This document shows positions 1-47,802 of a stretch of 47,802 bases of DNA, one piece after another (within the stretch, counting starts at the first letter, position 1; the number at the start of each line of letters is the position of its first letter). Source of the DNA: a virus; the IMG/VR virus record IMGVR_UViG_3300042540_000060, positions 1 to 47,802 of that record. One strand, written 5' to 3'. The notes below the pieces were generated by a model. The model was given only the letters and a program-made list of their open reading frames with translations, had not been told where the DNA came from and made no database searches. A program made the translations under genes and the position numbers.

Positions 1-1
1 A

Positions 2-274
2 TACCAAATTCCAGATCGAGCTGAAGTTTACAACATAGGAATGATGAACACATATTTGACTGACCTATTTAAAAAGCATTTAACCACAACTGAAGCAGAT
101 GTATTACGTCTTAGTTATGGATTAGATTGTGATAAGCATTCAGCGAATCAAATTGCAGACTATTTAGGTATTGAAGGAGCTAGTGCTTATGTAAGAATTT
201 CTGAGATAAAGAAGCAAGCGATCGTAAAATTAATAGCTAATACCGATTCTTCTCAAGTGCTTGATTTTCTTTAG
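2..274 (+). CDS. RNA polymerase sigma factor, region 4 (5'-truncated)
   Basis: This is the C-terminal part of an RpoD-type sigma factor. The frame is open to the left edge, so the ATG at 41 is probably internal and about 90 residues are visible. The segment LTTTEADVLRLSYGLD is the classic region 4 signature (bacterial form LTxREADVxRLxYGLx). It is followed by NQIADYLG and a helix ending in SEIKKQAIVKL, matching the helix-turn-helix and the VRQIKxKAIxxL recognition helix of region 4. The chain ends SQVLDFL, like the SxxLLKSYLG end of Bacteroidota RpoD. In the family, region 4 contacts the -35 element and the beta flap of RNA polymerase. A phage copy would direct host polymerase to phage promoters; this role is inferred. 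A hairpin follows the gene. Confidence 0.82.
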   Translation, partial: YQIPDRAEVYNIGMMNTYLTDLFKKHLTTTEADVLRLSYGLDCDKHSANQIADYLGIEGASAYVRISEIKKQAIVKLIANTDSSQVLDFL

Positions 275-290
275 GTTATAGCTAAAATTC

Positions 291-317
291 GTCCCAAAAA
301 TATACTAAATATGGGAC
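291..317 (+). terminator. Hairpin downstream of the sigma gene
   Basis: GTCCCA at 291-296 and TGGGAC at 312-317 form a perfect 6-bp stem with a 15-nt A/T-rich loop, 17 nt after the sigma stop codon. No T-run follows, so it is weak as an intrinsic terminator. It could instead be a processing or protein-binding hairpin. Confidence 0.4.
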
Positions 318-342
318 AAAACATGTGATTATATTAATATAA

Positions 343-368
343 ATAGTAACTAATTAAATCAAATATAT
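343..368 (+). promoter_or_regulatory. Leader motif copy 1 (AGTAAC...ATATATG)
   Basis: The leader just before the ERF gene holds TAGTAAC, then an A/T-rich block with TAATTAAAT, then ATATATG at the start codon. Closely similar leaders precede the SSB-like and primase-helicase genes, with 16-18 nt between AGTAAC and ATG. No Shine-Dalgarno sequence is present. It may be part of a promoter or a translation-enhancing leader. Confidence 0.5.
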
Positions 369-944
369 ATGGCAGAAAAAAAAGAAGAAGTAATGTCTTT
401 GCATAAAAAATTATCCAGAATTCAAGTAGAATTTAAAGCGGCTAAGTCTAAGTTCAACAGTTTTGGGAAATACAATTTTAGATCTGCAGAAGACATACTG
501 GAAGCATTAAAACCCTTTAATGAAAAGTATGGTGTTTATTTTGTAATTAAGGAACATGTAACTTATAATGGTTCATTGCCAATTATGTTATCAAGTGCTG
601 CAATTTACGATATTAACGGTACTGAATCCATTGAAGCTACAGCGGTAGTTGGCGTTGACTTAGTTCAAAAAGGTATGCAAACACCACAAGCATTTGGCTC
701 AGCATCATCCTATGGTAAGAAATATGCATTAGGTAATTTACTTTTGATTGATGATACACAAGATGCTGATGCAACTAATACACACGGTAAAGATGCAAAA
801 CCTGTTGCAAAAACAAAATTAGATGTTAAAGATCCAGCATTTGAAAAAGCAAAAGACTTCGTTAAGGGAGGTGGTTCAATTGATACAATCAAATCTAAAT
901 ATGATTTAACAACAGAAGCAACAACAATCTTATCTCAATTGTAA
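369..944 (+). CDS. erf: ERF-family single-strand annealing recombinase
   Basis: A 191-residue protein of the ERF superfamily, which binds single-stranded DNA and anneals homologous strands. The N-terminal half has the family layout: LHKKLSRIQVEFKAAKSKFNSFGKYNFRSAEDI matches the usual 'KYxYRSxEDIxxAxKP' block, and QAFGSASSYGKKYALGNLLLIDD matches the conserved 'Q..GSAxTYARRYALxxLLxIdt' block near residues 105-130. After a charged linker comes a short C-terminal helical region with IDTIKSKYDLT, a common tail of these proteins. It begins a recombination block: the exonuclease gene starts 1 nt after its stop, followed by endonuclease VII and an SSB-like protein. ERF and a 5'-3' exonuclease normally act together in recombination and concatemer formation. 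Identification is confident at family level. Confidence 0.88.
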   Translation: MAEKKEEVMSLHKKLSRIQVEFKAAKSKFNSFGKYNFRSAEDILEALKPFNEKYGVYFVIKEHVTYNGSLPIMLSSAAIYDINGTESIEATAVVGVDLVQKGMQTPQAFGSASSYGKKYALGNLLLIDDTQDADATNTHGKDAKPVAKTKLDVKDPAFEKAKDFVKGGGSIDTIKSKYDLTTEATTILSQL

Positions 945-945
945 T

Positions 946-1683
946 ATGGATGACGAACAAATTAAAAAGATATTAAAACGATTAGAGAATGATGAAGACT
1001 ATTATGGAGATCTGGGTAAAAAATTCTTATCTAACTCAGACATCAGATCCTTATTAAAAGATCCATTAACATTCAAGCAACCAATAACAGGCAATCCTAA
1101 TTTGATTAAAGGTTCATATTTTCACACATTGATATTAGAACCAGATAAATTAGATAGGATTCGTATAATTGATACAACTACACGTAATACTTCTAAATAC
1201 AAAGAATTATCAAACGGAGAGATGTGTTTATTACAGCATGAAGCAGACTCTTTAAATTTATTACGAGATGCTGTTATGGAAAACAATATAACAAGAGATC
1301 TTATTAGAGATATCGATGTTGAGTATGAAGTTCCTGGATTAGTTAATATGGGCGAATGGTTTAAGCTTAAGGCAGATATAAAGAACAATACACAATCATT
1401 GATAGTTGATTTAAAGACAACATCAGATATAGATAAGTTCAGATACTCTGCAAAAGAATATAACTATGACAGTCAAGCATATATTTATTCTACATATTTT
1501 AATATGGATATGGTATTCATCGCGGTAGATAAAACCACAAGAAAGATTGGAATATATGACTGCTCACCACAATTCTTAGAGCGGGGTAAAGATAAAGTTG
1601 AAAGAGCAATTGATGCTTATAGACTATTCTTTAAAGACGCAAATTTCGATTTAAAAAATTATTGTATCAATGAAACTTTGTAA
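946..1683 (+). CDS. PD-(D/E)XK exonuclease, RecE/DUF3799-like
   Basis: A 245-residue nuclease of the PD-(D/E)XK fold. The core motifs are KADIKN near residue 142, then LIVDLKTTSDIDKF (D-x-K) near residue 150, then a helix with YDSQAYIYS near residue 177 that matches the Q/Y helix of RecE- and Cas4-like exonucleases. An early segment NPNLIKGSYFHTLILEPDK matches the 'xxGxxxHxxxLEPe' N-terminal block of phage RecE-like exonucleases. It lies directly after the ERF gene, and the endonuclease VII gene overlaps its end by 14 nt. This pairing suggests a 5'-3' exonuclease that prepares ends for the annealing protein. The substrate polarity is inferred from family and context. Confidence 0.82.
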   Translation: MDDEQIKKILKRLENDEDYYGDLGKKFLSNSDIRSLLKDPLTFKQPITGNPNLIKGSYFHTLILEPDKLDRIRIIDTTTRNTSKYKELSNGEMCLLQHEADSLNLLRDAVMENNITRDLIRDIDVEYEVPGLVNMGEWFKLKADIKNNTQSLIVDLKTTSDIDKFRYSAKEYNYDSQAYIYSTYFNMDMVFIAVDKTTRKIGIYDCSPQFLERGKDKVERAIDAYRLFFKDANFDLKNYCINETL

Positions 1684-1990
1684 GGATTGTGGTAAAGAGT
1701 TTACGCAAGGTGCTAAAAAAAGGCATTGCTGCAGAAGCTGCCATGGCCTTAGAGTAAAAGTTAGCAAATATAAAATTCCAAAAGAGAAAATTATTGAACT
1801 CTTGTCTAATGAATATTGTGATTTATGTGGTATATACATGAAAACGAAAAACATAGATCACTGTCATAAAACAGGAATTGTTAGAGGGATATTGTGTACA
1901 AATTGTAATACAGCTCTTGGAAAATTAAAAGATGATATATATTTACTTAGAAAAGCAATTAAATATTTAAAACAAACAGAAACACTTTAA
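1670..1990 (+). CDS. Recombination endonuclease VII (HNH/His-Me finger)
   Basis: A 106-residue protein with an N-terminal zinc ribbon (CKDCGKEF...CCRSCHG) and a C-terminal endonuclease VII domain. The second part has YCDLCGIYM, then NIDHCHKTGIVRGILCTNCNTALGKLKDD. DHCHKTG...RGILCxxCNxxLG is the classic signature of this family, with the HNH catalytic segment and structural CxxC pairs. T4 gp49, the model member, resolves branched DNA before packaging. The start overlaps the exonuclease gene by 14 nt, which suggests translational coupling. A second possible junction resolvase lies at 6886-7326, so the two may act on different structures. It could also be a free-standing homing endonuclease, but the operon position favours recombination. 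Confidence 0.85.
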   Translation: MKLCKDCGKEFTQGAKKRHCCRSCHGLRVKVSKYKIPKEKIIELLSNEYCDLCGIYMKTKNIDHCHKTGIVRGILCTNCNTALGKLKDDIYLLRKAIKYLKQTETL

Positions 1991-1995
1991 AAAAA

Positions 1996-2019
1996 TTAGT
2001 AACTAATAAACAATTATAT
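1996..2019 (+). promoter_or_regulatory. Leader motif copy 2
   Basis: TTAGTAACTAATAAAC followed by TTATATATG directly precedes the SSB-like gene. It matches copies 1 and 3 in sequence and in spacing to ATG (16 nt from AGTAAC here). Confidence 0.5.
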
Positions 2020-2340
2020 ATGGCAAGTATTATTAAATGTTCAATCAATTTAAACGACATTCCAAAACACAAGATCATCAACGGTGCTAAAGGAAAATAC
2101 CTTCCTATCACAATTACATTAAATGATGAAGTTGATCAATTTGGAAACCAAGGACCTGTAATGGTAGAACAATCAAAAGAGGAACGCGAATCAAAAGCGG
2201 CAAAAGTTTATCTTGGTAATGTAAAAGTAGTATGGACAAACGGAACAAATGTTGATGCAGCTCCTAGACAAGATGGACAAGCACCACCACAGAAACAAGC
2301 ACAATCGTTTGCTCCACAGGCGGATGATTTACCATTCTAA
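2020..2340 (+). CDS. Single-stranded DNA-binding protein-like
   Basis: A 106-residue protein with a short beta-rich body (residues 1-75: KCSINLNDIP, KYLPITITLND, KVYLGNVKVVW) and a Pro/Gln-rich linker ending QADDLPF. The acidic tip DDLPF is the bacterial SSB C-terminal hook (DDDIPF type), which recruits replication and repair partners. The body is shorter than a canonical OB-fold SSB, so this may be a compact phage version. It sits between the recombination genes and the primase-helicase, where an SSB would serve both. It has its own leader motif, and a strong terminator follows at 2404-2430. The name rests mainly on the C-terminal tip and the context. Confidence 0.65.
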   Translation: MASIIKCSINLNDIPKHKIINGAKGKYLPITITLNDEVDQFGNQGPVMVEQSKEERESKAAKVYLGNVKVVWTNGTNVDAAPRQDGQAPPQKQAQSFAPQADDLPF

Positions 2341-2403
2341 CAATAATAAGGTATAGGCGCACTAACTTCCAATTTCAATAGAACGCATAACAAACTGTAG
2401 TAA

Positions 2404-2430
2404 GAAAGACCCCATTAATTGGGGTTTTTC
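2404..2430 (+). terminator. Intrinsic terminator after the SSB-like gene
   Basis: ACCCCA (2409-2414) pairs with TGGGGT (2420-2425) around a 5-nt loop. The stem is preceded by an A-rich arm and followed by TTTTTC. It ends the sigma-recombination block; the next leader motif starts 12 nt later. Confidence 0.85.
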
Positions 2431-2438
2431 TATCTATA

Positions 2439-2463
2439 ATTAGTAACAATTAAATCATCTTAT
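2439..2463 (+). promoter_or_regulatory. Leader motif copy 3
   Basis: ATTAGTAACAATTAAATC and TTATATG stand between the terminator and the primase-helicase ATG. AGTAAC ends 16 nt before the start, as in copy 2. Because it follows a terminator, a new transcript must start nearby, which favours a promoter element. Confidence 0.55.
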
Positions 2464-4197
2464 ATGCAAGTAAATAGAACAGAAATAAATGGCTTCCAAA
2501 TAGATACTTTTAATCAATATGGATTAGAAGAGAAAACACAAGGTACATGCCCATTATGTTCCGCTGATAGAAAAGGTGAACATAAAAAAGCAAAATGTGC
2601 ATCTTACGATTGGGAAAGAGGTATTGGTACTTGTCACAACTGTAATAAATCATTTCAATTACACACATACCAACGCAAAGGTAAATCTGAAAAAGTATAT
2701 ACAAAACCAGAAAGAGATGCGGTAATTGATTCTGGTTTAGAATATCCGTATAGTGAAAAAGTGTTGAAATGGTTTGAAGAACGTGGTATATCCGCAAGCA
2801 CATTACAAGAATTAAAAATATCTGAAGGCAAAGAGTTTATGCCACAAACAAGTAAGGAAGAGAATGTTATTCAATTCAATTATTTTATGGGTGATGATCT
2901 TGTTAACATAAAATATAGAGATGGCAGAAAACATTTTAAACTTTACAAGGGTGCTGAAAAAATATTCTATAACATTAATAGCATTGTAGGATTTGAATAT
3001 TGTGTTATTGTAGAAGGCGAGATGGATGTTCTTGCATTACATGAAGCAGGAATAACAAACGTAATATCTGTTCCAAACGGAGCAACATTAAATAATAACA
3101 ATCTTGATTACTTAGATAATTGTATAGATTATTTTGATGATAAAGATAGAATTATTATTGCTGTTGATTCAGATGAAGCAGGACAAGCATTACAAGTAGA
3201 ATTAATTAGAAGACTAGGATCAGAACTTGTATATATCGCAACATTTGGAGATTGTAAAGACGCTAACGAATACTTATTAAAATATGGAAAAGAAAAATTA
3301 TCACAATGTATCAGTGGATCAAAGCCTGTACCAATGGAGAATGTTACAACATTCAGAGATATTGAGGGGGAGATTACTGATTTCGTGCATAACGGTTTCA
3401 AACCTGGTTTTCAAGTTGGACTTCAAAACTTTGATGATATATTTTCAACTTATACTGGTCAATTTATTACTGTTACTGGTGTACCAAGTTCAGGTAAATC
3501 GGATTTTGTCGACCAGATGGTTATTGGTTACAATGAAAAATATGGGTGGAAAACGGCGTTTGCTTCTCCAGAAAATGTACCAACGTACTTGCATGCACAC
3601 AAACTTATGCGAAAAGTGTGGCAAGGAATGCCTTCCAAAGAAGATATAGGTACAGAAAAATGGAATAGAATAGCTGATCACTGCAACCAAAGCTTCTTTC
3701 ACATTGATATGGAAAGATATACTTTAGAATCTGTTTTAAGAAAAGCAGGTGAGCTTGTAAAAAGAAAAGGTATAAAATGCTTAGTTATAGATCCATTCAA
3801 TAAGGTTAGAGATGTAGACTGTGCCACTGAAGACGTTAACAAATATACTATGGAATATCTATCTAAGATAGAAATATTTGCTAAGAAGTTTGATGTATTA
3901 GTTTTTATAGTCGCGCATCCTACAAAAATGTATAAAGATAAAGATGGTAAAATTGAAGAACCAACAATGTATTCAATTAAAGGCGGAGGCGAATGGTATG
4001 ATGCCTCTTATCATGGATTACTTGTACATAGGAACTACGAAGAAAAAACTGTTAAAGTAAAAGTTCTTAAAGTCAAGTTTCAAAACCTTGGAGAGAATGG
4101 CGCTGAATGTCATTTTAAATGGGAACCTAATTCTGGATGCTTTATACCACATGTACAAGCAGATATGTCTAATAGCAAATTGCCTTGGGAAAATTAA
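2464..4197 (+). CDS. Primase-helicase (T7 gp4-like)
   Basis: A 577-residue fused primase and replicative helicase. Residues 29-60 hold a four-Cys zinc ribbon (CPLC and CHNC), used for template recognition. A Toprim domain follows: VIVEGEMDVLALHEAG near residue 181 carries the catalytic Glu, and IIIAVDSDEAGQAL near residue 228 carries the Asp pair. The C-terminal RecA-type helicase domain has Walker A GVPSSGKS near residues 338-346, Walker B CLVIDPF near 440, and the DnaB/gp4 late motifs VAHPTKM and YSIKGGGEWYDASYHGLLVHR. The order and size match T7 gp4 (566 aa). It unwinds the fork and synthesises primers. No DNA polymerase lies in the window, so that gene should be outside it. The start follows leader motif 3. 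Confidence 0.93.
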   Translation: MQVNRTEINGFQIDTFNQYGLEEKTQGTCPLCSADRKGEHKKAKCASYDWERGIGTCHNCNKSFQLHTYQRKGKSEKVYTKPERDAVIDSGLEYPYSEKVLKWFEERGISASTLQELKISEGKEFMPQTSKEENVIQFNYFMGDDLVNIKYRDGRKHFKLYKGAEKIFYNINSIVGFEYCVIVEGEMDVLALHEAGITNVISVPNGATLNNNNLDYLDNCIDYFDDKDRIIIAVDSDEAGQALQVELIRRLGSELVYIATFGDCKDANEYLLKYGKEKLSQCISGSKPVPMENVTTFRDIEGEITDFVHNGFKPGFQVGLQNFDDIFSTYTGQFITVTGVPSSGKSDFVDQMVIGYNEKYGWKTAFASPENVPTYLHAHKLMRKVWQGMPSKEDIGTEKWNRIADHCNQSFFHIDMERYTLESVLRKAGELVKRKGIKCLVIDPFNKVRDVDCATEDVNKYTMEYLSKIEIFAKKFDVLVFIVAHPTKMYKDKDGKIEEPTMYSIKGGGEWYDASYHGLLVHRNYEEKTVKVKVLKVKFQNLGENGAECHFKWEPNSGCFIPHVQADMSNSKLPWEN

Positions 4198-4206
4198 TTA
4201 AAAAGC

Positions 4207-4473
4207 ATGAAAAAAACAACAAGAAACAAAGAACATGAAGCAGAATATTTCCATAGAAAATTCCATTATGTATACTATTTGCCATACGAACATTACGTTG
4301 GAGTAACTTCTCAAAAAGATCCATATTGTAGAATAAACAAACATACTTTCTTAGGATTTGACACTAGAGATTGGACAATTTTAAATGTATTTGAAACTAG
4401 AGAAGAAGCTCGCCATTTAGAAAATATATTTCATTCATATATGGGTTGTAATGGTATTAATCTAAACAGTTAA
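4207..4473 (+). CDS. Small GIY-YIG domain protein
   Basis: An 88-residue protein that looks like an isolated GIY-YIG nuclease domain. HYVYYLPYEHYVGVT supplies the two short strands (VYY and YVG) of the motif; CRINKH, about 10 residues on, gives the conserved Arg; and EARHLENIFH near the end carries the conserved Glu helix. It lies 9 nt after the primase-helicase and 3 nt before the next gene, so it is in the operon. Isolated GIY-YIG proteins can be homing endonucleases or DNA-processing nucleases. No intron or intein is visible nearby. A related N-terminal segment occurs in the protein at 5605. Activity is inferred. Confidence 0.65.
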   Translation: MKKTTRNKEHEAEYFHRKFHYVYYLPYEHYVGVTSQKDPYCRINKHTFLGFDTRDWTILNVFETREEARHLENIFHSYMGCNGINLNS

Positions 4474-4476
4474 TAG

Positions 4477-4827
4477 ATGGGTAGCGGATCAAAGGCTAAG
4501 AAAAGAGATGTAATTGATATGGGCAATTATGTTGCTACTGAAAAAGAACAAGCAGCTTTTGAATGGTGCATTAAAAATAATATAAAGATTGCTCCATCAG
4601 CTAAAAGTTCTAAAGAATGGTATTTAGATATAATAATAAATGGTAGAACAAATAGAAGCCCATTAACTTATGAGAAAATAGAAATATGGAAACAGCTATA
4701 TAAATTCTATCTATATTATTATAACAAACATTACAAAGTAGAAGAAGTAATAAAAGACATCAAGAAACCAGAAGTAGAAAAAGAAATTAAAAAAGAAATT
4801 ATACAACAACAACAATCACTATTTTAA
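4477..4827 (+). CDS. Conserved phage protein with C-terminal clamp-type motif
   Basis: A 116-residue protein of unknown function. The core (residues 15-90) has GNYVATEKEQAAFEWCIKNN, then EWYLDIIINGR and a long aromatic helix rich in Tyr, followed by a charged Lys/Glu tail. It ends QQQQSLF. The last five residues, QQSLF, fit the bacterial sliding-clamp binding consensus QL[S/D]LF, which typically sits at an extreme terminus. With the primase-helicase upstream, this suggests a replisome-associated protein that docks on a clamp. I see no catalytic motif. It begins 3 nt after the GIY-YIG gene, and the ThyA-family gene starts 1 nt after its stop. Confidence 0.6.
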   Translation: MGSGSKAKKRDVIDMGNYVATEKEQAAFEWCIKNNIKIAPSAKSSKEWYLDIIINGRTNRSPLTYEKIEIWKQLYKFYLYYYNKHYKVEEVIKDIKKPEVEKEIKKEIIQQQQSLF

Positions 4828-4828
4828 T

Positions 4829-5596
4829 ATGACAAAATATGAATCGCAATACAGAGAATTATTATGGAAGTGTATGTATAATGGCGTATATCGCAAAGAC
4901 CGCACAAATGTAGGCTGTTTATCAATATTCAATGCTAATTTAAGGATTGATCTTAAAGAAGGTTTTCCGTTGATAACAGGACGAAAGATGTTTCAAAAAA
5001 CATTTGATACAGAGTTCGAATGGTTTATGAATGGAGAAACTAATATACAAAGATTCAGAGAGGCTGGTGTAAAAATATGGGATGCTTGGGCAGATGACAA
5101 TGGAGATCTTGGGCCAGTATATGGACATCAAATGCGCAATTTTAACGATCAAGGCATAGATCAGATGCAAACGCTTATTGAACAATTAATAGTCAATCCA
5201 GACAGCCGTAGACATATTATAAGCTTATGGAATCCTGCTCAAATTGAAGATATGCGATTGCCTCCATGTTATTTGTACTTTCAATTCTTTGTTGAACAAG
5301 ATAAACTTAATATGTTTGTTGTACAAAGATCCGGTGATTTGTTTTTAGGCATACCTTATGATGTTGCTTTGTTTTCAAAAATACTTTTGTATGTTGCAGA
5401 AAAAGTTAATCTAAAAGCAAACTATATTGATATACAAATAGTAGATGCACACATTTATAACAATCAACATGAGTCAATATACAAATATCTTGAGCAAGAA
5501 ACTTTTCCAGCTCCAAGCTATATATACAAAAACGGAGCATTATCTCTATTAAATTATAAACACGGACCAGTAATAACGGCAAAAGTAGCCATTTAA
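4829..5596 (+). CDS. ThyA-family enzyme, probable dCMP (hydroxy)methylase
   Basis: A 255-residue thymidylate-synthase-fold enzyme that methylates or hydroxymethylates a pyrimidine dNMP using methylene-tetrahydrofolate. Visible ThyA residues are Glu62 (general base), IWDAWAD and GDLGPVYG (82-99), SRR (126-128, phosphate-binding), the nucleophile Cys147 in LPPCY, QRSGD (166-170) and DAHIY (206-210), ending KVAI. The key oddity is FLGIPYDVA: Asp178 stands where thymidylate synthases have Asn (Asn177 in E. coli, FLGLPFNIA). The Cys-to-Asp spacing is 31, the same as Cys148-Asp179 in T4 gp42 dCMP hydroxymethylase. Asn-to-Asp at this site is known to switch selectivity from dUMP to dCMP. Two MazG-like genes follow. 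Calling it plain thymidylate synthase is the alternative. Confidence 0.8.
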   Translation: MTKYESQYRELLWKCMYNGVYRKDRTNVGCLSIFNANLRIDLKEGFPLITGRKMFQKTFDTEFEWFMNGETNIQRFREAGVKIWDAWADDNGDLGPVYGHQMRNFNDQGIDQMQTLIEQLIVNPDSRRHIISLWNPAQIEDMRLPPCYLYFQFFVEQDKLNMFVVQRSGDLFLGIPYDVALFSKILLYVAEKVNLKANYIDIQIVDAHIYNNQHESIYKYLEQETFPAPSYIYKNGALSLLNYKHGPVITAKVAI

Positions 5597-5604
5597 TCTA
5601 AATT

Positions 5605-6477
5605 ATGTATTTTATCTATCATGTTTTTGGTAAAAAGATTGGCGTAACGCGTAATCTTAATAAGAGAGTTACAATAGAACAAGGCTATTTGCCTGGAGAA
5701 TACGAGGTGCTTGAATGCAGTGATAATATAAACTATGTCTCCAAAAGAGAAGCTGAATTACAGTTAAGGCATGGCTATAAAGTAGATCGTGATTCATATA
5801 AAGATTTAATAATAAATAAAACTAAACAAAAGAAAAACACTATGGTATTAAATGTAACTGAACAGACGACAACATTTCCTTGTCCTGTTAACAAATTAAA
5901 AGGTAATTTAATGGACAACTTAGGATTAAAAATTGAAACATCATTTGGTAAATATATTGTAGATGAAGAATTAGCCAGATGGATTATTGATAATGCTAAA
6001 ACATCAATGTTCAATATTTCAAGATCTTATGTGTACAATAAAGCTTTAAACGAATTTCAAATGTCTAGAGGTAAAAAATCAACAACATTAGAATATAAAA
6101 ATTACCCCGAAGAAGTTAATAAAGAAGTTCCAAATGTATACGATCTAATTAGACAATGGGCTGATGATAGAGGCATATACAGATCTGGAGATACTAAAAC
6201 TCAGTTTATTAAACTTCAAGAAGAAACAGGAGAGCTTGCTAGAGCTATATTAAAAAATGATAGAGCTGAATTGATTGATGCAATTGGCGATGCGGTTGTT
6301 GTATTAACTAATCTGGCTGCGTTAGAAGGATTAAAAATTGAAGATTGTGTTACATCAGCTTATGATGTTATCAAGTCAAGACAAGGCTCAATGGTTAATG
6401 GCTCCTTTGTAAAATACGAAGCACCAATAAGCAATAGTAATGTAACTTTAAGTAACCATTTATTATCAACATTATAA
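5605..6477 (+). CDS. GIY-YIG-like domain fused to MazG-type pyrophosphohydrolase
   Basis: A 290-residue two-part protein. Residues 1-60 (MYFIYHVFGKKIGVTRNLNKR...) resemble the first half of a GIY-YIG domain: a short strand, then KIGVT, then an Arg helix. Residues 95-155 are an unrecognised middle segment with the strand GKYIVDEELARWIID. Residues 176-265 are an all-alpha NTP pyrophosphohydrolase of MazG type: KLQEETGELARAIL (Glu206, Glu207, Glu210) and ELIDAIGDAVVVL (Glu222, Asp225, Asp229) give the metal-binding ExxE...ExxD pattern. Such enzymes hydrolyse dNTPs to dNMP and PPi; the T4 dCTPase gp56 is often grouped with this superfamily. It lies 8 nt after the ThyA-family gene. Substrate is unknown; dCTP is a reasonable guess from context. 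Confidence 0.72.
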   Translation: MYFIYHVFGKKIGVTRNLNKRVTIEQGYLPGEYEVLECSDNINYVSKREAELQLRHGYKVDRDSYKDLIINKTKQKKNTMVLNVTEQTTTFPCPVNKLKGNLMDNLGLKIETSFGKYIVDEELARWIIDNAKTSMFNISRSYVYNKALNEFQMSRGKKSTTLEYKNYPEEVNKEVPNVYDLIRQWADDRGIYRSGDTKTQFIKLQEETGELARAILKNDRAELIDAIGDAVVVLTNLAALEGLKIEDCVTSAYDVIKSRQGSMVNGSFVKYEAPISNSNVTLSNHLLSTL

Positions 6478-6478
6478 T

Positions 6479-6889
6479 ATGAGAGAACAAACAATTAAAT
6501 TTAGAGATCCAGTTGTACAATGCGTAGTTAATAAGTTTGTAGACAGATCTGATGTAGGCTTTGCTAAATATGGTAAAACACTTCGTGATGATCCTTCTGA
6601 TATCTTTACATGGCTAAATCACTTTCAAGAAGAACTAATGGATGCAACTTTGTATCTACAAAGATTGAAAGAAGAAATATCATTATTACGTGAAGAAAAA
6701 GAATTGCTTAATAGTATACAAGATATTGATGTTATTGATCCAGAATATGTAAAGCCTCCAGCATATAGAGTTAATCGTGGTGATGAAATATCTTTTTCAA
6801 TTGATGAAGATGAATATGAACCTATGAGCTGGGAAGAATTGCGTGCTGCAGAAATGGAACGATGGCATTCTTATATGACTCGCAGATGA
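6479..6889 (+). CDS. MazG-like dNTP diphosphohydrolase (DUF550-like)
   Basis: A 136-residue protein. The N-terminal 70 residues match the phage 'dATP/dGTP diphosphohydrolase' type of MazG-like domain: DPVVQCVVNKFVDRSDVGFAKYG, then DDPSDIFTWLNHF, then EELMDATLYLQRLKEEI, whose EExxD helix carries probable metal ligands. The C-terminal half is acidic with no motif I recognise. It starts 1 nt after the previous MazG-type gene, and its TGA overlaps the next ATG (ATGA), so the three genes are likely translated together. It may trim a particular dNTP pool. Two adjacent genes of this fold are unusual and fit a phage with altered nucleotide metabolism. Confidence 0.65.
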   Translation: MREQTIKFRDPVVQCVVNKFVDRSDVGFAKYGKTLRDDPSDIFTWLNHFQEELMDATLYLQRLKEEISLLREEKELLNSIQDIDVIDPEYVKPPAYRVNRGDEISFSIDEDEYEPMSWEELRAAEMERWHSYMTRR

Positions 6890-7326
6890 AAAAAAGATCA
6901 ACAAAAAAAGGACCAGTAGTCTCAAAGAAGGTAATATATGACGGTATTACATTCGCCTCAGGTCTTGAGAAGTATATGTATAAAGTTTTAAAAGAAGCAG
7001 GTATAGATTTTAAATATGAGGGCGTTACATTTGAGTTAATGCCCTCATTTATATTTGAGAACTCTTCTATAGAAAGACAATCAAACGGCAAGGGTGATTT
7101 TATTAATAGAGGATTAAAGAAAATATTAAATCTTAAATATACACCTGATTTTGTAGGTAAAGACTTTATTATAGAAACAAAAGGTAGAGCTAATGATTCT
7201 TTTCCGCTTAGATGGAAACTATTTAAAAAGTGGATGATGGACAACAATGATTATAGAACATTATATAAACCTCAGAATCAATCAGAGTGCGATAGAACAG
7301 TAGAATTAATTTTAAAACGTAAATAA
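6886..7326 (+). CDS. T7 endonuclease I-like Holliday junction resolvase
   Basis: A 146-residue PD-(D/E)XK nuclease. I place the start at the ATG at 6886, which overlaps the upstream TGA in ATGA, rather than the upstream ATG at 6862. The catalytic series is Glu in SGLEKYMYKVL, Asp in YTPDF and Glu/Lys in IIETKGR, the order and spacing of T7 endonuclease I (Glu-Asp-Glu-Lys). PLRWKLFKKWM after the core resembles the helix following the active site in the phage family (DUF1064/endonuclease I type). It would cleave branched replication and recombination intermediates. The segment of about 60 residues between the first and second motifs, with a Phe-Glu-rich insert, is longer than in the minimal fold. 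Confidence 0.72.
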   Translation: MKKRSTKKGPVVSKKVIYDGITFASGLEKYMYKVLKEAGIDFKYEGVTFELMPSFIFENSSIERQSNGKGDFINRGLKKILNLKYTPDFVGKDFIIETKGRANDSFPLRWKLFKKWMMDNNDYRTLYKPQNQSECDRTVELILKRK

Positions 7327-7327
7327 T

Positions 7328-7468
7328 ATGAAAGAAAAAAGTTGGGAGTTTGCAATAGGGATTTATCCGGGGATAATGCTAGGTTATAGGATGTATGTAG
7401 AGAATGATTTTACAACACATGTTATATACTTACCATTTATAGACTTTTCATTAGAAATAGATAATTAA
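7328..7468 (+). CDS. Small hypothetical protein
   Basis: A 46-residue reading frame with ATG 1 nt after the resolvase stop and TAA 18 nt before the RNR start. The peptide begins MKEKSWEFAIGIYPGIMLGYR and ends in a hydrophobic stretch with YLPFIDFSLEID. The tight fit between two genes on the same strand and the aromatic, non-random composition support a real gene. I recall similar short proteins next to RNR genes in Flavobacteriia phages, but cannot confirm this. Function unknown. Confidence 0.6.
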   Translation: MKEKSWEFAIGIYPGIMLGYRMYVENDFTTHVIYLPFIDFSLEIDN

Positions 7469-7486
7469 TAATATTAAAAAACAAAC

Positions 7487-9355
7487 ATGAGTTTAACCTT
7501 AGATAAGCAGATCCTATCCGATATAACCGTATATACTAAGTATGCAAAGTATTTACCAAATAAGGAACGAAGAGAAACGTGGGAAGAATTAGTAACAAGG
7601 AATATGGAGATGCATATATCTAAATTCCCATTAATGAAAGAATCAATTGAGCAGATTTACAAGGATTTTGTATTCACTAAAAAAGTTTTACCATCGATGC
7701 GAAGCTTACAGTTTGGTGGTAAAGCTATTGAGCTTAATAACGCTCGTATTTATAACTGTGCTTTCCTACCTATTGATAGTATCCATAGTTTTTCTGAGAC
7801 TATGTTTTTACTTCTTGGAGGTACTGGAGTTGGCTATTCGGTCCAAAACCATCAAATTGAGAAACTACCTGAGATTAGAAAACCTAATTATGATCGTAAG
7901 AAAAGGTATGTTGTACAAGACAGTATTATCGGATGGGCAGACGCAATCAAGACCTTATTCAAATCATACACAGGAGAGTTAACTTCCCATATTGAATTTG
8001 ACTTATCAGACATTAGACATAAAGGCGCTTTATTAGTTACGGCTGGTGGTAAAGCTCCGGGACCAGAACCATTAAGACTAGCTCTTGTTAAAATTGAAGC
8101 TATATTAAGAGAGAAAGAAGATAGATCTAAACTTACGGATATTGAATGCCATGATATTCAATGTCATATTGCCGATGCTGTATTAGCTGGTGGTATCCGT
8201 AGAGCAGCAATGATTAGTCTATTCGACCTTGATAGTACGGCTATGTTAAACTGTAAAGCTGGTAATTGGTGGGAGAATAATCCACAAAGAGGTAGAGCAA
8301 ATAATTCAGTAGTACTTTTAAGACATAAAATTGATAAGAAAACATTTGACAAAGTTTGGGAAAGAATTGAAGCTTCTGGCTCAGGAGAACCGGGAATTTA
8401 TCTTACTAATGATAAAGATTGGGGTACTAATCCTTGTTGTGAAATCGCTTTAAGACCATATCAGTTCTGTAATCTAACTGAACTTAACATGGCTAATGTT
8501 GACAGTCAAGAAGAATTTAATGCAAGGTCTTATGCTGCATCGTTCTTAGGAACAATACAAGCGTCGTATTCAGACTTTCATTACTTGCGTGATATATGGA
8601 GAAAGAATACAGAAAAGGATGCGTTACTTGGAGTATCAATGACAGGTATAGCATCAGAGTCAAACTTAAAACTAAATTATGAAGAAGCTGCAAAGGTGGT
8701 TAAAGAAACTAATAAAGCAATCGCAGATTTATTACATATTAATCGGGCTGCTCGCACTACTGCTGTTAAACCCGCTGGAACTACAAGTTTGGTGTTGGGT
8801 ACTTCTAGTGGCATACATGCTTGGCATAATGATTATTACATTCGTAGAATGCGACTAGGTAAGAATGAAGCAATCTATTCTTATCTTGCAATAAATCATC
8901 CAGAATTGCTTGAAGATGAATATTTTAATCCAACATCACAAGCTGTTATTTCAGTGCCCCAGAAAGCTCCAGATGGAGCCATAACACGACATGAATCAAC
9001 CTTAGATCTATTAGAAAGAGTAAAACTAATTTCTAAAGATTGGGTTAAGACAGGTCATGATAAAGGTAACAATACACACAATGTATCTTGTACTGTTTCC
9101 GTAAGAGATGACGAATGGAAGATCATTGGTGAATGGATGTGGGCTAATAAAGAATACTATAATGGATTATCTGTATTGCCTTATAATGGTGGAACATATA
9201 AACAAACACCATTTGAAGATTGCACAAAAGAAGTATACGATGAAATGATGTCAACATTAAAAGATGTAGATCTTTCAAAAGTAATTGAAGTTCAAGATAA
9301 TACTAACTTTGTAGACGCAGCTGCTTGCGGTGGAGGTAACTGTGAGATTGTATAG
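7487..9355 (+). CDS. nrdJ: Class II (B12-dependent) ribonucleotide reductase, monomeric type
   Basis: A 622-residue ribonucleotide reductase that makes deoxyribonucleotides for phage DNA. Features of the monomeric RTPR type: Cys91 in ARIYNCAFLP; the glycine-rich MFLLLGGTGVGYSVQ; GGKAPGPEPLR; GGIRRAAMIS; NPCCEI (Cys317) and FCNLTE (Cys328), 11 apart like Cys408/Cys419 of the Lactobacillus enzyme; PAGTTS near 430; and a C-terminal redox pair CGGGNC (Cys614, Cys619). It is shorter than the 739-residue bacterial enzyme, so peripheral inserts are missing. No small radical subunit gene (nrdB) is visible, consistent with adenosylcobalamin use. That cofactor must come from the host or its uptake. No intein or intron is seen. 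Confidence 0.88.
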   Translation: MSLTLDKQILSDITVYTKYAKYLPNKERRETWEELVTRNMEMHISKFPLMKESIEQIYKDFVFTKKVLPSMRSLQFGGKAIELNNARIYNCAFLPIDSIHSFSETMFLLLGGTGVGYSVQNHQIEKLPEIRKPNYDRKKRYVVQDSIIGWADAIKTLFKSYTGELTSHIEFDLSDIRHKGALLVTAGGKAPGPEPLRLALVKIEAILREKEDRSKLTDIECHDIQCHIADAVLAGGIRRAAMISLFDLDSTAMLNCKAGNWWENNPQRGRANNSVVLLRHKIDKKTFDKVWERIEASGSGEPGIYLTNDKDWGTNPCCEIALRPYQFCNLTELNMANVDSQEEFNARSYAASFLGTIQASYSDFHYLRDIWRKNTEKDALLGVSMTGIASESNLKLNYEEAAKVVKETNKAIADLLHINRAARTTAVKPAGTTSLVLGTSSGIHAWHNDYYIRRMRLGKNEAIYSYLAINHPELLEDEYFNPTSQAVISVPQKAPDGAITRHESTLDLLERVKLISKDWVKTGHDKGNNTHNVSCTVSVRDDEWKIIGEWMWANKEYYNGLSVLPYNGGTYKQTPFEDCTKEVYDEMMSTLKDVDLSKVIEVQDNTNFVDAAACGGGNCEIV

Positions 9356-9403
9356 TTACCTCGGAACAAGATGTTGGATTTACACATTATACATTAATAA
9401 ATT

Positions 9404-9643
9404 ATGAAAGAACAAACATTAGTTGAAATGAAAAATAAGGTCGATGCAATTACAAGAGTATTGCAACAACTTATTTACGAGCAAGATAATTTAAGGACAT
9501 TATCTGTCGGTACTTTGGAAGCTGTAAAGTTATTACCAGGATATGATGAAGCGATTAAAGAAATGACAGAGAGGGCAAAAGCTCAAAGTGTTATTAATGA
9601 ATTGCAAACCGATGAGCAGGAAGAAAAGAAATTAGAAATTTAA
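9404..9643 (+). CDS. Small coiled-coil hypothetical protein
   Basis: A 79-residue, mostly helical, charged protein (EMKNKVDAITRVLQQL, LRTLSVGTLEAVKLLP, MTERAKAQSVINEL). It is the last gene of the plus-strand block, 48 nt after the RNR, and a strong hairpin lies 20 nt downstream. The heptad-like hydrophobic pattern suggests a dimeric coiled coil. I recognise no function. Confidence 0.55.
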   Translation: MKEQTLVEMKNKVDAITRVLQQLIYEQDNLRTLSVGTLEAVKLLPGYDEAIKEMTERAKAQSVINELQTDEQEEKKLEI

Positions 9644-9659
9644 TTTATTTTATTAATTG

Positions 9660-9699
9660 AGAAAGGGGACCATGAAAATATCATGAATCCCCTTTTTTC
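9660..9699. terminator. Bidirectional terminator between convergent gene blocks
   Basis: AAAGGGGA (9662-9669) and TCCCCTTT (9688-9695) form the stem, with an inner ATGA/TCAT pairing. On the plus strand it is followed by TTTTTT. On the minus strand the complementary A-run gives a T-run too, so it can stop both transcripts. It lies 17-18 nt after the last plus-strand gene and 46 nt beyond the stop of the giant minus-strand gene. Confidence 0.88.
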
Positions 9700-9744
9700 G
9701 GTTAAGGAACATTTAGGTATGGTGCCTATTTGTATTCGTTCCTT

Positions 9745-12700
9745 CTAATCACCGCCCATTTTTCTTTTTCTCTTTTTAAGAGCTTTCTCCCTTTTTTCTA
9801 AAGCTTCTTTCTTTCTAAAAGCAAGTCTCTCTGTAGGACTCATTTTCTTTAAGGCCTCTTTCTTAGCTTTTCTTGTCGCTTCTCTAGTTTCTATGCCTTT
9901 TTCAATGCCCTCTTCTTTACGTCTTACTTTAGCAGCCGCTTTTATAGTTTCATTCTCTTCATTCTTAACATTTAATTCCCATTCTTTCCAACCTAAAGCT
10001 AAAGCAGCTCTTTGTAGGTTTGTATTACGTGAATCCAATGCTTCTGATAAGTTATCCACTTTCTCAACTAAACGGTCCAGAGGTACGTTTGTAGTAGCTA
10101 CAACAACATTTCCTACTATGGAATAATTAGGTGAAAGATTAAGTCTTCCATCTCTTGTTATTTCCCACCCTCTTTCTTCTATTACGTCTTTTTCAAACTT
10201 TCTGATTCTGTGTATCCCATATATTTTTCTGGCTTTTGAACTTATAGGAGGAGATATACCGGCAGCAGCTAAAAGAGTGTAAGCGTGATCAGCAAACATT
10301 TTCTTTTCTTCCTGCTTTTTATATTCCATTGCCACGTTTTTAATAGTAGCAATCAAAGCTCCAGTTATACCAGATCCTCTAAGCACAGTATCTACCATTC
10401 CATTTAATATATTGATAGCTTTATCATCCTGTTTTTTCTTTAGCTTGTCATATTCTTTTCTTTGTTCTTCTGACATCTTAGCTATTGTTTCTTCATCCTC
10501 CTCTTCGAATGGTAAGAATAAAGCCGCTTGTAATGCCGAGAAAAGTAAATTCTGTAAAGCTCCGTAATAGATTATCTTAGATATATTCGTTTTCCAATCT
10601 CCACGTCTATTAACCAGATCTAAAGAGGCCTTTTTTATCATTCTATTATATTGCATAGGAGTGTTAGCAAAAGCCAATACAAGACGTCCTAAACCAGTCG
10701 TTTGCTGCTTTGATACATACATAGGATCAGCAGACTGCATAGATTGATCTGTAATCATTGAAAAGTCTATCCAAGCTTTTTCTTCAGCTTCTTCTTTTGT
10801 ATTTATTAAATTACCATCTTCATCCGCTTGCTTCAAATAAGTATTAACTCTATTTCTATAAAATGACGCTCCCCCAATAGCAATAGAAAAACTATCCGCT
10901 GCTTGTGTTGGTGTAAAACCAATTTTTTGCAAGTATGATAATATACCTCTTGCTTTATCAGTTGTACTATTAGCGGCGTTTGCAATTTCCGCTTGAGTTA
11001 CATCAGCCTTTAATCCAGATCTTCTTTCTCGCATTTTATCAGAGTTAATAATAGTAGCAAAATCTGCCCAATATTGTTTCTGATTCGCAAATGCAGTAGC
11101 AGCAGCCAAAGGATTATTATCATTCCAATTCAAATAGTTAGTAGAAGATATAGTCTGTAATATAGCAGAACGTACATTAAAGAACATGATTGCCGCCGTA
11201 GATCCGTTTATCCAATTCATCCACTTATTAGTCAACGCATCAGTTCCTTCTGGTCTACTCTTGCCATTCTTCATTCTATATAAAGAATCTTCTAATTGGT
11301 TTCTAACATTTGTACCGTAGATGTATTGTATTTTATTAAGGTTCTCTTTAGTAAAAATATCATTTGCATTTTCTATGAACTCAGATAGCCATTCTTTTCT
11401 ACCATCTCCCTCTGTAATATCATGTAAGTCAGATATAATAGTGTTACTATCCCAAGTTACTGATGGTTTCATCCATCCGCCATCTTGTCTACCAGCTATT
11501 GATAAAGCGTCCGCAAAAGCCATTAGGTTTGGATCATTCTTAACAATATAAACCAATTTATTTTTGTCTCTTCTTCCTAATCCAGGTATTTCTATGTCAT
11601 TCTTACTCCATAAATAAACTCTTATAGCTTGATCATAAGTGAATTGTTTGTCAATAGTACGTTTCTCTAATTTAGATTTAATATCTGGGAAATCAGCTAA
11701 TAAAGCTTTATATTCTTTCTTTATAGATTGTCTAACAGAATCTAAAGCGTTAATGCCTTTAACGTATGGTATAACCAAATTAACATCAAAAAACTGTTGA
11801 TCTAATTCACCTTGTTTGCCTTTTCCAGAAAACATGTATGTAGTTAATCCCCTAAAATCATCCGCTGATGGTGGAACAAAGAATGATAATTCATTAGATT
11901 TTGCACCCTTTCTTTTAGCGACTATATCTGAGAATTTTTCATACGAAGGAACATTTTTATTACGTTCCAACATGTCATTAAATTCATAATCTAAAGACTT
12001 ACCAAGCTTAACTTTTAATTGATTTTGTTCCTTGTTATCTTTTGATGTGTTTATTAAAAACAAAGTACCTTCCTCGCCTCCTATTTGCTCAGTGTTATAA
12101 GTCCATCCAAGTCTAGATCCTATTGTTTCTGATAATGTTTTATATAATCTGATACGGCTAGGCTCTATTGCAGTAAAAACAATACCTTCTATATTATTTT
12201 TTTGTATATATTCAACTAATCCATTAGTAACTATGCTTAAAACATTAAAAGCATTACCGGTTTCTAAAATATCTGACCCCATGTAGTCTTCCTGAAATGT
12301 AACGTAAAGTACATTTTTATTATCTGTTAAATATGTTAGTGGTACCCCTAAATTGTTGGATATTTTTTTAAAAGTTTTTATATACACAGGAACCTGATCA
12401 AAGCCATAGTTTTTTATGCTAGCCATGTATATACTATAATTATACTCGCCAACTTTAAATGTAGTTCTTGTCTCTCCTAATTTAGTTGTCCATTCTAAAT
12501 TAGCTTTTGTCGTAAAACTAAACTTAGGCATTTGTATTTTATTATTATCAATGTACTTATTCAATTGAACCTCTGCATTTTTAATAGTCTCAAGATTAAG
12601 TGCATCGTTTACAGCAGCCATTAATGGTCCACCCTCATTCTCACGATCTTCGATTACATCAAATGCATAGTCAATTGTTCTATTCATTAAAGTTATTGTA

Positions 12701-15700
12701 TTATCAGGAACAACACCCCAATAATTTTCAATTTCCTTGACTAAATTATTTAATACATCAAAAGAGTCTTCTGCACTAATTCTATTGATATTATTTTCAG
12801 AAATATACTTAGACACTAAATCAATGTTATTTATGCCTTTATAAGAGTTTAAATTGTTTTCTAAAGACCTAGAGTGTTTTACAGATGTTTTTATATCAAT
12901 TATTTGGTTTACTCTTTTAGGAGTAAGTCGATTCATATTAGAGCCTTTTTCTTTTACATAAGCATTCAAAGCTTTCTCCGCTTCCTCGTTGAAGTTTAAG
13001 TAACCTCTTAAAAAGAAAATGTTGTCATCGGTTACTTGATACTCAAAGGTTAAAAGAAACATGTCATCCTTATTATATTTGTCTTTAAGAGCATTTTTAA
13101 AATTATCAAACCCTGCATATCCATTAAAGTAATCAAATAATCTACCGCGTAATATTATAATGTCTTGAGGCATTATTTTTTTCTTATTCATGGCTTTAGC
13201 AAAATCAACACCAACCTTAAACCTGTTTTTGCTTATATCAGCATATCTTTTACCTCCAGAAACATTTCCCTCAGCATCCATTTTTCCTCCAAACGTTTCT
13301 CGCAATTTTTTAGAGTTTTCAGCCGACAGTTTTATATTTCCATCTTTCGTAATTTCATACTCAGTAATACCTGCATCTTTTACAATAGATTTTAATAGCT
13401 CACTATTTTTTGTTAGCGGTTCTACTATTGCTTTAACCTGATTGTATAATTTAGATCCCCTTTTTCCAAAATATCCAGCTTTCAAACTACTTCTTAAAGA
13501 GTTAGCCGTTGTAGATGTTATAGGTACTCCTAAGCTTATGTCTTTTTTTGCTTCTAATATCACGGACAAATTAGACAATCCACCATTCATTTTTTTATTA
13601 AAAGCTGCTAATTTGTTATCTTTTAAGCCTACTCCTTCTTCCCCTCTCACCTTTTGGAATTTTTTTAATACTTCTATAGGGGTGATTGCTATATCTCCAA
13701 CGTAAGCATTATTACCACCTAATACTTTAACTATAAAATCTTTTCCTGTGACGCTTTGTAAGGCTACACCTAAAAGTTTTTCTTGAGCTGCCCATGAAAA
13801 TTTGTCAAATGTTTTAGCTGTAGAAATTAATATTCTATATACCTTCAATAGTTGTTGTTTTTCATCTTTCTCAATTGCAACTTTTATTTTGCCAATCATT
13901 TGATTAAAAAGACTATCTGGGTTGTTTAAAAAGTCTTTATTAGATGCCATTTCCTTAAATACTGCAGGTAAGCCCTTATTAATTTCAGTACTTAATGAAT
14001 ATTTAATATTACCTCTTTCTGCTAATCTATTTATTTCTTCTTTAGTTACCTTCTCAGCAGCCGCTCCTAACAGTTCTTGATTTCTTTGAAAAGCTTGGAA
14101 TATTGTACCCTCGTTAGCAAAATCATCGGATATAATATCAAATGAAACTTCCTCTGCTAATGCTTTTGCTAAGGATTCTTTTCTACCTCTTATTGGATTG
14201 CCTGTCTCAAGATCTATAATAGATGATAGATATTCCATGGTAGAAACATTCTTATTTACCTCGGGCAATCTTCTAACTAACTCATGCCCAGCAGTTCTAC
14301 CAGCTAAGTCCGTATTAACTGATTCTCGATCAACTTTTTCTCCTACCCAATCCGGATAATTAAGCCATCTGCCGTTTATCCTTTTCTGTATTGCAAAAGG
14401 CATGCCCCCAGCAACTTTATTACCCATATCTTTACCCATCAACCAAGTAGTGGTCATATTTTCAAGAACGGTTTTTTTATTAGTTATTAACCAATTTTGT
14501 AACTCTTGATTTTCTTTACCGCCCATTGCTTTCTTAATGTCAATGTCAGCTTGTTTACCCATTGCATCCCTTATTTCTTCTATAATCGGGGCTACTGTTC
14601 TGTTTAACGTAGTCTTCTCATTAATCTTTGATTTCAATGTTCTAACAATAGGTAGTATCTTTGCTTGAATGTTATCAAGAACATCGGGGCTAAATACTCC
14701 AGACTCTAATATATTTTGAAAACGCTTTCTTTCTGGCAATGTTGGTTTTGTTACTTCAACATCCTCATTTGCCAATTTAGTCATTTCTGTAACATCTTCA
14801 GTAAACACAACATCAGCAACTTCGCCACTCTTTAAAGCCGCTTTCATACGGTTTGCATATTGTGCATTTATATAACCATACAAGCTATTGTTTTTTGAAG
14901 GATCAAATTTAGCTATATAAGGGATCATCGATGTTCTAACGTAACTAACCATCTCTTCTAAATCAAAACCATCAAGTCCGCCTTTATCTTTATTTGTAAA
15001 ATCGATAATTGTTCCTTTAGAAGTTCGCCAGTTTCTTGATTTAACTTTAACCATTTTATCAAGTTCTGAATATATAGCCGGATTACCAGGATTAAATCCT
15101 TTTGGATCATTACCTATTGCGTCTAGTTTAGCTTTAGCTTTAGCCGCTGCCTCACTTATTTCAGTAACTTCTTTTGTTTTTGGCTTAGATTCTTTCTTCT
15201 CAGTCTTCTTTGTTTCTGGTTCTTTACCTAAAGCAGCTTTCTTTTCTTCATACTCTTTACGCTTAGTCTCGGCTTCCTCCTTTTCAAGAGCAACCATTTT
15301 GGTTTCGTAAGTGTCATAATCAATTTCATTATTATTTAATTGATCATCTAAATCGTCCATTCTTTCTTCAATAGACTTTGAATATCTTATAGCTCTAGAT
15401 ACTGGCTCTCCAGCTAATAAACTTTTTGATCTTTCACTTATTCTACCTTTACTAGCGTTTGATTGATAATTTTTTAAGAAATCATAGAAATCACGACCTT
15501 CGCTAAATTTAGCATTGGTAAAACCCATTTTTTGTAATACTCTAAGAACAGGTCTTGTGGCTCTTCTAAGAACATCTTTAATCTGGTTTTTATCTCCAAT
15601 TTCACCATAAGCAATAGCATCGATGAAAGCTGTAAAGTACTCTTCTAAATCTTCATCTTTTATTGTCCCTGTTTCCTTGTCTAAATAGTTCTCATTAATA

Positions 15701-18462
15701 CGTTTTTGTATAACATCTCTTTCTTTCTTGGTTAAAACAGATAAGAATCCATTAACAACTTTTTTTCTTTCTTGTGGATTGCTAAGTGCTTTTGCCAATA
15801 CTTTATGTAAGAATTCGTGTTGAGCAACGTTAATAGCTCCTGTTCTTGAGGCTACACTTAAGTTAACAACTGATTGACCATTAGGTAAACTGAATCCATC
15901 AGATTTAGCAACCTCTTCAACTTCTGAGTTTATTTGCTCGTCTGATTTTATGGCCGTATTAGTCGGCAATTCACCAGAAGCAATAGCTTTTTTAGTATTA
16001 TTATTTTCAACAGTAACCCATTCTTTATAAGCCTTCTTTAATTCATCGACATTCTCAAATACAGCAATAGATCCTTGATCACCTATTCTGTTATTGATAT
16101 TTTCTTCACCTAATCCAGCTACTATTTTTTTAATATTTTCAACACTACTATTAATAATTGCTCTATTGCCAACTATTTTATTTATCATAGCGTATTTACC
16201 AGTCAATAGAAACTCTCTTTGTCTTTCAAGTTCATTAAACTGTTCTTTTAACTCAGTAGCTTTCTCTTTCTTAATTTCAGGTGAAAAGTTTGATTGAGAT
16301 AATTCAATATAAGCATCTTTAGTATCTTGCTGTTTTTTGTTTATTTCCAACACAGCAGTCATGTCCTCAGCAGGCATATCATATACACGATCACGTGAGT
16401 TTTCAATAACCTTTAATGATTCATTAGATAATCTATTTATTTCTATTTTTATTTCATCAGCTTCTTTGCCAGACAATCTTGTATTAGTCTGTAGTTCATT
16501 CTGTAAATAATCTATACGGTCTATAATATTTTTACTAGCAGCCATTTCTTGAGCAGTAGCGTAGTTTTTTAATTCCTTTGCTACTAATGTTGAAACACCA
16601 CCACCCATTTGCATTCCGCCCCCCATAAATGCTCCTGCCACATAAGCCTCTTTAAATCTTTTTGCTCTATCAGAAGGAGTAATACTAACTCCTAACAAAT
16701 GCTCATCAATAAGCATGTCTAAACCTTCTGTAACAACTTCTGTGCCACCTTCTATTTGAGATTCAACACCAACAAGTCCCGCTGTGTATAAGCTTGATTT
16801 TATAAAGCTATCTTTAAACATTTTTCGAGGCTGACTACCCATAGAAGACATAACCTTTTTCATGTTGTCAAACATCCTAAGTGTACCAAGTTTTTCAGGA
16901 ACGAATTCAGCCAAAGCAAATCCATAACCTGCTAATAGTTTAGTTCCTAAGTCATAGTCAAAACCAACTTCATCTTCCATCTCTTGTATCTTTTGTCCTC
17001 CAGATCCCAACGATACAGCGGCAGCTCCATAATTGCCGCCAAAATACATTGATGCATATACAGGCAATTGCTCAGCTATTAATCCAAAGCTATATTTACC
17101 AAAATCTGAAAATGAGTTAACATCTTCAAAAGAATATTGCTTTGTATCTTCTTTAATCTTATTACCAAGTTTTATTGTATCACCTGATGCTTCACTAAGT
17201 AATCCACCAAGACCAGCTTTATCTCCCTCTATATATTCTATTGTAGATCCTAATATTTTACCAGTTCCTCCAACTATATTAAGACTTGTTCCTGCGAGTC
17301 GGGACAAATTAGCGGTAACATCCTCATAATTATACTTGAAATATTCTAACTTTTCCTCATCACTTTTTATTTTGTCAATGTACTTAGGAAAATTATCATA
17401 TACTCCTTTTAAACTTTCTAATGACTTTTTAGCATTCTCTCTCCTTACTTCATATTTAGCTATCTCTTCATCTGTAACATCCCCAGAATCATATTTTGCT
17501 TTGAATCCTTCTGCATATTTTTCAAACGAAGTTATATCATTATTATATGTTTTAGCTAATACTGTCTGTTGACGAGCTAAATCAGAAGATACCAATACAT
17601 CTTGAGCCGCTCGTATTTTAAGCTTTTCCTTTTGTTCTGCTACTTCGCTTATATACAATGGTTGTTCATCCCAATATTCTTCGGCAGCTTTGCCTTCTTG
17701 TATTAATATTTTTTCTTTATAAAATAAATCTTTTGCAAGAGCATCTATTTCTTCATTTGTTACCTTAGCGCCTTTCTTTTTAGTCTTAGATAATATTTCT
17801 ATTGCTTCTTTCTTTTGGCGCTCTAATGGTTTAAACGGAGATATAGTAAGATCTATATCAGCACCAATAGCTTGACCAACCATAGATATAGGGGACAATA
17901 CAACATCATTAAAGAAGTTTTTTGCACCCTCTCTTACATAGTCGATGGTCTGAGAATCGTTGATCTCATCATTATATAATTTGTCAATTAAAGCATAATC
18001 AATTGGTTTGCTTTTTATATAATTAACTACTTCATCTTCTTTATCTTGTAATTTTTCCCAATCTTGTTTTACAGGCCCAGCGGGCAATGTAGCTAAAGTT
18101 TTCTCTAACTCGCTTTTTGGATTTAAGATCTCCTGTATTGGATCTTCTTGATAAAACTGACTAAGATCATTTTGTTTACCAACAAAGTTTGATACTTTCT
18201 CAGTGTTCTTTTTTATATTAGTCTTCTTAGCTTTACTGCTCTTCTTAAATTCATCTAAGAATCCAGGTTCTTTTTTAGTTTGACCATCACTCCAAGGATA
18301 CGTTTTTTGTTTTGGCTTAGGAGTAACAGTATTCTTTGTAGATTTCTGCTTTAACTTCTTACCTCTTATAATGGCATCAGCCGAGGTTTTCTGCTCGGCT
18401 GCCATCTTGTTTATATCGTCTTCTGTGTATATTTGTCCTAAACTATCAACGTATTCAAACAT
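9745..18462 (-). CDS. Giant virion ejection/polyvalent protein (2905 aa) with HEXXH motif
   Basis: A 2905-residue protein, last gene of the late unit, placed like the large ejected core protein (T7 gp16). N-terminus charged with coiled coils; a hydrophobic Gly/Ala-rich zone near residues 460-515. AQHEFLHKVL (about 882-886) is an HEXXH zincin motif, with a candidate third ligand in EEYFTAFIDA near 938. Near 1180-1205, AKFDPSKNNSLYGYINAQ resembles a sigma region 2 helix. Near 2064-2120, a segment ending EPSRIRLYKTL resembles GNAT folds in polyvalent phage proteins. The last 500 residues contain amphipathic and hydrophobic helices (FFNVRSAIL, YGALQNLLFSALQAALFLPF), then a Lys/Arg-rich tail. I see no lysozyme-like motif and no DxDGD polymerase motif. 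It may cross or remodel the envelope and enter the cell with the DNA. Confidence 0.72.
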   Translation of the reverse strand: MFEYVDSLGQIYTEDDINKMAAEQKTSADAIIRGKKLKQKSTKNTVTPKPKQKTYPWSDGQTKKEPGFLDEFKKSSKAKKTNIKKNTEKVSNFVGKQNDLSQFYQEDPIQEILNPKSELEKTLATLPAGPVKQDWEKLQDKEDEVVNYIKSKPIDYALIDKLYNDEINDSQTIDYVREGAKNFFNDVVLSPISMVGQAIGADIDLTISPFKPLERQKKEAIEILSKTKKKGAKVTNEEIDALAKDLFYKEKILIQEGKAAEEYWDEQPLYISEVAEQKEKLKIRAAQDVLVSSDLARQQTVLAKTYNNDITSFEKYAEGFKAKYDSGDVTDEEIAKYEVRRENAKKSLESLKGVYDNFPKYIDKIKSDEEKLEYFKYNYEDVTANLSRLAGTSLNIVGGTGKILGSTIEYIEGDKAGLGGLLSEASGDTIKLGNKIKEDTKQYSFEDVNSFSDFGKYSFGLIAEQLPVYASMYFGGNYGAAAVSLGSGGQKIQEMEDEVGFDYDLGTKLLAGYGFALAEFVPEKLGTLRMFDNMKKVMSSMGSQPRKMFKDSFIKSSLYTAGLVGVESQIEGGTEVVTEGLDMLIDEHLLGVSITPSDRAKRFKEAYVAGAFMGGGMQMGGGVSTLVAKELKNYATAQEMAASKNIIDRIDYLQNELQTNTRLSGKEADEIKIEINRLSNESLKVIENSRDRVYDMPAEDMTAVLEINKKQQDTKDAYIELSQSNFSPEIKKEKATELKEQFNELERQREFLLTGKYAMINKIVGNRAIINSSVENIKKIVAGLGEENINNRIGDQGSIAVFENVDELKKAYKEWVTVENNNTKKAIASGELPTNTAIKSDEQINSEVEEVAKSDGFSLPNGQSVVNLSVASRTGAINVAQHEFLHKVLAKALSNPQERKKVVNGFLSVLTKKERDVIQKRINENYLDKETGTIKDEDLEEYFTAFIDAIAYGEIGDKNQIKDVLRRATRPVLRVLQKMGFTNAKFSEGRDFYDFLKNYQSNASKGRISERSKSLLAGEPVSRAIRYSKSIEERMDDLDDQLNNNEIDYDTYETKMVALEKEEAETKRKEYEEKKAALGKEPETKKTEKKESKPKTKEVTEISEAAAKAKAKLDAIGNDPKGFNPGNPAIYSELDKMVKVKSRNWRTSKGTIIDFTNKDKGGLDGFDLEEMVSYVRTSMIPYIAKFDPSKNNSLYGYINAQYANRMKAALKSGEVADVVFTEDVTEMTKLANEDVEVTKPTLPERKRFQNILESGVFSPDVLDNIQAKILPIVRTLKSKINEKTTLNRTVAPIIEEIRDAMGKQADIDIKKAMGGKENQELQNWLITNKKTVLENMTTTWLMGKDMGNKVAGGMPFAIQKRINGRWLNYPDWVGEKVDRESVNTDLAGRTAGHELVRRLPEVNKNVSTMEYLSSIIDLETGNPIRGRKESLAKALAEEVSFDIISDDFANEGTIFQAFQRNQELLGAAAEKVTKEEINRLAERGNIKYSLSTEINKGLPAVFKEMASNKDFLNNPDSLFNQMIGKIKVAIEKDEKQQLLKVYRILISTAKTFDKFSWAAQEKLLGVALQSVTGKDFIVKVLGGNNAYVGDIAITPIEVLKKFQKVRGEEGVGLKDNKLAAFNKKMNGGLSNLSVILEAKKDISLGVPITSTTANSLRSSLKAGYFGKRGSKLYNQVKAIVEPLTKNSELLKSIVKDAGITEYEITKDGNIKLSAENSKKLRETFGGKMDAEGNVSGGKRYADISKNRFKVGVDFAKAMNKKKIMPQDIIILRGRLFDYFNGYAGFDNFKNALKDKYNKDDMFLLTFEYQVTDDNIFFLRGYLNFNEEAEKALNAYVKEKGSNMNRLTPKRVNQIIDIKTSVKHSRSLENNLNSYKGINNIDLVSKYISENNINRISAEDSFDVLNNLVKEIENYWGVVPDNTITLMNRTIDYAFDVIEDRENEGGPLMAAVNDALNLETIKNAEVQLNKYIDNNKIQMPKFSFTTKANLEWTTKLGETRTTFKVGEYNYSIYMASIKNYGFDQVPVYIKTFKKISNNLGVPLTYLTDNKNVLYVTFQEDYMGSDILETGNAFNVLSIVTNGLVEYIQKNNIEGIVFTAIEPSRIRLYKTLSETIGSRLGWTYNTEQIGGEEGTLFLINTSKDNKEQNQLKVKLGKSLDYEFNDMLERNKNVPSYEKFSDIVAKRKGAKSNELSFFVPPSADDFRGLTTYMFSGKGKQGELDQQFFDVNLVIPYVKGINALDSVRQSIKKEYKALLADFPDIKSKLEKRTIDKQFTYDQAIRVYLWSKNDIEIPGLGRRDKNKLVYIVKNDPNLMAFADALSIAGRQDGGWMKPSVTWDSNTIISDLHDITEGDGRKEWLSEFIENANDIFTKENLNKIQYIYGTNVRNQLEDSLYRMKNGKSRPEGTDALTNKWMNWINGSTAAIMFFNVRSAILQTISSTNYLNWNDNNPLAAATAFANQKQYWADFATIINSDKMRERRSGLKADVTQAEIANAANSTTDKARGILSYLQKIGFTPTQAADSFSIAIGGASFYRNRVNTYLKQADEDGNLINTKEEAEEKAWIDFSMITDQSMQSADPMYVSKQQTTGLGRLVLAFANTPMQYNRMIKKASLDLVNRRGDWKTNISKIIYYGALQNLLFSALQAALFLPFEEEDEETIAKMSEEQRKEYDKLKKKQDDKAINILNGMVDTVLRGSGITGALIATIKNVAMEYKKQEEKKMFADHAYTLLAAAGISPPISSKARKIYGIHRIRKFEKDVIEERGWEITRDGRLNLSPNYSIVGNVVVATTNVPLDRLVEKVDNLSEALDSRNTNLQRAALALGWKEWELNVKNEENETIKAAAKVRRKEEGIEKGIETREATRKAKKEALKKMSPTERLAFRKKEALEKREKALKKRKRKMGGD

Positions 18463-18484
18463 AGGTACTTAATTTAATTTATTG

Positions 18485-19948
18485 TTATTGTTTTTTATAT
18501 CCAATTTGCTTTTTCACCGTAGCTTCAGGTACTGGGTCGCCTATTATGAGACCATCTTTATCAATTTCATACCAATAACCTACTTTACCACCATCATCTT
18601 TGCCTGCTATCTTGTATTTTTTAGTAGGGCCACTTACTATTGTGCCTTGTCCAACACCGCTTTTTGCTCTTTCTGAAGGAGGCGTTTCAAATACAGATTC
18701 TTTTAATCTTTGAGCATCCGTCTTTTTAGGTTCTTTTTTAGGTTTAGCTTCTTTCGGAGTAGTTGCTCCTTCTTTTTGATATATATAAGTACTATTATCT
18801 TCTCTTAATACAACTTGTTCACGCATTATTTGTGTATTAACAAAATGGTCTTTGTACGCGTCAACAGCTTGAGCTTTTTCAGTTTCGTCTAATACACCAT
18901 CAGAATCTAAATATATTGGCTTTAAACCAGCTTTAATGCGATATTTGTTTACAGTATTGTTTGTATGCAGCATGAGTTCTTCATCTGTCATACCGGCTAT
19001 CTGAGAAGTTAAGTCAGTATCCAATGCTGTTCTAATCATTTCCAAATCTGGTTCCATAACAAGTTTAAATTTACCAGACCCTTTTTCGCCAAGTTCAACT
19101 TCTTTAGTAACTAAATTACCATTTGCGTCTTTCTTTAAAAAAGCTTCATTTATACGACCGTTAGATTGTTTTTGTGCGTTTGGATCTTTTGCATTAGTTG
19201 CTTCTAATTCAAAAACATCAGGTTTAGCAGATTTAAGTCTTTCATTGTTTTCTGTTCTATCTGGAACAACTTTTATAAATTCTGTTCCTAAATTACTCAT
19301 CTTCTTTAATTGAGACGCAGAGTATTCTTTTACCAATGCACCATTACCATCGTATACTTCCCAAACAAGGTTGTTAGGATTTCCGTCTTTGTATACAGCT
19401 TTTTTTGTACCACCTAATTTCCCTTGCATTATCCTAAGAGCTTTTACATCGCTAGGATCCATATCTTGAGCTAAACCACCAGGATCTCCAATAGGCTTCA
19501 TCAATAAGTTATCAACGTCTTCCGCATAAGAGGCTATGTCTCCTAAACTTGTAGTAAAACTGCTTGAGACAGAGTTATTGATATCAGATAATCTTTGCAT
19601 AGCTACCTGTCTATCATTGCCTGTTATAGAATTATTTAATAATCCGGATTTTAATTTTACGGCTTCCTGTATTAATGGTTCAAATGTTTCAGCTACATTT
19701 AATTTATCATCAGCGTTAGATATCTTAGAAACATTAGTACGCAGAGCGAAAGAATATTCTTCTGTTTCTCTATTTATATCGTCTAATTTTTTCTTATTTT
19801 CTTCTAATTTTTTCTTTATAGCTTCTTGTTTATTAGCATAACTTTGAGCAAAATTAGAAAATGAACCTGCAATATTGCTTTGTAAGTTTCTTATGTGCTC
19901 TCCTGATTGTGTATCAATTATTGCTTGTGGATTACTGTATGCTCCCAT
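18485..19948 (-). CDS. Internal virion/ejection protein
   Basis: A 487-residue protein between two other probable core proteins, matching the T7 gp14-gp15-gp16 order. The N-terminal 90 residues form a long coiled coil after the NIAGSFSNFAQSYANKQEAIKKKLEENKK segment. The rest is charged, with a Lys/Pro-rich linker (TTPKEAKPKKEPKK) near residue 395 and a beta-rich end (KKYKIAGKDDGGKVGYWYEIDKDG). I see no catalytic motif. Its start abuts the upstream gene with no gap, indicating coupled translation. The role as an internal core or ejection protein is inferred from position, coiled coil and size. Confidence 0.55.
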   Translation of the reverse strand: MGAYSNPQAIIDTQSGEHIRNLQSNIAGSFSNFAQSYANKQEAIKKKLEENKKKLDDINRETEEYSFALRTNVSKISNADDKLNVAETFEPLIQEAVKLKSGLLNNSITGNDRQVAMQRLSDINNSVSSSFTTSLGDIASYAEDVDNLLMKPIGDPGGLAQDMDPSDVKALRIMQGKLGGTKKAVYKDGNPNNLVWEVYDGNGALVKEYSASQLKKMSNLGTEFIKVVPDRTENNERLKSAKPDVFELEATNAKDPNAQKQSNGRINEAFLKKDANGNLVTKEVELGEKGSGKFKLVMEPDLEMIRTALDTDLTSQIAGMTDEELMLHTNNTVNKYRIKAGLKPIYLDSDGVLDETEKAQAVDAYKDHFVNTQIMREQVVLREDNSTYIYQKEGATTPKEAKPKKEPKKTDAQRLKESVFETPPSERAKSGVGQGTIVSGPTKKYKIAGKDDGGKVGYWYEIDKDGLIIGDPVPEATVKKQIGYKKQ

Positions 19949-20863
19949 TTATTGTATTTGTTTAAATTCTACATCAAGTAATGAATAATCTACCATGTCA
20001 TATCCATCTTTATCTTTTGATACGGCGTTAGCGGTAATCTCATTAGACATTACGCCTTGCCATTTCCCCAGACCATATTTGCTATCTTTATACTCAAAAG
20101 AATAAACATTTATTCCGCTATTAGATACTCCAATTTTTTCAATATTCTTTTTTAATCTTATATCAGAAGAAGCAGGCGCTGGTGCTGATGCTGACATACT
20201 AGCCGATCCCATTGAAGATGCTATTGATCCAAGACTTCCGAGCATACCTGTTATCGCTCCTGTCTGATCCGCTCTTGCTTGTACAGCTTGAGCTTGGGCG
20301 TTTGACATTTGACCAGCTACACGATCCATTTTTGCAACCTCTCTTTGTTCACGAACATCAAACATAAATTGTTTACCAGCCGCTTGAGCTTGTTGTACTC
20401 TTTGTGCTTCTGCCATTTTTATAGCTTGTAAATCTTGTTCTCCTTGAGCTCTAAGTTTTTCATTAGCAGCTTCTTGTTGTTCAATGTTAGCTGAAATTTC
20501 TTTCTTACTTTGTAATGCTGCCTGAGCTAATGCCGTTGCACCTCCTGCTCCTGATCCCGTCTGTTGCAAAGTATCTAAAGTATTAGCTAAAGACATATCT
20601 GCTTGCTCTGCTTGAAATTCAGCTGCCTGCGTTGCAACACCAAGACTAGCATAAGGATTTGAAGCCATTGCGCTAACGTCTTTTACTCCTTCGTATGGAT
20701 TTATTATCGCTTGTCTAGATCTTTCTAACGCAGCTAATTCTTTTGCTCTCGCAGCTGCGTCTCTTTCTGCTCTTCTTCTAGCTTTTTTAGCTTTACTGGC
20801 TCCAATGATTCCTGACGATATTGCTGCTGCGGCTCCAATACAACCGGCTACTACCATACTCAT
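19949..20863 (-). CDS. Internal virion protein with C-terminal S74 (endosialidase chaperone-like) domain
   Basis: A 304-residue protein. The N-terminus is a Gly/Ala/Ile hydrophobic segment (CIGAAAAISSGIIGASKAKK) followed by a long Ala/Gln/Glu-rich helix to about residue 215, the layout of T7 gp14-like ejection proteins. A Ser/Ala linker leads to SSDIRLKKNIEKIG near residue 232, then INVYSFEYKD and GKWQGVMSNEI. This is the signature of the peptidase S74 intramolecular chaperone, which self-cleaves before a Ser-Asp. S74 domains usually end tail spikes, so their presence here suggests chaperoned trimer assembly of a core or needle protein. The domain is short (about 73 residues), perhaps non-cleaving. 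Confidence 0.7.
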   Translation of the reverse strand: MSMVVAGCIGAAAAISSGIIGASKAKKARRRAERDAAARAKELAALERSRQAIINPYEGVKDVSAMASNPYASLGVATQAAEFQAEQADMSLANTLDTLQQTGSGAGGATALAQAALQSKKEISANIEQQEAANEKLRAQGEQDLQAIKMAEAQRVQQAQAAGKQFMFDVREQREVAKMDRVAGQMSNAQAQAVQARADQTGAITGMLGSLGSIASSMGSASMSASAPAPASSDIRLKKNIEKIGVSNSGINVYSFEYKDSKYGLGKWQGVMSNEITANAVSKDKDGYDMVDYSLLDVEFKQIQ

Positions 20864-20866
20864 ACT

Positions 20867-21340
20867 CTATTCGTTTAAAAGTTTATATTCTTTATATTCT
20901 TCGTAGGATTTACATGTTAACATGTTTTCCAATGTTTCAATGTCTGTTATATTCTCAGGGTTTGGATATACATTAACAAATATAGTATCTTCTATAGCGT
21001 GTATAACCCTTTTAGTTCCTTCAGGTGCATGCACATAACAAGGAGCAATATAATTACTTACTCCTTCGTCAGTAGCTACTGTAATTTCCCCTTTTAATAA
21101 AAACCACGTATGGGATATTTTATAAAGTTTACCAATTACAAAACCATCTTTTTGCATAAACATTTCTCTAATGTAAACTCCTTCAGAAAATGAATGCTTT
21201 AATGGAAACATATCAGAATTCCCCTTTGCTATTAATAGGCTATCCATTGCTAGCATAGAGGATTCTAACTGTTCTACCTTATTGATGAACTCGGTATTTA
21301 TTAACCGATGCTCTTGATTTAATTGAATTTTATTTTCCAT
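20867..21340 (-). CDS. Cupin-fold phage structural-region protein
   Basis: A 157-residue protein whose centre (residues 55-135) reads as a cupin barrel: VYIREMFMQKDGFVIGKLYKISHTWFLLKGEITVATDEGV, followed by PCYVHAPEGTKRVIHAIEDTIFVNVYPN. The usual metal-binding His of the first motif is retained only in part (ISHTWFLLKG). Similar cupin proteins lie among tail genes in many marine phages, but their role is unclear; a chaperone or small structural component is possible. It is 3-4 nt from both neighbours in the late operon. The N-terminal 50 residues form a short helical coil. Confidence 0.65.
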   Translation of the reverse strand: MENKIQLNQEHRLINTEFINKVEQLESSMLAMDSLLIAKGNSDMFPLKHSFSEGVYIREMFMQKDGFVIGKLYKISHTWFLLKGEITVATDEGVSNYIAPCYVHAPEGTKRVIHAIEDTIFVNVYPNPENITDIETLENMLTCKSYEEYKEYKLLNE

Positions 21341-21344
21341 ATAT

Positions 21345-22787
21345 TTAATAGCTTGACATTACATATTGTGTACCCACACTCCATATCTCTTTAAGCCCGT
21401 TCACATTTGTTATATTATCCGTTGATAAAGTAACTGTTGCAAATCTACCTTTTATCCCAGAAACTTGACTGCCATAAATAACCTCACCACTAAATGGAGT
21501 ACTATTATTAACTAAATTAGCGTAGTATTTATTCTCTTTCCTTTCAAACCCATATCGATATATAGGTGGAGTTAAAAGCGTAGGATATGTATTACCATTA
21601 GTGTCATAAGCACCTGCAATATAACTAGGTATTTGAGCAACAGTATCATTGCTTGATCCCCAATTATAGAAAGTACTGCCAAAATCATATTTTTGTGTAT
21701 CTCCTATAAAGCTATCTACTTGCCAACCGTTATCGCCTTCGTAGTTTACTGTTTTAAAGTTTTTACTTATGTCAGGATCTTTGTTAAATATCAATGTGAT
21801 AGATGACTTTGTTTGTACCCCATAAAAAGTTCCTGCTGATGCTCCTTGTGCATAATGTTCCCATAAGGATCCTCCATTTATAGAATAGAAATTACCTCTA
21901 ACGCTGAACATTCTTGTTGGTTTAAAAGAATAAAAACTGGTAAATCCATTTACAGTATCGTCAAAATTTAAAGTAGTATAATATTGAGCTGGATTTATCT
22001 CACTAGTTTGTAAAGAAACCATATATTGTTTATTATATGAATCCCAACTACCTATTATATTACCCTGCCCAAATTCTGATGAGCTTATAGTCCCAAAAGT
22101 ATCTCTAAAGAAATCTGTCATACCATATTCTGATATTTCTGTAATTCCGTCTTGAGACAATCTTAAAACACTATTTCTATATCTATCTGTAAAGTATTTT
22201 CTATAACCATATACTGCAAAACTAAGTGGATCTTTACTTATTCCATAATTACCAGCATAAGGAATATTCTGTCCAATTACAGCATTTGAGGAAGTAACTG
22301 TTCCTCCTCCTTCCGCTGAATATATAGCGTCTTTTTCTATTAAAGATCTACTTACTTTATTCTCTTGAAAGATTATTAAGTTGGTATCTTCTGCATATAA
22401 CTTTTGAATTGATCCACTCGCTGGATCTAAACTTCTAGTTATCTCTTCCCCTATGGAAAATACATTCGTATTGTTTACTCCAGTTCTAGAATTAAATATT
22501 CCAGAATATATCATTGAGTTGCCTCTTATATTTGCATTAGGTTCTTCCTCTACTAAATATGCTCTTACTCCAAAATCAACAGATGTATTATTGTATCCGC
22601 CTGTTATTCTTGATTCTTCTATTACCCAATTGTATGGCTCTTCTGTAGATAAAGTAACCGGCCTAGGAAATCCACCTAAACTCTCTGGTATACCCAATGA
22701 ACCGGCCCATTCTCCTTTATAATCAGAATTGGTAGTTTTCTTTAGTAGAAATGTATTGAAATATTTTACTTCTATTATTGCGCCCAT
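21345..22787 (-). CDS. Tail nozzle/stabilisation protein, C-terminal part
   Basis: A 480-residue beta-rich protein. Segments such as NWVIEESRITGGYNNTSVDFGVRAY, MIYSGIFNSRTGVNNTN, GSIQKLYAEDTNLIIFQENKVSR and YGYRKYFTDRYRNSVLRLSQDGITEISEYGM match, from memory, the second half of the nozzle or packaged-DNA stabilisation protein of marine Bacteroidota podoviruses. There this region is fused to a first half like the neighbouring 1160-residue protein. Here the two are separate genes with a 40-nt gap. It would form the distal tail tube and hold the DNA in the capsid. It ends with a beta-strand-rich domain (SGIKGRFATVTLST). Confidence 0.65.
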   Translation of the reverse strand: MGAIIEVKYFNTFLLKKTTNSDYKGEWAGSLGIPESLGGFPRPVTLSTEEPYNWVIEESRITGGYNNTSVDFGVRAYLVEEEPNANIRGNSMIYSGIFNSRTGVNNTNVFSIGEEITRSLDPASGSIQKLYAEDTNLIIFQENKVSRSLIEKDAIYSAEGGGTVTSSNAVIGQNIPYAGNYGISKDPLSFAVYGYRKYFTDRYRNSVLRLSQDGITEISEYGMTDFFRDTFGTISSSEFGQGNIIGSWDSYNKQYMVSLQTSEINPAQYYTTLNFDDTVNGFTSFYSFKPTRMFSVRGNFYSINGGSLWEHYAQGASAGTFYGVQTKSSITLIFNKDPDISKNFKTVNYEGDNGWQVDSFIGDTQKYDFGSTFYNWGSSNDTVAQIPSYIAGAYDTNGNTYPTLLTPPIYRYGFERKENKYYANLVNNSTPFSGEVIYGSQVSGIKGRFATVTLSTDNITNVNGLKEIWSVGTQYVMSSY

Positions 22788-22827
22788 ATAGTTATTATTA
22801 CTTGATTTTTATATAAATTACCCTATA

Positions 22828-25800
22828 TTAAGAGAAAGAAAAAGTATACCCAGTTGTTGTAATTGTCGTAGATATAGGCAGCGTTGTTGACAATGGATCT
22901 ATACAAAGTCTTGTATCAGTTATCAACAAGGCTAAGTCCGAAGAATTATACAACCACCCGCTAGGGCAACTATATCCCGTACTAGGTATTAAAATAACAC
23001 TTCCTCCACTTATTAAGTCTACCCAACTATTAGCATACGCATAATAACCAGGAGTATACGGATCTGCTCCTATAGAAGGCACCTGTATTATTACAAATTT
23101 TTCTGTTCTACCAGAAGATGAAGTAAAAGAATACTCTCTAACGAACGTGGGATTAAATCCTAATCTAAGAGTAAACGTAGTATCCGTCGAATCACCAACG
23201 CCTCCAGCATCCGTTAATCTCATTGTAATTATATATGGTCCAATTGGTAATATATTAGGATAATAACTATTATACAACATTCCTTCCATTGAATTACTTT
23301 GTATAGAATTATTAACAGTAAAATATCCAGAAGGAACCGGAGTACCACCTAAATTGGTAGCACTTAATAATGTCCATGTCAATGGTGGATCATTTGCTAA
23401 AGCTGGATTTATACACCCATTTTGACCCTCTAACGCAACTAAATCTGTAACAGTAGGATTACTAACTATTATTTCTCCTGGAGCAGGTGGATCGATTACA
23501 ATAGGATCAACATTTCTTAATATTGCTGTTCTAGATAATGTTCTATCTAAACCACTTACCGTAGCTATAAATGTAAAAACAAAATTATTTAATTGGGATT
23601 CAGCGCCTCCTCTAAAGTAAACATTGTTATAAAAAGCCGCTTTAGTTTTTATAAACCATCTTGGAGTTGGAGATGTTATTGGGTATGCTGGATCCGGTAT
23701 TAGATCAAAATATGAAGTAACGTCTGTTCCATAGATGCCTAAAGTATTTACCGTCATCGTTAAACCTGTAATTATTTGAGGGTCATTATCAATAGGTATA
23801 CCCGCTTGATCTACTAAAGCAAAACCACCTGTAACTACATTTGCCCCAATAGCTATTCCTTCATCAAAACTAGTTGTATTCCAATCACTTAGTCTAATAT
23901 CTCCTCCTGAACCAGAAGCAATAGCCTCATTTAGTTCTATAACAGATCCCGTAGTTGTAGTCTCCCAAAATATATCTAATAACGATTCTGTAGGAGCTGT
24001 TTCAGCAATACCTAAATTCATGTATACAGTATAGTCAGGTCCTGGACCACTTGCTACAACACCAAATTGTTTTACTGTTGATATTCGCCCTATTAATGGA
24101 TTAGATTGTACGCTATAAAAGTATGGAGAAGGAATAAACGGAGCAGCTGTGCCATCTCCATTAAACAGCTCTACATTGTCGGCAATAGTACTAACTATCA
24201 TTGATGTTTTGCCTGGGTAATACTGTACATTATTCGGATCAATAACAAAGCTTCTCTCTATTGGATTTACTCTATTAAATAATCTAACACTGCTCCTAAA
24301 TTGCTTTTGCAAAGGTCCAACTTCAGATAAATCTCGCGGCACTTTGTTTATATTATCGTTTATTAATACGACATGAGATGTTTTTCCTATTTCCTTAGCT
24401 ATATCATCTGGATAGGCCGCCATTACTCCTGGCAGATAAACATTATAGTAATCTTGTTCTGTTTGTTTTACAACAATCTTATATGAATACCATCCAAGAG
24501 GATTATAGTCTGCCGATAATGGATCGCCGTTATATACCCCTGGATAAGCAGATGAAAACTGCGGATCAGCTGGAATTAACTGATTGAATATTACTTTTAA
24601 TGAATTACCAGGCCAAGTCATAGGATCAATAGACTCTGTTATATATGGGGCATATACAGTTGATCCAGAAAATGTTTGGCCTTCTGCTACTACTGCCCCT
24701 GTATTGCTAGATAATAATACAGTGGACTGTCTTCCAAATTTATCAGCCAAAACAACTCCCACCTGATAACTTCTATTACATTTTAAACTATGGTTAGGGT
24801 ATTCAATATAACTAGTAAAACCATTTACGGTATCAAAATCGTATTTAGTAGACACAGCTACATTGTAGTCTAACCTTACGTTAGTGGGTAATGGAGTGTG
24901 CTTGTCTTGGTAATTACCATAAACAACTCTATTACTTATAACCTCTTGAGCAAGAGCTTTTACAGGAACTATATCATATACCCTAGTAGTTTCTGTTGTT
25001 GGTAATGTTTTATATGGTTTTTTAGAACTGTAAGTATATAAAAAATAATCTTCTCCTCCTTCAACCTGATCTTCGATTGTTTCTATAGTTAATGTATCTA
25101 ATACCTTTATAGATAACCCATCAGATTCTTTGTATAGAATATCTAATTCAGTGATTTTTAAATCTTCTTGAAGTAAAGATTTTCCAATAGGCAATGGTAT
25201 AACTAATTTTATTTGGGTTACTTTGTTCTGCATAAAAGCAACAACAGTACTTCTGTAAGTGGCTTCTTCATCATCAATGTTGAAGTCCGCATTGTATGTA
25301 AAGTAACCATCTTGCTGTGGTATAAACGCTATTTGTGTGAATGGCGCTATTAAAGAGTATTCACCATCATCAAATTTGAATCTATATGAAAATCTTACAA
25401 ACTTATCTTTTAAATAGTCAGGATCCCCTGGAAACGCTGGATCATAATATGGATTAATCGAAAATACCAATTGAGTATTATCATCAAAATCCACGTCTCC
25501 TGATAAAGTTATTTCTGTAGTAATTTCATTAAAACTAACAATTGTTACATCGCGAGGAATAATTTCCCCTGTACCATCAATATATCCCACATCTGCTCCA
25601 GGAGTTATTACTCCTGTAATACCTTTGATAGTAAATGTATCGGTCATTCCGGTAGCGCCATCGGTAAAGCATTCTCCTCCATCTGGATAATATAATGATG
25701 AAACATCCTTCATTGTTGTTTCGTAACTTTCAGGAGCCTCCTCACTTTCTTGCCAAAGCTCTATTGGTTTATATGGATAGTATTTAGCAACGGATATCAT

Positions 25801-26310
25801 ATCTTCTGTTATATAATAATCTGGAGTACTAAAAGCTGTATCTACATTTATTTTTCTTGGCTGATTCCTATTGTCTGTCCAGAACAATAAATTCTCTAAT
25901 AAATTTACCCCAATTATAGGATTTGTTATTGAAAAATTTAAGAATGCTCCGGATACTAATTTAGTAGCAACATTGGTACCGAAATTATATGTGAATATAT
26001 AATTTTTAGCAGTTGGAGAATATTGGTTTGTTCCGGTTGTGTCTGTATAATCTGTTAAGAAAAAATAACCTACATTATTGGATAAGTCTATTGTCTGTCC
26101 AATACAGTCAAGCCCAGTCTCATCAATTAATTCGTTAAAATCAACTAATAGACTATTGCCTAGAACTGTTTGCATTGCGCCAACATCTGAATTTTCTGAC
26201 TTACTTATTTGCAAATTTACAGCATTTCGATACTCGTTTTCAGGAACTAACCTGTCATCGAGATCTTTATTCATTTTTCCTCCAGTAAAATTATTTTTAA
26301 TTTCTGCCAT
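22828..26310 (-). CDS. Tail nozzle/tubular protein, N-terminal part with Ig-like end
   Basis: A 1160-residue structural protein. The start IKNNFTGGKMNKDLDDRLVPENEYRNAVN, then SDVGAMQTVLGN, is the conserved opening of the nozzle/tail tubular B-type proteins of marine and crAss-like phages, comparable to the T7 gp12 start. The middle has many beta strands and the conserved NRVVYGNYQDKHTPLP and ADKFGRQSTVLLS segments. The last 300 residues (from about 860) look like two Ig- or cadherin-like beta domains, with GPYIITMRLTDAGGVGDSTDTTFTL. The protein appears to lack the expected second half, which the next gene supplies. It is 6 nt downstream of the ring protein gene. Confidence 0.72.
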   Translation of the reverse strand: MAEIKNNFTGGKMNKDLDDRLVPENEYRNAVNLQISKSENSDVGAMQTVLGNSLLVDFNELIDETGLDCIGQTIDLSNNVGYFFLTDYTDTTGTNQYSPTAKNYIFTYNFGTNVATKLVSGAFLNFSITNPIIGVNLLENLLFWTDNRNQPRKINVDTAFSTPDYYITEDMISVAKYYPYKPIELWQESEEAPESYETTMKDVSSLYYPDGGECFTDGATGMTDTFTIKGITGVITPGADVGYIDGTGEIIPRDVTIVSFNEITTEITLSGDVDFDDNTQLVFSINPYYDPAFPGDPDYLKDKFVRFSYRFKFDDGEYSLIAPFTQIAFIPQQDGYFTYNADFNIDDEEATYRSTVVAFMQNKVTQIKLVIPLPIGKSLLQEDLKITELDILYKESDGLSIKVLDTLTIETIEDQVEGGEDYFLYTYSSKKPYKTLPTTETTRVYDIVPVKALAQEVISNRVVYGNYQDKHTPLPTNVRLDYNVAVSTKYDFDTVNGFTSYIEYPNHSLKCNRSYQVGVVLADKFGRQSTVLLSSNTGAVVAEGQTFSGSTVYAPYITESIDPMTWPGNSLKVIFNQLIPADPQFSSAYPGVYNGDPLSADYNPLGWYSYKIVVKQTEQDYYNVYLPGVMAAYPDDIAKEIGKTSHVVLINDNINKVPRDLSEVGPLQKQFRSSVRLFNRVNPIERSFVIDPNNVQYYPGKTSMIVSTIADNVELFNGDGTAAPFIPSPYFYSVQSNPLIGRISTVKQFGVVASGPGPDYTVYMNLGIAETAPTESLLDIFWETTTTGSVIELNEAIASGSGGDIRLSDWNTTSFDEGIAIGANVVTGGFALVDQAGIPIDNDPQIITGLTMTVNTLGIYGTDVTSYFDLIPDPAYPITSPTPRWFIKTKAAFYNNVYFRGGAESQLNNFVFTFIATVSGLDRTLSRTAILRNVDPIVIDPPAPGEIIVSNPTVTDLVALEGQNGCINPALANDPPLTWTLLSATNLGGTPVPSGYFTVNNSIQSNSMEGMLYNSYYPNILPIGPYIITMRLTDAGGVGDSTDTTFTLRLGFNPTFVREYSFTSSSGRTEKFVIIQVPSIGADPYTPGYYAYANSWVDLISGGSVILIPSTGYSCPSGWLYNSSDLALLITDTRLCIDPLSTTLPISTTITTTGYTFSFS

Positions 26311-26316
26311 TATATT

Positions 26317-27555
26317 TTAGTGTTTAATCCATTTTGATTTACCTCTCATAACCTGTACAATCTCATGTAACTTGATATTAGATAAACGTATTTTAGCATT
26401 TCTTAATTTAGCAAACTTTTCTCTATTCAATCTTTGTACAAGATATTCTGGTGAATCTCTTCTTGTAGATACTATTGCGTGTAGTATATAAGCATACATT
26501 GCTTCTTCTGCCATTTTAGGTACTCTAGAATCTAAATCATACGCTAATCCATCTGATATATAATCCAATGTAATTATCATCTTATGTAGATTGCTAGAAA
26601 AAGACATTTTACCCTCTCTGTCATTTATAGTAAACCATCCGTTGCCTTGCGCATATTGTGGGTCTAATCCATATTGTCTACCTACAGCTCCGAAATTATC
26701 CATTCCATAATACCAACCACCAAAATCATTATCTGCTCCCCAACCATTAGCTAGGTATGTGCCATTTAACAAGTCTGTACTAGCTCTTCTCCATCTTTCT
26801 TCTATTATTGGTTCAGTTTCGATGTTGTTATTAAATTGATCTTGCGTGGGAACTCCTCTGTCGTCCTGTAAAGGAGCTTCTGACGGATTAGAAGTTAAGT
26901 TATTAGCTGGATAGATTGGATGCTTTACGCCTTGTCTATCGATCCAATAAACACCTACATAGTTTACGTAATCTTGCGGTAATACAACACTTAAAGAATG
27001 AGGGATAGTTAACTCTTGTGATTTGATACTTTTCAATGTATCATAACTAAATTCCTGCATAGCTCGCTTAGCATGGAATATTACATCTGTTCTTTTTACA
27101 TCTGGTATTAATTTGCCATTACCAACGTAAGCAACAATAAAACTATTTATTACATCACTTAACTTTGTGTATTGGTATCCTCCATAGTTCTCTTCTACAA
27201 TATTTCCAAAAGCATCTTCGTCGCCGTAGTTACCACCTGTTAATATTTTTAATTGAACAACAAATACATCGCTGACTCCTGGGATAACTCCCATTAAATC
27301 TATTGAGTTACCAACAACAGTGTATTCATCTGTATATTCTTCAAACGACCCAGGCAATCCTCCTGTTACGCTAACATAAAGTTTAAAGTTATTTAATGGA
27401 TAATTCTCGGCATTGGGATCATAGGAATAAAAAACTAAGTCAGTATTGAATGTTGTAGTGAAAACAGAAGTTACTCCATCTCCTACAAAACTTTGAACAC
27501 CTTCGTAATATTGTCTATTTGTTTCGGTAATTAAACCGCCATTAGGCATTGGCAT
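26317..27555 (-). CDS. Tail ring/adaptor protein
   Basis: A 412-residue connector-type protein. From residue 125 it reads like the marine podovirus and crAss-like ring protein: SDVINSFIVAYVGNGKLIPDVKRTDVIFHAKRAMQEFSYDT, then IPHSLSVVLPQDYVNYVGVYWIDRQGVKHPIYPA, and a C-terminal helical end (VQRLNREKFAKLRNAKIRLSNIKLHEIVQVMRGKSKW). Residues 1-120 form an extra beta-rich domain (SFVGDGVTSVFTTTF, DEYTVVGNSIDLMGV) that I do not recognise in the usual versions. It likely binds below the portal as part of the neck. Gaps to neighbours are 5-6 nt. Confidence 0.68.
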   Translation of the reverse strand: MPMPNGGLITETNRQYYEGVQSFVGDGVTSVFTTTFNTDLVFYSYDPNAENYPLNNFKLYVSVTGGLPGSFEEYTDEYTVVGNSIDLMGVIPGVSDVFVVQLKILTGGNYGDEDAFGNIVEENYGGYQYTKLSDVINSFIVAYVGNGKLIPDVKRTDVIFHAKRAMQEFSYDTLKSIKSQELTIPHSLSVVLPQDYVNYVGVYWIDRQGVKHPIYPANNLTSNPSEAPLQDDRGVPTQDQFNNNIETEPIIEERWRRASTDLLNGTYLANGWGADNDFGGWYYGMDNFGAVGRQYGLDPQYAQGNGWFTINDREGKMSFSSNLHKMIITLDYISDGLAYDLDSRVPKMAEEAMYAYILHAIVSTRRDSPEYLVQRLNREKFAKLRNAKIRLSNIKLHEIVQVMRGKSKWIKH

Positions 27556-27560
27556 ATATT

Positions 27561-28313
27561 TTAGTTTTTAGAGTTATTTTCTTCTTGTTGTGATTTTTGA
27601 GCTGCTATTTGTACAATCTCAGGGTCTCTTACTATAACACCAGCATATAATAATATCTTAGTTATAACATTAGTTTGTTCTGCTGAGTCTAAATCAAATT
27701 GAACAGAATTACTAGCAGAATATATGTATGGTCCATTTGTCCAAGTAACTCCACCTATACCAGTATAACCCCACACAACATCTACCGGTTTTCTAATATA
27801 AGAAACACTTATATCCGCGGCTAATGTTATATCTTTTGGATGAACATATATACGAGGCAATGTTGCTGCTGTACCTACAACTCCTAATGTGGCATTCTCA
27901 TATAAGTATACTGGAAATTGTTTTGTTGGCTTTGTAAGAGGTGATAAATTAAGATATATCAATTGATCTTTTTGAACCCTTTCTATTTCTATTTCATCTT
28001 TATATATAACGGTACCTAACTTGTGTAGATTAGAAGGTACTACAAAATAGTCTGTTCCCCCGGGTTTAGTACAGGAGCCAAATGTTTTGAATATAGATAA
28101 CATACTGTCTATATTCTTTTGTCTATCGGCATATTCCGTATTAGATTGAGGAATCCTTAATTGTTGGTTTAAATCATCAAAATAAGATTCAAATATTTCT
28201 AATTGAACCTGTGTTGCTACTTTGTTAAACTCATCTGGAGTCATATAGCCTCTCTGTTCTTTATTAAGAATAGAAAGTACTGTTTTGTAAACTGTATCTA
28301 CGTTTATTGCCAT
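27561..28313 (-). CDS. Head-tail connector/ring protein
   Basis: A 250-residue protein beginning with a helical part (DTVYKTVLSILNKEQRGYMTPDEFNKVATQVQLEIFESYF), then a beta-rich part with YKDEIEIERV and TLPRIYVHPKDITLAADISVSYIRKPVDVVW. This order is typical of ring proteins that follow the capsid genes in marine Bacteroidota podoviruses. The C-terminal helix (NVITKILLYAGVIVRDPEIVQIAAQKSQQEE) fits a connector. The function is inferred from family resemblance and gene order. It is followed 5 nt later by the larger ring protein. Confidence 0.62.
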   Translation of the reverse strand: MAINVDTVYKTVLSILNKEQRGYMTPDEFNKVATQVQLEIFESYFDDLNQQLRIPQSNTEYADRQKNIDSMLSIFKTFGSCTKPGGTDYFVVPSNLHKLGTVIYKDEIEIERVQKDQLIYLNLSPLTKPTKQFPVYLYENATLGVVGTAATLPRIYVHPKDITLAADISVSYIRKPVDVVWGYTGIGGVTWTNGPYIYSASNSVQFDLDSAEQTNVITKILLYAGVIVRDPEIVQIAAQKSQQEENNSKN

Positions 28314-28334
28314 TGTTTGTTTTTATTATAATAT

Positions 28335-28373
28335 TTAGGCAGCTACCGCGTTATTACGCAATAGCCGCCCTAA
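28335..28373 (-). other. Long imperfect hairpin between virion genes
   Basis: On the minus strand TTAGG-G-CGGCTATTGCGT pairs with the following AACGCGGTAGCTGCCTAA, giving about 17 pairs, including a few G-T pairs and one bulge, with a tiny loop. It sits in the 75-nt gap before the 250-residue ring protein gene. No T-run follows, so mRNA stabilisation or processing is likelier than termination. Confidence 0.6.
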
Positions 28374-28388
28374 TATTAGTATTACGTG

Positions 28389-29162
28389 TTATTGAAATTT
28401 TTTCTCAATAGACTGGAATACCTCTATCCCCTCATCTGTTTTGAAAAAAGCAGCCATAGCCGAATACGGATTTTCATCAAAAGGTACAGTCATTAGTTTT
28501 TTACCATTAGCTGCCCATTTGAAATCGCGTTGATCTTGCGATAGCTTTATAATGTTTGCTTCACATGCTTTAATAGCGAAATTGCGAAGTTGAATGTTTT
28601 CATCGTTAACTAAATCTAAAAATAACCCAGGGTTTCTTTTAGCAAATATTAGTAAATCTCTTTTTATTTCTTTAGATGTCATTTTAGAAACTTTAGATCC
28701 TAATTCAACTCTTAAAATAGATTCTGCTTGATCAACATCCATACCTGAGGCAGCTGTCATAGCTTCTAATTCTAGTTCTAAGTAATCTAATTCGTCTATA
28801 GCAGTTACTACAGCATCAAATTCTCTATACTTTCTATTTAGCATTGGATGATAAAGAGATAATAGCTTTTGTAAATTTTGTTGATCTTTTGAAACTGTAA
28901 GAACACCATTCTTAAACATAATGTGTCCAAGAGTAGCTTCTCCTTTTTGTTCGCTTACAAACGGCGAATTCTGATTTGTTGCATATCTCAATTCTCTTTG
29001 TTCTTTTGTTTCTGGATCAAACCATAACAATGGGAACCTTCTAGAGTGTCTTGATGATATTGTATAAGTTAATGGACTATGCGGTCCCATTAATAGATAA
29101 GTGCGGTCTTTAACTTCCCACGTGTCTCCACCTGTTTGTGGAGTTGTTTTTTCTTTTGACAT
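28389..29162 (-). CDS. Conserved virion-region protein of marine podoviruses
   Basis: A 257-residue protein found right after the capsid gene in this phage type. The N-terminus reads WEVKDRTYLLMGPHSPLTYTISSRHSRRFPLLWFDP, then a strand region (QRELRYATNQNSPFVSEQKGEATLGHIMF). The C-terminal half is helical (DVDQAESILRVELGSKVSKMTSKEIKRDLL, QLRNFAIKACEANIIKLSQD). I recognise the family from uncultured marine phages but no function has been assigned; a head-associated or scaffold-linked role is a guess. It is flanked by hairpins on both sides, suggesting independent control. Confidence 0.58.
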   Translation of the reverse strand: MSKEKTTPQTGGDTWEVKDRTYLLMGPHSPLTYTISSRHSRRFPLLWFDPETKEQRELRYATNQNSPFVSEQKGEATLGHIMFKNGVLTVSKDQQNLQKLLSLYHPMLNRKYREFDAVVTAIDELDYLELELEAMTAASGMDVDQAESILRVELGSKVSKMTSKEIKRDLLIFAKRNPGLFLDLVNDENIQLRNFAIKACEANIIKLSQDQRDFKWAANGKKLMTVPFDENPYSAMAAFFKTDEGIEVFQSIEKKFQ

Positions 29163-29214
29163 AATATGATATAATTAATTATTTTTTAATTTGAAGAGTA
29201 AAAAAGAGTAAAAA

Positions 29215-29241
29215 TTACCCTCGTAATTTCAACGAGGGTAA
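29215..29241 (-). terminator. Terminator downstream of the major capsid gene
   Basis: TTACCCTCGT (29215-29224) pairs perfectly with ACGAGGGTAA (29232-29241) over 10 bp with a 7-nt loop. On the minus strand it is followed by TTTTTACTCTTTTTT. It lies 20 nt after the capsid stop and probably ends or attenuates the highly expressed capsid transcript. Confidence 0.85.
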
Positions 29242-29261
29242 AATCTACACTAATTGTTAGA

Positions 29262-30713
29262 CTAGGATACTGAAGTGAATAACACGAAGTTATTAGCACC
29301 TTGTACACATAAACATCTTTCAGACAAGAAGTTAACCTCCATTGCATCTAAATCAGATGTATATGCACCACCAACAGAACCTAATACCCAAGATTTCATT
29401 CTTCTATCGTCAGCTTGAGAAGCTCTATAACGAACATGTAAGAATGGTCTACGAATATTTGTACCTAATACTTGATCGTAAACTGTAGAAGTTCCAGCAG
29501 GTACTAATACACCATCAATAGCTGATTTAGTCATACCCCCTCTAGTCGATGCGTCGTTTAAGTATTTCCAGTCAGTTTTGTAGAAATCATAAGACCCTCT
29601 ACGGAAACCTGAGAAACCTAAGTTCAATGCCATTTCTTCTGAGTTTTCAAATAAACCGTAAGCAACCCCTCCAGCAGCACCAGAAGATAAAGCAGCTAAC
29701 ATATCATCAAAATCTAATGAAGTTTGACGGTTTAAGAAAAGCATGTTTTCTTCAATAGCTCCTTGAGTATCTAAGTTTCTTAAGATAGAATCAAATTCAG
29801 TTAGTCCAGCAGCAGCAGTAAAGTTGTTTAATACGTTACCTCTTTCTTCAATTGCAGCGAATAAACCTTGCGTACCTTTCTTACCAGCTGTTAAAGCAGC
29901 AGAGCCAGTAGCAGCCAACTCGCCTTCTACAACTGCCATTTCTAAGTAATCTTCGAAACGTAATCTTGTTTCAGACTCTGCTTTTAAGTACCACATATAT
30001 CCACCAGCTCCGTCTTCAGTAGCAATTTCTACCCACCCGATTTGAGCTGTATCCGATCCATTAACTACATATTTATTACGGATAATAATTGGAGAGTTAT
30101 TGAACTGAGTGAATGATGGTTCGATGCTTGTGTAAGAATCATTAGCTAACGTAGATCCTTTTCTATATTCAGAACCATAAACGAAGATCTTTAAATCATC
30201 CATTGCATCTGTGAATCCAGCAGCAGCTAAAGTAGCAGCAGTATAAGGAGCAACTGTTAAAGCACCAGTAGTAATATTACTAGCGGTAACTACAGCTTTT
30301 ACTTCTAATCCTGTAGTAGGATTCATAATAACGATAGTCTGATTAATAGAAATAACGTTTTGTACGAAATTTTTTGGATCAGCTGGAGTTAAGTCAACAG
30401 GGATAAGTAATGTATTTGCCGCAGCACTTACAACATCAACACCTGTATAAGCAATGTGTAATCTGTTTTGTTCTGACCAAATAACCTGATCTGAAGCCAT
30501 AGGCATTTCAGCTCCTACCATACGTAAGAATCCAGAAAGAGTTCTGTTTCCGTAGCGTTCTACTTCAGACTCATATATTTCTGGTAAATATTGTTCTGCA
30601 AAAGATACAAAATTCGCGTTAGCGGGATCTGTAAAGTTTAAATAGTTTGTATCTAAAGCTTGTTGTTTTTGAGACGGTTTAATCGACCCAAATTGAGGCG
30701 TTACATCTGCCAT
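29262..30713 (-). CDS. Major capsid protein
   Basis: A 483-residue protein placed after the scaffold and before the connector genes, where HK97-fold capsid proteins lie. Features include an N-terminal arm (DTNYLNFTDPANANFVSFAEQYLPEIYE), a central region with ALTAGKKGTQGLFAAIEERGNVLNNF, and a C-terminal part with RRPFLHVRYRASQADDRRMKSW and DLDAMEVNFLSERCLCVQGANNFVLF. The size fits capsid proteins of marine and crAss-like podoviruses (about 480-500 aa). A strong terminator follows, and codons look well suited to high expression. The assignment rests on order and size plus family resemblance. Confidence 0.75.
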   Translation of the reverse strand: MADVTPQFGSIKPSQKQQALDTNYLNFTDPANANFVSFAEQYLPEIYESEVERYGNRTLSGFLRMVGAEMPMASDQVIWSEQNRLHIAYTGVDVVSAAANTLLIPVDLTPADPKNFVQNVISINQTIVIMNPTTGLEVKAVVTASNITTGALTVAPYTAATLAAAGFTDAMDDLKIFVYGSEYRKGSTLANDSYTSIEPSFTQFNNSPIIIRNKYVVNGSDTAQIGWVEIATEDGAGGYMWYLKAESETRLRFEDYLEMAVVEGELAATGSAALTAGKKGTQGLFAAIEERGNVLNNFTAAAGLTEFDSILRNLDTQGAIEENMLFLNRQTSLDFDDMLAALSSGAAGGVAYGLFENSEEMALNLGFSGFRRGSYDFYKTDWKYLNDASTRGGMTKSAIDGVLVPAGTSTVYDQVLGTNIRRPFLHVRYRASQADDRRMKSWVLGSVGGAYTSDLDAMEVNFLSERCLCVQGANNFVLFTSVS

Positions 30714-30725
30714 AATTTTTTAATT

Positions 30726-31931
30726 TTAGTTGTTAAATTTACTTTTTATTTTTAATTTCGTAGAATCAACACCATTAATTGCTTTAACTTTAAATCCATT
30801 AACAAATATCTCGCCAGATGCCGTTTGTCTAGGCGTAGCAGATATATTATTAGATTTTGCGGTTATCTCTTTAACGGCATCAGCTTTACCTTGCTCATAG
30901 AAATGATTAGCTAAAGCATCTACATTTTCTGCAGCATACATTGCTTTGTGATAACCTTTCAAATCTGTAACCTCCCCTTTATCGTTCAAGAACCTCTTGA
31001 CTAGATTGGTAATGTTTGATTGTTTATCTGCCACAACTTCTGTATTTTGAACTCCATATCTAAAATTCTTTTCACCCAATTTGAAATCAAAACCTTTGAA
31101 ATCTTGAGAGAAAAAATTCTTTGTGTCGCTCTTAAATTTAGAATGTTGTGTTTCCACAATTTCCTGCTCTGTTTGGTATCTATTGAAAAAGTCAAGTGCT
31201 TTTTGTTGATCCTTATTTATACTAGGTCGTAACTTAACTTCCTCATAATATTTACTTTTTAGATCTTCTAAAAACCCCTTAGCTTTTGCAACTTCTTCTT
31301 TAAATGCGAGTTTCTTTTTACGGATATCTCGCTCATCGTCATCATCTTCATCATAAGAGAATCTGTCTTCCATTAGGAATTCAATTTCTTCTTCATTAAG
31401 ATGAGGTCTAGTTTTTTTATAATATTCTTTTAATAATACTTCATTATTAATATTTGAATAATCTGCATTCAATCTAACGTAGTCTTCAACGGTACCACCT
31501 GTGTCCTCCATAAAAGATACAAGCTTTTCGATGTTCTCCGGTAATTGTCTTCCGGTTTTCTCTAGCTCATTGAATGCTTCAACAGCTTCAGCTTCAAGTT
31601 CTGCAGATGAAGCGTTTATTTCTTCATTCGAGATTTCTTGTATAACCGCAACAGGTTGTTGATTAATTTCCGTTACTTCTTTTTCGTTTTCAATTTTAAT
31701 GGTAACGACTTCTTGTTTGGCGTTTCCTTGCTCCACTTCTTGCAATCCCATTTGGGGCTGTTCTGACTGTAGCACGCTTTCATTTGTGACTTGCTCTTGA
31801 ATGGCATCAGTATTTTCTTTAGGTGTTCTTAAATCAATTTTTGTAACCTCTACAGGTTTGTTTAATTTTCTTGCAGCAGGTTTTGGTTTTTGCATTTTAA
31901 AACTTCCTTCTTGTTTTACGTTCTCTGACAT
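30726..31931 (-). CDS. Capsid scaffolding protein
   Basis: A 401-residue, highly charged, mostly helical protein between the portal and major capsid genes, the normal site of the scaffold. It begins with a Lys/Pro-rich segment, then a Gln/Glu-rich coiled region with NEEINASSAELEAEAVEAFNELEKT, and an acidic run (YDEDDDDERDIRKKK) near residue 195. A more ordered C-terminal part (KSDTKNFFSQDFKGFDFKLGEKNFRYGV) would contact the capsid protein. No protease motif is visible. The function is inferred from order, charge and predicted helices. Confidence 0.65.
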   Translation of the reverse strand: MSENVKQEGSFKMQKPKPAARKLNKPVEVTKIDLRTPKENTDAIQEQVTNESVLQSEQPQMGLQEVEQGNAKQEVVTIKIENEKEVTEINQQPVAVIQEISNEEINASSAELEAEAVEAFNELEKTGRQLPENIEKLVSFMEDTGGTVEDYVRLNADYSNINNEVLLKEYYKKTRPHLNEEEIEFLMEDRFSYDEDDDDERDIRKKKLAFKEEVAKAKGFLEDLKSKYYEEVKLRPSINKDQQKALDFFNRYQTEQEIVETQHSKFKSDTKNFFSQDFKGFDFKLGEKNFRYGVQNTEVVADKQSNITNLVKRFLNDKGEVTDLKGYHKAMYAAENVDALANHFYEQGKADAVKEITAKSNNISATPRQTASGEIFVNGFKVKAINGVDSTKLKIKSKFNN

Positions 31932-31966
31932 AATATAATAATATAAAATTGGTTAATATTTTTTTT

Positions 31967-34369
31967 TTACATAAGAGCTAAATCAAACTCACTAGCCCCT
32001 TGATCTTCAAAGTTTTTTGGCAAAGTATTATTCTTTCTTTGTTCAATTAACTCTGATTGTTGTGTTGCTTGTATCTTAGTTCTCTGGTCTTTACGATCTT
32101 CTGCTTGACTTAACTTTTCATTAGCAATATCTACTTGCATTTTACCTAATTCAAAATCATACTTGAATTGCTCTGCTAACAATATTTTTTTATTCTGTAA
32201 TTCTTGTTGCATTCTTTGTAATTCCAAATTAGCTTTTGCTTGTAATATTTGAATTTCAGTTTGAGCAATTGCTTCTCTCTTTTGTACCTCTGCCATAGCA
32301 GCCGCTTCAGATGCTTGAGCTTGAGCTTCTCCTTGTGCTTTAATGTTAGCTTGTTGAACAGCTTGATCTCTTTCTTGTTTCTTTCTTCTTTTATATTTAA
32401 GAGCTTGATTAGCTAAGTCAATGTTATTAATTCTGTTTAAGTCAATAACATCTTCTAAATCTATTCCTCCAGACTGTAAAGCTATCTGTACATTCTTTTC
32501 GAAAGCCGCTTTTTCTTCTTCCTCTGGTTCTAATTCAAGGAATATACCAAAGTCATGTAAGTTAAGATTTTCAATCTCTTTTAAAGTTTCAACATTAAAT
32601 AACGAAATGCTCTCTATTAAAGACTGCTTAGTCAATGGAAAGTTTAAAGAATCATTAACGCGTAACGAAATGTTTTCGCATGTTCTTAATGTTAAATATA
32701 AACTCGCGTCTTTTATGTGCCTTGTTGCAGTATTTGAATTTGCAGCCGCCATCTTTTGTAATCCTACTAAAGCATCTCTATCTGGAGTACTTCCATCTCT
32801 AGCTTCATTAAGACCGGTAACATCACGTATCATTTGTAAATAATATTGATAAGTACCTATCAAAGCTTGGATCTTAGCATTCCCGTTTGATGATTGTAAT
32901 TCTACAATAGGAACTTTACCTTGATTAACACCTCCGTCTTGAGACATTGATCTACCTACAATAGACCCCGTTTGGAAATACATATTAAGAGCTTCCGCTG
33001 GATTATAGTTTGTGCCGTTACCTAAATCAACTTCAGCTAATCCGTCAACATCGACGAATACTCCATCTGGAACCATTCTAGATAACACCTGTTGCAATTT
33101 AAGATGCGTTAGTTGTATCATATCAGCAAACGTGATTGTTCTGCTAACTAATGATTCTATTCTTCCTTTATATATTCTTGGCGCACAGATAGTATAATTC
33201 ATCTGTACCTTAGTCGTATCAGCATAAGGACGTGTCATATTCTCAGCTAATTTCCATTCTAACATTTGTTCGTAGCCTAGAATTTTAGCTCCAGAATATA
33301 ATACCTCTATACTTCTAGAAACTCTTTTGAAATTATCATTCTCAGGTGGATCAAAACTATCATCTTTTTGAATAGCTTTTTCTAACCCTTGTTCTGTTTG
33401 TTTTATTTTAAATACTTGGTTTGAATATGTCTTATACTCAAAATATAGTACTTGTACTGTTGTATTATCATTGCTTTGACCTGGATAGTTACGAATATAA
33501 TTCATATCTCCAGGATATTTTTCTATCCTCTTTAATTCATCTTCTGATAATTGAGGAAATTGTTTTTTTAATTCTTCAAGACTTATAGCTTTTACTTCTC
33601 CAACATAATAAACATCTTCAAAGTTTGGATCTTCTGTATAAGAATAAACCAAACAAGCTGGATCTACATAATCAATAACAATTCCATTAGCAGGATTCCA
33701 TGACGTTTTAGCACATCCGATACCAATTACCGTAAGATCGTAGTTTAACCTCTTAGCTATTAAATCATATTTATTAGTAGCCAATACTTGATTAATAACT
33801 TCTTCCTCTGCTATTTCTATCGATGGCTTATAATCTAACTGCAATCTCATTTCCAATTCTTCTTTGCTCTCTGGCAAGTTGCTTGGATCCGATGAGTTAT
33901 ATAAGTTTGAACCTAATTTGTTTTGTATTTCATCTAATAGATCTTTAGCCATCATATCTCTAAGTATACCAGCGGCATAATCAGTTTTTGCTTTTGTAGA
34001 AGCTGGATCTTGAGCATAAGCTTTTACTTTGTAACTCTTGTTAGATATACCATTTACTACGATGTCCACAAATTTAGCTAATATCGGTATAGGTTTCCAA
34101 TCTAAATTAAGATAAGACAAATCTCCATTAATGGATAATTCATCTTTGTATTTTTGCATTGGTTGTTCGCCTCTAGCGTAAAGTCTTAATCTGTGAAAGT
34201 TTTGCCAGTTAGAGCCAAACCTATCGTTTCCCGCTCCTCCTACTCTGTCTCCCCTAAACCATTCGTTTTCAATAGCTCTACCTACTAAAGCTCCATATTC
34301 TAGAGACTCTTTTACGCTATCAGGTACTACCTGGCTTGGGAAAGAACTATTACTGTTAGTATAAATCAT
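31967..34369 (-). CDS. Portal protein
   Basis: An 800-residue portal. The gene lies directly after the large terminase with zero gap. The clip/stem region includes GLNEARDGSTPDRDALVGLQKMAAANSNTATRHI, a segment characteristic of marine podovirus and crAss-like portals. The wing has ARGEQPMQKYKDELSINGDLSYLNLDWKPIPI near the N-terminus. The last 160 residues form a long Gln/Ala/Glu-rich coiled coil (KREAIAQTEIQILQAKANLELQRMQQELQNKK) that should build the portal barrel projecting into the capsid. The portal is the packaging channel and the nucleus for head assembly. Confidence 0.85.
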   Translation of the reverse strand: MIYTNSNSSFPSQVVPDSVKESLEYGALVGRAIENEWFRGDRVGGAGNDRFGSNWQNFHRLRLYARGEQPMQKYKDELSINGDLSYLNLDWKPIPILAKFVDIVVNGISNKSYKVKAYAQDPASTKAKTDYAAGILRDMMAKDLLDEIQNKLGSNLYNSSDPSNLPESKEELEMRLQLDYKPSIEIAEEEVINQVLATNKYDLIAKRLNYDLTVIGIGCAKTSWNPANGIVIDYVDPACLVYSYTEDPNFEDVYYVGEVKAISLEELKKQFPQLSEDELKRIEKYPGDMNYIRNYPGQSNDNTTVQVLYFEYKTYSNQVFKIKQTEQGLEKAIQKDDSFDPPENDNFKRVSRSIEVLYSGAKILGYEQMLEWKLAENMTRPYADTTKVQMNYTICAPRIYKGRIESLVSRTITFADMIQLTHLKLQQVLSRMVPDGVFVDVDGLAEVDLGNGTNYNPAEALNMYFQTGSIVGRSMSQDGGVNQGKVPIVELQSSNGNAKIQALIGTYQYYLQMIRDVTGLNEARDGSTPDRDALVGLQKMAAANSNTATRHIKDASLYLTLRTCENISLRVNDSLNFPLTKQSLIESISLFNVETLKEIENLNLHDFGIFLELEPEEEEKAAFEKNVQIALQSGGIDLEDVIDLNRINNIDLANQALKYKRRKKQERDQAVQQANIKAQGEAQAQASEAAAMAEVQKREAIAQTEIQILQAKANLELQRMQQELQNKKILLAEQFKYDFELGKMQVDIANEKLSQAEDRKDQRTKIQATQQSELIEQRKNNTLPKNFEDQGASEFDLALM

Positions 34370-36592
34370 TTATCGTATTATTTTTGAAGTATTGCCGTTA
34401 TTGTCGTATTTCTTAAAGTTTAGTGGAATTGACTGTTTAGTCGTTTCATATACAGGAGAATACATGTGTTTATTACACGCCATTATTGCTAATCCAGAAC
34501 TAATAGATGCATCATGCTTTGTTCTATTGCTAATATCAAATCGAGCCCAATCATTCAAGGTACGTTGGAAATACATGGATCCCCAATTATCTCCTTGAAT
34601 ACCAACATGATTCTCAATATATGTTTCTATAGCAGCAGCATGTGCTTGTATAATATCCTGTCCTGAATTAGGTATACCTCCAATCTCTTTTTCTGTTGGT
34701 GATAATTTATTCCACGTTTTATCCGGACGATTCATTGAAAAACCTCTATAACCTCTTCTCTTGAAATAATACAAAAGCCTAGCTTTGTTATTCTCTGCAA
34801 GTATAGGCATTCCGTAAAATACGCAAGCCATTAATACTTCTTCAAAAAATATCTCAGCTGTTTGTGGTCTAGCAATATATTCTAAAAAAAAGTGATTAAC
34901 AGGTATGTTTTCCATTGTAAACTTAGTAAGTCCGTGTAATGAACCATTAGATCCTCTAGAATCTACTGTTCCTGATATATCGTAACTATCACAACCAAAG
35001 GCACCGCAGTGCTCATTACCTGGATATTTCATACCATCTTTTATTATTACGCGGTTTTGTAAGAATTTATCGGGAACCCAGCTAATAAGGAATCTACCGT
35101 CTTTATTTGGATAGAACATAACCCTAGAATCTTGTATCCCATTCTCCCATTGAAAACTACCTCTTGTTAATACACTAGAATGTCTTAAATCGTCGTTGTA
35201 GTCAATCTGCTCATATATCTTAGTAAGATTAAATAAAGCTTGTTTAGCCTCATCTCTAAAAGCATGCTGTTCTGTTCTTGGAAACTGTCTATAGTATTCG
35301 TTTAAAGCGTCAGAGTCAGATTTTAAGCCTTCAACCTCATTTTGCCAGTGTTCGATAACTCCCGCATCAATCCATTTACCATCAACACCTTTTATCGGTT
35401 TTTCTGGAGTGTCGAAGACAGGTAAGCCATGAGTATCAATGAATCCCTCGTACGACCATTCCATAGGTATGAACAAACTATATAGTCCTGAGCTAGTCTG
35501 TCCATTGCGGTTTCTTTTTGTAACATCTGAATTGTAATAAAGTTTCTTAAAGTTTTCTCCTCCTTTATCTAATGCATTCGAAGTAGAACCCATCATACAT
35601 TTACCTATGATCTTGGACCCTAATCTTAAACATGTTTTTGTAACTCTCCAGTTATTTAATATATTGTCTGGTCTTTCCCATTTACCACTTTCGTCATGTG
35701 CTAGAAGTTTTAACTTCTCACCATCATAACTATTGTCTCCGGTATTTTTCCAGTCAATTGTTGTATCTAATCCATCAAGCTCTTCTAGTTTCTCATTTGT
35801 ATCTAATTTCTTACGCGTAAGTTTAGACGCCGGTATTCTATATGCTAATTCTGTTTTAGGTCTATCCATACCATCTTGGATAGGTTTAAAAAAGAAAGGA
35901 TAGTTTATTGATATAGGAACAACCTTATCAGTAAACATCTTTTTAGCATCGGCTCCAGACTTTGATAATATACCAAAACGGGCATCACTAGATATTGTTG
36001 CTTGATTAACTAATTCCGCAGAGGACATGAATGAAAATCCAGAACGTCTATTCTTTAAATAGCACATTCCATAACATCTATCATCTGCTTTACAAGCTTC
36101 CCAAAATATAAAGAAAAGTCTATTAGACTCTCTAAAATCGGGAGCACCTACATCTATCTTGCTCCACTGCAAGTACATATAGTGTGTACCTGTTATATAT
36201 GTGGGTTTTCCATTATTATAAAATCCAAAACCTTCTTCTCTATGTTTAAACTCTTGGTCAATATAATCGTACCAACGTTCCTTAAACACGTCTGGATATT
36301 TATTCCAATCAAATACATTTTTAATTCTAGAAAGCTCTTTTGGGAATTCTGATTGTTCCCAATATTGTTCTTCTTTCTTGTCAGATCGTTTATAAGCTTT
36401 CTCTATAAAAGGCAAAGCTATTTTAAGATTCTGTATTTCATATATTTCACCAATCTTACCAGTGCGACTTATAACAACAACATCATGCTCTTTGTTATAT
36501 CCGTACTCCCATTTATTAAATCGGTTTTTTTGTTTTATTACACTTGGTTTTATATGGTTGTCAAGTATTTGGTATAAATTTTGTTCGTACAT
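34370..36592 (-). CDS. terL: Terminase large subunit
   Basis: A 740-residue packaging motor. The ATPase domain has a Walker A-like segment KNRRSGFSFMSS near residues 178-190 and a Walker B-like LLAHDESGKW near 295-305 (Asp-Glu), then the coupling segment MGSTSNALDKGG. The C-terminal RNase H-type nuclease starts with FGCDSYDISGTVDSRGSNGS near 531, giving a metal-binding Asp, and contains FYGMPILAEN and a final GIPNSGQDIIQAHAAAIE segment. The length fits terminases of marine and crAss-like podoviruses. Its start overlaps the small-subunit stop by 1 nt. It cuts concatemeric DNA and drives it into the prohead. Confidence 0.88.
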   Translation of the reverse strand: MYEQNLYQILDNHIKPSVIKQKNRFNKWEYGYNKEHDVVVISRTGKIGEIYEIQNLKIALPFIEKAYKRSDKKEEQYWEQSEFPKELSRIKNVFDWNKYPDVFKERWYDYIDQEFKHREEGFGFYNNGKPTYITGTHYMYLQWSKIDVGAPDFRESNRLFFIFWEACKADDRCYGMCYLKNRRSGFSFMSSAELVNQATISSDARFGILSKSGADAKKMFTDKVVPISINYPFFFKPIQDGMDRPKTELAYRIPASKLTRKKLDTNEKLEELDGLDTTIDWKNTGDNSYDGEKLKLLAHDESGKWERPDNILNNWRVTKTCLRLGSKIIGKCMMGSTSNALDKGGENFKKLYYNSDVTKRNRNGQTSSGLYSLFIPMEWSYEGFIDTHGLPVFDTPEKPIKGVDGKWIDAGVIEHWQNEVEGLKSDSDALNEYYRQFPRTEQHAFRDEAKQALFNLTKIYEQIDYNDDLRHSSVLTRGSFQWENGIQDSRVMFYPNKDGRFLISWVPDKFLQNRVIIKDGMKYPGNEHCGAFGCDSYDISGTVDSRGSNGSLHGLTKFTMENIPVNHFFLEYIARPQTAEIFFEEVLMACVFYGMPILAENNKARLLYYFKRRGYRGFSMNRPDKTWNKLSPTEKEIGGIPNSGQDIIQAHAAAIETYIENHVGIQGDNWGSMYFQRTLNDWARFDISNRTKHDASISSGLAIMACNKHMYSPVYETTKQSIPLNFKKYDNNGNTSKIIR

Positions 36593-36867
36593 TATTTAGA
36601 CCTCCCCTCTGCAAAACCTTTAAACACTTTTGTTTCTGTTTGCTTTTCGGATTCCTCTATCATTCTTTCTTCTTCTTGAATCCTGCTTAATATTTCAAAC
36701 GCATCAAATATAGCTAACTTTTTTGTAGCCGCTGCATTCTTCAATTTATCGGCTGATAAATCATCTTCGCCATTATCAAGAATTGCTTCCTCCGCTACTT
36801 TTATTAATTCCAATACTGCTTTGTGCCCAGCTTGGATTATCTGTTGCTTCGTCTCCTTTATATTCAT
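36592..36867 (-). CDS. terS: Terminase small subunit (probable)
   Basis: A 91-residue helical protein just before the large terminase, overlapping it by 1 nt. It has the helices TKQQIIQAGHKAVLELIKVAEEAIL and SADKLKNAAATKKLAIFDAFEILSRIQEEE, and a tail KVFKGFAEGRSK. This resembles the small subunits of marine Bacteroidota podoviruses, which recognise phage DNA and regulate the motor. The chosen ATG overlaps the end of the upstream tandem-GroES gene by 92 nt, in another frame; no later Met makes a sensible start. Confidence 0.62.
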   Translation of the reverse strand: MNIKETKQQIIQAGHKAVLELIKVAEEAILDNGEDDLSADKLKNAAATKKLAIFDAFEILSRIQEEERMIEESEKQTETKVFKGFAEGRSK

Positions 36868-37423
36868 ATTTAATTACAATATCATTAGATTTCATACAAT
36901 ATAATCTCTGGCCATCTATTATAAATTCAAACTCTCCAAAAGGTTTGAACCCTACAAGATCACCAGGATTGATTTTAAGCTTGTTTAAAGAGTCATTACC
37001 ATATTTTAGTATTCCAATATGCTTTTGTTCTTTTGACATCTTAAATTGGTCTTTATTCTTTACGGGTTTTACAAAACAACGATCTCCAAAAGATTGCCAT
37101 TCGTTATCCCGTTTATATAAGTATATCTGATCAGGTGCACAAAAATATAAATCCTCTTTAAAATAAGATCTACTGTTCTTTTGTCTGCCTTTAATATCGT
37201 AGAATCTTCTAAACACATTATGATGTATTACAATAATATCTCCAACTTTTATATCAGTTTCTATAGCTAATGGTATTGAAACCACTTCTGCCAATTTGTT
37301 AACTGATTTAAAGCTTTCTATTCTTGTGTTTACAATAAGTTGTTTACCGTCAATATCAACGCTATTATTATATCTAGACCCTACTGGTTTGATTATAAAA
37401 TCGAATACAGCTGTCATGTTCAT
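36776..37423 (-). CDS. Protein with two GroES-like domains
   Basis: A 215-residue protein with two apparent GroES-like beta barrels. The first (about residues 8-105) has FDFIIKPVG, AEVVSIP and DIKVGDIIVIHHN. The second (about 112-187) has FGDRCFVKPV, a spacer, KINPGDLVGFKP, then IIDGQRLYCMKSNDIVIKYE, matching GroES DRxLIKP, VKVGDxVLF and YLIxxxxDILAVIE. The last 28 residues look disordered, and they overlap the small terminase gene by 92 nt. GroES proteins cap GroEL; phage versions such as T4 gp31 adapt the chamber for capsid protein. Because it lies beside packaging and capsid genes, a head-assembly role is plausible. It may act with the phage GroEL at 42559-44121. Confidence 0.68.
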   Translation of the reverse strand: MNMTAVFDFIIKPVGSRYNNSVDIDGKQLIVNTRIESFKSVNKLAEVVSIPLAIETDIKVGDIIVIHHNVFRRFYDIKGRQKNSRSYFKEDLYFCAPDQIYLYKRDNEWQSFGDRCFVKPVKNKDQFKMSKEQKHIGILKYGNDSLNKLKINPGDLVGFKPFGEFEFIIDGQRLYCMKSNDIVIKYEYKGDEATDNPSWAQSSIGINKSSGGSNS

Positions 37424-37650
37424 TAATACTCTAAATCATATTCAACCGAAATTGCCATATTGCAATTGAACTTTTTCCAAGGCATCACTTCTTCTTCCTT
37501 CTTTATATAAATATTGTAAGAATTATCAGAATGATCTAATAGTATATAGGATATACGATGCCCCCCATAAACCTCTTGACCCACGGAATAATGCATCGCA
37601 TCATCTTTATAATTAGTGCCTATACTTATTTTTCTAACTACTGAATCCAT
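37423..37650 (-). CDS. Small hypothetical protein
   Basis: A 75-residue protein with a beta-rich pattern (VVRKISIGTNYKDDAMHYSVGQEVYGGHRISYILLD, then YNIYIKKEEEVMPWKKF). It overlaps both neighbours by 1 nt, forming a tight chain of three genes. I recognise no family. It may be a small head or chaperone-related accessory, judged only from its neighbours. Confidence 0.5.
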   Translation of the reverse strand: MDSVVRKISIGTNYKDDAMHYSVGQEVYGGHRISYILLDHSDNSYNIYIKKEEEVMPWKKFNCNMAISVEYDLEY

Positions 37651-37895
37651 TATACCTCTTCTTGTTTGATTTCAGTATAAGATCCATCCGCTAAATTTAT
37701 ATTAATAGCCCCGTATTCTTCTTGAAGTTTATTTTTTGTTTCTTCGATGGCTCTATTTATGTCTGCTAATCTATGTAGAATAGCATGTTTTTGAGACTCA
37801 TATAAACCTATATTAGCCAATGCATCGTTTAATTCTTTGTGCTGACCTGAAATTAATTCTAATTGTTCTTGTGTAATTTGTTTTACTACTTCCAT
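37650..37895 (-). CDS. Small coiled-coil protein
   Basis: An 81-residue helical protein starting MEVVKQITQEQLELISGQH. I choose the ATG at 37895, because the longer start at 37952 would overlap the upstream gene by 23 nt, and the chosen ATG follows a clean A/T-rich leader. The helices (LNDALANIGLYESQKHAILHRLADINRAIEETKNKLQEE) suggest an antiparallel coiled coil; the end YGAININLADGSYTEI is a short beta hairpin. Similar small proteins are frequent in marine phages. Function unknown. Confidence 0.55.
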   Translation of the reverse strand: MEVVKQITQEQLELISGQHKELNDALANIGLYESQKHAILHRLADINRAIEETKNKLQEEYGAININLADGSYTEIKQEEV

Positions 37896-37929
37896 TTTAT
37901 TTAATTTAATTGTTAATTTTTTATATTTC

Positions 37930-38127
37930 CTATACAATAGGTGTGTATTCAATACGTTCTAACTCATTAAGTTGGTCATAAATTTCTAAAAAATTAGAAT
38001 CTTTTAGAACTTCAAGGCCAACTATCCACCTATTGCTACCATCTTTTACAAATAGTAACTCAGAAGCGTTGTTTTTATACCCATTCAAAGCGGTATATTG
38101 TTCTGTATTTGGGTGTAGTACTAACAT
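37930..38127 (-). CDS. Small hypothetical protein
   Basis: A 65-residue protein (LHPNTEQYTALNGYKNNASELLFVKDGSNRWIVGLEVL, ending ELERIEYTPIV). It reads as a small alpha/beta unit and lies 1 nt after the fibre-like gene. Its position suggests an assembly helper or accessory for that fibre, but there is no motif to support it. Confidence 0.5.
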   Translation of the reverse strand: MLVLHPNTEQYTALNGYKNNASELLFVKDGSNRWIVGLEVLKDSNFLEIYDQLNELERIEYTPIV

Positions 38128-38128
38128 A

Positions 38129-38920
38129 TTATAAAGAAGTTATATAAGTGTTAAACGCATTTACAAAATCTGTATTTTCAGCTACCAAAGAAGCACCATT
38201 TGCATACATTGATATTGTATGTGCTCCATATACTGCACCAGAACGTAAAACAAATTGATTATTACTATTCATACTTGCCGATGTTGCTGTTCTACTTGTT
38301 TGCGTTGTAGCATTAAACAACTCTACGTTTGTAGAATTTGTACGATGTATTGATTTCATTTCTTGAATAGCTGTAAAATTAAATGAACCACCAGTCAATC
38401 CAGTTGCACCTTGATTAATTCTTTGATTACCAGTAGAAGCTCTTGTCATATTATTAATAGAAACAACTGATTTACCATCTAAAGCTCCAGTTCCACTTGC
38501 GGTATATAAATATAAATATCTACTTGCATCATCCTGAACATAATTAACTCCTTGAGTAACCGCATTAAAATTGGTATCAATATAACTACTTGTTCCATTA
38601 CCTTGAAATCCTTGATTAGTTGTAAAAGTTGGAGAGTTAATTAAAGTTGATTGATTTAATGTAGGCGCTTTCCAATTTAACGTTCCAAAATCTTGTCCAC
38701 CATTATTTGCAAAAATATATAATACGTCAAGTTTAGTCCATATGCCCCCTGCTTTTAAATCTAAAACCAATTGATTTTGTTTAACTTGCTGGGAAGAATT
38801 AGGCAAATTATAACCAAGCGCAATAGCTCTATTCAACACAGCTTGATAATCTGCATCGTATGCACTTCCTCCACCTCCTGAATTATCTTTCCAACCTATA
38901 GATAAGCCTAACCCTATCAT
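38129..38920 (-). CDS. Lectin-like (concanavalin A/LamG type) tail fibre or receptor-binding protein
   Basis: A 263-residue protein with a Gly-rich start (GWKDNSGGGGSAYDADYQAVLNRAIALGYNLP), then a helical region (QNQLVLDLKAGGIWTKLDVLYIFAN) and a beta-sandwich with FTTNQGFQGNGTSSYIDTNFNAV. These blocks occur in phage and prophage proteins of Bacteroidota that bind surface glycans. The C-terminal NQFVLRSGAVYGAHTISMYANGASL is typical of the lectin-like strand pattern. A receptor-binding role is likely but unproven. It is 1 nt from both neighbours. Confidence 0.65.
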   Translation of the reverse strand: MIGLGLSIGWKDNSGGGGSAYDADYQAVLNRAIALGYNLPNSSQQVKQNQLVLDLKAGGIWTKLDVLYIFANNGGQDFGTLNWKAPTLNQSTLINSPTFTTNQGFQGNGTSSYIDTNFNAVTQGVNYVQDDASRYLYLYTASGTGALDGKSVVSINNMTRASTGNQRINQGATGLTGGSFNFTAIQEMKSIHRTNSTNVELFNATTQTSRTATSASMNSNNQFVLRSGAVYGAHTISMYANGASLVAENTDFVNAFNTYITSL

Positions 38921-38921
38921 A

Positions 38922-39191
38922 TTAGTATACTAATAAAACGCTGCCAACAGGGATGTTAACAGCAGAGGTTATTGATGTAACTATAACAGGTAAAAAACTA
39001 CCACTAGTTAATCCTGTGAATGTAACATCTGCAATATTACCTACCGGTCTAACAGTTATAGACGTAGTTGTTAAATCTGGATCCGTTACAGCTCCAATAT
39101 ATATAGCTGCTGATCTTATATCATTAGTAGGATATGCTGAAATAGTGTCTACTCTCGTAGCAAAATCTGGTTGATTACCGTATTGTCCCAT
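38922..39191 (-). CDS. Small virion-associated beta protein
   Basis: An 89-residue protein starting MGQYGNQPDFATRVDTISAY. It is rich in Val, Thr and Ile strands (ITVRPVGNIADVTFTGLTSGSFLPVIVTSI), which suggests a compact beta sandwich. I have seen similar short proteins among structural genes of marine phages, but not with a defined role. It is followed, 1 nt later, by the lectin-like fibre gene and preceded by the tRNA-like gene. Confidence 0.52.
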   Translation of the reverse strand: MGQYGNQPDFATRVDTISAYPTNDIRSAAIYIGAVTDPDLTTTSITVRPVGNIADVTFTGLTSGSFLPVIVTSITSAVNIPVGSVLLVY

Positions 39192-39218
39192 TTATTTTAT
39201 TTTGTATATTAATATTAG

Positions 39219-39291
39219 TAGCAACGTACTGGAGTCGAACCAGTTTTAGCGGGCTTATGAGACCCGTGAGATACCTTACCTCCCACCTGCT
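39219..39291 (-). tRNA. tRNA-like gene with CAU anticodon (Met or Ile2)
   Basis: A 73-nt cloverleaf on the minus strand. The anticodon stem CGGGT/GCCCG encloses the loop CTCATAA with anticodon CAT. The T arm is ACTGG-TTCGACT-CCAGT, with a standard TTCGA loop. The D arm is GAGG/TCTC with loop TAAGGTA. The variable loop is CTAAA, and the discriminator base is A. The acceptor stem is imperfect: AGCAG pairs with the 3' TTGCT, but the two innermost positions do not pair, and one extra A follows the T stem. No CCA is encoded. It overlaps the stop codon of the upstream gene by 2 nt. It could be a phage tRNA-Met/Ile or a degenerate copy. Confidence 0.68.
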
Positions 39292-39532
39292 ATTTGTTTT
39301 TTGAAAAGTACTTTTTATATAAAGATTCCTTCTTGATAGGTATTTCTAAAACAACATTACCAGGGAACACATAATTATTCCCTGGCTTCATTGTTTTTTT
39401 ATTACCCAAATTGTCTATGCCCAAAACATCAAACTCTACTCCTTCCATTGTTATATTACCACTTGGTATAATATTATAAGGATTGTTTTTGTCTTTGCTA
39501 TTTTTCTTATAGCCTGTTTTAGATATATTCAT
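39290..39532 (-). CDS. Small conserved phage protein
   Basis: An 80-residue protein (GYKKNSKDKNNPYNIIPSGNITMEGVEFDVLGIDNLGNKKTMKPGNNYVFPGNVVLEIP). The centre looks like a short beta domain; the ends are Lys-rich. Similar proteins recur beside structural genes of marine Bacteroidota phages. The stop codon TAG overlaps the tRNA-like gene. No function can be assigned. Confidence 0.55.
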   Translation of the reverse strand: MNISKTGYKKNSKDKNNPYNIIPSGNITMEGVEFDVLGIDNLGNKKTMKPGNNYVFPGNVVLEIPIKKESLYKKYFSKNK

Positions 39533-39539
39533 AATTTAT

Positions 39540-40043
39540 TTATCTTGCGAAAAATCCTCTGTTTTGTCCACTACGTGCTTCTGCAGCATTAGGTTTTTCT
39601 TTTCCTGCCTGTACATTGTAGAATCTAGCATTTCTATTTCTAGAATTCATAGTATTTGCGCTATCTCTAACAAACTCTTTTCTAAGCTCTGCATTGTTTT
39701 TTTCGCCAGTTCTAGTAGGCTTTTTTGCTTCTTTAACAATTTTACCTTTAGAGTCTAAAACTCTGTCTTTTTGACCTGGTTTACCTGCTTCGTATTTTTT
39801 TTCATAAGCTTTAGCCACCGCTTTACCCGTAGTAGGATCTACTTTTATTCCTTGTGGGTCTTTTTCGCCAGTTCTTTTTGGAGCACTTGCTAATACTTTT
39901 TTACGAGATTCAGCCCCTTTTCTTGTTAAATCGGGGTCTTGAGTTTGTTTCATTGGGGAACCACATTTTCCCATCAAAGCAGGAGAAATTCCTCTACCTG
40001 TTTTAGCCATAGCCATTCTGCCTGGAGATTGTTTGTAAGCCAT
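39540..40043 (-). CDS. Basic protein with SPMKQT motif
   Basis: A 167-residue, very basic, probably largely disordered protein, rich in Lys, Arg, Gly and Pro. Near the start, GKCGSPMKQTQDPDLT contains SPMKQT, which is also present in the 67-residue protein at 47432-47635. Two near-repeats, APKRTGEKDPQG and KPTRTGEKNNAE, share the RTGEK core. The end (NARFYNVQAGKEKPNAAEARSGQNRGFFAR) is basic and aromatic. It could bind DNA or be packaged in the capsid, but this is inferred only from composition. Confidence 0.55.
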   Translation of the reverse strand: MAYKQSPGRMAMAKTGRGISPALMGKCGSPMKQTQDPDLTRKGAESRKKVLASAPKRTGEKDPQGIKVDPTTGKAVAKAYEKKYEAGKPGQKDRVLDSKGKIVKEAKKPTRTGEKNNAELRKEFVRDSANTMNSRNRNARFYNVQAGKEKPNAAEARSGQNRGFFAR

Positions 40044-40056
40044 TTTTTGTTTTTTT

Positions 40057-40428
40057 TTAATAGTTGTTTTGTTGTTTTCTTCTGTATATTACAACTGCAG
40101 AAGCTTCACTAATGTAATCAACAGCAATTGTATTTTCGTCTATTATTGTAAATACACCAAGACATTCCCAATTAGTTGGTTCGTACAAGGACTTTAAATA
40201 AAAATTATTTTTTTGAAAATTGTAAGAAATCACTTTAAGCGACTCCCTTTCTTCATCGCTTGTTGTCATTTCTACTTTGAAAGTTTTCTTAGTTGTTCCT
40301 GAGAATGTAAGTTCTGATGCATACGTTTCTGGTATCCATGTTCCTTCTAAGAATTTCTTTGACATTTTTTGAGCATTAACTTGTACACACCCTAAAACAA
40401 AAACGATTGTTAATAATAAATTTTTCAT
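40057..40428 (-). CDS. Exported lipocalin-like protein
   Basis: A 123-residue protein with a clear secretion signal: MKNLLLTIVFVLGCVQVNAQ, likely cut after NA before Gln-Lys, the usual Bacteroidota style. The mature part begins KFLEGTWIPE, reminiscent of the GxW start of small lipocalin-like barrels, followed by many short strands (KTFKVEMTTSD, KVISYNFQKNNFYLKSL, TIAVDYISEASAVVIYRR). It would act in the periplasm or be secreted. Possible jobs are envelope modification, superinfection exclusion or lysis support. A Cys at position 14 (VLGC) could also fit a lipobox. Confidence 0.6.
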   Translation of the reverse strand: MKNLLLTIVFVLGCVQVNAQKMSKKFLEGTWIPETYASELTFSGTTKKTFKVEMTTSDEERESLKVISYNFQKNNFYLKSLYEPTNWECLGVFTIIDENTIAVDYISEASAVVIYRRKQQNNY

Positions 40429-40469
40429 AATAAATTAGATTAAAGTTATATTATTATTATTACGCAAGT

Positions 40470-40784
40470 TTATTGCTTTTTATAAGCTTCAATCTCCCAC
40501 GGAAGTTTTTTTGATCCTTCCTGCATTTTTGACCTTGGATATTTCTTACCTTTCCAAAATACATTATCATCGTCATAATCAAGATCTCCCCTTTTCATTT
40601 GATTAATATGTATTTTTTCATGCTCTACTGTTCTGTTCTTTTTCAACTCTAATGGCGAAACATCTTTGTTTACAAGTATAGTTCCATTTGATTGGGCCAT
40701 ACCAAGAATGTTTCCATCCATACCTCTACTATATATTGGTGTATTATCAATATTATAAGGAGGCCCGCTCATTTTAAATGCCAT
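40470..40784 (-). CDS. Small zincin-like (HEXXH) protein
   Basis: A 104-residue protein with VEHEKIHINQMKRGDLDYD: HEKIH at about residues 55-59 is a full HEXXH zinc-binding motif. A candidate third ligand is the Glu in LPWEIEAY at the C-terminus. The N-terminal 45 residues have beta strands (NGTILVNKDVSPLEL) that lead to the helix with HEXXH, as in minimal zincin domains. Similar small proteins occur in marine phages. It may be a peptidase, for example acting on virion or envelope proteins, but activity is unproven. Confidence 0.62.
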   Translation of the reverse strand: MAFKMSGPPYNIDNTPIYSRGMDGNILGMAQSNGTILVNKDVSPLELKKNRTVEHEKIHINQMKRGDLDYDDDNVFWKGKKYPRSKMQEGSKKLPWEIEAYKKQ

Positions 40785-40806
40785 TTTTATATAGTTTAAA
40801 TATTAT

Positions 40807-40839
40807 AGGGTTTGCCACAATATATTAGCAACAAACCCT
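40807..40839 (-). other. Hairpin downstream of the 111-residue gene
   Basis: AGGGTTTG (40807-40814) pairs perfectly with CAAACCCT (40832-40839) around a 17-nt loop, just after the stop of the gene at 40850. No good T-run follows on the minus strand, so it is a weak terminator or an mRNA 3'-end stabiliser. Confidence 0.5.
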
Positions 40840-40849
40840 TAATATATTG

Positions 40850-41185
40850 TTATGCGTATAATGCTTCTGTTACCTCAATTTTAACACCACCTACTGTTGG
40901 CATTGAAACAGGAACAAAAGTACCACCAGGTAATACATTTAACGCATTATAAATTGCATCAGCAACAACAGGAGCAGTACCAGCAGCTGCAGTCGATGTA
41001 TGAGTTAACGTAAGAGTTTTTTGCCCAGCTCCTAATCTGTTATCAAAGTAAATAACTGTAGTTGTAGCTGCAGTTTGTTTTACATCAAAGATAAGATCTA
41101 CAGGTAAGTTAATAGGTCCTCCGTTAGGTACTGTAGCTGTTGCGTAACCCGTATCTGTTGACGGAACTGTAATGAATTTTGCCAT
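40850..41185 (-). CDS. Small beta-rich, possibly virion, protein
   Basis: A 111-residue protein rich in Thr, Ala and Val (KFITVPSTDTGYATATVPNGGPINLPVDLIFDV, KTLTLTHTSTAAAGTAPVVADAIYNALNVLPGG). The strand-rich pattern and low charge resemble small decoration or tail proteins of marine phages. It has a hairpin after it and a long A/T-rich leader before it, which suggests strong expression. Function unknown. Confidence 0.52.
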   Translation of the reverse strand: MAKFITVPSTDTGYATATVPNGGPINLPVDLIFDVKQTAATTTVIYFDNRLGAGQKTLTLTHTSTAAAGTAPVVADAIYNALNVLPGGTFVPVSMPTVGGVKIEVTEALYA

Positions 41186-41219
41186 TGTTTTTGTTTTAGT
41201 TGTTTGTTAATTGTTTTGG

Positions 41220-41387
41220 TTATTTATCTTTATTTTTTTTATCTTCAAAGTGACTATATATTCTAATTGCTGTGTAACCAATAGAAAGTACCAGAAGAAC
41301 TATTTTTAATATAGGTTCAATGCTTGTTAAAGTTATAGAAAAAGCTAATACATTTAAAGCATACAGTTTGAGGTCTGTCATTTCCAT
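41220..41387 (-). CDS. Small membrane protein, holin-like candidate
   Basis: A 55-residue frame that fills a gap between two genes. Its ATG lies directly after the upstream stop. The peptide MEMTDLKLYALNVLAFSITL, then EPILKIVLLVLSIGYTAIRIY, contains one or two membrane-spanning helices and ends in a Lys/Asp-rich tail (HFEDKKNKDK). The order (short start, hydrophobic core, charged end) fits a phage holin or small membrane protein. A second holin candidate lies nearer the endolysin at 45233. This one might be an antiholin or unrelated. Confidence 0.6.
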   Translation of the reverse strand: MEMTDLKLYALNVLAFSITLTSIEPILKIVLLVLSIGYTAIRIYSHFEDKKNKDK

Positions 41388-41594
41388 TTACAGTTTACAT
41401 TTTGCCCGTTGTGTTATAGGAGCGCTCTTGTAAGAACAAGAGGCTTTACTTACTTCCATTCCGTTTTTACCGCTGCTTGACCCTTTTCCTAAAGGAAAGC
41501 CAGTTATATCTAATGGACCATTCCAAAGAGCATTAGCTCCTGTGATACCATCGTTTTCTATTCTTTTTACGGCAGGTGTTGATAATTTCATCAT
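41388..41594 (-). CDS. Small hypothetical protein
   Basis: A 68-residue protein (MKLSTPAVKRIENDGITGANALWNGPLDITGFPLGKGSSSGKNGMEVSKASCSYKS). It is Gly/Ser/Lys-rich with two Cys, and ends in a basic tail. It abuts the small membrane-protein gene. I recognise nothing in it. Confidence 0.45.
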   Translation of the reverse strand: MMKLSTPAVKRIENDGITGANALWNGPLDITGFPLGKGSSSGKNGMEVSKASCSYKSAPITQRAKCKL

Positions 41595-41608
41595 ATTACT
41601 TTTATTAT

Positions 41609-41875
41609 TTAGATTGTTGGGCTTACTGGTAATGCTCTATCATAAGTTCCTTCCTCTGGCATACCAAACATACCTGTCATAGAAGCTTGTGCTTTTGGAT
41701 TAAAATTAACCGGAGCGCCACTAGGTTTTATACCCGGATTATAAGCTGTTCTAGGTGTTGAAACCGTAGGCATTTGCATAGAAGCATCTCCTACTAATCC
41801 CATTGCAGGTTGATCATTAACTGGCATCATACCCGGATTGTTGCTTGGCTTACTTAAAGAATTATTGTATCTCAT
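41609..41875 (-). CDS. Low-complexity hypothetical protein
   Basis: An 88-residue Pro/Met/Asn-rich protein with no clear fold (SKPSNNPGMMPVNDQPAMGLVGDASMQMPTVSTPRTAYNPGI). It overlaps the upstream gene by 4 nt. The composition suggests a disordered linker or virion-associated peptide. I do not recognise a family. Confidence 0.42.
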   Translation of the reverse strand: MRYNNSLSKPSNNPGMMPVNDQPAMGLVGDASMQMPTVSTPRTAYNPGIKPSGAPVNFNPKAQASMTGMFGMPEEGTYDRALPVSPTI

Positions 41876-42318
41876 CGTGTTTTATCTTTATTTACATTAT
41901 TTATTGCTGCTCGTAATACTATATCGGTATATGTATTATTTTTCATTATCTTATTACTCCTCGATGTTGTTGGTATATCTTCCGTCCCAAGCATTATACG
42001 GTACATTCTGTTTATTAGTTGTTTGCACTTGAATGAAACTTTATATATATTGTATTTCTGGGTTGTATGGTTTCTTGTTCTCCATACCACTATCCATCCT
42101 TCTTTCAATAAATTGTTCCAGCGCTTATTGTCCCAACTATATGCATAAGTACCTACCTTATAATCTTGCTTGGTAAAAAAGTCCATGCAATCAAAATATA
42201 CTAGCAACTCAAGATCAGCATCTGTAAGATTATAATTTCTACAAGCCCACTTACGAATAAGTCTATAATGTTTTAATAAGTTAAGCTCTTTTATGTCTGT
42301 AGCCTCTAATCTTTTCAT
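41872..42318 (-). CDS. Winged-helix-like putative regulator
   Basis: A 148-residue protein. Residues 12-95 are compatible with a winged-helix DNA-binding fold: helices LLKHYRLIRKWACRNYNLTDADLELLVYF and RWNNLLKEGWIVVWRTR, then a wing and KYNIYKVSFKCKQLINRMYRIMLG. Similar MarR-like proteins occur in marine Bacteroidota phages. The C-terminal 40 residues are polar and basic. It overlaps groES by 4 nt, so it is co-expressed with the chaperonin genes. It could regulate late transcription, but no target site can be shown here. Confidence 0.5.
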   Translation of the reverse strand: MKRLEATDIKELNLLKHYRLIRKWACRNYNLTDADLELLVYFDCMDFFTKQDYKVGTYAYSWDNKRWNNLLKEGWIVVWRTRNHTTQKYNIYKVSFKCKQLINRMYRIMLGTEDIPTTSRSNKIMKNNTYTDIVLRAAINNVNKDKTR

Positions 42319-42575
42319 AAAACTATTACAACATCCTGCAATCTTATAACCTGATAATCTTGACCATCAAATTCTATACCGTGACCAGCAGCTTTATCAT
42401 AGTAAATAACATCTGCTTGCTTTAAACATTTAATATCATCGCTCACTGATATAACAACAGCTTCTTTATATCGTATATTTTCTTTGTCTTTTTCCTTTAA
42501 TAATAATCCGCTCTCTGTTTGTGATACACCTACTTTCTTTGGTAGTATCACTATATTATTACCTATTGCCTTCAT
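42315..42575 (-). CDS. groS: Phage GroES co-chaperonin
   Basis: An 86-residue GroES-family protein. It has AIGNNIVILPKK (equivalent to DRVLIKP), a mobile-loop region GVSQTESGLLLKE (the part that binds GroEL), VVISVSDDIKCLKQADVIYYDKAAG (equivalent to the GDxVLF...Y region) and YQVIRLQDVVIVL at the end. It is slightly shorter than bacterial GroES (about 97 aa). It overlaps the groEL end by 17 nt, so groEL precedes groES, the reverse of most bacterial operons. It should cap the phage or host GroEL chamber. Confidence 0.83.
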   Translation of the reverse strand: MKAIGNNIVILPKKVGVSQTESGLLLKEKDKENIRYKEAVVISVSDDIKCLKQADVIYYDKAAGHGIEFDGQDYQVIRLQDVVIVL

Positions 42576-44121
42576 TGATTCTTAAATTATTAATTATACA
42601 ATCAGTTGACAATATCGTAACAGCTACAGAAGCAGCATTTCTTAAAGCGCTTTTTGTAACAGATAAAGGATCAATAATTCCTGCTTCTATCATGTTAACT
42701 TGTTCGCCAGTTACAGCATTCAATCCGTGACCTTCTAAGCGATTCCAATCCTTGTTTGGATGATCAATACCAGCATTAGATAATATCGTCTTAAACGGAG
42801 CTTTAATAGCTTCTAATAAAGCAAGTGATCCTTGGTTCAATGCTTTTATTTTATTCGATGCATCTAAAAGAGCAATTCCTCCTCCTGGAACAATTCCTTC
42901 TTTAATAGCTGCTTTAGTTGCACATATCGCATCTTCAACTCTATCTGCTTTCTCTTTTAATTCTAAATCAGAACCAGCACCTACTTTTACTACAGCTACT
43001 TTTGCTGATAACCTTGCTAATCTTTTTTCTAATCTAATTACTTCTCCTGGAGCAGTAGCTTTTGCTAATTGTGAATTTAACTCATCAATCAGTTCTTGAA
43101 CTGCTGGTTTAGTTTCTCCTACATGTAATATTGTTTCGCTATCATCTGTAATTGCTTTTAAGCAACTGCCTAAGCATTCAATATCTATAAGGTCCATATC
43201 GTCACCTAGATCTTCATTTATAATGGTAGCTCCTGTTAATAAAGCAAGATCAGTTAGTGTATCCTTTTTTGTGATACCATAAGTAGGTGCATTAATAACG
43301 TTAACTTTAATATTACCTTTAACCTTATTCATTGCTAAAGCAGATAAAACAGTTTGTTCCATGTCTGCTATAATCAATAATGGTTTATTATTTTTTATTA
43401 CATATTCTAATACCGATTGTATTTGGCGAATAGACTCAACTGGTGACTCTACGATTAATACTAATGGGTTTTCTAATTCTGCAACTCTTTTATTTGGATT
43501 TGTAATAAAGTTTGAATTTACCAAACCTTTATCATATTGTACCCCATCAATAATTTCAATTTCGGTTTCCGGATTTGCTGATGATTCCATCATCACAATT
43601 CCAGTTTCACCAACAGCTCTAAAAGCATCACCAATAATTTTACCAAGTACTGGATCGTTGTTAGTTGATATAGTAGCAATATGATCTATCATATCACCCG
43701 TTACAGATACTTTAATAGACTCTAAGTATTCCACAACTAAATCTACAGTTTCTTCAATACCATTCTTTAATTCTCTAGAACTTACCAAATCTTGTATTAA
43801 GTAAGCTTCCTCTAAAATAGCATGCGCTAATACTGTTGCTGTTGTTGTACCATCTCCAGCTTCTTTAACTGTTTTTCTAGCGGCTTCTTTTAAAAGTCTT
43901 GCTCCCATGTTTTCTACAGGATCTAATAGAGTAACACTATCTGCTACTGTAACCCCATCCTTAGTGATTAGCGGTCTACCTTTATCATCTTCTAACATTA
44001 CACATTTACCACCAGCTCCCAATGTTGAACTAACAGCTCTAGTTAATTTGGTGATACCAGCAAATACATTATCCCTAGCTTCTTTACCAAAGCTAAGATT
44101 CTTTACTATCTCATTTGACAT
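42559..44121 (-). CDS. groL: Phage GroEL chaperonin
   Basis: A 520-residue group I chaperonin that folds proteins in an ATP-driven ring. ATPase residues are present: Asp55 in TKDGVTVA, Asp90 in GDGTTTATVLAH, Asp397 in RVEDAICATKAA, the VPGGGIAL loop near 411-417, and Asp484 in GIIDPLSVTKSALRNAASVA. The otherwise conserved TLGPKGRNV reads TLGAGGKCV, losing the Pro and shifting the basic residue. The apical domain is full length but diverged. The Gly-Gly-Met tail of bacterial GroEL is absent; it ends NNLRINEGNR. It lies after the endolysin gene and before groES. It may fold the capsid or other late proteins of the phage. Confidence 0.93.
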   Translation of the reverse strand: MSNEIVKNLSFGKEARDNVFAGITKLTRAVSSTLGAGGKCVMLEDDKGRPLITKDGVTVADSVTLLDPVENMGARLLKEAARKTVKEAGDGTTTATVLAHAILEEAYLIQDLVSSRELKNGIEETVDLVVEYLESIKVSVTGDMIDHIATISTNNDPVLGKIIGDAFRAVGETGIVMMESSANPETEIEIIDGVQYDKGLVNSNFITNPNKRVAELENPLVLIVESPVESIRQIQSVLEYVIKNNKPLLIIADMEQTVLSALAMNKVKGNIKVNVINAPTYGITKKDTLTDLALLTGATIINEDLGDDMDLIDIECLGSCLKAITDDSETILHVGETKPAVQELIDELNSQLAKATAPGEVIRLEKRLARLSAKVAVVKVGAGSDLELKEKADRVEDAICATKAAIKEGIVPGGGIALLDASNKIKALNQGSLALLEAIKAPFKTILSNAGIDHPNKDWNRLEGHGLNAVTGEQVNMIEAGIIDPLSVTKSALRNAASVAVTILSTDCIINNLRINEGNR

Positions 44122-44186
44122 ATTTAATTGAATTTAATTTAATATATATATTACTTATTTTAATTGATTTTTACCCACAAAACCAA

Positions 44187-44615
44187 CTATATTGATCTCA
44201 ATTGAAAATGCATTCCGTCCTTTCTTGTCCAAGTTCCTCCCCATTCAAATCCGCAATCAGTAAAACACTTTACTAATCTGTTAGACATAGTAGGCTCCTT
44301 GCCTAACCCATTCCATGTGGCATTGATGTCTATGGCTATTCCCCAAGAATGTAAAGACATTGATTTAAGACCTCTTTTCTTTCTTACATTGAAACAACCA
44401 TCCCACGTTTTTAATTCATCTATAAGCCCTCTATCTATTATATTAGAGAAGGCTTGCATCAATGGACCAATCATTAATTTGTTACAATATAATTTCTTTG
44501 GTATAACTCCTATCTCAAGATGTAATGGCACATCCCAAAGAGTCATGTATTTTAACTCGTTAGTAGTTATTGCAGGATCACCCCACTTCTTTAAGCATTG
44601 TGCACTTGTTACCAT
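44187..44615 (-). CDS. M15-family peptidase endolysin
   Basis: A 142-residue L,D- or D,D-carboxypeptidase-type enzyme, of a kind that cuts peptidoglycan cross-links. The core motifs are MSLHSWGIAIDINA near residues 90-103 (zinc His and Asp) and KDGMHFQL near the C-terminus (zinc His), typical of the VanY/M15 family. No signal peptide is visible, so export needs a holin. It follows a membrane protein (44619) and a holin-like gene (45233). This order supports a lysis function. Confidence 0.82.
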   Translation of the reverse strand: MVTSAQCLKKWGDPAITTNELKYMTLWDVPLHLEIGVIPKKLYCNKLMIGPLMQAFSNIIDRGLIDELKTWDGCFNVRKKRGLKSMSLHSWGIAIDINATWNGLGKEPTMSNRLVKCFTDCGFEWGGTWTRKDGMHFQLRSI

Positions 44616-44618
44616 TTA

Positions 44619-45236
44619 TTATTTGATTTTAATTTTCCAATATGTACCAAAGCCATAAGTAACTACCCCGTTGAATCCAACACCAATAGACGCTTGGTAA
44701 ACATGATCTTTTTTTGTTTTATACATAAACCCAGGACTAAACGCAGTGATATCACTTCTATTGGCAAAAGCATTAAGACCTACATAAAGTTGCCTCTTAG
44801 GTTCTTCATGTTTTGTTATAGTAATAGTTTTTGTTACTTGTGGTATTTTATAATCTTTTATGTATTCTCTTTTACCGTACAACTTATTTATCCATACGGT
44901 GTCTTTAATAACAATAGTTCCGAGACTATCTAATTTCAATGTATCTGTGTATATTGTTCTAACCAGGTGCTCTTTTAAAAGGTTTTGAAATCTAGTCTTA
45001 CATGTATCAATAGTTTCGCCAGGATAGTACTCTGGTTTGTTTATATGTATATACTCTTTCTTTAAAACCGTAACTTTCTTAATTACGGTATCATGTACAT
45101 GTTTATAAATAGTGTCTGTCTTTACTTCTATAGTATCTCCTATCGATTCTGCTTTGTCACAACTCCTTTGTAATAACAAAACTACTATTAAAGTTAGTAT
45201 TATTGAATATAAAACTTTTAAGTGGTTTCTTGTCAT
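44619..45236 (-). CDS. Membrane-anchored protein of the lysis region (spanin-like candidate)
   Basis: A 205-residue protein. I take the ATG at 45236 as start because it overlaps the upstream TGA as ATGA; the longer frame to 45317 would overlap the holin-like gene. It has one N-terminal membrane helix (VLYSIILTLIVVLLLQRSC), then a Lys/Thr-rich stalk (DTIEVKTDTIYKHVHDTVIKKVTVLKK) and a C-terminal beta part (RQLYVGLNAFANRSDITAFSPGFMYKT, ASIGVGFNGVVTYGFGTYWKIKIK), like outer-membrane barrel strands. The Cys after LLLQRS could be a lipid-attachment site. Spanins join the inner and outer membranes at lysis; this resembles one, but assignment is only by context and layout. Confidence 0.55.
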   Translation of the reverse strand: MTRNHLKVLYSIILTLIVVLLLQRSCDKAESIGDTIEVKTDTIYKHVHDTVIKKVTVLKKEYIHINKPEYYPGETIDTCKTRFQNLLKEHLVRTIYTDTLKLDSLGTIVIKDTVWINKLYGKREYIKDYKIPQVTKTITITKHEEPKRQLYVGLNAFANRSDITAFSPGFMYKTKKDHVYQASIGVGFNGVVTYGFGTYWKIKIK

Positions 45237-45430
45237 ACTGTTTTTGCTTTTATTAAACGCTCTGCTATTTCGGTAGCTGCTTGTGATCCTATATATATTG
45301 CCGCTACTACTGTCCAATTGTCTGAATCTATGTTCGATGTAAATAAAGCTATTGACGCGATCACAAAAGCCATCAACTTTCTACTTACCCATTTGGATAA
45401 GAATAAATCTATTCGTTCTTTTCTACTCAT
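45233..45430 (-). CDS. Holin-like small membrane protein
   Basis: A 65-residue protein with basic N-terminus (SRKERIDLFLSKWVSRKLM), a hydrophobic helix (AFVIASIALFTSNID), a second one (WTVVAAIYIGSQAATEIAERL) and a Lys tail. Two short membrane segments, basic ends and position just before a membrane protein and an M15 endolysin support a holin. Its start overlaps the upstream fibre gene by 1 nt, and its stop overlaps the next gene by 4 nt (ATGA). Confidence 0.68.
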   Translation of the reverse strand: MSRKERIDLFLSKWVSRKLMAFVIASIALFTSNIDSDNWTVVAAIYIGSQAATEIAERLIKAKTV

Positions 45431-46422
45431 TAGTATACTTTGTTTAATGTGAATATATCAGAATATATGCTATTTGAAGCACTTGCATTATTCCATTGTG
45501 CAGTAATTAACAAATTGTTAGCTATAGTAGTATCGAAATCGTTATCGTTTATACTTACAAATGTAAATCCTTCAGGATTGTTGCTTCCATTTCTATTATA
45601 TGCAAAAGAGCCACCACTAACTATAATCGCACTACCTTCTCCTCCAATTTCTCTTATCGTAAACTCAACGTCTAGTTTCCAGTGTTTTCCACTAGCAACG
45701 TCCAAGTCCATTACTCCAGTTTCAGCTAATAAGACCCCCGTCGCTGTCTTTATTCGTATTTGTAATGTTGCAGAACTCAAACAATTTATATGTCCCATTA
45801 ACGATGCTTTAAAAGAACTACCTTTTGTAAATGCATTTGCAGGCACAGATAATGTTCCTTCATAATCCCCTATCAACGATGATTCAACTGTAGTATTAAC
45901 AATATCTACCGATCGATCTATTTGAGCTGCTAAACCATAATTTGTAGTGGTTGGTATATCACTCAACAAAGCTATTGTGCCATCTTTGTCTTGAAATTCA
46001 ACTGTTTTAGTTGTTGTTATACCTGCGGGCTTATTAATAATAAATGAAGTACCAGTAGATGTACTAGTTAATCTAATTGATCCACTATTTAAAACAGTAA
46101 AAAAACTATAATCCCCAGTCTTATCATAAAAGTTAAATCTGGATTTATCTGCTTCAATACGCATGTACCCTACGGTAGCAAATGTATCATAAAGATATAA
46201 CTGTCCTATTTTTGCATTTAATAAAGATTCATTACCCGCTGTTAAAACTTCATTTAAAGTGCCCACAGGCATATTACTAGAAAAGTAATCTGCTAAAGTT
46301 GATGCTTCAACACTCATTGTTCTCCTTGGATTAGCCAAGTCTTCTTCATTGAATCTTGATATTATGAATGTATCAGTACTCCGTACATCATTTGCTTTAC
46401 TATAACTGTATATTATTGCCAT
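45430..46422 (-). CDS. Tail fibre-like protein
   Basis: A 330-residue protein. Residues 1-60 contain a fibre N-terminus (IISRFNEEDLANPRRTMSVEASTLADYF). The middle has KTVEFQDKDGTIALLSDIPTT, a common linker of Bacteroidota phage fibres. The C-terminal 160 residues form a beta-sandwich (SLIGDYEGTLSVPANAFTKGSSFKASLMGHINCLSSATLQIRIK, HWKLDVEFTIREIGG), similar to receptor-binding or fibre end domains in marine phages. It is 1 nt upstream of the holin-like gene and likely part of the same unit. Host-range function is inferred. Confidence 0.65.
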   Translation of the reverse strand: MAIIYSYSKANDVRSTDTFIISRFNEEDLANPRRTMSVEASTLADYFSSNMPVGTLNEVLTAGNESLLNAKIGQLYLYDTFATVGYMRIEADKSRFNFYDKTGDYSFFTVLNSGSIRLTSTSTGTSFIINKPAGITTTKTVEFQDKDGTIALLSDIPTTTNYGLAAQIDRSVDIVNTTVESSLIGDYEGTLSVPANAFTKGSSFKASLMGHINCLSSATLQIRIKTATGVLLAETGVMDLDVASGKHWKLDVEFTIREIGGEGSAIIVSGGSFAYNRNGSNNPEGFTFVSINDNDFDTTIANNLLITAQWNNASASNSIYSDIFTLNKVY

Positions 46423-46437
46423 TTATTGTTTTTTTTA

Positions 46438-46710
46438 TTAACAGTTCCATTTATCTAATGCTAACTTTTTTCTAGTAGGTTCACCATTTGGTTTCTTCAT
46501 TGGACCCGGCATACCCGACATTCTAGCACAGAATGATTTTCTACGCTTTGCATCTTTACTACCTGCTTTTAATTCCGATGGTTTTTTAGTAACCGCCGTT
46601 TGTAACTTAGACCCTGGGTTTTCTTTTCTATAACTCGCAACGCCCTTAGCGTTTAATCCCCCTTTTGGATCTTTACCTTCTTTACGAGTCCATGCTGCTG
46701 TCTTTGCCAT
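46438..46710 (-). CDS. Small basic protein, DUF6321-like
   Basis: A 90-residue basic protein with AAWTRKEGKDPKGGLNAKGVASYRKENPG, then KSFCARMSGMPGPMKKPNGEPTRKKLALDKWNC. The blocks AWTRKEGKxPxGGLNxKG and KSFCARMxGMxGPMK are highly conserved in marine phages; I associate them with DUF6321 from memory. Cys at two places and many Lys suggest nucleic-acid binding or packaging into the capsid. Function unknown. Confidence 0.65.
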   Translation of the reverse strand: MAKTAAWTRKEGKDPKGGLNAKGVASYRKENPGSKLQTAVTKKPSELKAGSKDAKRRKSFCARMSGMPGPMKKPNGEPTRKKLALDKWNC

Positions 46711-47153
46711 TAGTTGTATACTCTTATTTCAATACTAGCTCTATTTAGTACATCATTAGCCTTAGTCCCATCTCTTAATGACCTTATTGCTATTTTTGAA
46801 ACCCCGGAACCTTCTATCATAACATTATCTGTTTCCTGGATATTTACATTATTGATAAAGACAACGGTTTTATCTTCTGTGAAAGCATTTGCTTTTCTTA
46901 ACTCATATTTTCCTTCACCATAATAGTAAGAAGTTATACCTCCTATAGTGTCTTCTAGTACTGTTATATCTGGAGCACTTGTGTCAACCTGATTAAGCAA
47001 TGCTGTAAAAACTTTGTAGGGTCTAACAGTACTTGATACATCATCCATTGTGTACCACTGTTGCATTGCTTTTAATGAAGCACTACCCGAATACGTTGTG
47101 TTAGTACTATTACTAACTATAAAGACTTTCTCTTCTGCTGGAATTATTGCCAT
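46710..47153 (-). CDS. Beta-rich virion-type protein
   Basis: A 147-residue protein beginning AIIPAEEKVFIVSNSTNTTYSGSASLKAMQQWYTMDDVSSTVRPYKVFTAL. It is rich in short strands and ends IAIRSLRDGTKANDVLNRASIEIRVYN. The pattern fits a small tail or decoration protein, but I recognise no family. It lies next to the DUF6321-like gene with a 1-nt overlap. Confidence 0.5.
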   Translation of the reverse strand: MAIIPAEEKVFIVSNSTNTTYSGSASLKAMQQWYTMDDVSSTVRPYKVFTALLNQVDTSAPDITVLEDTIGGITSYYYGEGKYELRKANAFTEDKTVVFINNVNIQETDNVMIEGSGVSKIAIRSLRDGTKANDVLNRASIEIRVYN

Positions 47154-47177
47154 TGTTTTATTTATTATTGTTTTTAT

Positions 47178-47432
47178 TTATGATACATTACTTTTACTAG
47201 ATCTTCTAGCTCCCATACCAACTTTCTTCTTAGCAGATACAACTTTTGTTTTCTCTGCTTGTGTCATTTGACCCCAAGGCTTAGGCGAATCTTTACTTAC
47301 TCTAACAGATGGTCTACAAGCTTTAACACCTTTTCTATCCGCAGATCCACATACATTACCTTTCTCGTCTGTCCACTTCTCTTTGAACCATCTTTTTAAT
47401 GATGCTCCTTTCTCGGTTTTTCGTACTGCCAT
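47178..47432 (-). CDS. Small basic conserved phage protein
   Basis: An 84-residue basic protein (GASLKRWFKEKWTDEKGNVCGSADRKGVKACRPSVRVSKDSPKPWGQMTQAEKTKVVSAKKKVG). KRWFKEKW followed by GNVCG...ACRP is a block I recall in marine phages. The two Cys and basic tail suggest a small nucleic-acid-linked or zinc-bound unit. Function unknown. Confidence 0.55.
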   Translation of the reverse strand: MAVRKTEKGASLKRWFKEKWTDEKGNVCGSADRKGVKACRPSVRVSKDSPKPWGQMTQAEKTKVVSAKKKVGMGARRSSKSNVS

Positions 47433-47635
47433 TACTTTTTACCTTTATTCTTTCTACACTTAGCGATAGCACCACTAGCATAAGCCGAAGGAAATACATC
47501 ATACGTTGCTTTTACTTTTTTATAACATGCGTCCTTTACTGTTTGCTTCATCGGACTATTACCCCCTGATCCAATAGTATAGCCATTGTTTGTTTTCACA
47601 CCTAGCCCCTGAGGACCTATTCCCCTTAAATTCAT
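47432..47635 (-). CDS. Small basic protein with SPMKQT motif
   Basis: A 67-residue protein (GSGGNSPMKQTVKDACYKKVKATYDVFPSAYASGAIAKCRKNKGKK). The block KQTVKDACYxKVKxxYxVxPSAYASGAxxKCRK is common in marine phage small proteins. SPMKQT also occurs in the 167-residue protein at 39540. It overlaps the 84-residue gene by 1 nt. Function unknown; packaging with DNA is a guess from its charge. Confidence 0.6.
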   Translation of the reverse strand: MNLRGIGPQGLGVKTNNGYTIGSGGNSPMKQTVKDACYKKVKATYDVFPSAYASGAIAKCRKNKGKK

Positions 47636-47636
47636 A

Positions 47637-47801
47637 TCACTTTTTTCTATTTAGTTTCTTAGTCCTATTCGTAGCCGGATTATAAGCAAAATTGTTTACA
47701 GATTCTCCTGTTGCCTTAGAAGCTCTATCCTTAGCTCTCTGCTCAGCAGTCATATTGTTTCTAGCTCTACCAGATGCCGTAAGCGTACCATTAGCATTCA
47801 T
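47637..47801 (-). CDS. Small basic phage protein (possibly partial)
   Basis: A 54-residue frame starting MNANGTLTASGRARNNMTAEQRAKDRASK and ending in Lys/Arg. The ATG is at the window edge, so the start could lie further right. The block TASGRARNNMTAEQRAKDRA is one I associate with small structural-region proteins of marine phages. It follows the same strand and style as the other small basic proteins here. Function unknown. Confidence 0.5.
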   Translation of the reverse strand: MNANGTLTASGRARNNMTAEQRAKDRASKATGESVNNFAYNPATNRTKKLNRKK

Positions 47802-47802
47802 G

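Follow-up and report, generated by a model that had tools for sequence, protein, structure and literature searches.

In an uncultured phage, probably of flavobacteria, a short string shared by three early genes probably marks leader starts at two genes and a gene relic at the third

Three neighbouring early phage genes, for an ERF-like annealing protein, an SSB-like protein and a primase/helicase, are preceded by the same short string, TAGTAAC(T)AAT. Does this string represent one control element? A preliminary description suggested that it may be a phage promoter or a translation leader replacing the Shine-Dalgarno (SD) site. Little is known about how transcription is directed in phages of Bacteroidota. 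We analysed the 47.8-kb linear virus contig that carries the three genes (the window) against a comparison set of about 100 related phage contigs and about 240 loci retrieved with the ERF, SSB-like and primase proteins; the label SSB is that of the preliminary description. The contig G001 (IMGVR_UViG_3300035681_000043) overlaps the window with identical shared genes and supplies the missing left part. The terminase is closest to that of the metagenomic podovirus MW202828 (66% identity) and shares 45% identity with that of Flavobacterium Elemovirus, and one structural protein contains a crAss muzzle domain. Judging from the terminase relatives and the muzzle domain, the host is probably a member of Bacteroidota, and the phage is probably an uncultured flavobacterial one. 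The features of the locus are listed in Table 1.

Table 1. Features of the early region of the window
Feature	Positions	Strand	Basis
RpoD-like sigma factor, C-terminal end	2..274	+	Pfam Sigma70_r4, E 9e-4
Conserved promoter-like block AACATGTGATTATATTAATATAA upstream of ERF	320..342	+	ERF upstream model; position kept in relatives
ERF 5' leader TAGTAACTAATTAAATCAAATATAT	344..368	+	AAC(N)AATTAAATC part conserved, AGTAAC not
ERF-like ssDNA annealing protein	369..944	+	phrog_155, E 2e-38
Endonuclease VII-like HNH gene	1670..1990	+	phrog_2633, E 1e-21
SSB-proximal copy TTAGTAACTAATAAACAATTATAT	1996..2019	+	Alignment to the coding end of a lipoprotein gene
SSB-like small protein	2020..2340	+	phrog_24909 (PHROGs: unknown function), E 1e-8
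Extended hairpin TAG.TAG..ACCCC/GGGGT..CTATCTA, terminator-like	2396..2438	+	RNA fold
Primase 5' leader TAATTAGTAACAATTAAATCATCTTAT	2437..2463	+	Constraint in relatives; promoter/gene insertion site
DNA primase/helicase	2464..4197	+	phrog_239, E 2e-80

The string, written as TAGTAACT?AAT, was found at positions 344, 1997 and 2441 of the plus strand, each time just before a gene start, and nowhere else on either strand of the window. A first-order Markov model of the same composition predicted 0.5 copies (maximum 3 in 60 runs), an excess that is somewhat flattered since the pattern was fixed after the data were seen. The shorter TAGTAAC was not enriched (10 observed vs 8.6 expected). The near-equal distance of 16–18 nt claimed between AGTAAC and ATG was measured as 18, 16 and 16 nt. 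The three genes had also been described as the only early ones with a large upstream gap; their gaps are indeed 94, 29 and 123 nt, but they are not the only ones, because the gene at 9404 has a gap of 48 nt.

A putative early promoter of the phage clade, TACARNCTNAAYACGA-N8-TGATAATATAnATGTAAC(T)AAA, recurs upstream of genes in G001 and relatives; it lies just upstream of the window on the overlapping contig, and its 3' end reads TGTAAC(T)AA. Scanning ten genomes with an ungapped model of 38.6 bits yielded 93 matches above the cut-off of 14 bits; every one of them was on the early coding strand, whereas no reversed sequence exceeded 10 bits. The distances to ATG peaked at 31–32 and 51–53 nt, and a search of the viral collection for the strict pattern gave 42 stretches. 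Positions 5–12 of the promoter, TATANNTG, are related to the host -7 box TAHHTTTG (PMC6847099); if this relationship holds, transcription would start just after TGTAAC. The promoter has about 7–15 copies per genome upstream of small early genes (L171/G001 C1:8363-15721, minus strand; G002, G004, G005 and G012). A second variant with CACGGACTTA occurs in G006-G010 and G016, and its leader of 51–53 nt contains the inverted repeat AAGATTA...TAATCTT. No early promoter was found inside the window: when the three sites were scored as such, ERF reached 9 of 29 bits with one inserted base, and SSB and primase fell below zero. Inspection of the three sites revealed no host TAnnTTTG promoter either, and a scan for E. 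coli-type sigma-70 promoters was uninformative (40 matches vs 52 expected). The literature searched yielded no Flavobacterium phage with a mapped early promoter.

Upstream of ERF, the block AYRYGTAATTATATTAATATA is conserved in the relatives 45–49 nt before ATG, directly upstream of the leader. It was the top genome-wide match of a model built from 30 distinct ERF upstream regions, with the ERF sites themselves as the training sites. Since this model also matched reversed sequence strongly (up to 17.8 bits), the block is clear only at ERF. The A/T-rich leader AACNAATTAAATCAAATAT that follows is retained in the relatives, which read AYRYGTAATTATATWAATATA and then TAAACAATTAAATCAAATAT-ATG.

The retained part of the leader proved to be widespread. 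AAC(N)AATTAAAT was present in 23 of 321 gene-upstream gaps, whereas 0.4 were expected, although the 23 copies are not independent events since the genomes are related. Genome-wide, 22 of its 29 sites lie 17–22 nt before a called start codon. It is thus over-represented at starts, with a fixed orientation and a narrow distance. A peaked at positions -14 to -11 and -3 of the start contexts, and SD-like sites accounted for only 1.9%. The start contexts of F. johnsoniae are likewise A-rich at -14 to -11, with A at -3 and almost no SD (PMC6847099). Flavobacterial 5' UTRs are usually short, and since their median is 24 bp in F. psychrophilum (PMC9723704), an mRNA beginning at AGTAAC or AAC is plausible. 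It is rather unlikely that the string acts in translation initiation alone, as a leader that replaces the SD site and has no link to the transcription start. The start-context composition fits such a role, and AAC(N)AATTAAAT occurs in differing upstream settings, in one case before a late gene that directly follows a tRNA-like sequence. Yet AGTAAC lies at -24 to -17, past the A-rich zone; among relatives, 21 to 26 nt separate it from the primase ATG (start to start), and it falls at the place of TGTAAC in the early promoter. The over-representation and spacing of AAC(N)AATTAAAT support the proposed 5'-leader role for two of the three genes, whereas AGTAAC itself finds no support as an SD substitute. 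A tRNA-like sequence at window ~39210-39290 (minus strand) has a CTCATAA anticodon-like loop and a T-loop-like GGTTCGACTCC; Rfam and ARAGORN gave no match to it or elsewhere in the window.

At the primase gene, the relatives show strong constraint on a long terminator-like hairpin and on the ATTAGTAACAATTAAAT that comes after it. Folding of 2395-2475 gave -22.5 kcal/mol (z -4.8), with the T run inside the extended stem; a simple terminator scan listed the hairpin on the minus strand only. The hairpin is present in the closest 25–30 relatives, and 16 primase sequences, including that of the window, have in common the hairpin and CTATCTATAATTAGTAACAATTAAAT or a variant close to it. Among pairs with less than 50% identity at the near-saturated 4-fold sites of primase, identity over the first 22 leader columns is 89%, a value inflated at columns 1–7, which anchored the alignment. 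Other close relatives, among them L040, L180, L095, L111 and L104, have a complete early promoter at the primase AGTAAC. In the L040 type, the hairpin is followed by GAATTAGTAAC, then by the complete early promoter, TGTAACAAATCAAATC and ATG; in the window it is followed by TAATTAGTAAC, AATTAAATC and ATG.

Alleles with and without the promoter of 41–47 nt join exactly at GTAAC, and the promoter state changes at least seven times on the 105-row primase tree, which indicates repeated gain or loss. In G004, a 448-bp cassette is inserted at the same junction between two 17-bp copies of AGTAACAATTTAATTAT; its ORF is putatively HAD-like, as named from the first residues, and L169 has the uninterrupted form. 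We tentatively propose, as a possibility, that GTAAC(N)AATTAAAT serves as a junction for exchange, at which early promoters or small leader-bearing genes are gained or lost before replication genes, so that recombination between GTAAC repeats would switch a gene between its own promoter and control by the hairpin. Another reading, in which AGTAACAATTAAAT at primase is mainly a deletion/insertion junction where recombination between AGTAA(C) after the hairpin and TGTAAC in the early promoter removes or adds the promoter and the conservation reflects the hairpin module, would draw on these joints, state changes and cassette. We regard it as unlikely, because ATTAGTAACAAT lies outside the hairpin and yet is constrained in the absence of a following promoter (12 of 16 exact). 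The constrained primase segment could belong to the hairpin and not to a promoter.

The SSB copy has a different background. In its closest relatives, L078, L093 and L012, AGTAAC lies within GATTCAGTAACTAATAAATAA, the last codons (DSVTNK*) of a small lipoprotein-like gene, and in the window the HNH gene occupies the place of this gene. The window segment AGTAACTAATAAA[CT]AATTATAT aligns with that coding end, of which only AGTAACTAATAAACAATTATAT remains beside the HNH gene. The SSB copy, which corresponds to the 3' end of the gene replaced by the HNH gene, is probably a relic of that displaced gene.

These origins bear on the idea that AGTAAC(T)AAT is the core of one phage promoter at all three genes, read by the sigma factor of the phage. 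The three exact copies with similar spacing and the constraint on ATTAGTAAC at primase speak for it, as does the sigma factor itself, whose gene is directly upstream of ERF and of which the window carries only the C-terminal end. The complete protein (254 aa, overlapping contig L171:5142-5906) matches PHROG 351, RNA polymerase sigma factor (E 7e-20), and its profile matches RpoD/SigA/FliA chains in PDB (best 6e-11); with RpoD-like regions 2 and 4 it belongs to the sigma-70 family. However, the upstream regions of ERF orthologues contain AGTAAC in only 3 of 77 cases, those of SSB in 8 of 108 and those of primase in 13 of 112, and its constraint was seen at primase only, within the hairpin group. 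In three of the closest relatives at SSB, it falls in coding sequence. The flanks of the three copies are wholly different (the ATGTGATTATATTAATATA block at ERF, the hairpin at primase and nothing recognisable at SSB), so that no common recognition block stands at a fixed distance upstream of AGTAAC, and the string is absent before other operons. A single shared promoter is thus quite improbable, whereas the proposed link to promoters is supported in that the 3' end of the early promoter reads TGTAAC(T)AA and ERF has its conserved block. Mere chance resemblance among A/T-rich leaders, which would suit the expected frequency of TAGTAAC and the unrelated origin of the SSB copy, is very improbable in view of the strong constraint at primase and the number of leader copies over expectation.

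Two copies look like leader starts next to control elements that differ, and the third looks like a leftover, so the string does not represent a single new switch. With moderate confidence, we favour the explanation that the string is not a dedicated control sequence: at ERF and primase it would be the promoter-proximal start of a short SD-less leader, and at SSB a vestige without control function. The ERF and primase strings would open A/U-rich, unstructured 5' leaders of about 17–24 nt, AAC(N)AAUUAAAU...AUG, which the phage clade may use in place of SD sites. Transcription probably starts at or beside AGTAAC at these two genes; we infer this start, as well as the polymerase or sigma factor that would act there, from the neighbouring elements. 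ERF transcription would be driven by the conserved block and primase transcription by the constrained segment after the hairpin, whose place a full early promoter ending in TGTAAC takes over in other relatives. On the evidence of sequence comparison, the string would act like a start-associated leader beside promoters, neither as one promoter nor as an SD substitute of fixed spacing; the preliminary description was half right. The case also warns that neighbouring phage genes may be preceded by identical short strings whose origins are unrelated. For a widespread uncultured clade, the analysis provides a concrete consensus for the early promoter, together with a leader element and a sigma factor of the phage, all of which can be tested in a flavobacterial host.

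Several other elements were observed in these genomes. MW202828.1 43745-55154 contains 15 copies of the palindrome GTGTCGTTAACGACAC (two variable positions), many of them just upstream of early gene starts, and this looks like an operator set. A conserved AATAGTGACGTCAGCTAATTAA with the palindrome TGACGTCA is located at G001 ~5437 (minus strand), G002:8280 and G004:9957, upstream of a conserved gene for an HTH-containing protein of 205–209 aa, and is a possible autoregulatory operator. The window encodes a GroEL-like chaperonin (42559-44121, minus strand) with the conserved leader GGTAATATATATATTAAATTAAATTC. The 2905-aa protein at 9745-18462 (minus strand), considered as a crAss-type virion RNA polymerase that might read the sites, was rejected: it lacks a D.D.D/DFDG motif and matched nothing in Pfam, PHROGs or PDB.

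By terminase, the nearest cultured relatives are the Elemovirus podoviruses of Flavobacterium such as vB_FspP_elemoC_14-1A, which share with the window phage the primase/helicase, ERF, endonuclease VII and GroEL genes. They differ from the phage clade in the absence of an early promoter match (elemoC_14-1A 1-30000), and the less distant MW202828 lacks it as well. Compared with the TTTG/TAHHTTTG promoter of the primary sigma factor of Bacteroidota, TATANNTG keeps TA....TG at the place of the -7 box, whereas the GATAA and TACARNCTNAAYACGA blocks are additions absent from the host consensus (PMC6847099, PMC9723704). The leaders resemble the SD-less initiation regions of F. johnsoniae in their A-rich zone, the A at -3 and the near absence of SD; the recurrent AAC(N)AATTAAAT is added in the phage clade and is not described in the consulted passages on the host (PMC6847099). 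Another parallel is the SAS/ESAS of Cluster K mycobacteriophages (PMC3203893), which is also a short asymmetric repeat in a single orientation. It is found only beside the start codons of non-structural genes, with an inverted repeat just upstream in some copies, and a role in expression of the downstream gene has been proposed. However, SAS consists of a single 13-bp sequence whose SD core lies 3–7 bp from ATG, and it has 11–19 copies per genome, whereas the phage element described here has no SD core, lies 17–22 nt from ATG and includes at this locus three look-alikes of apparently different origins.
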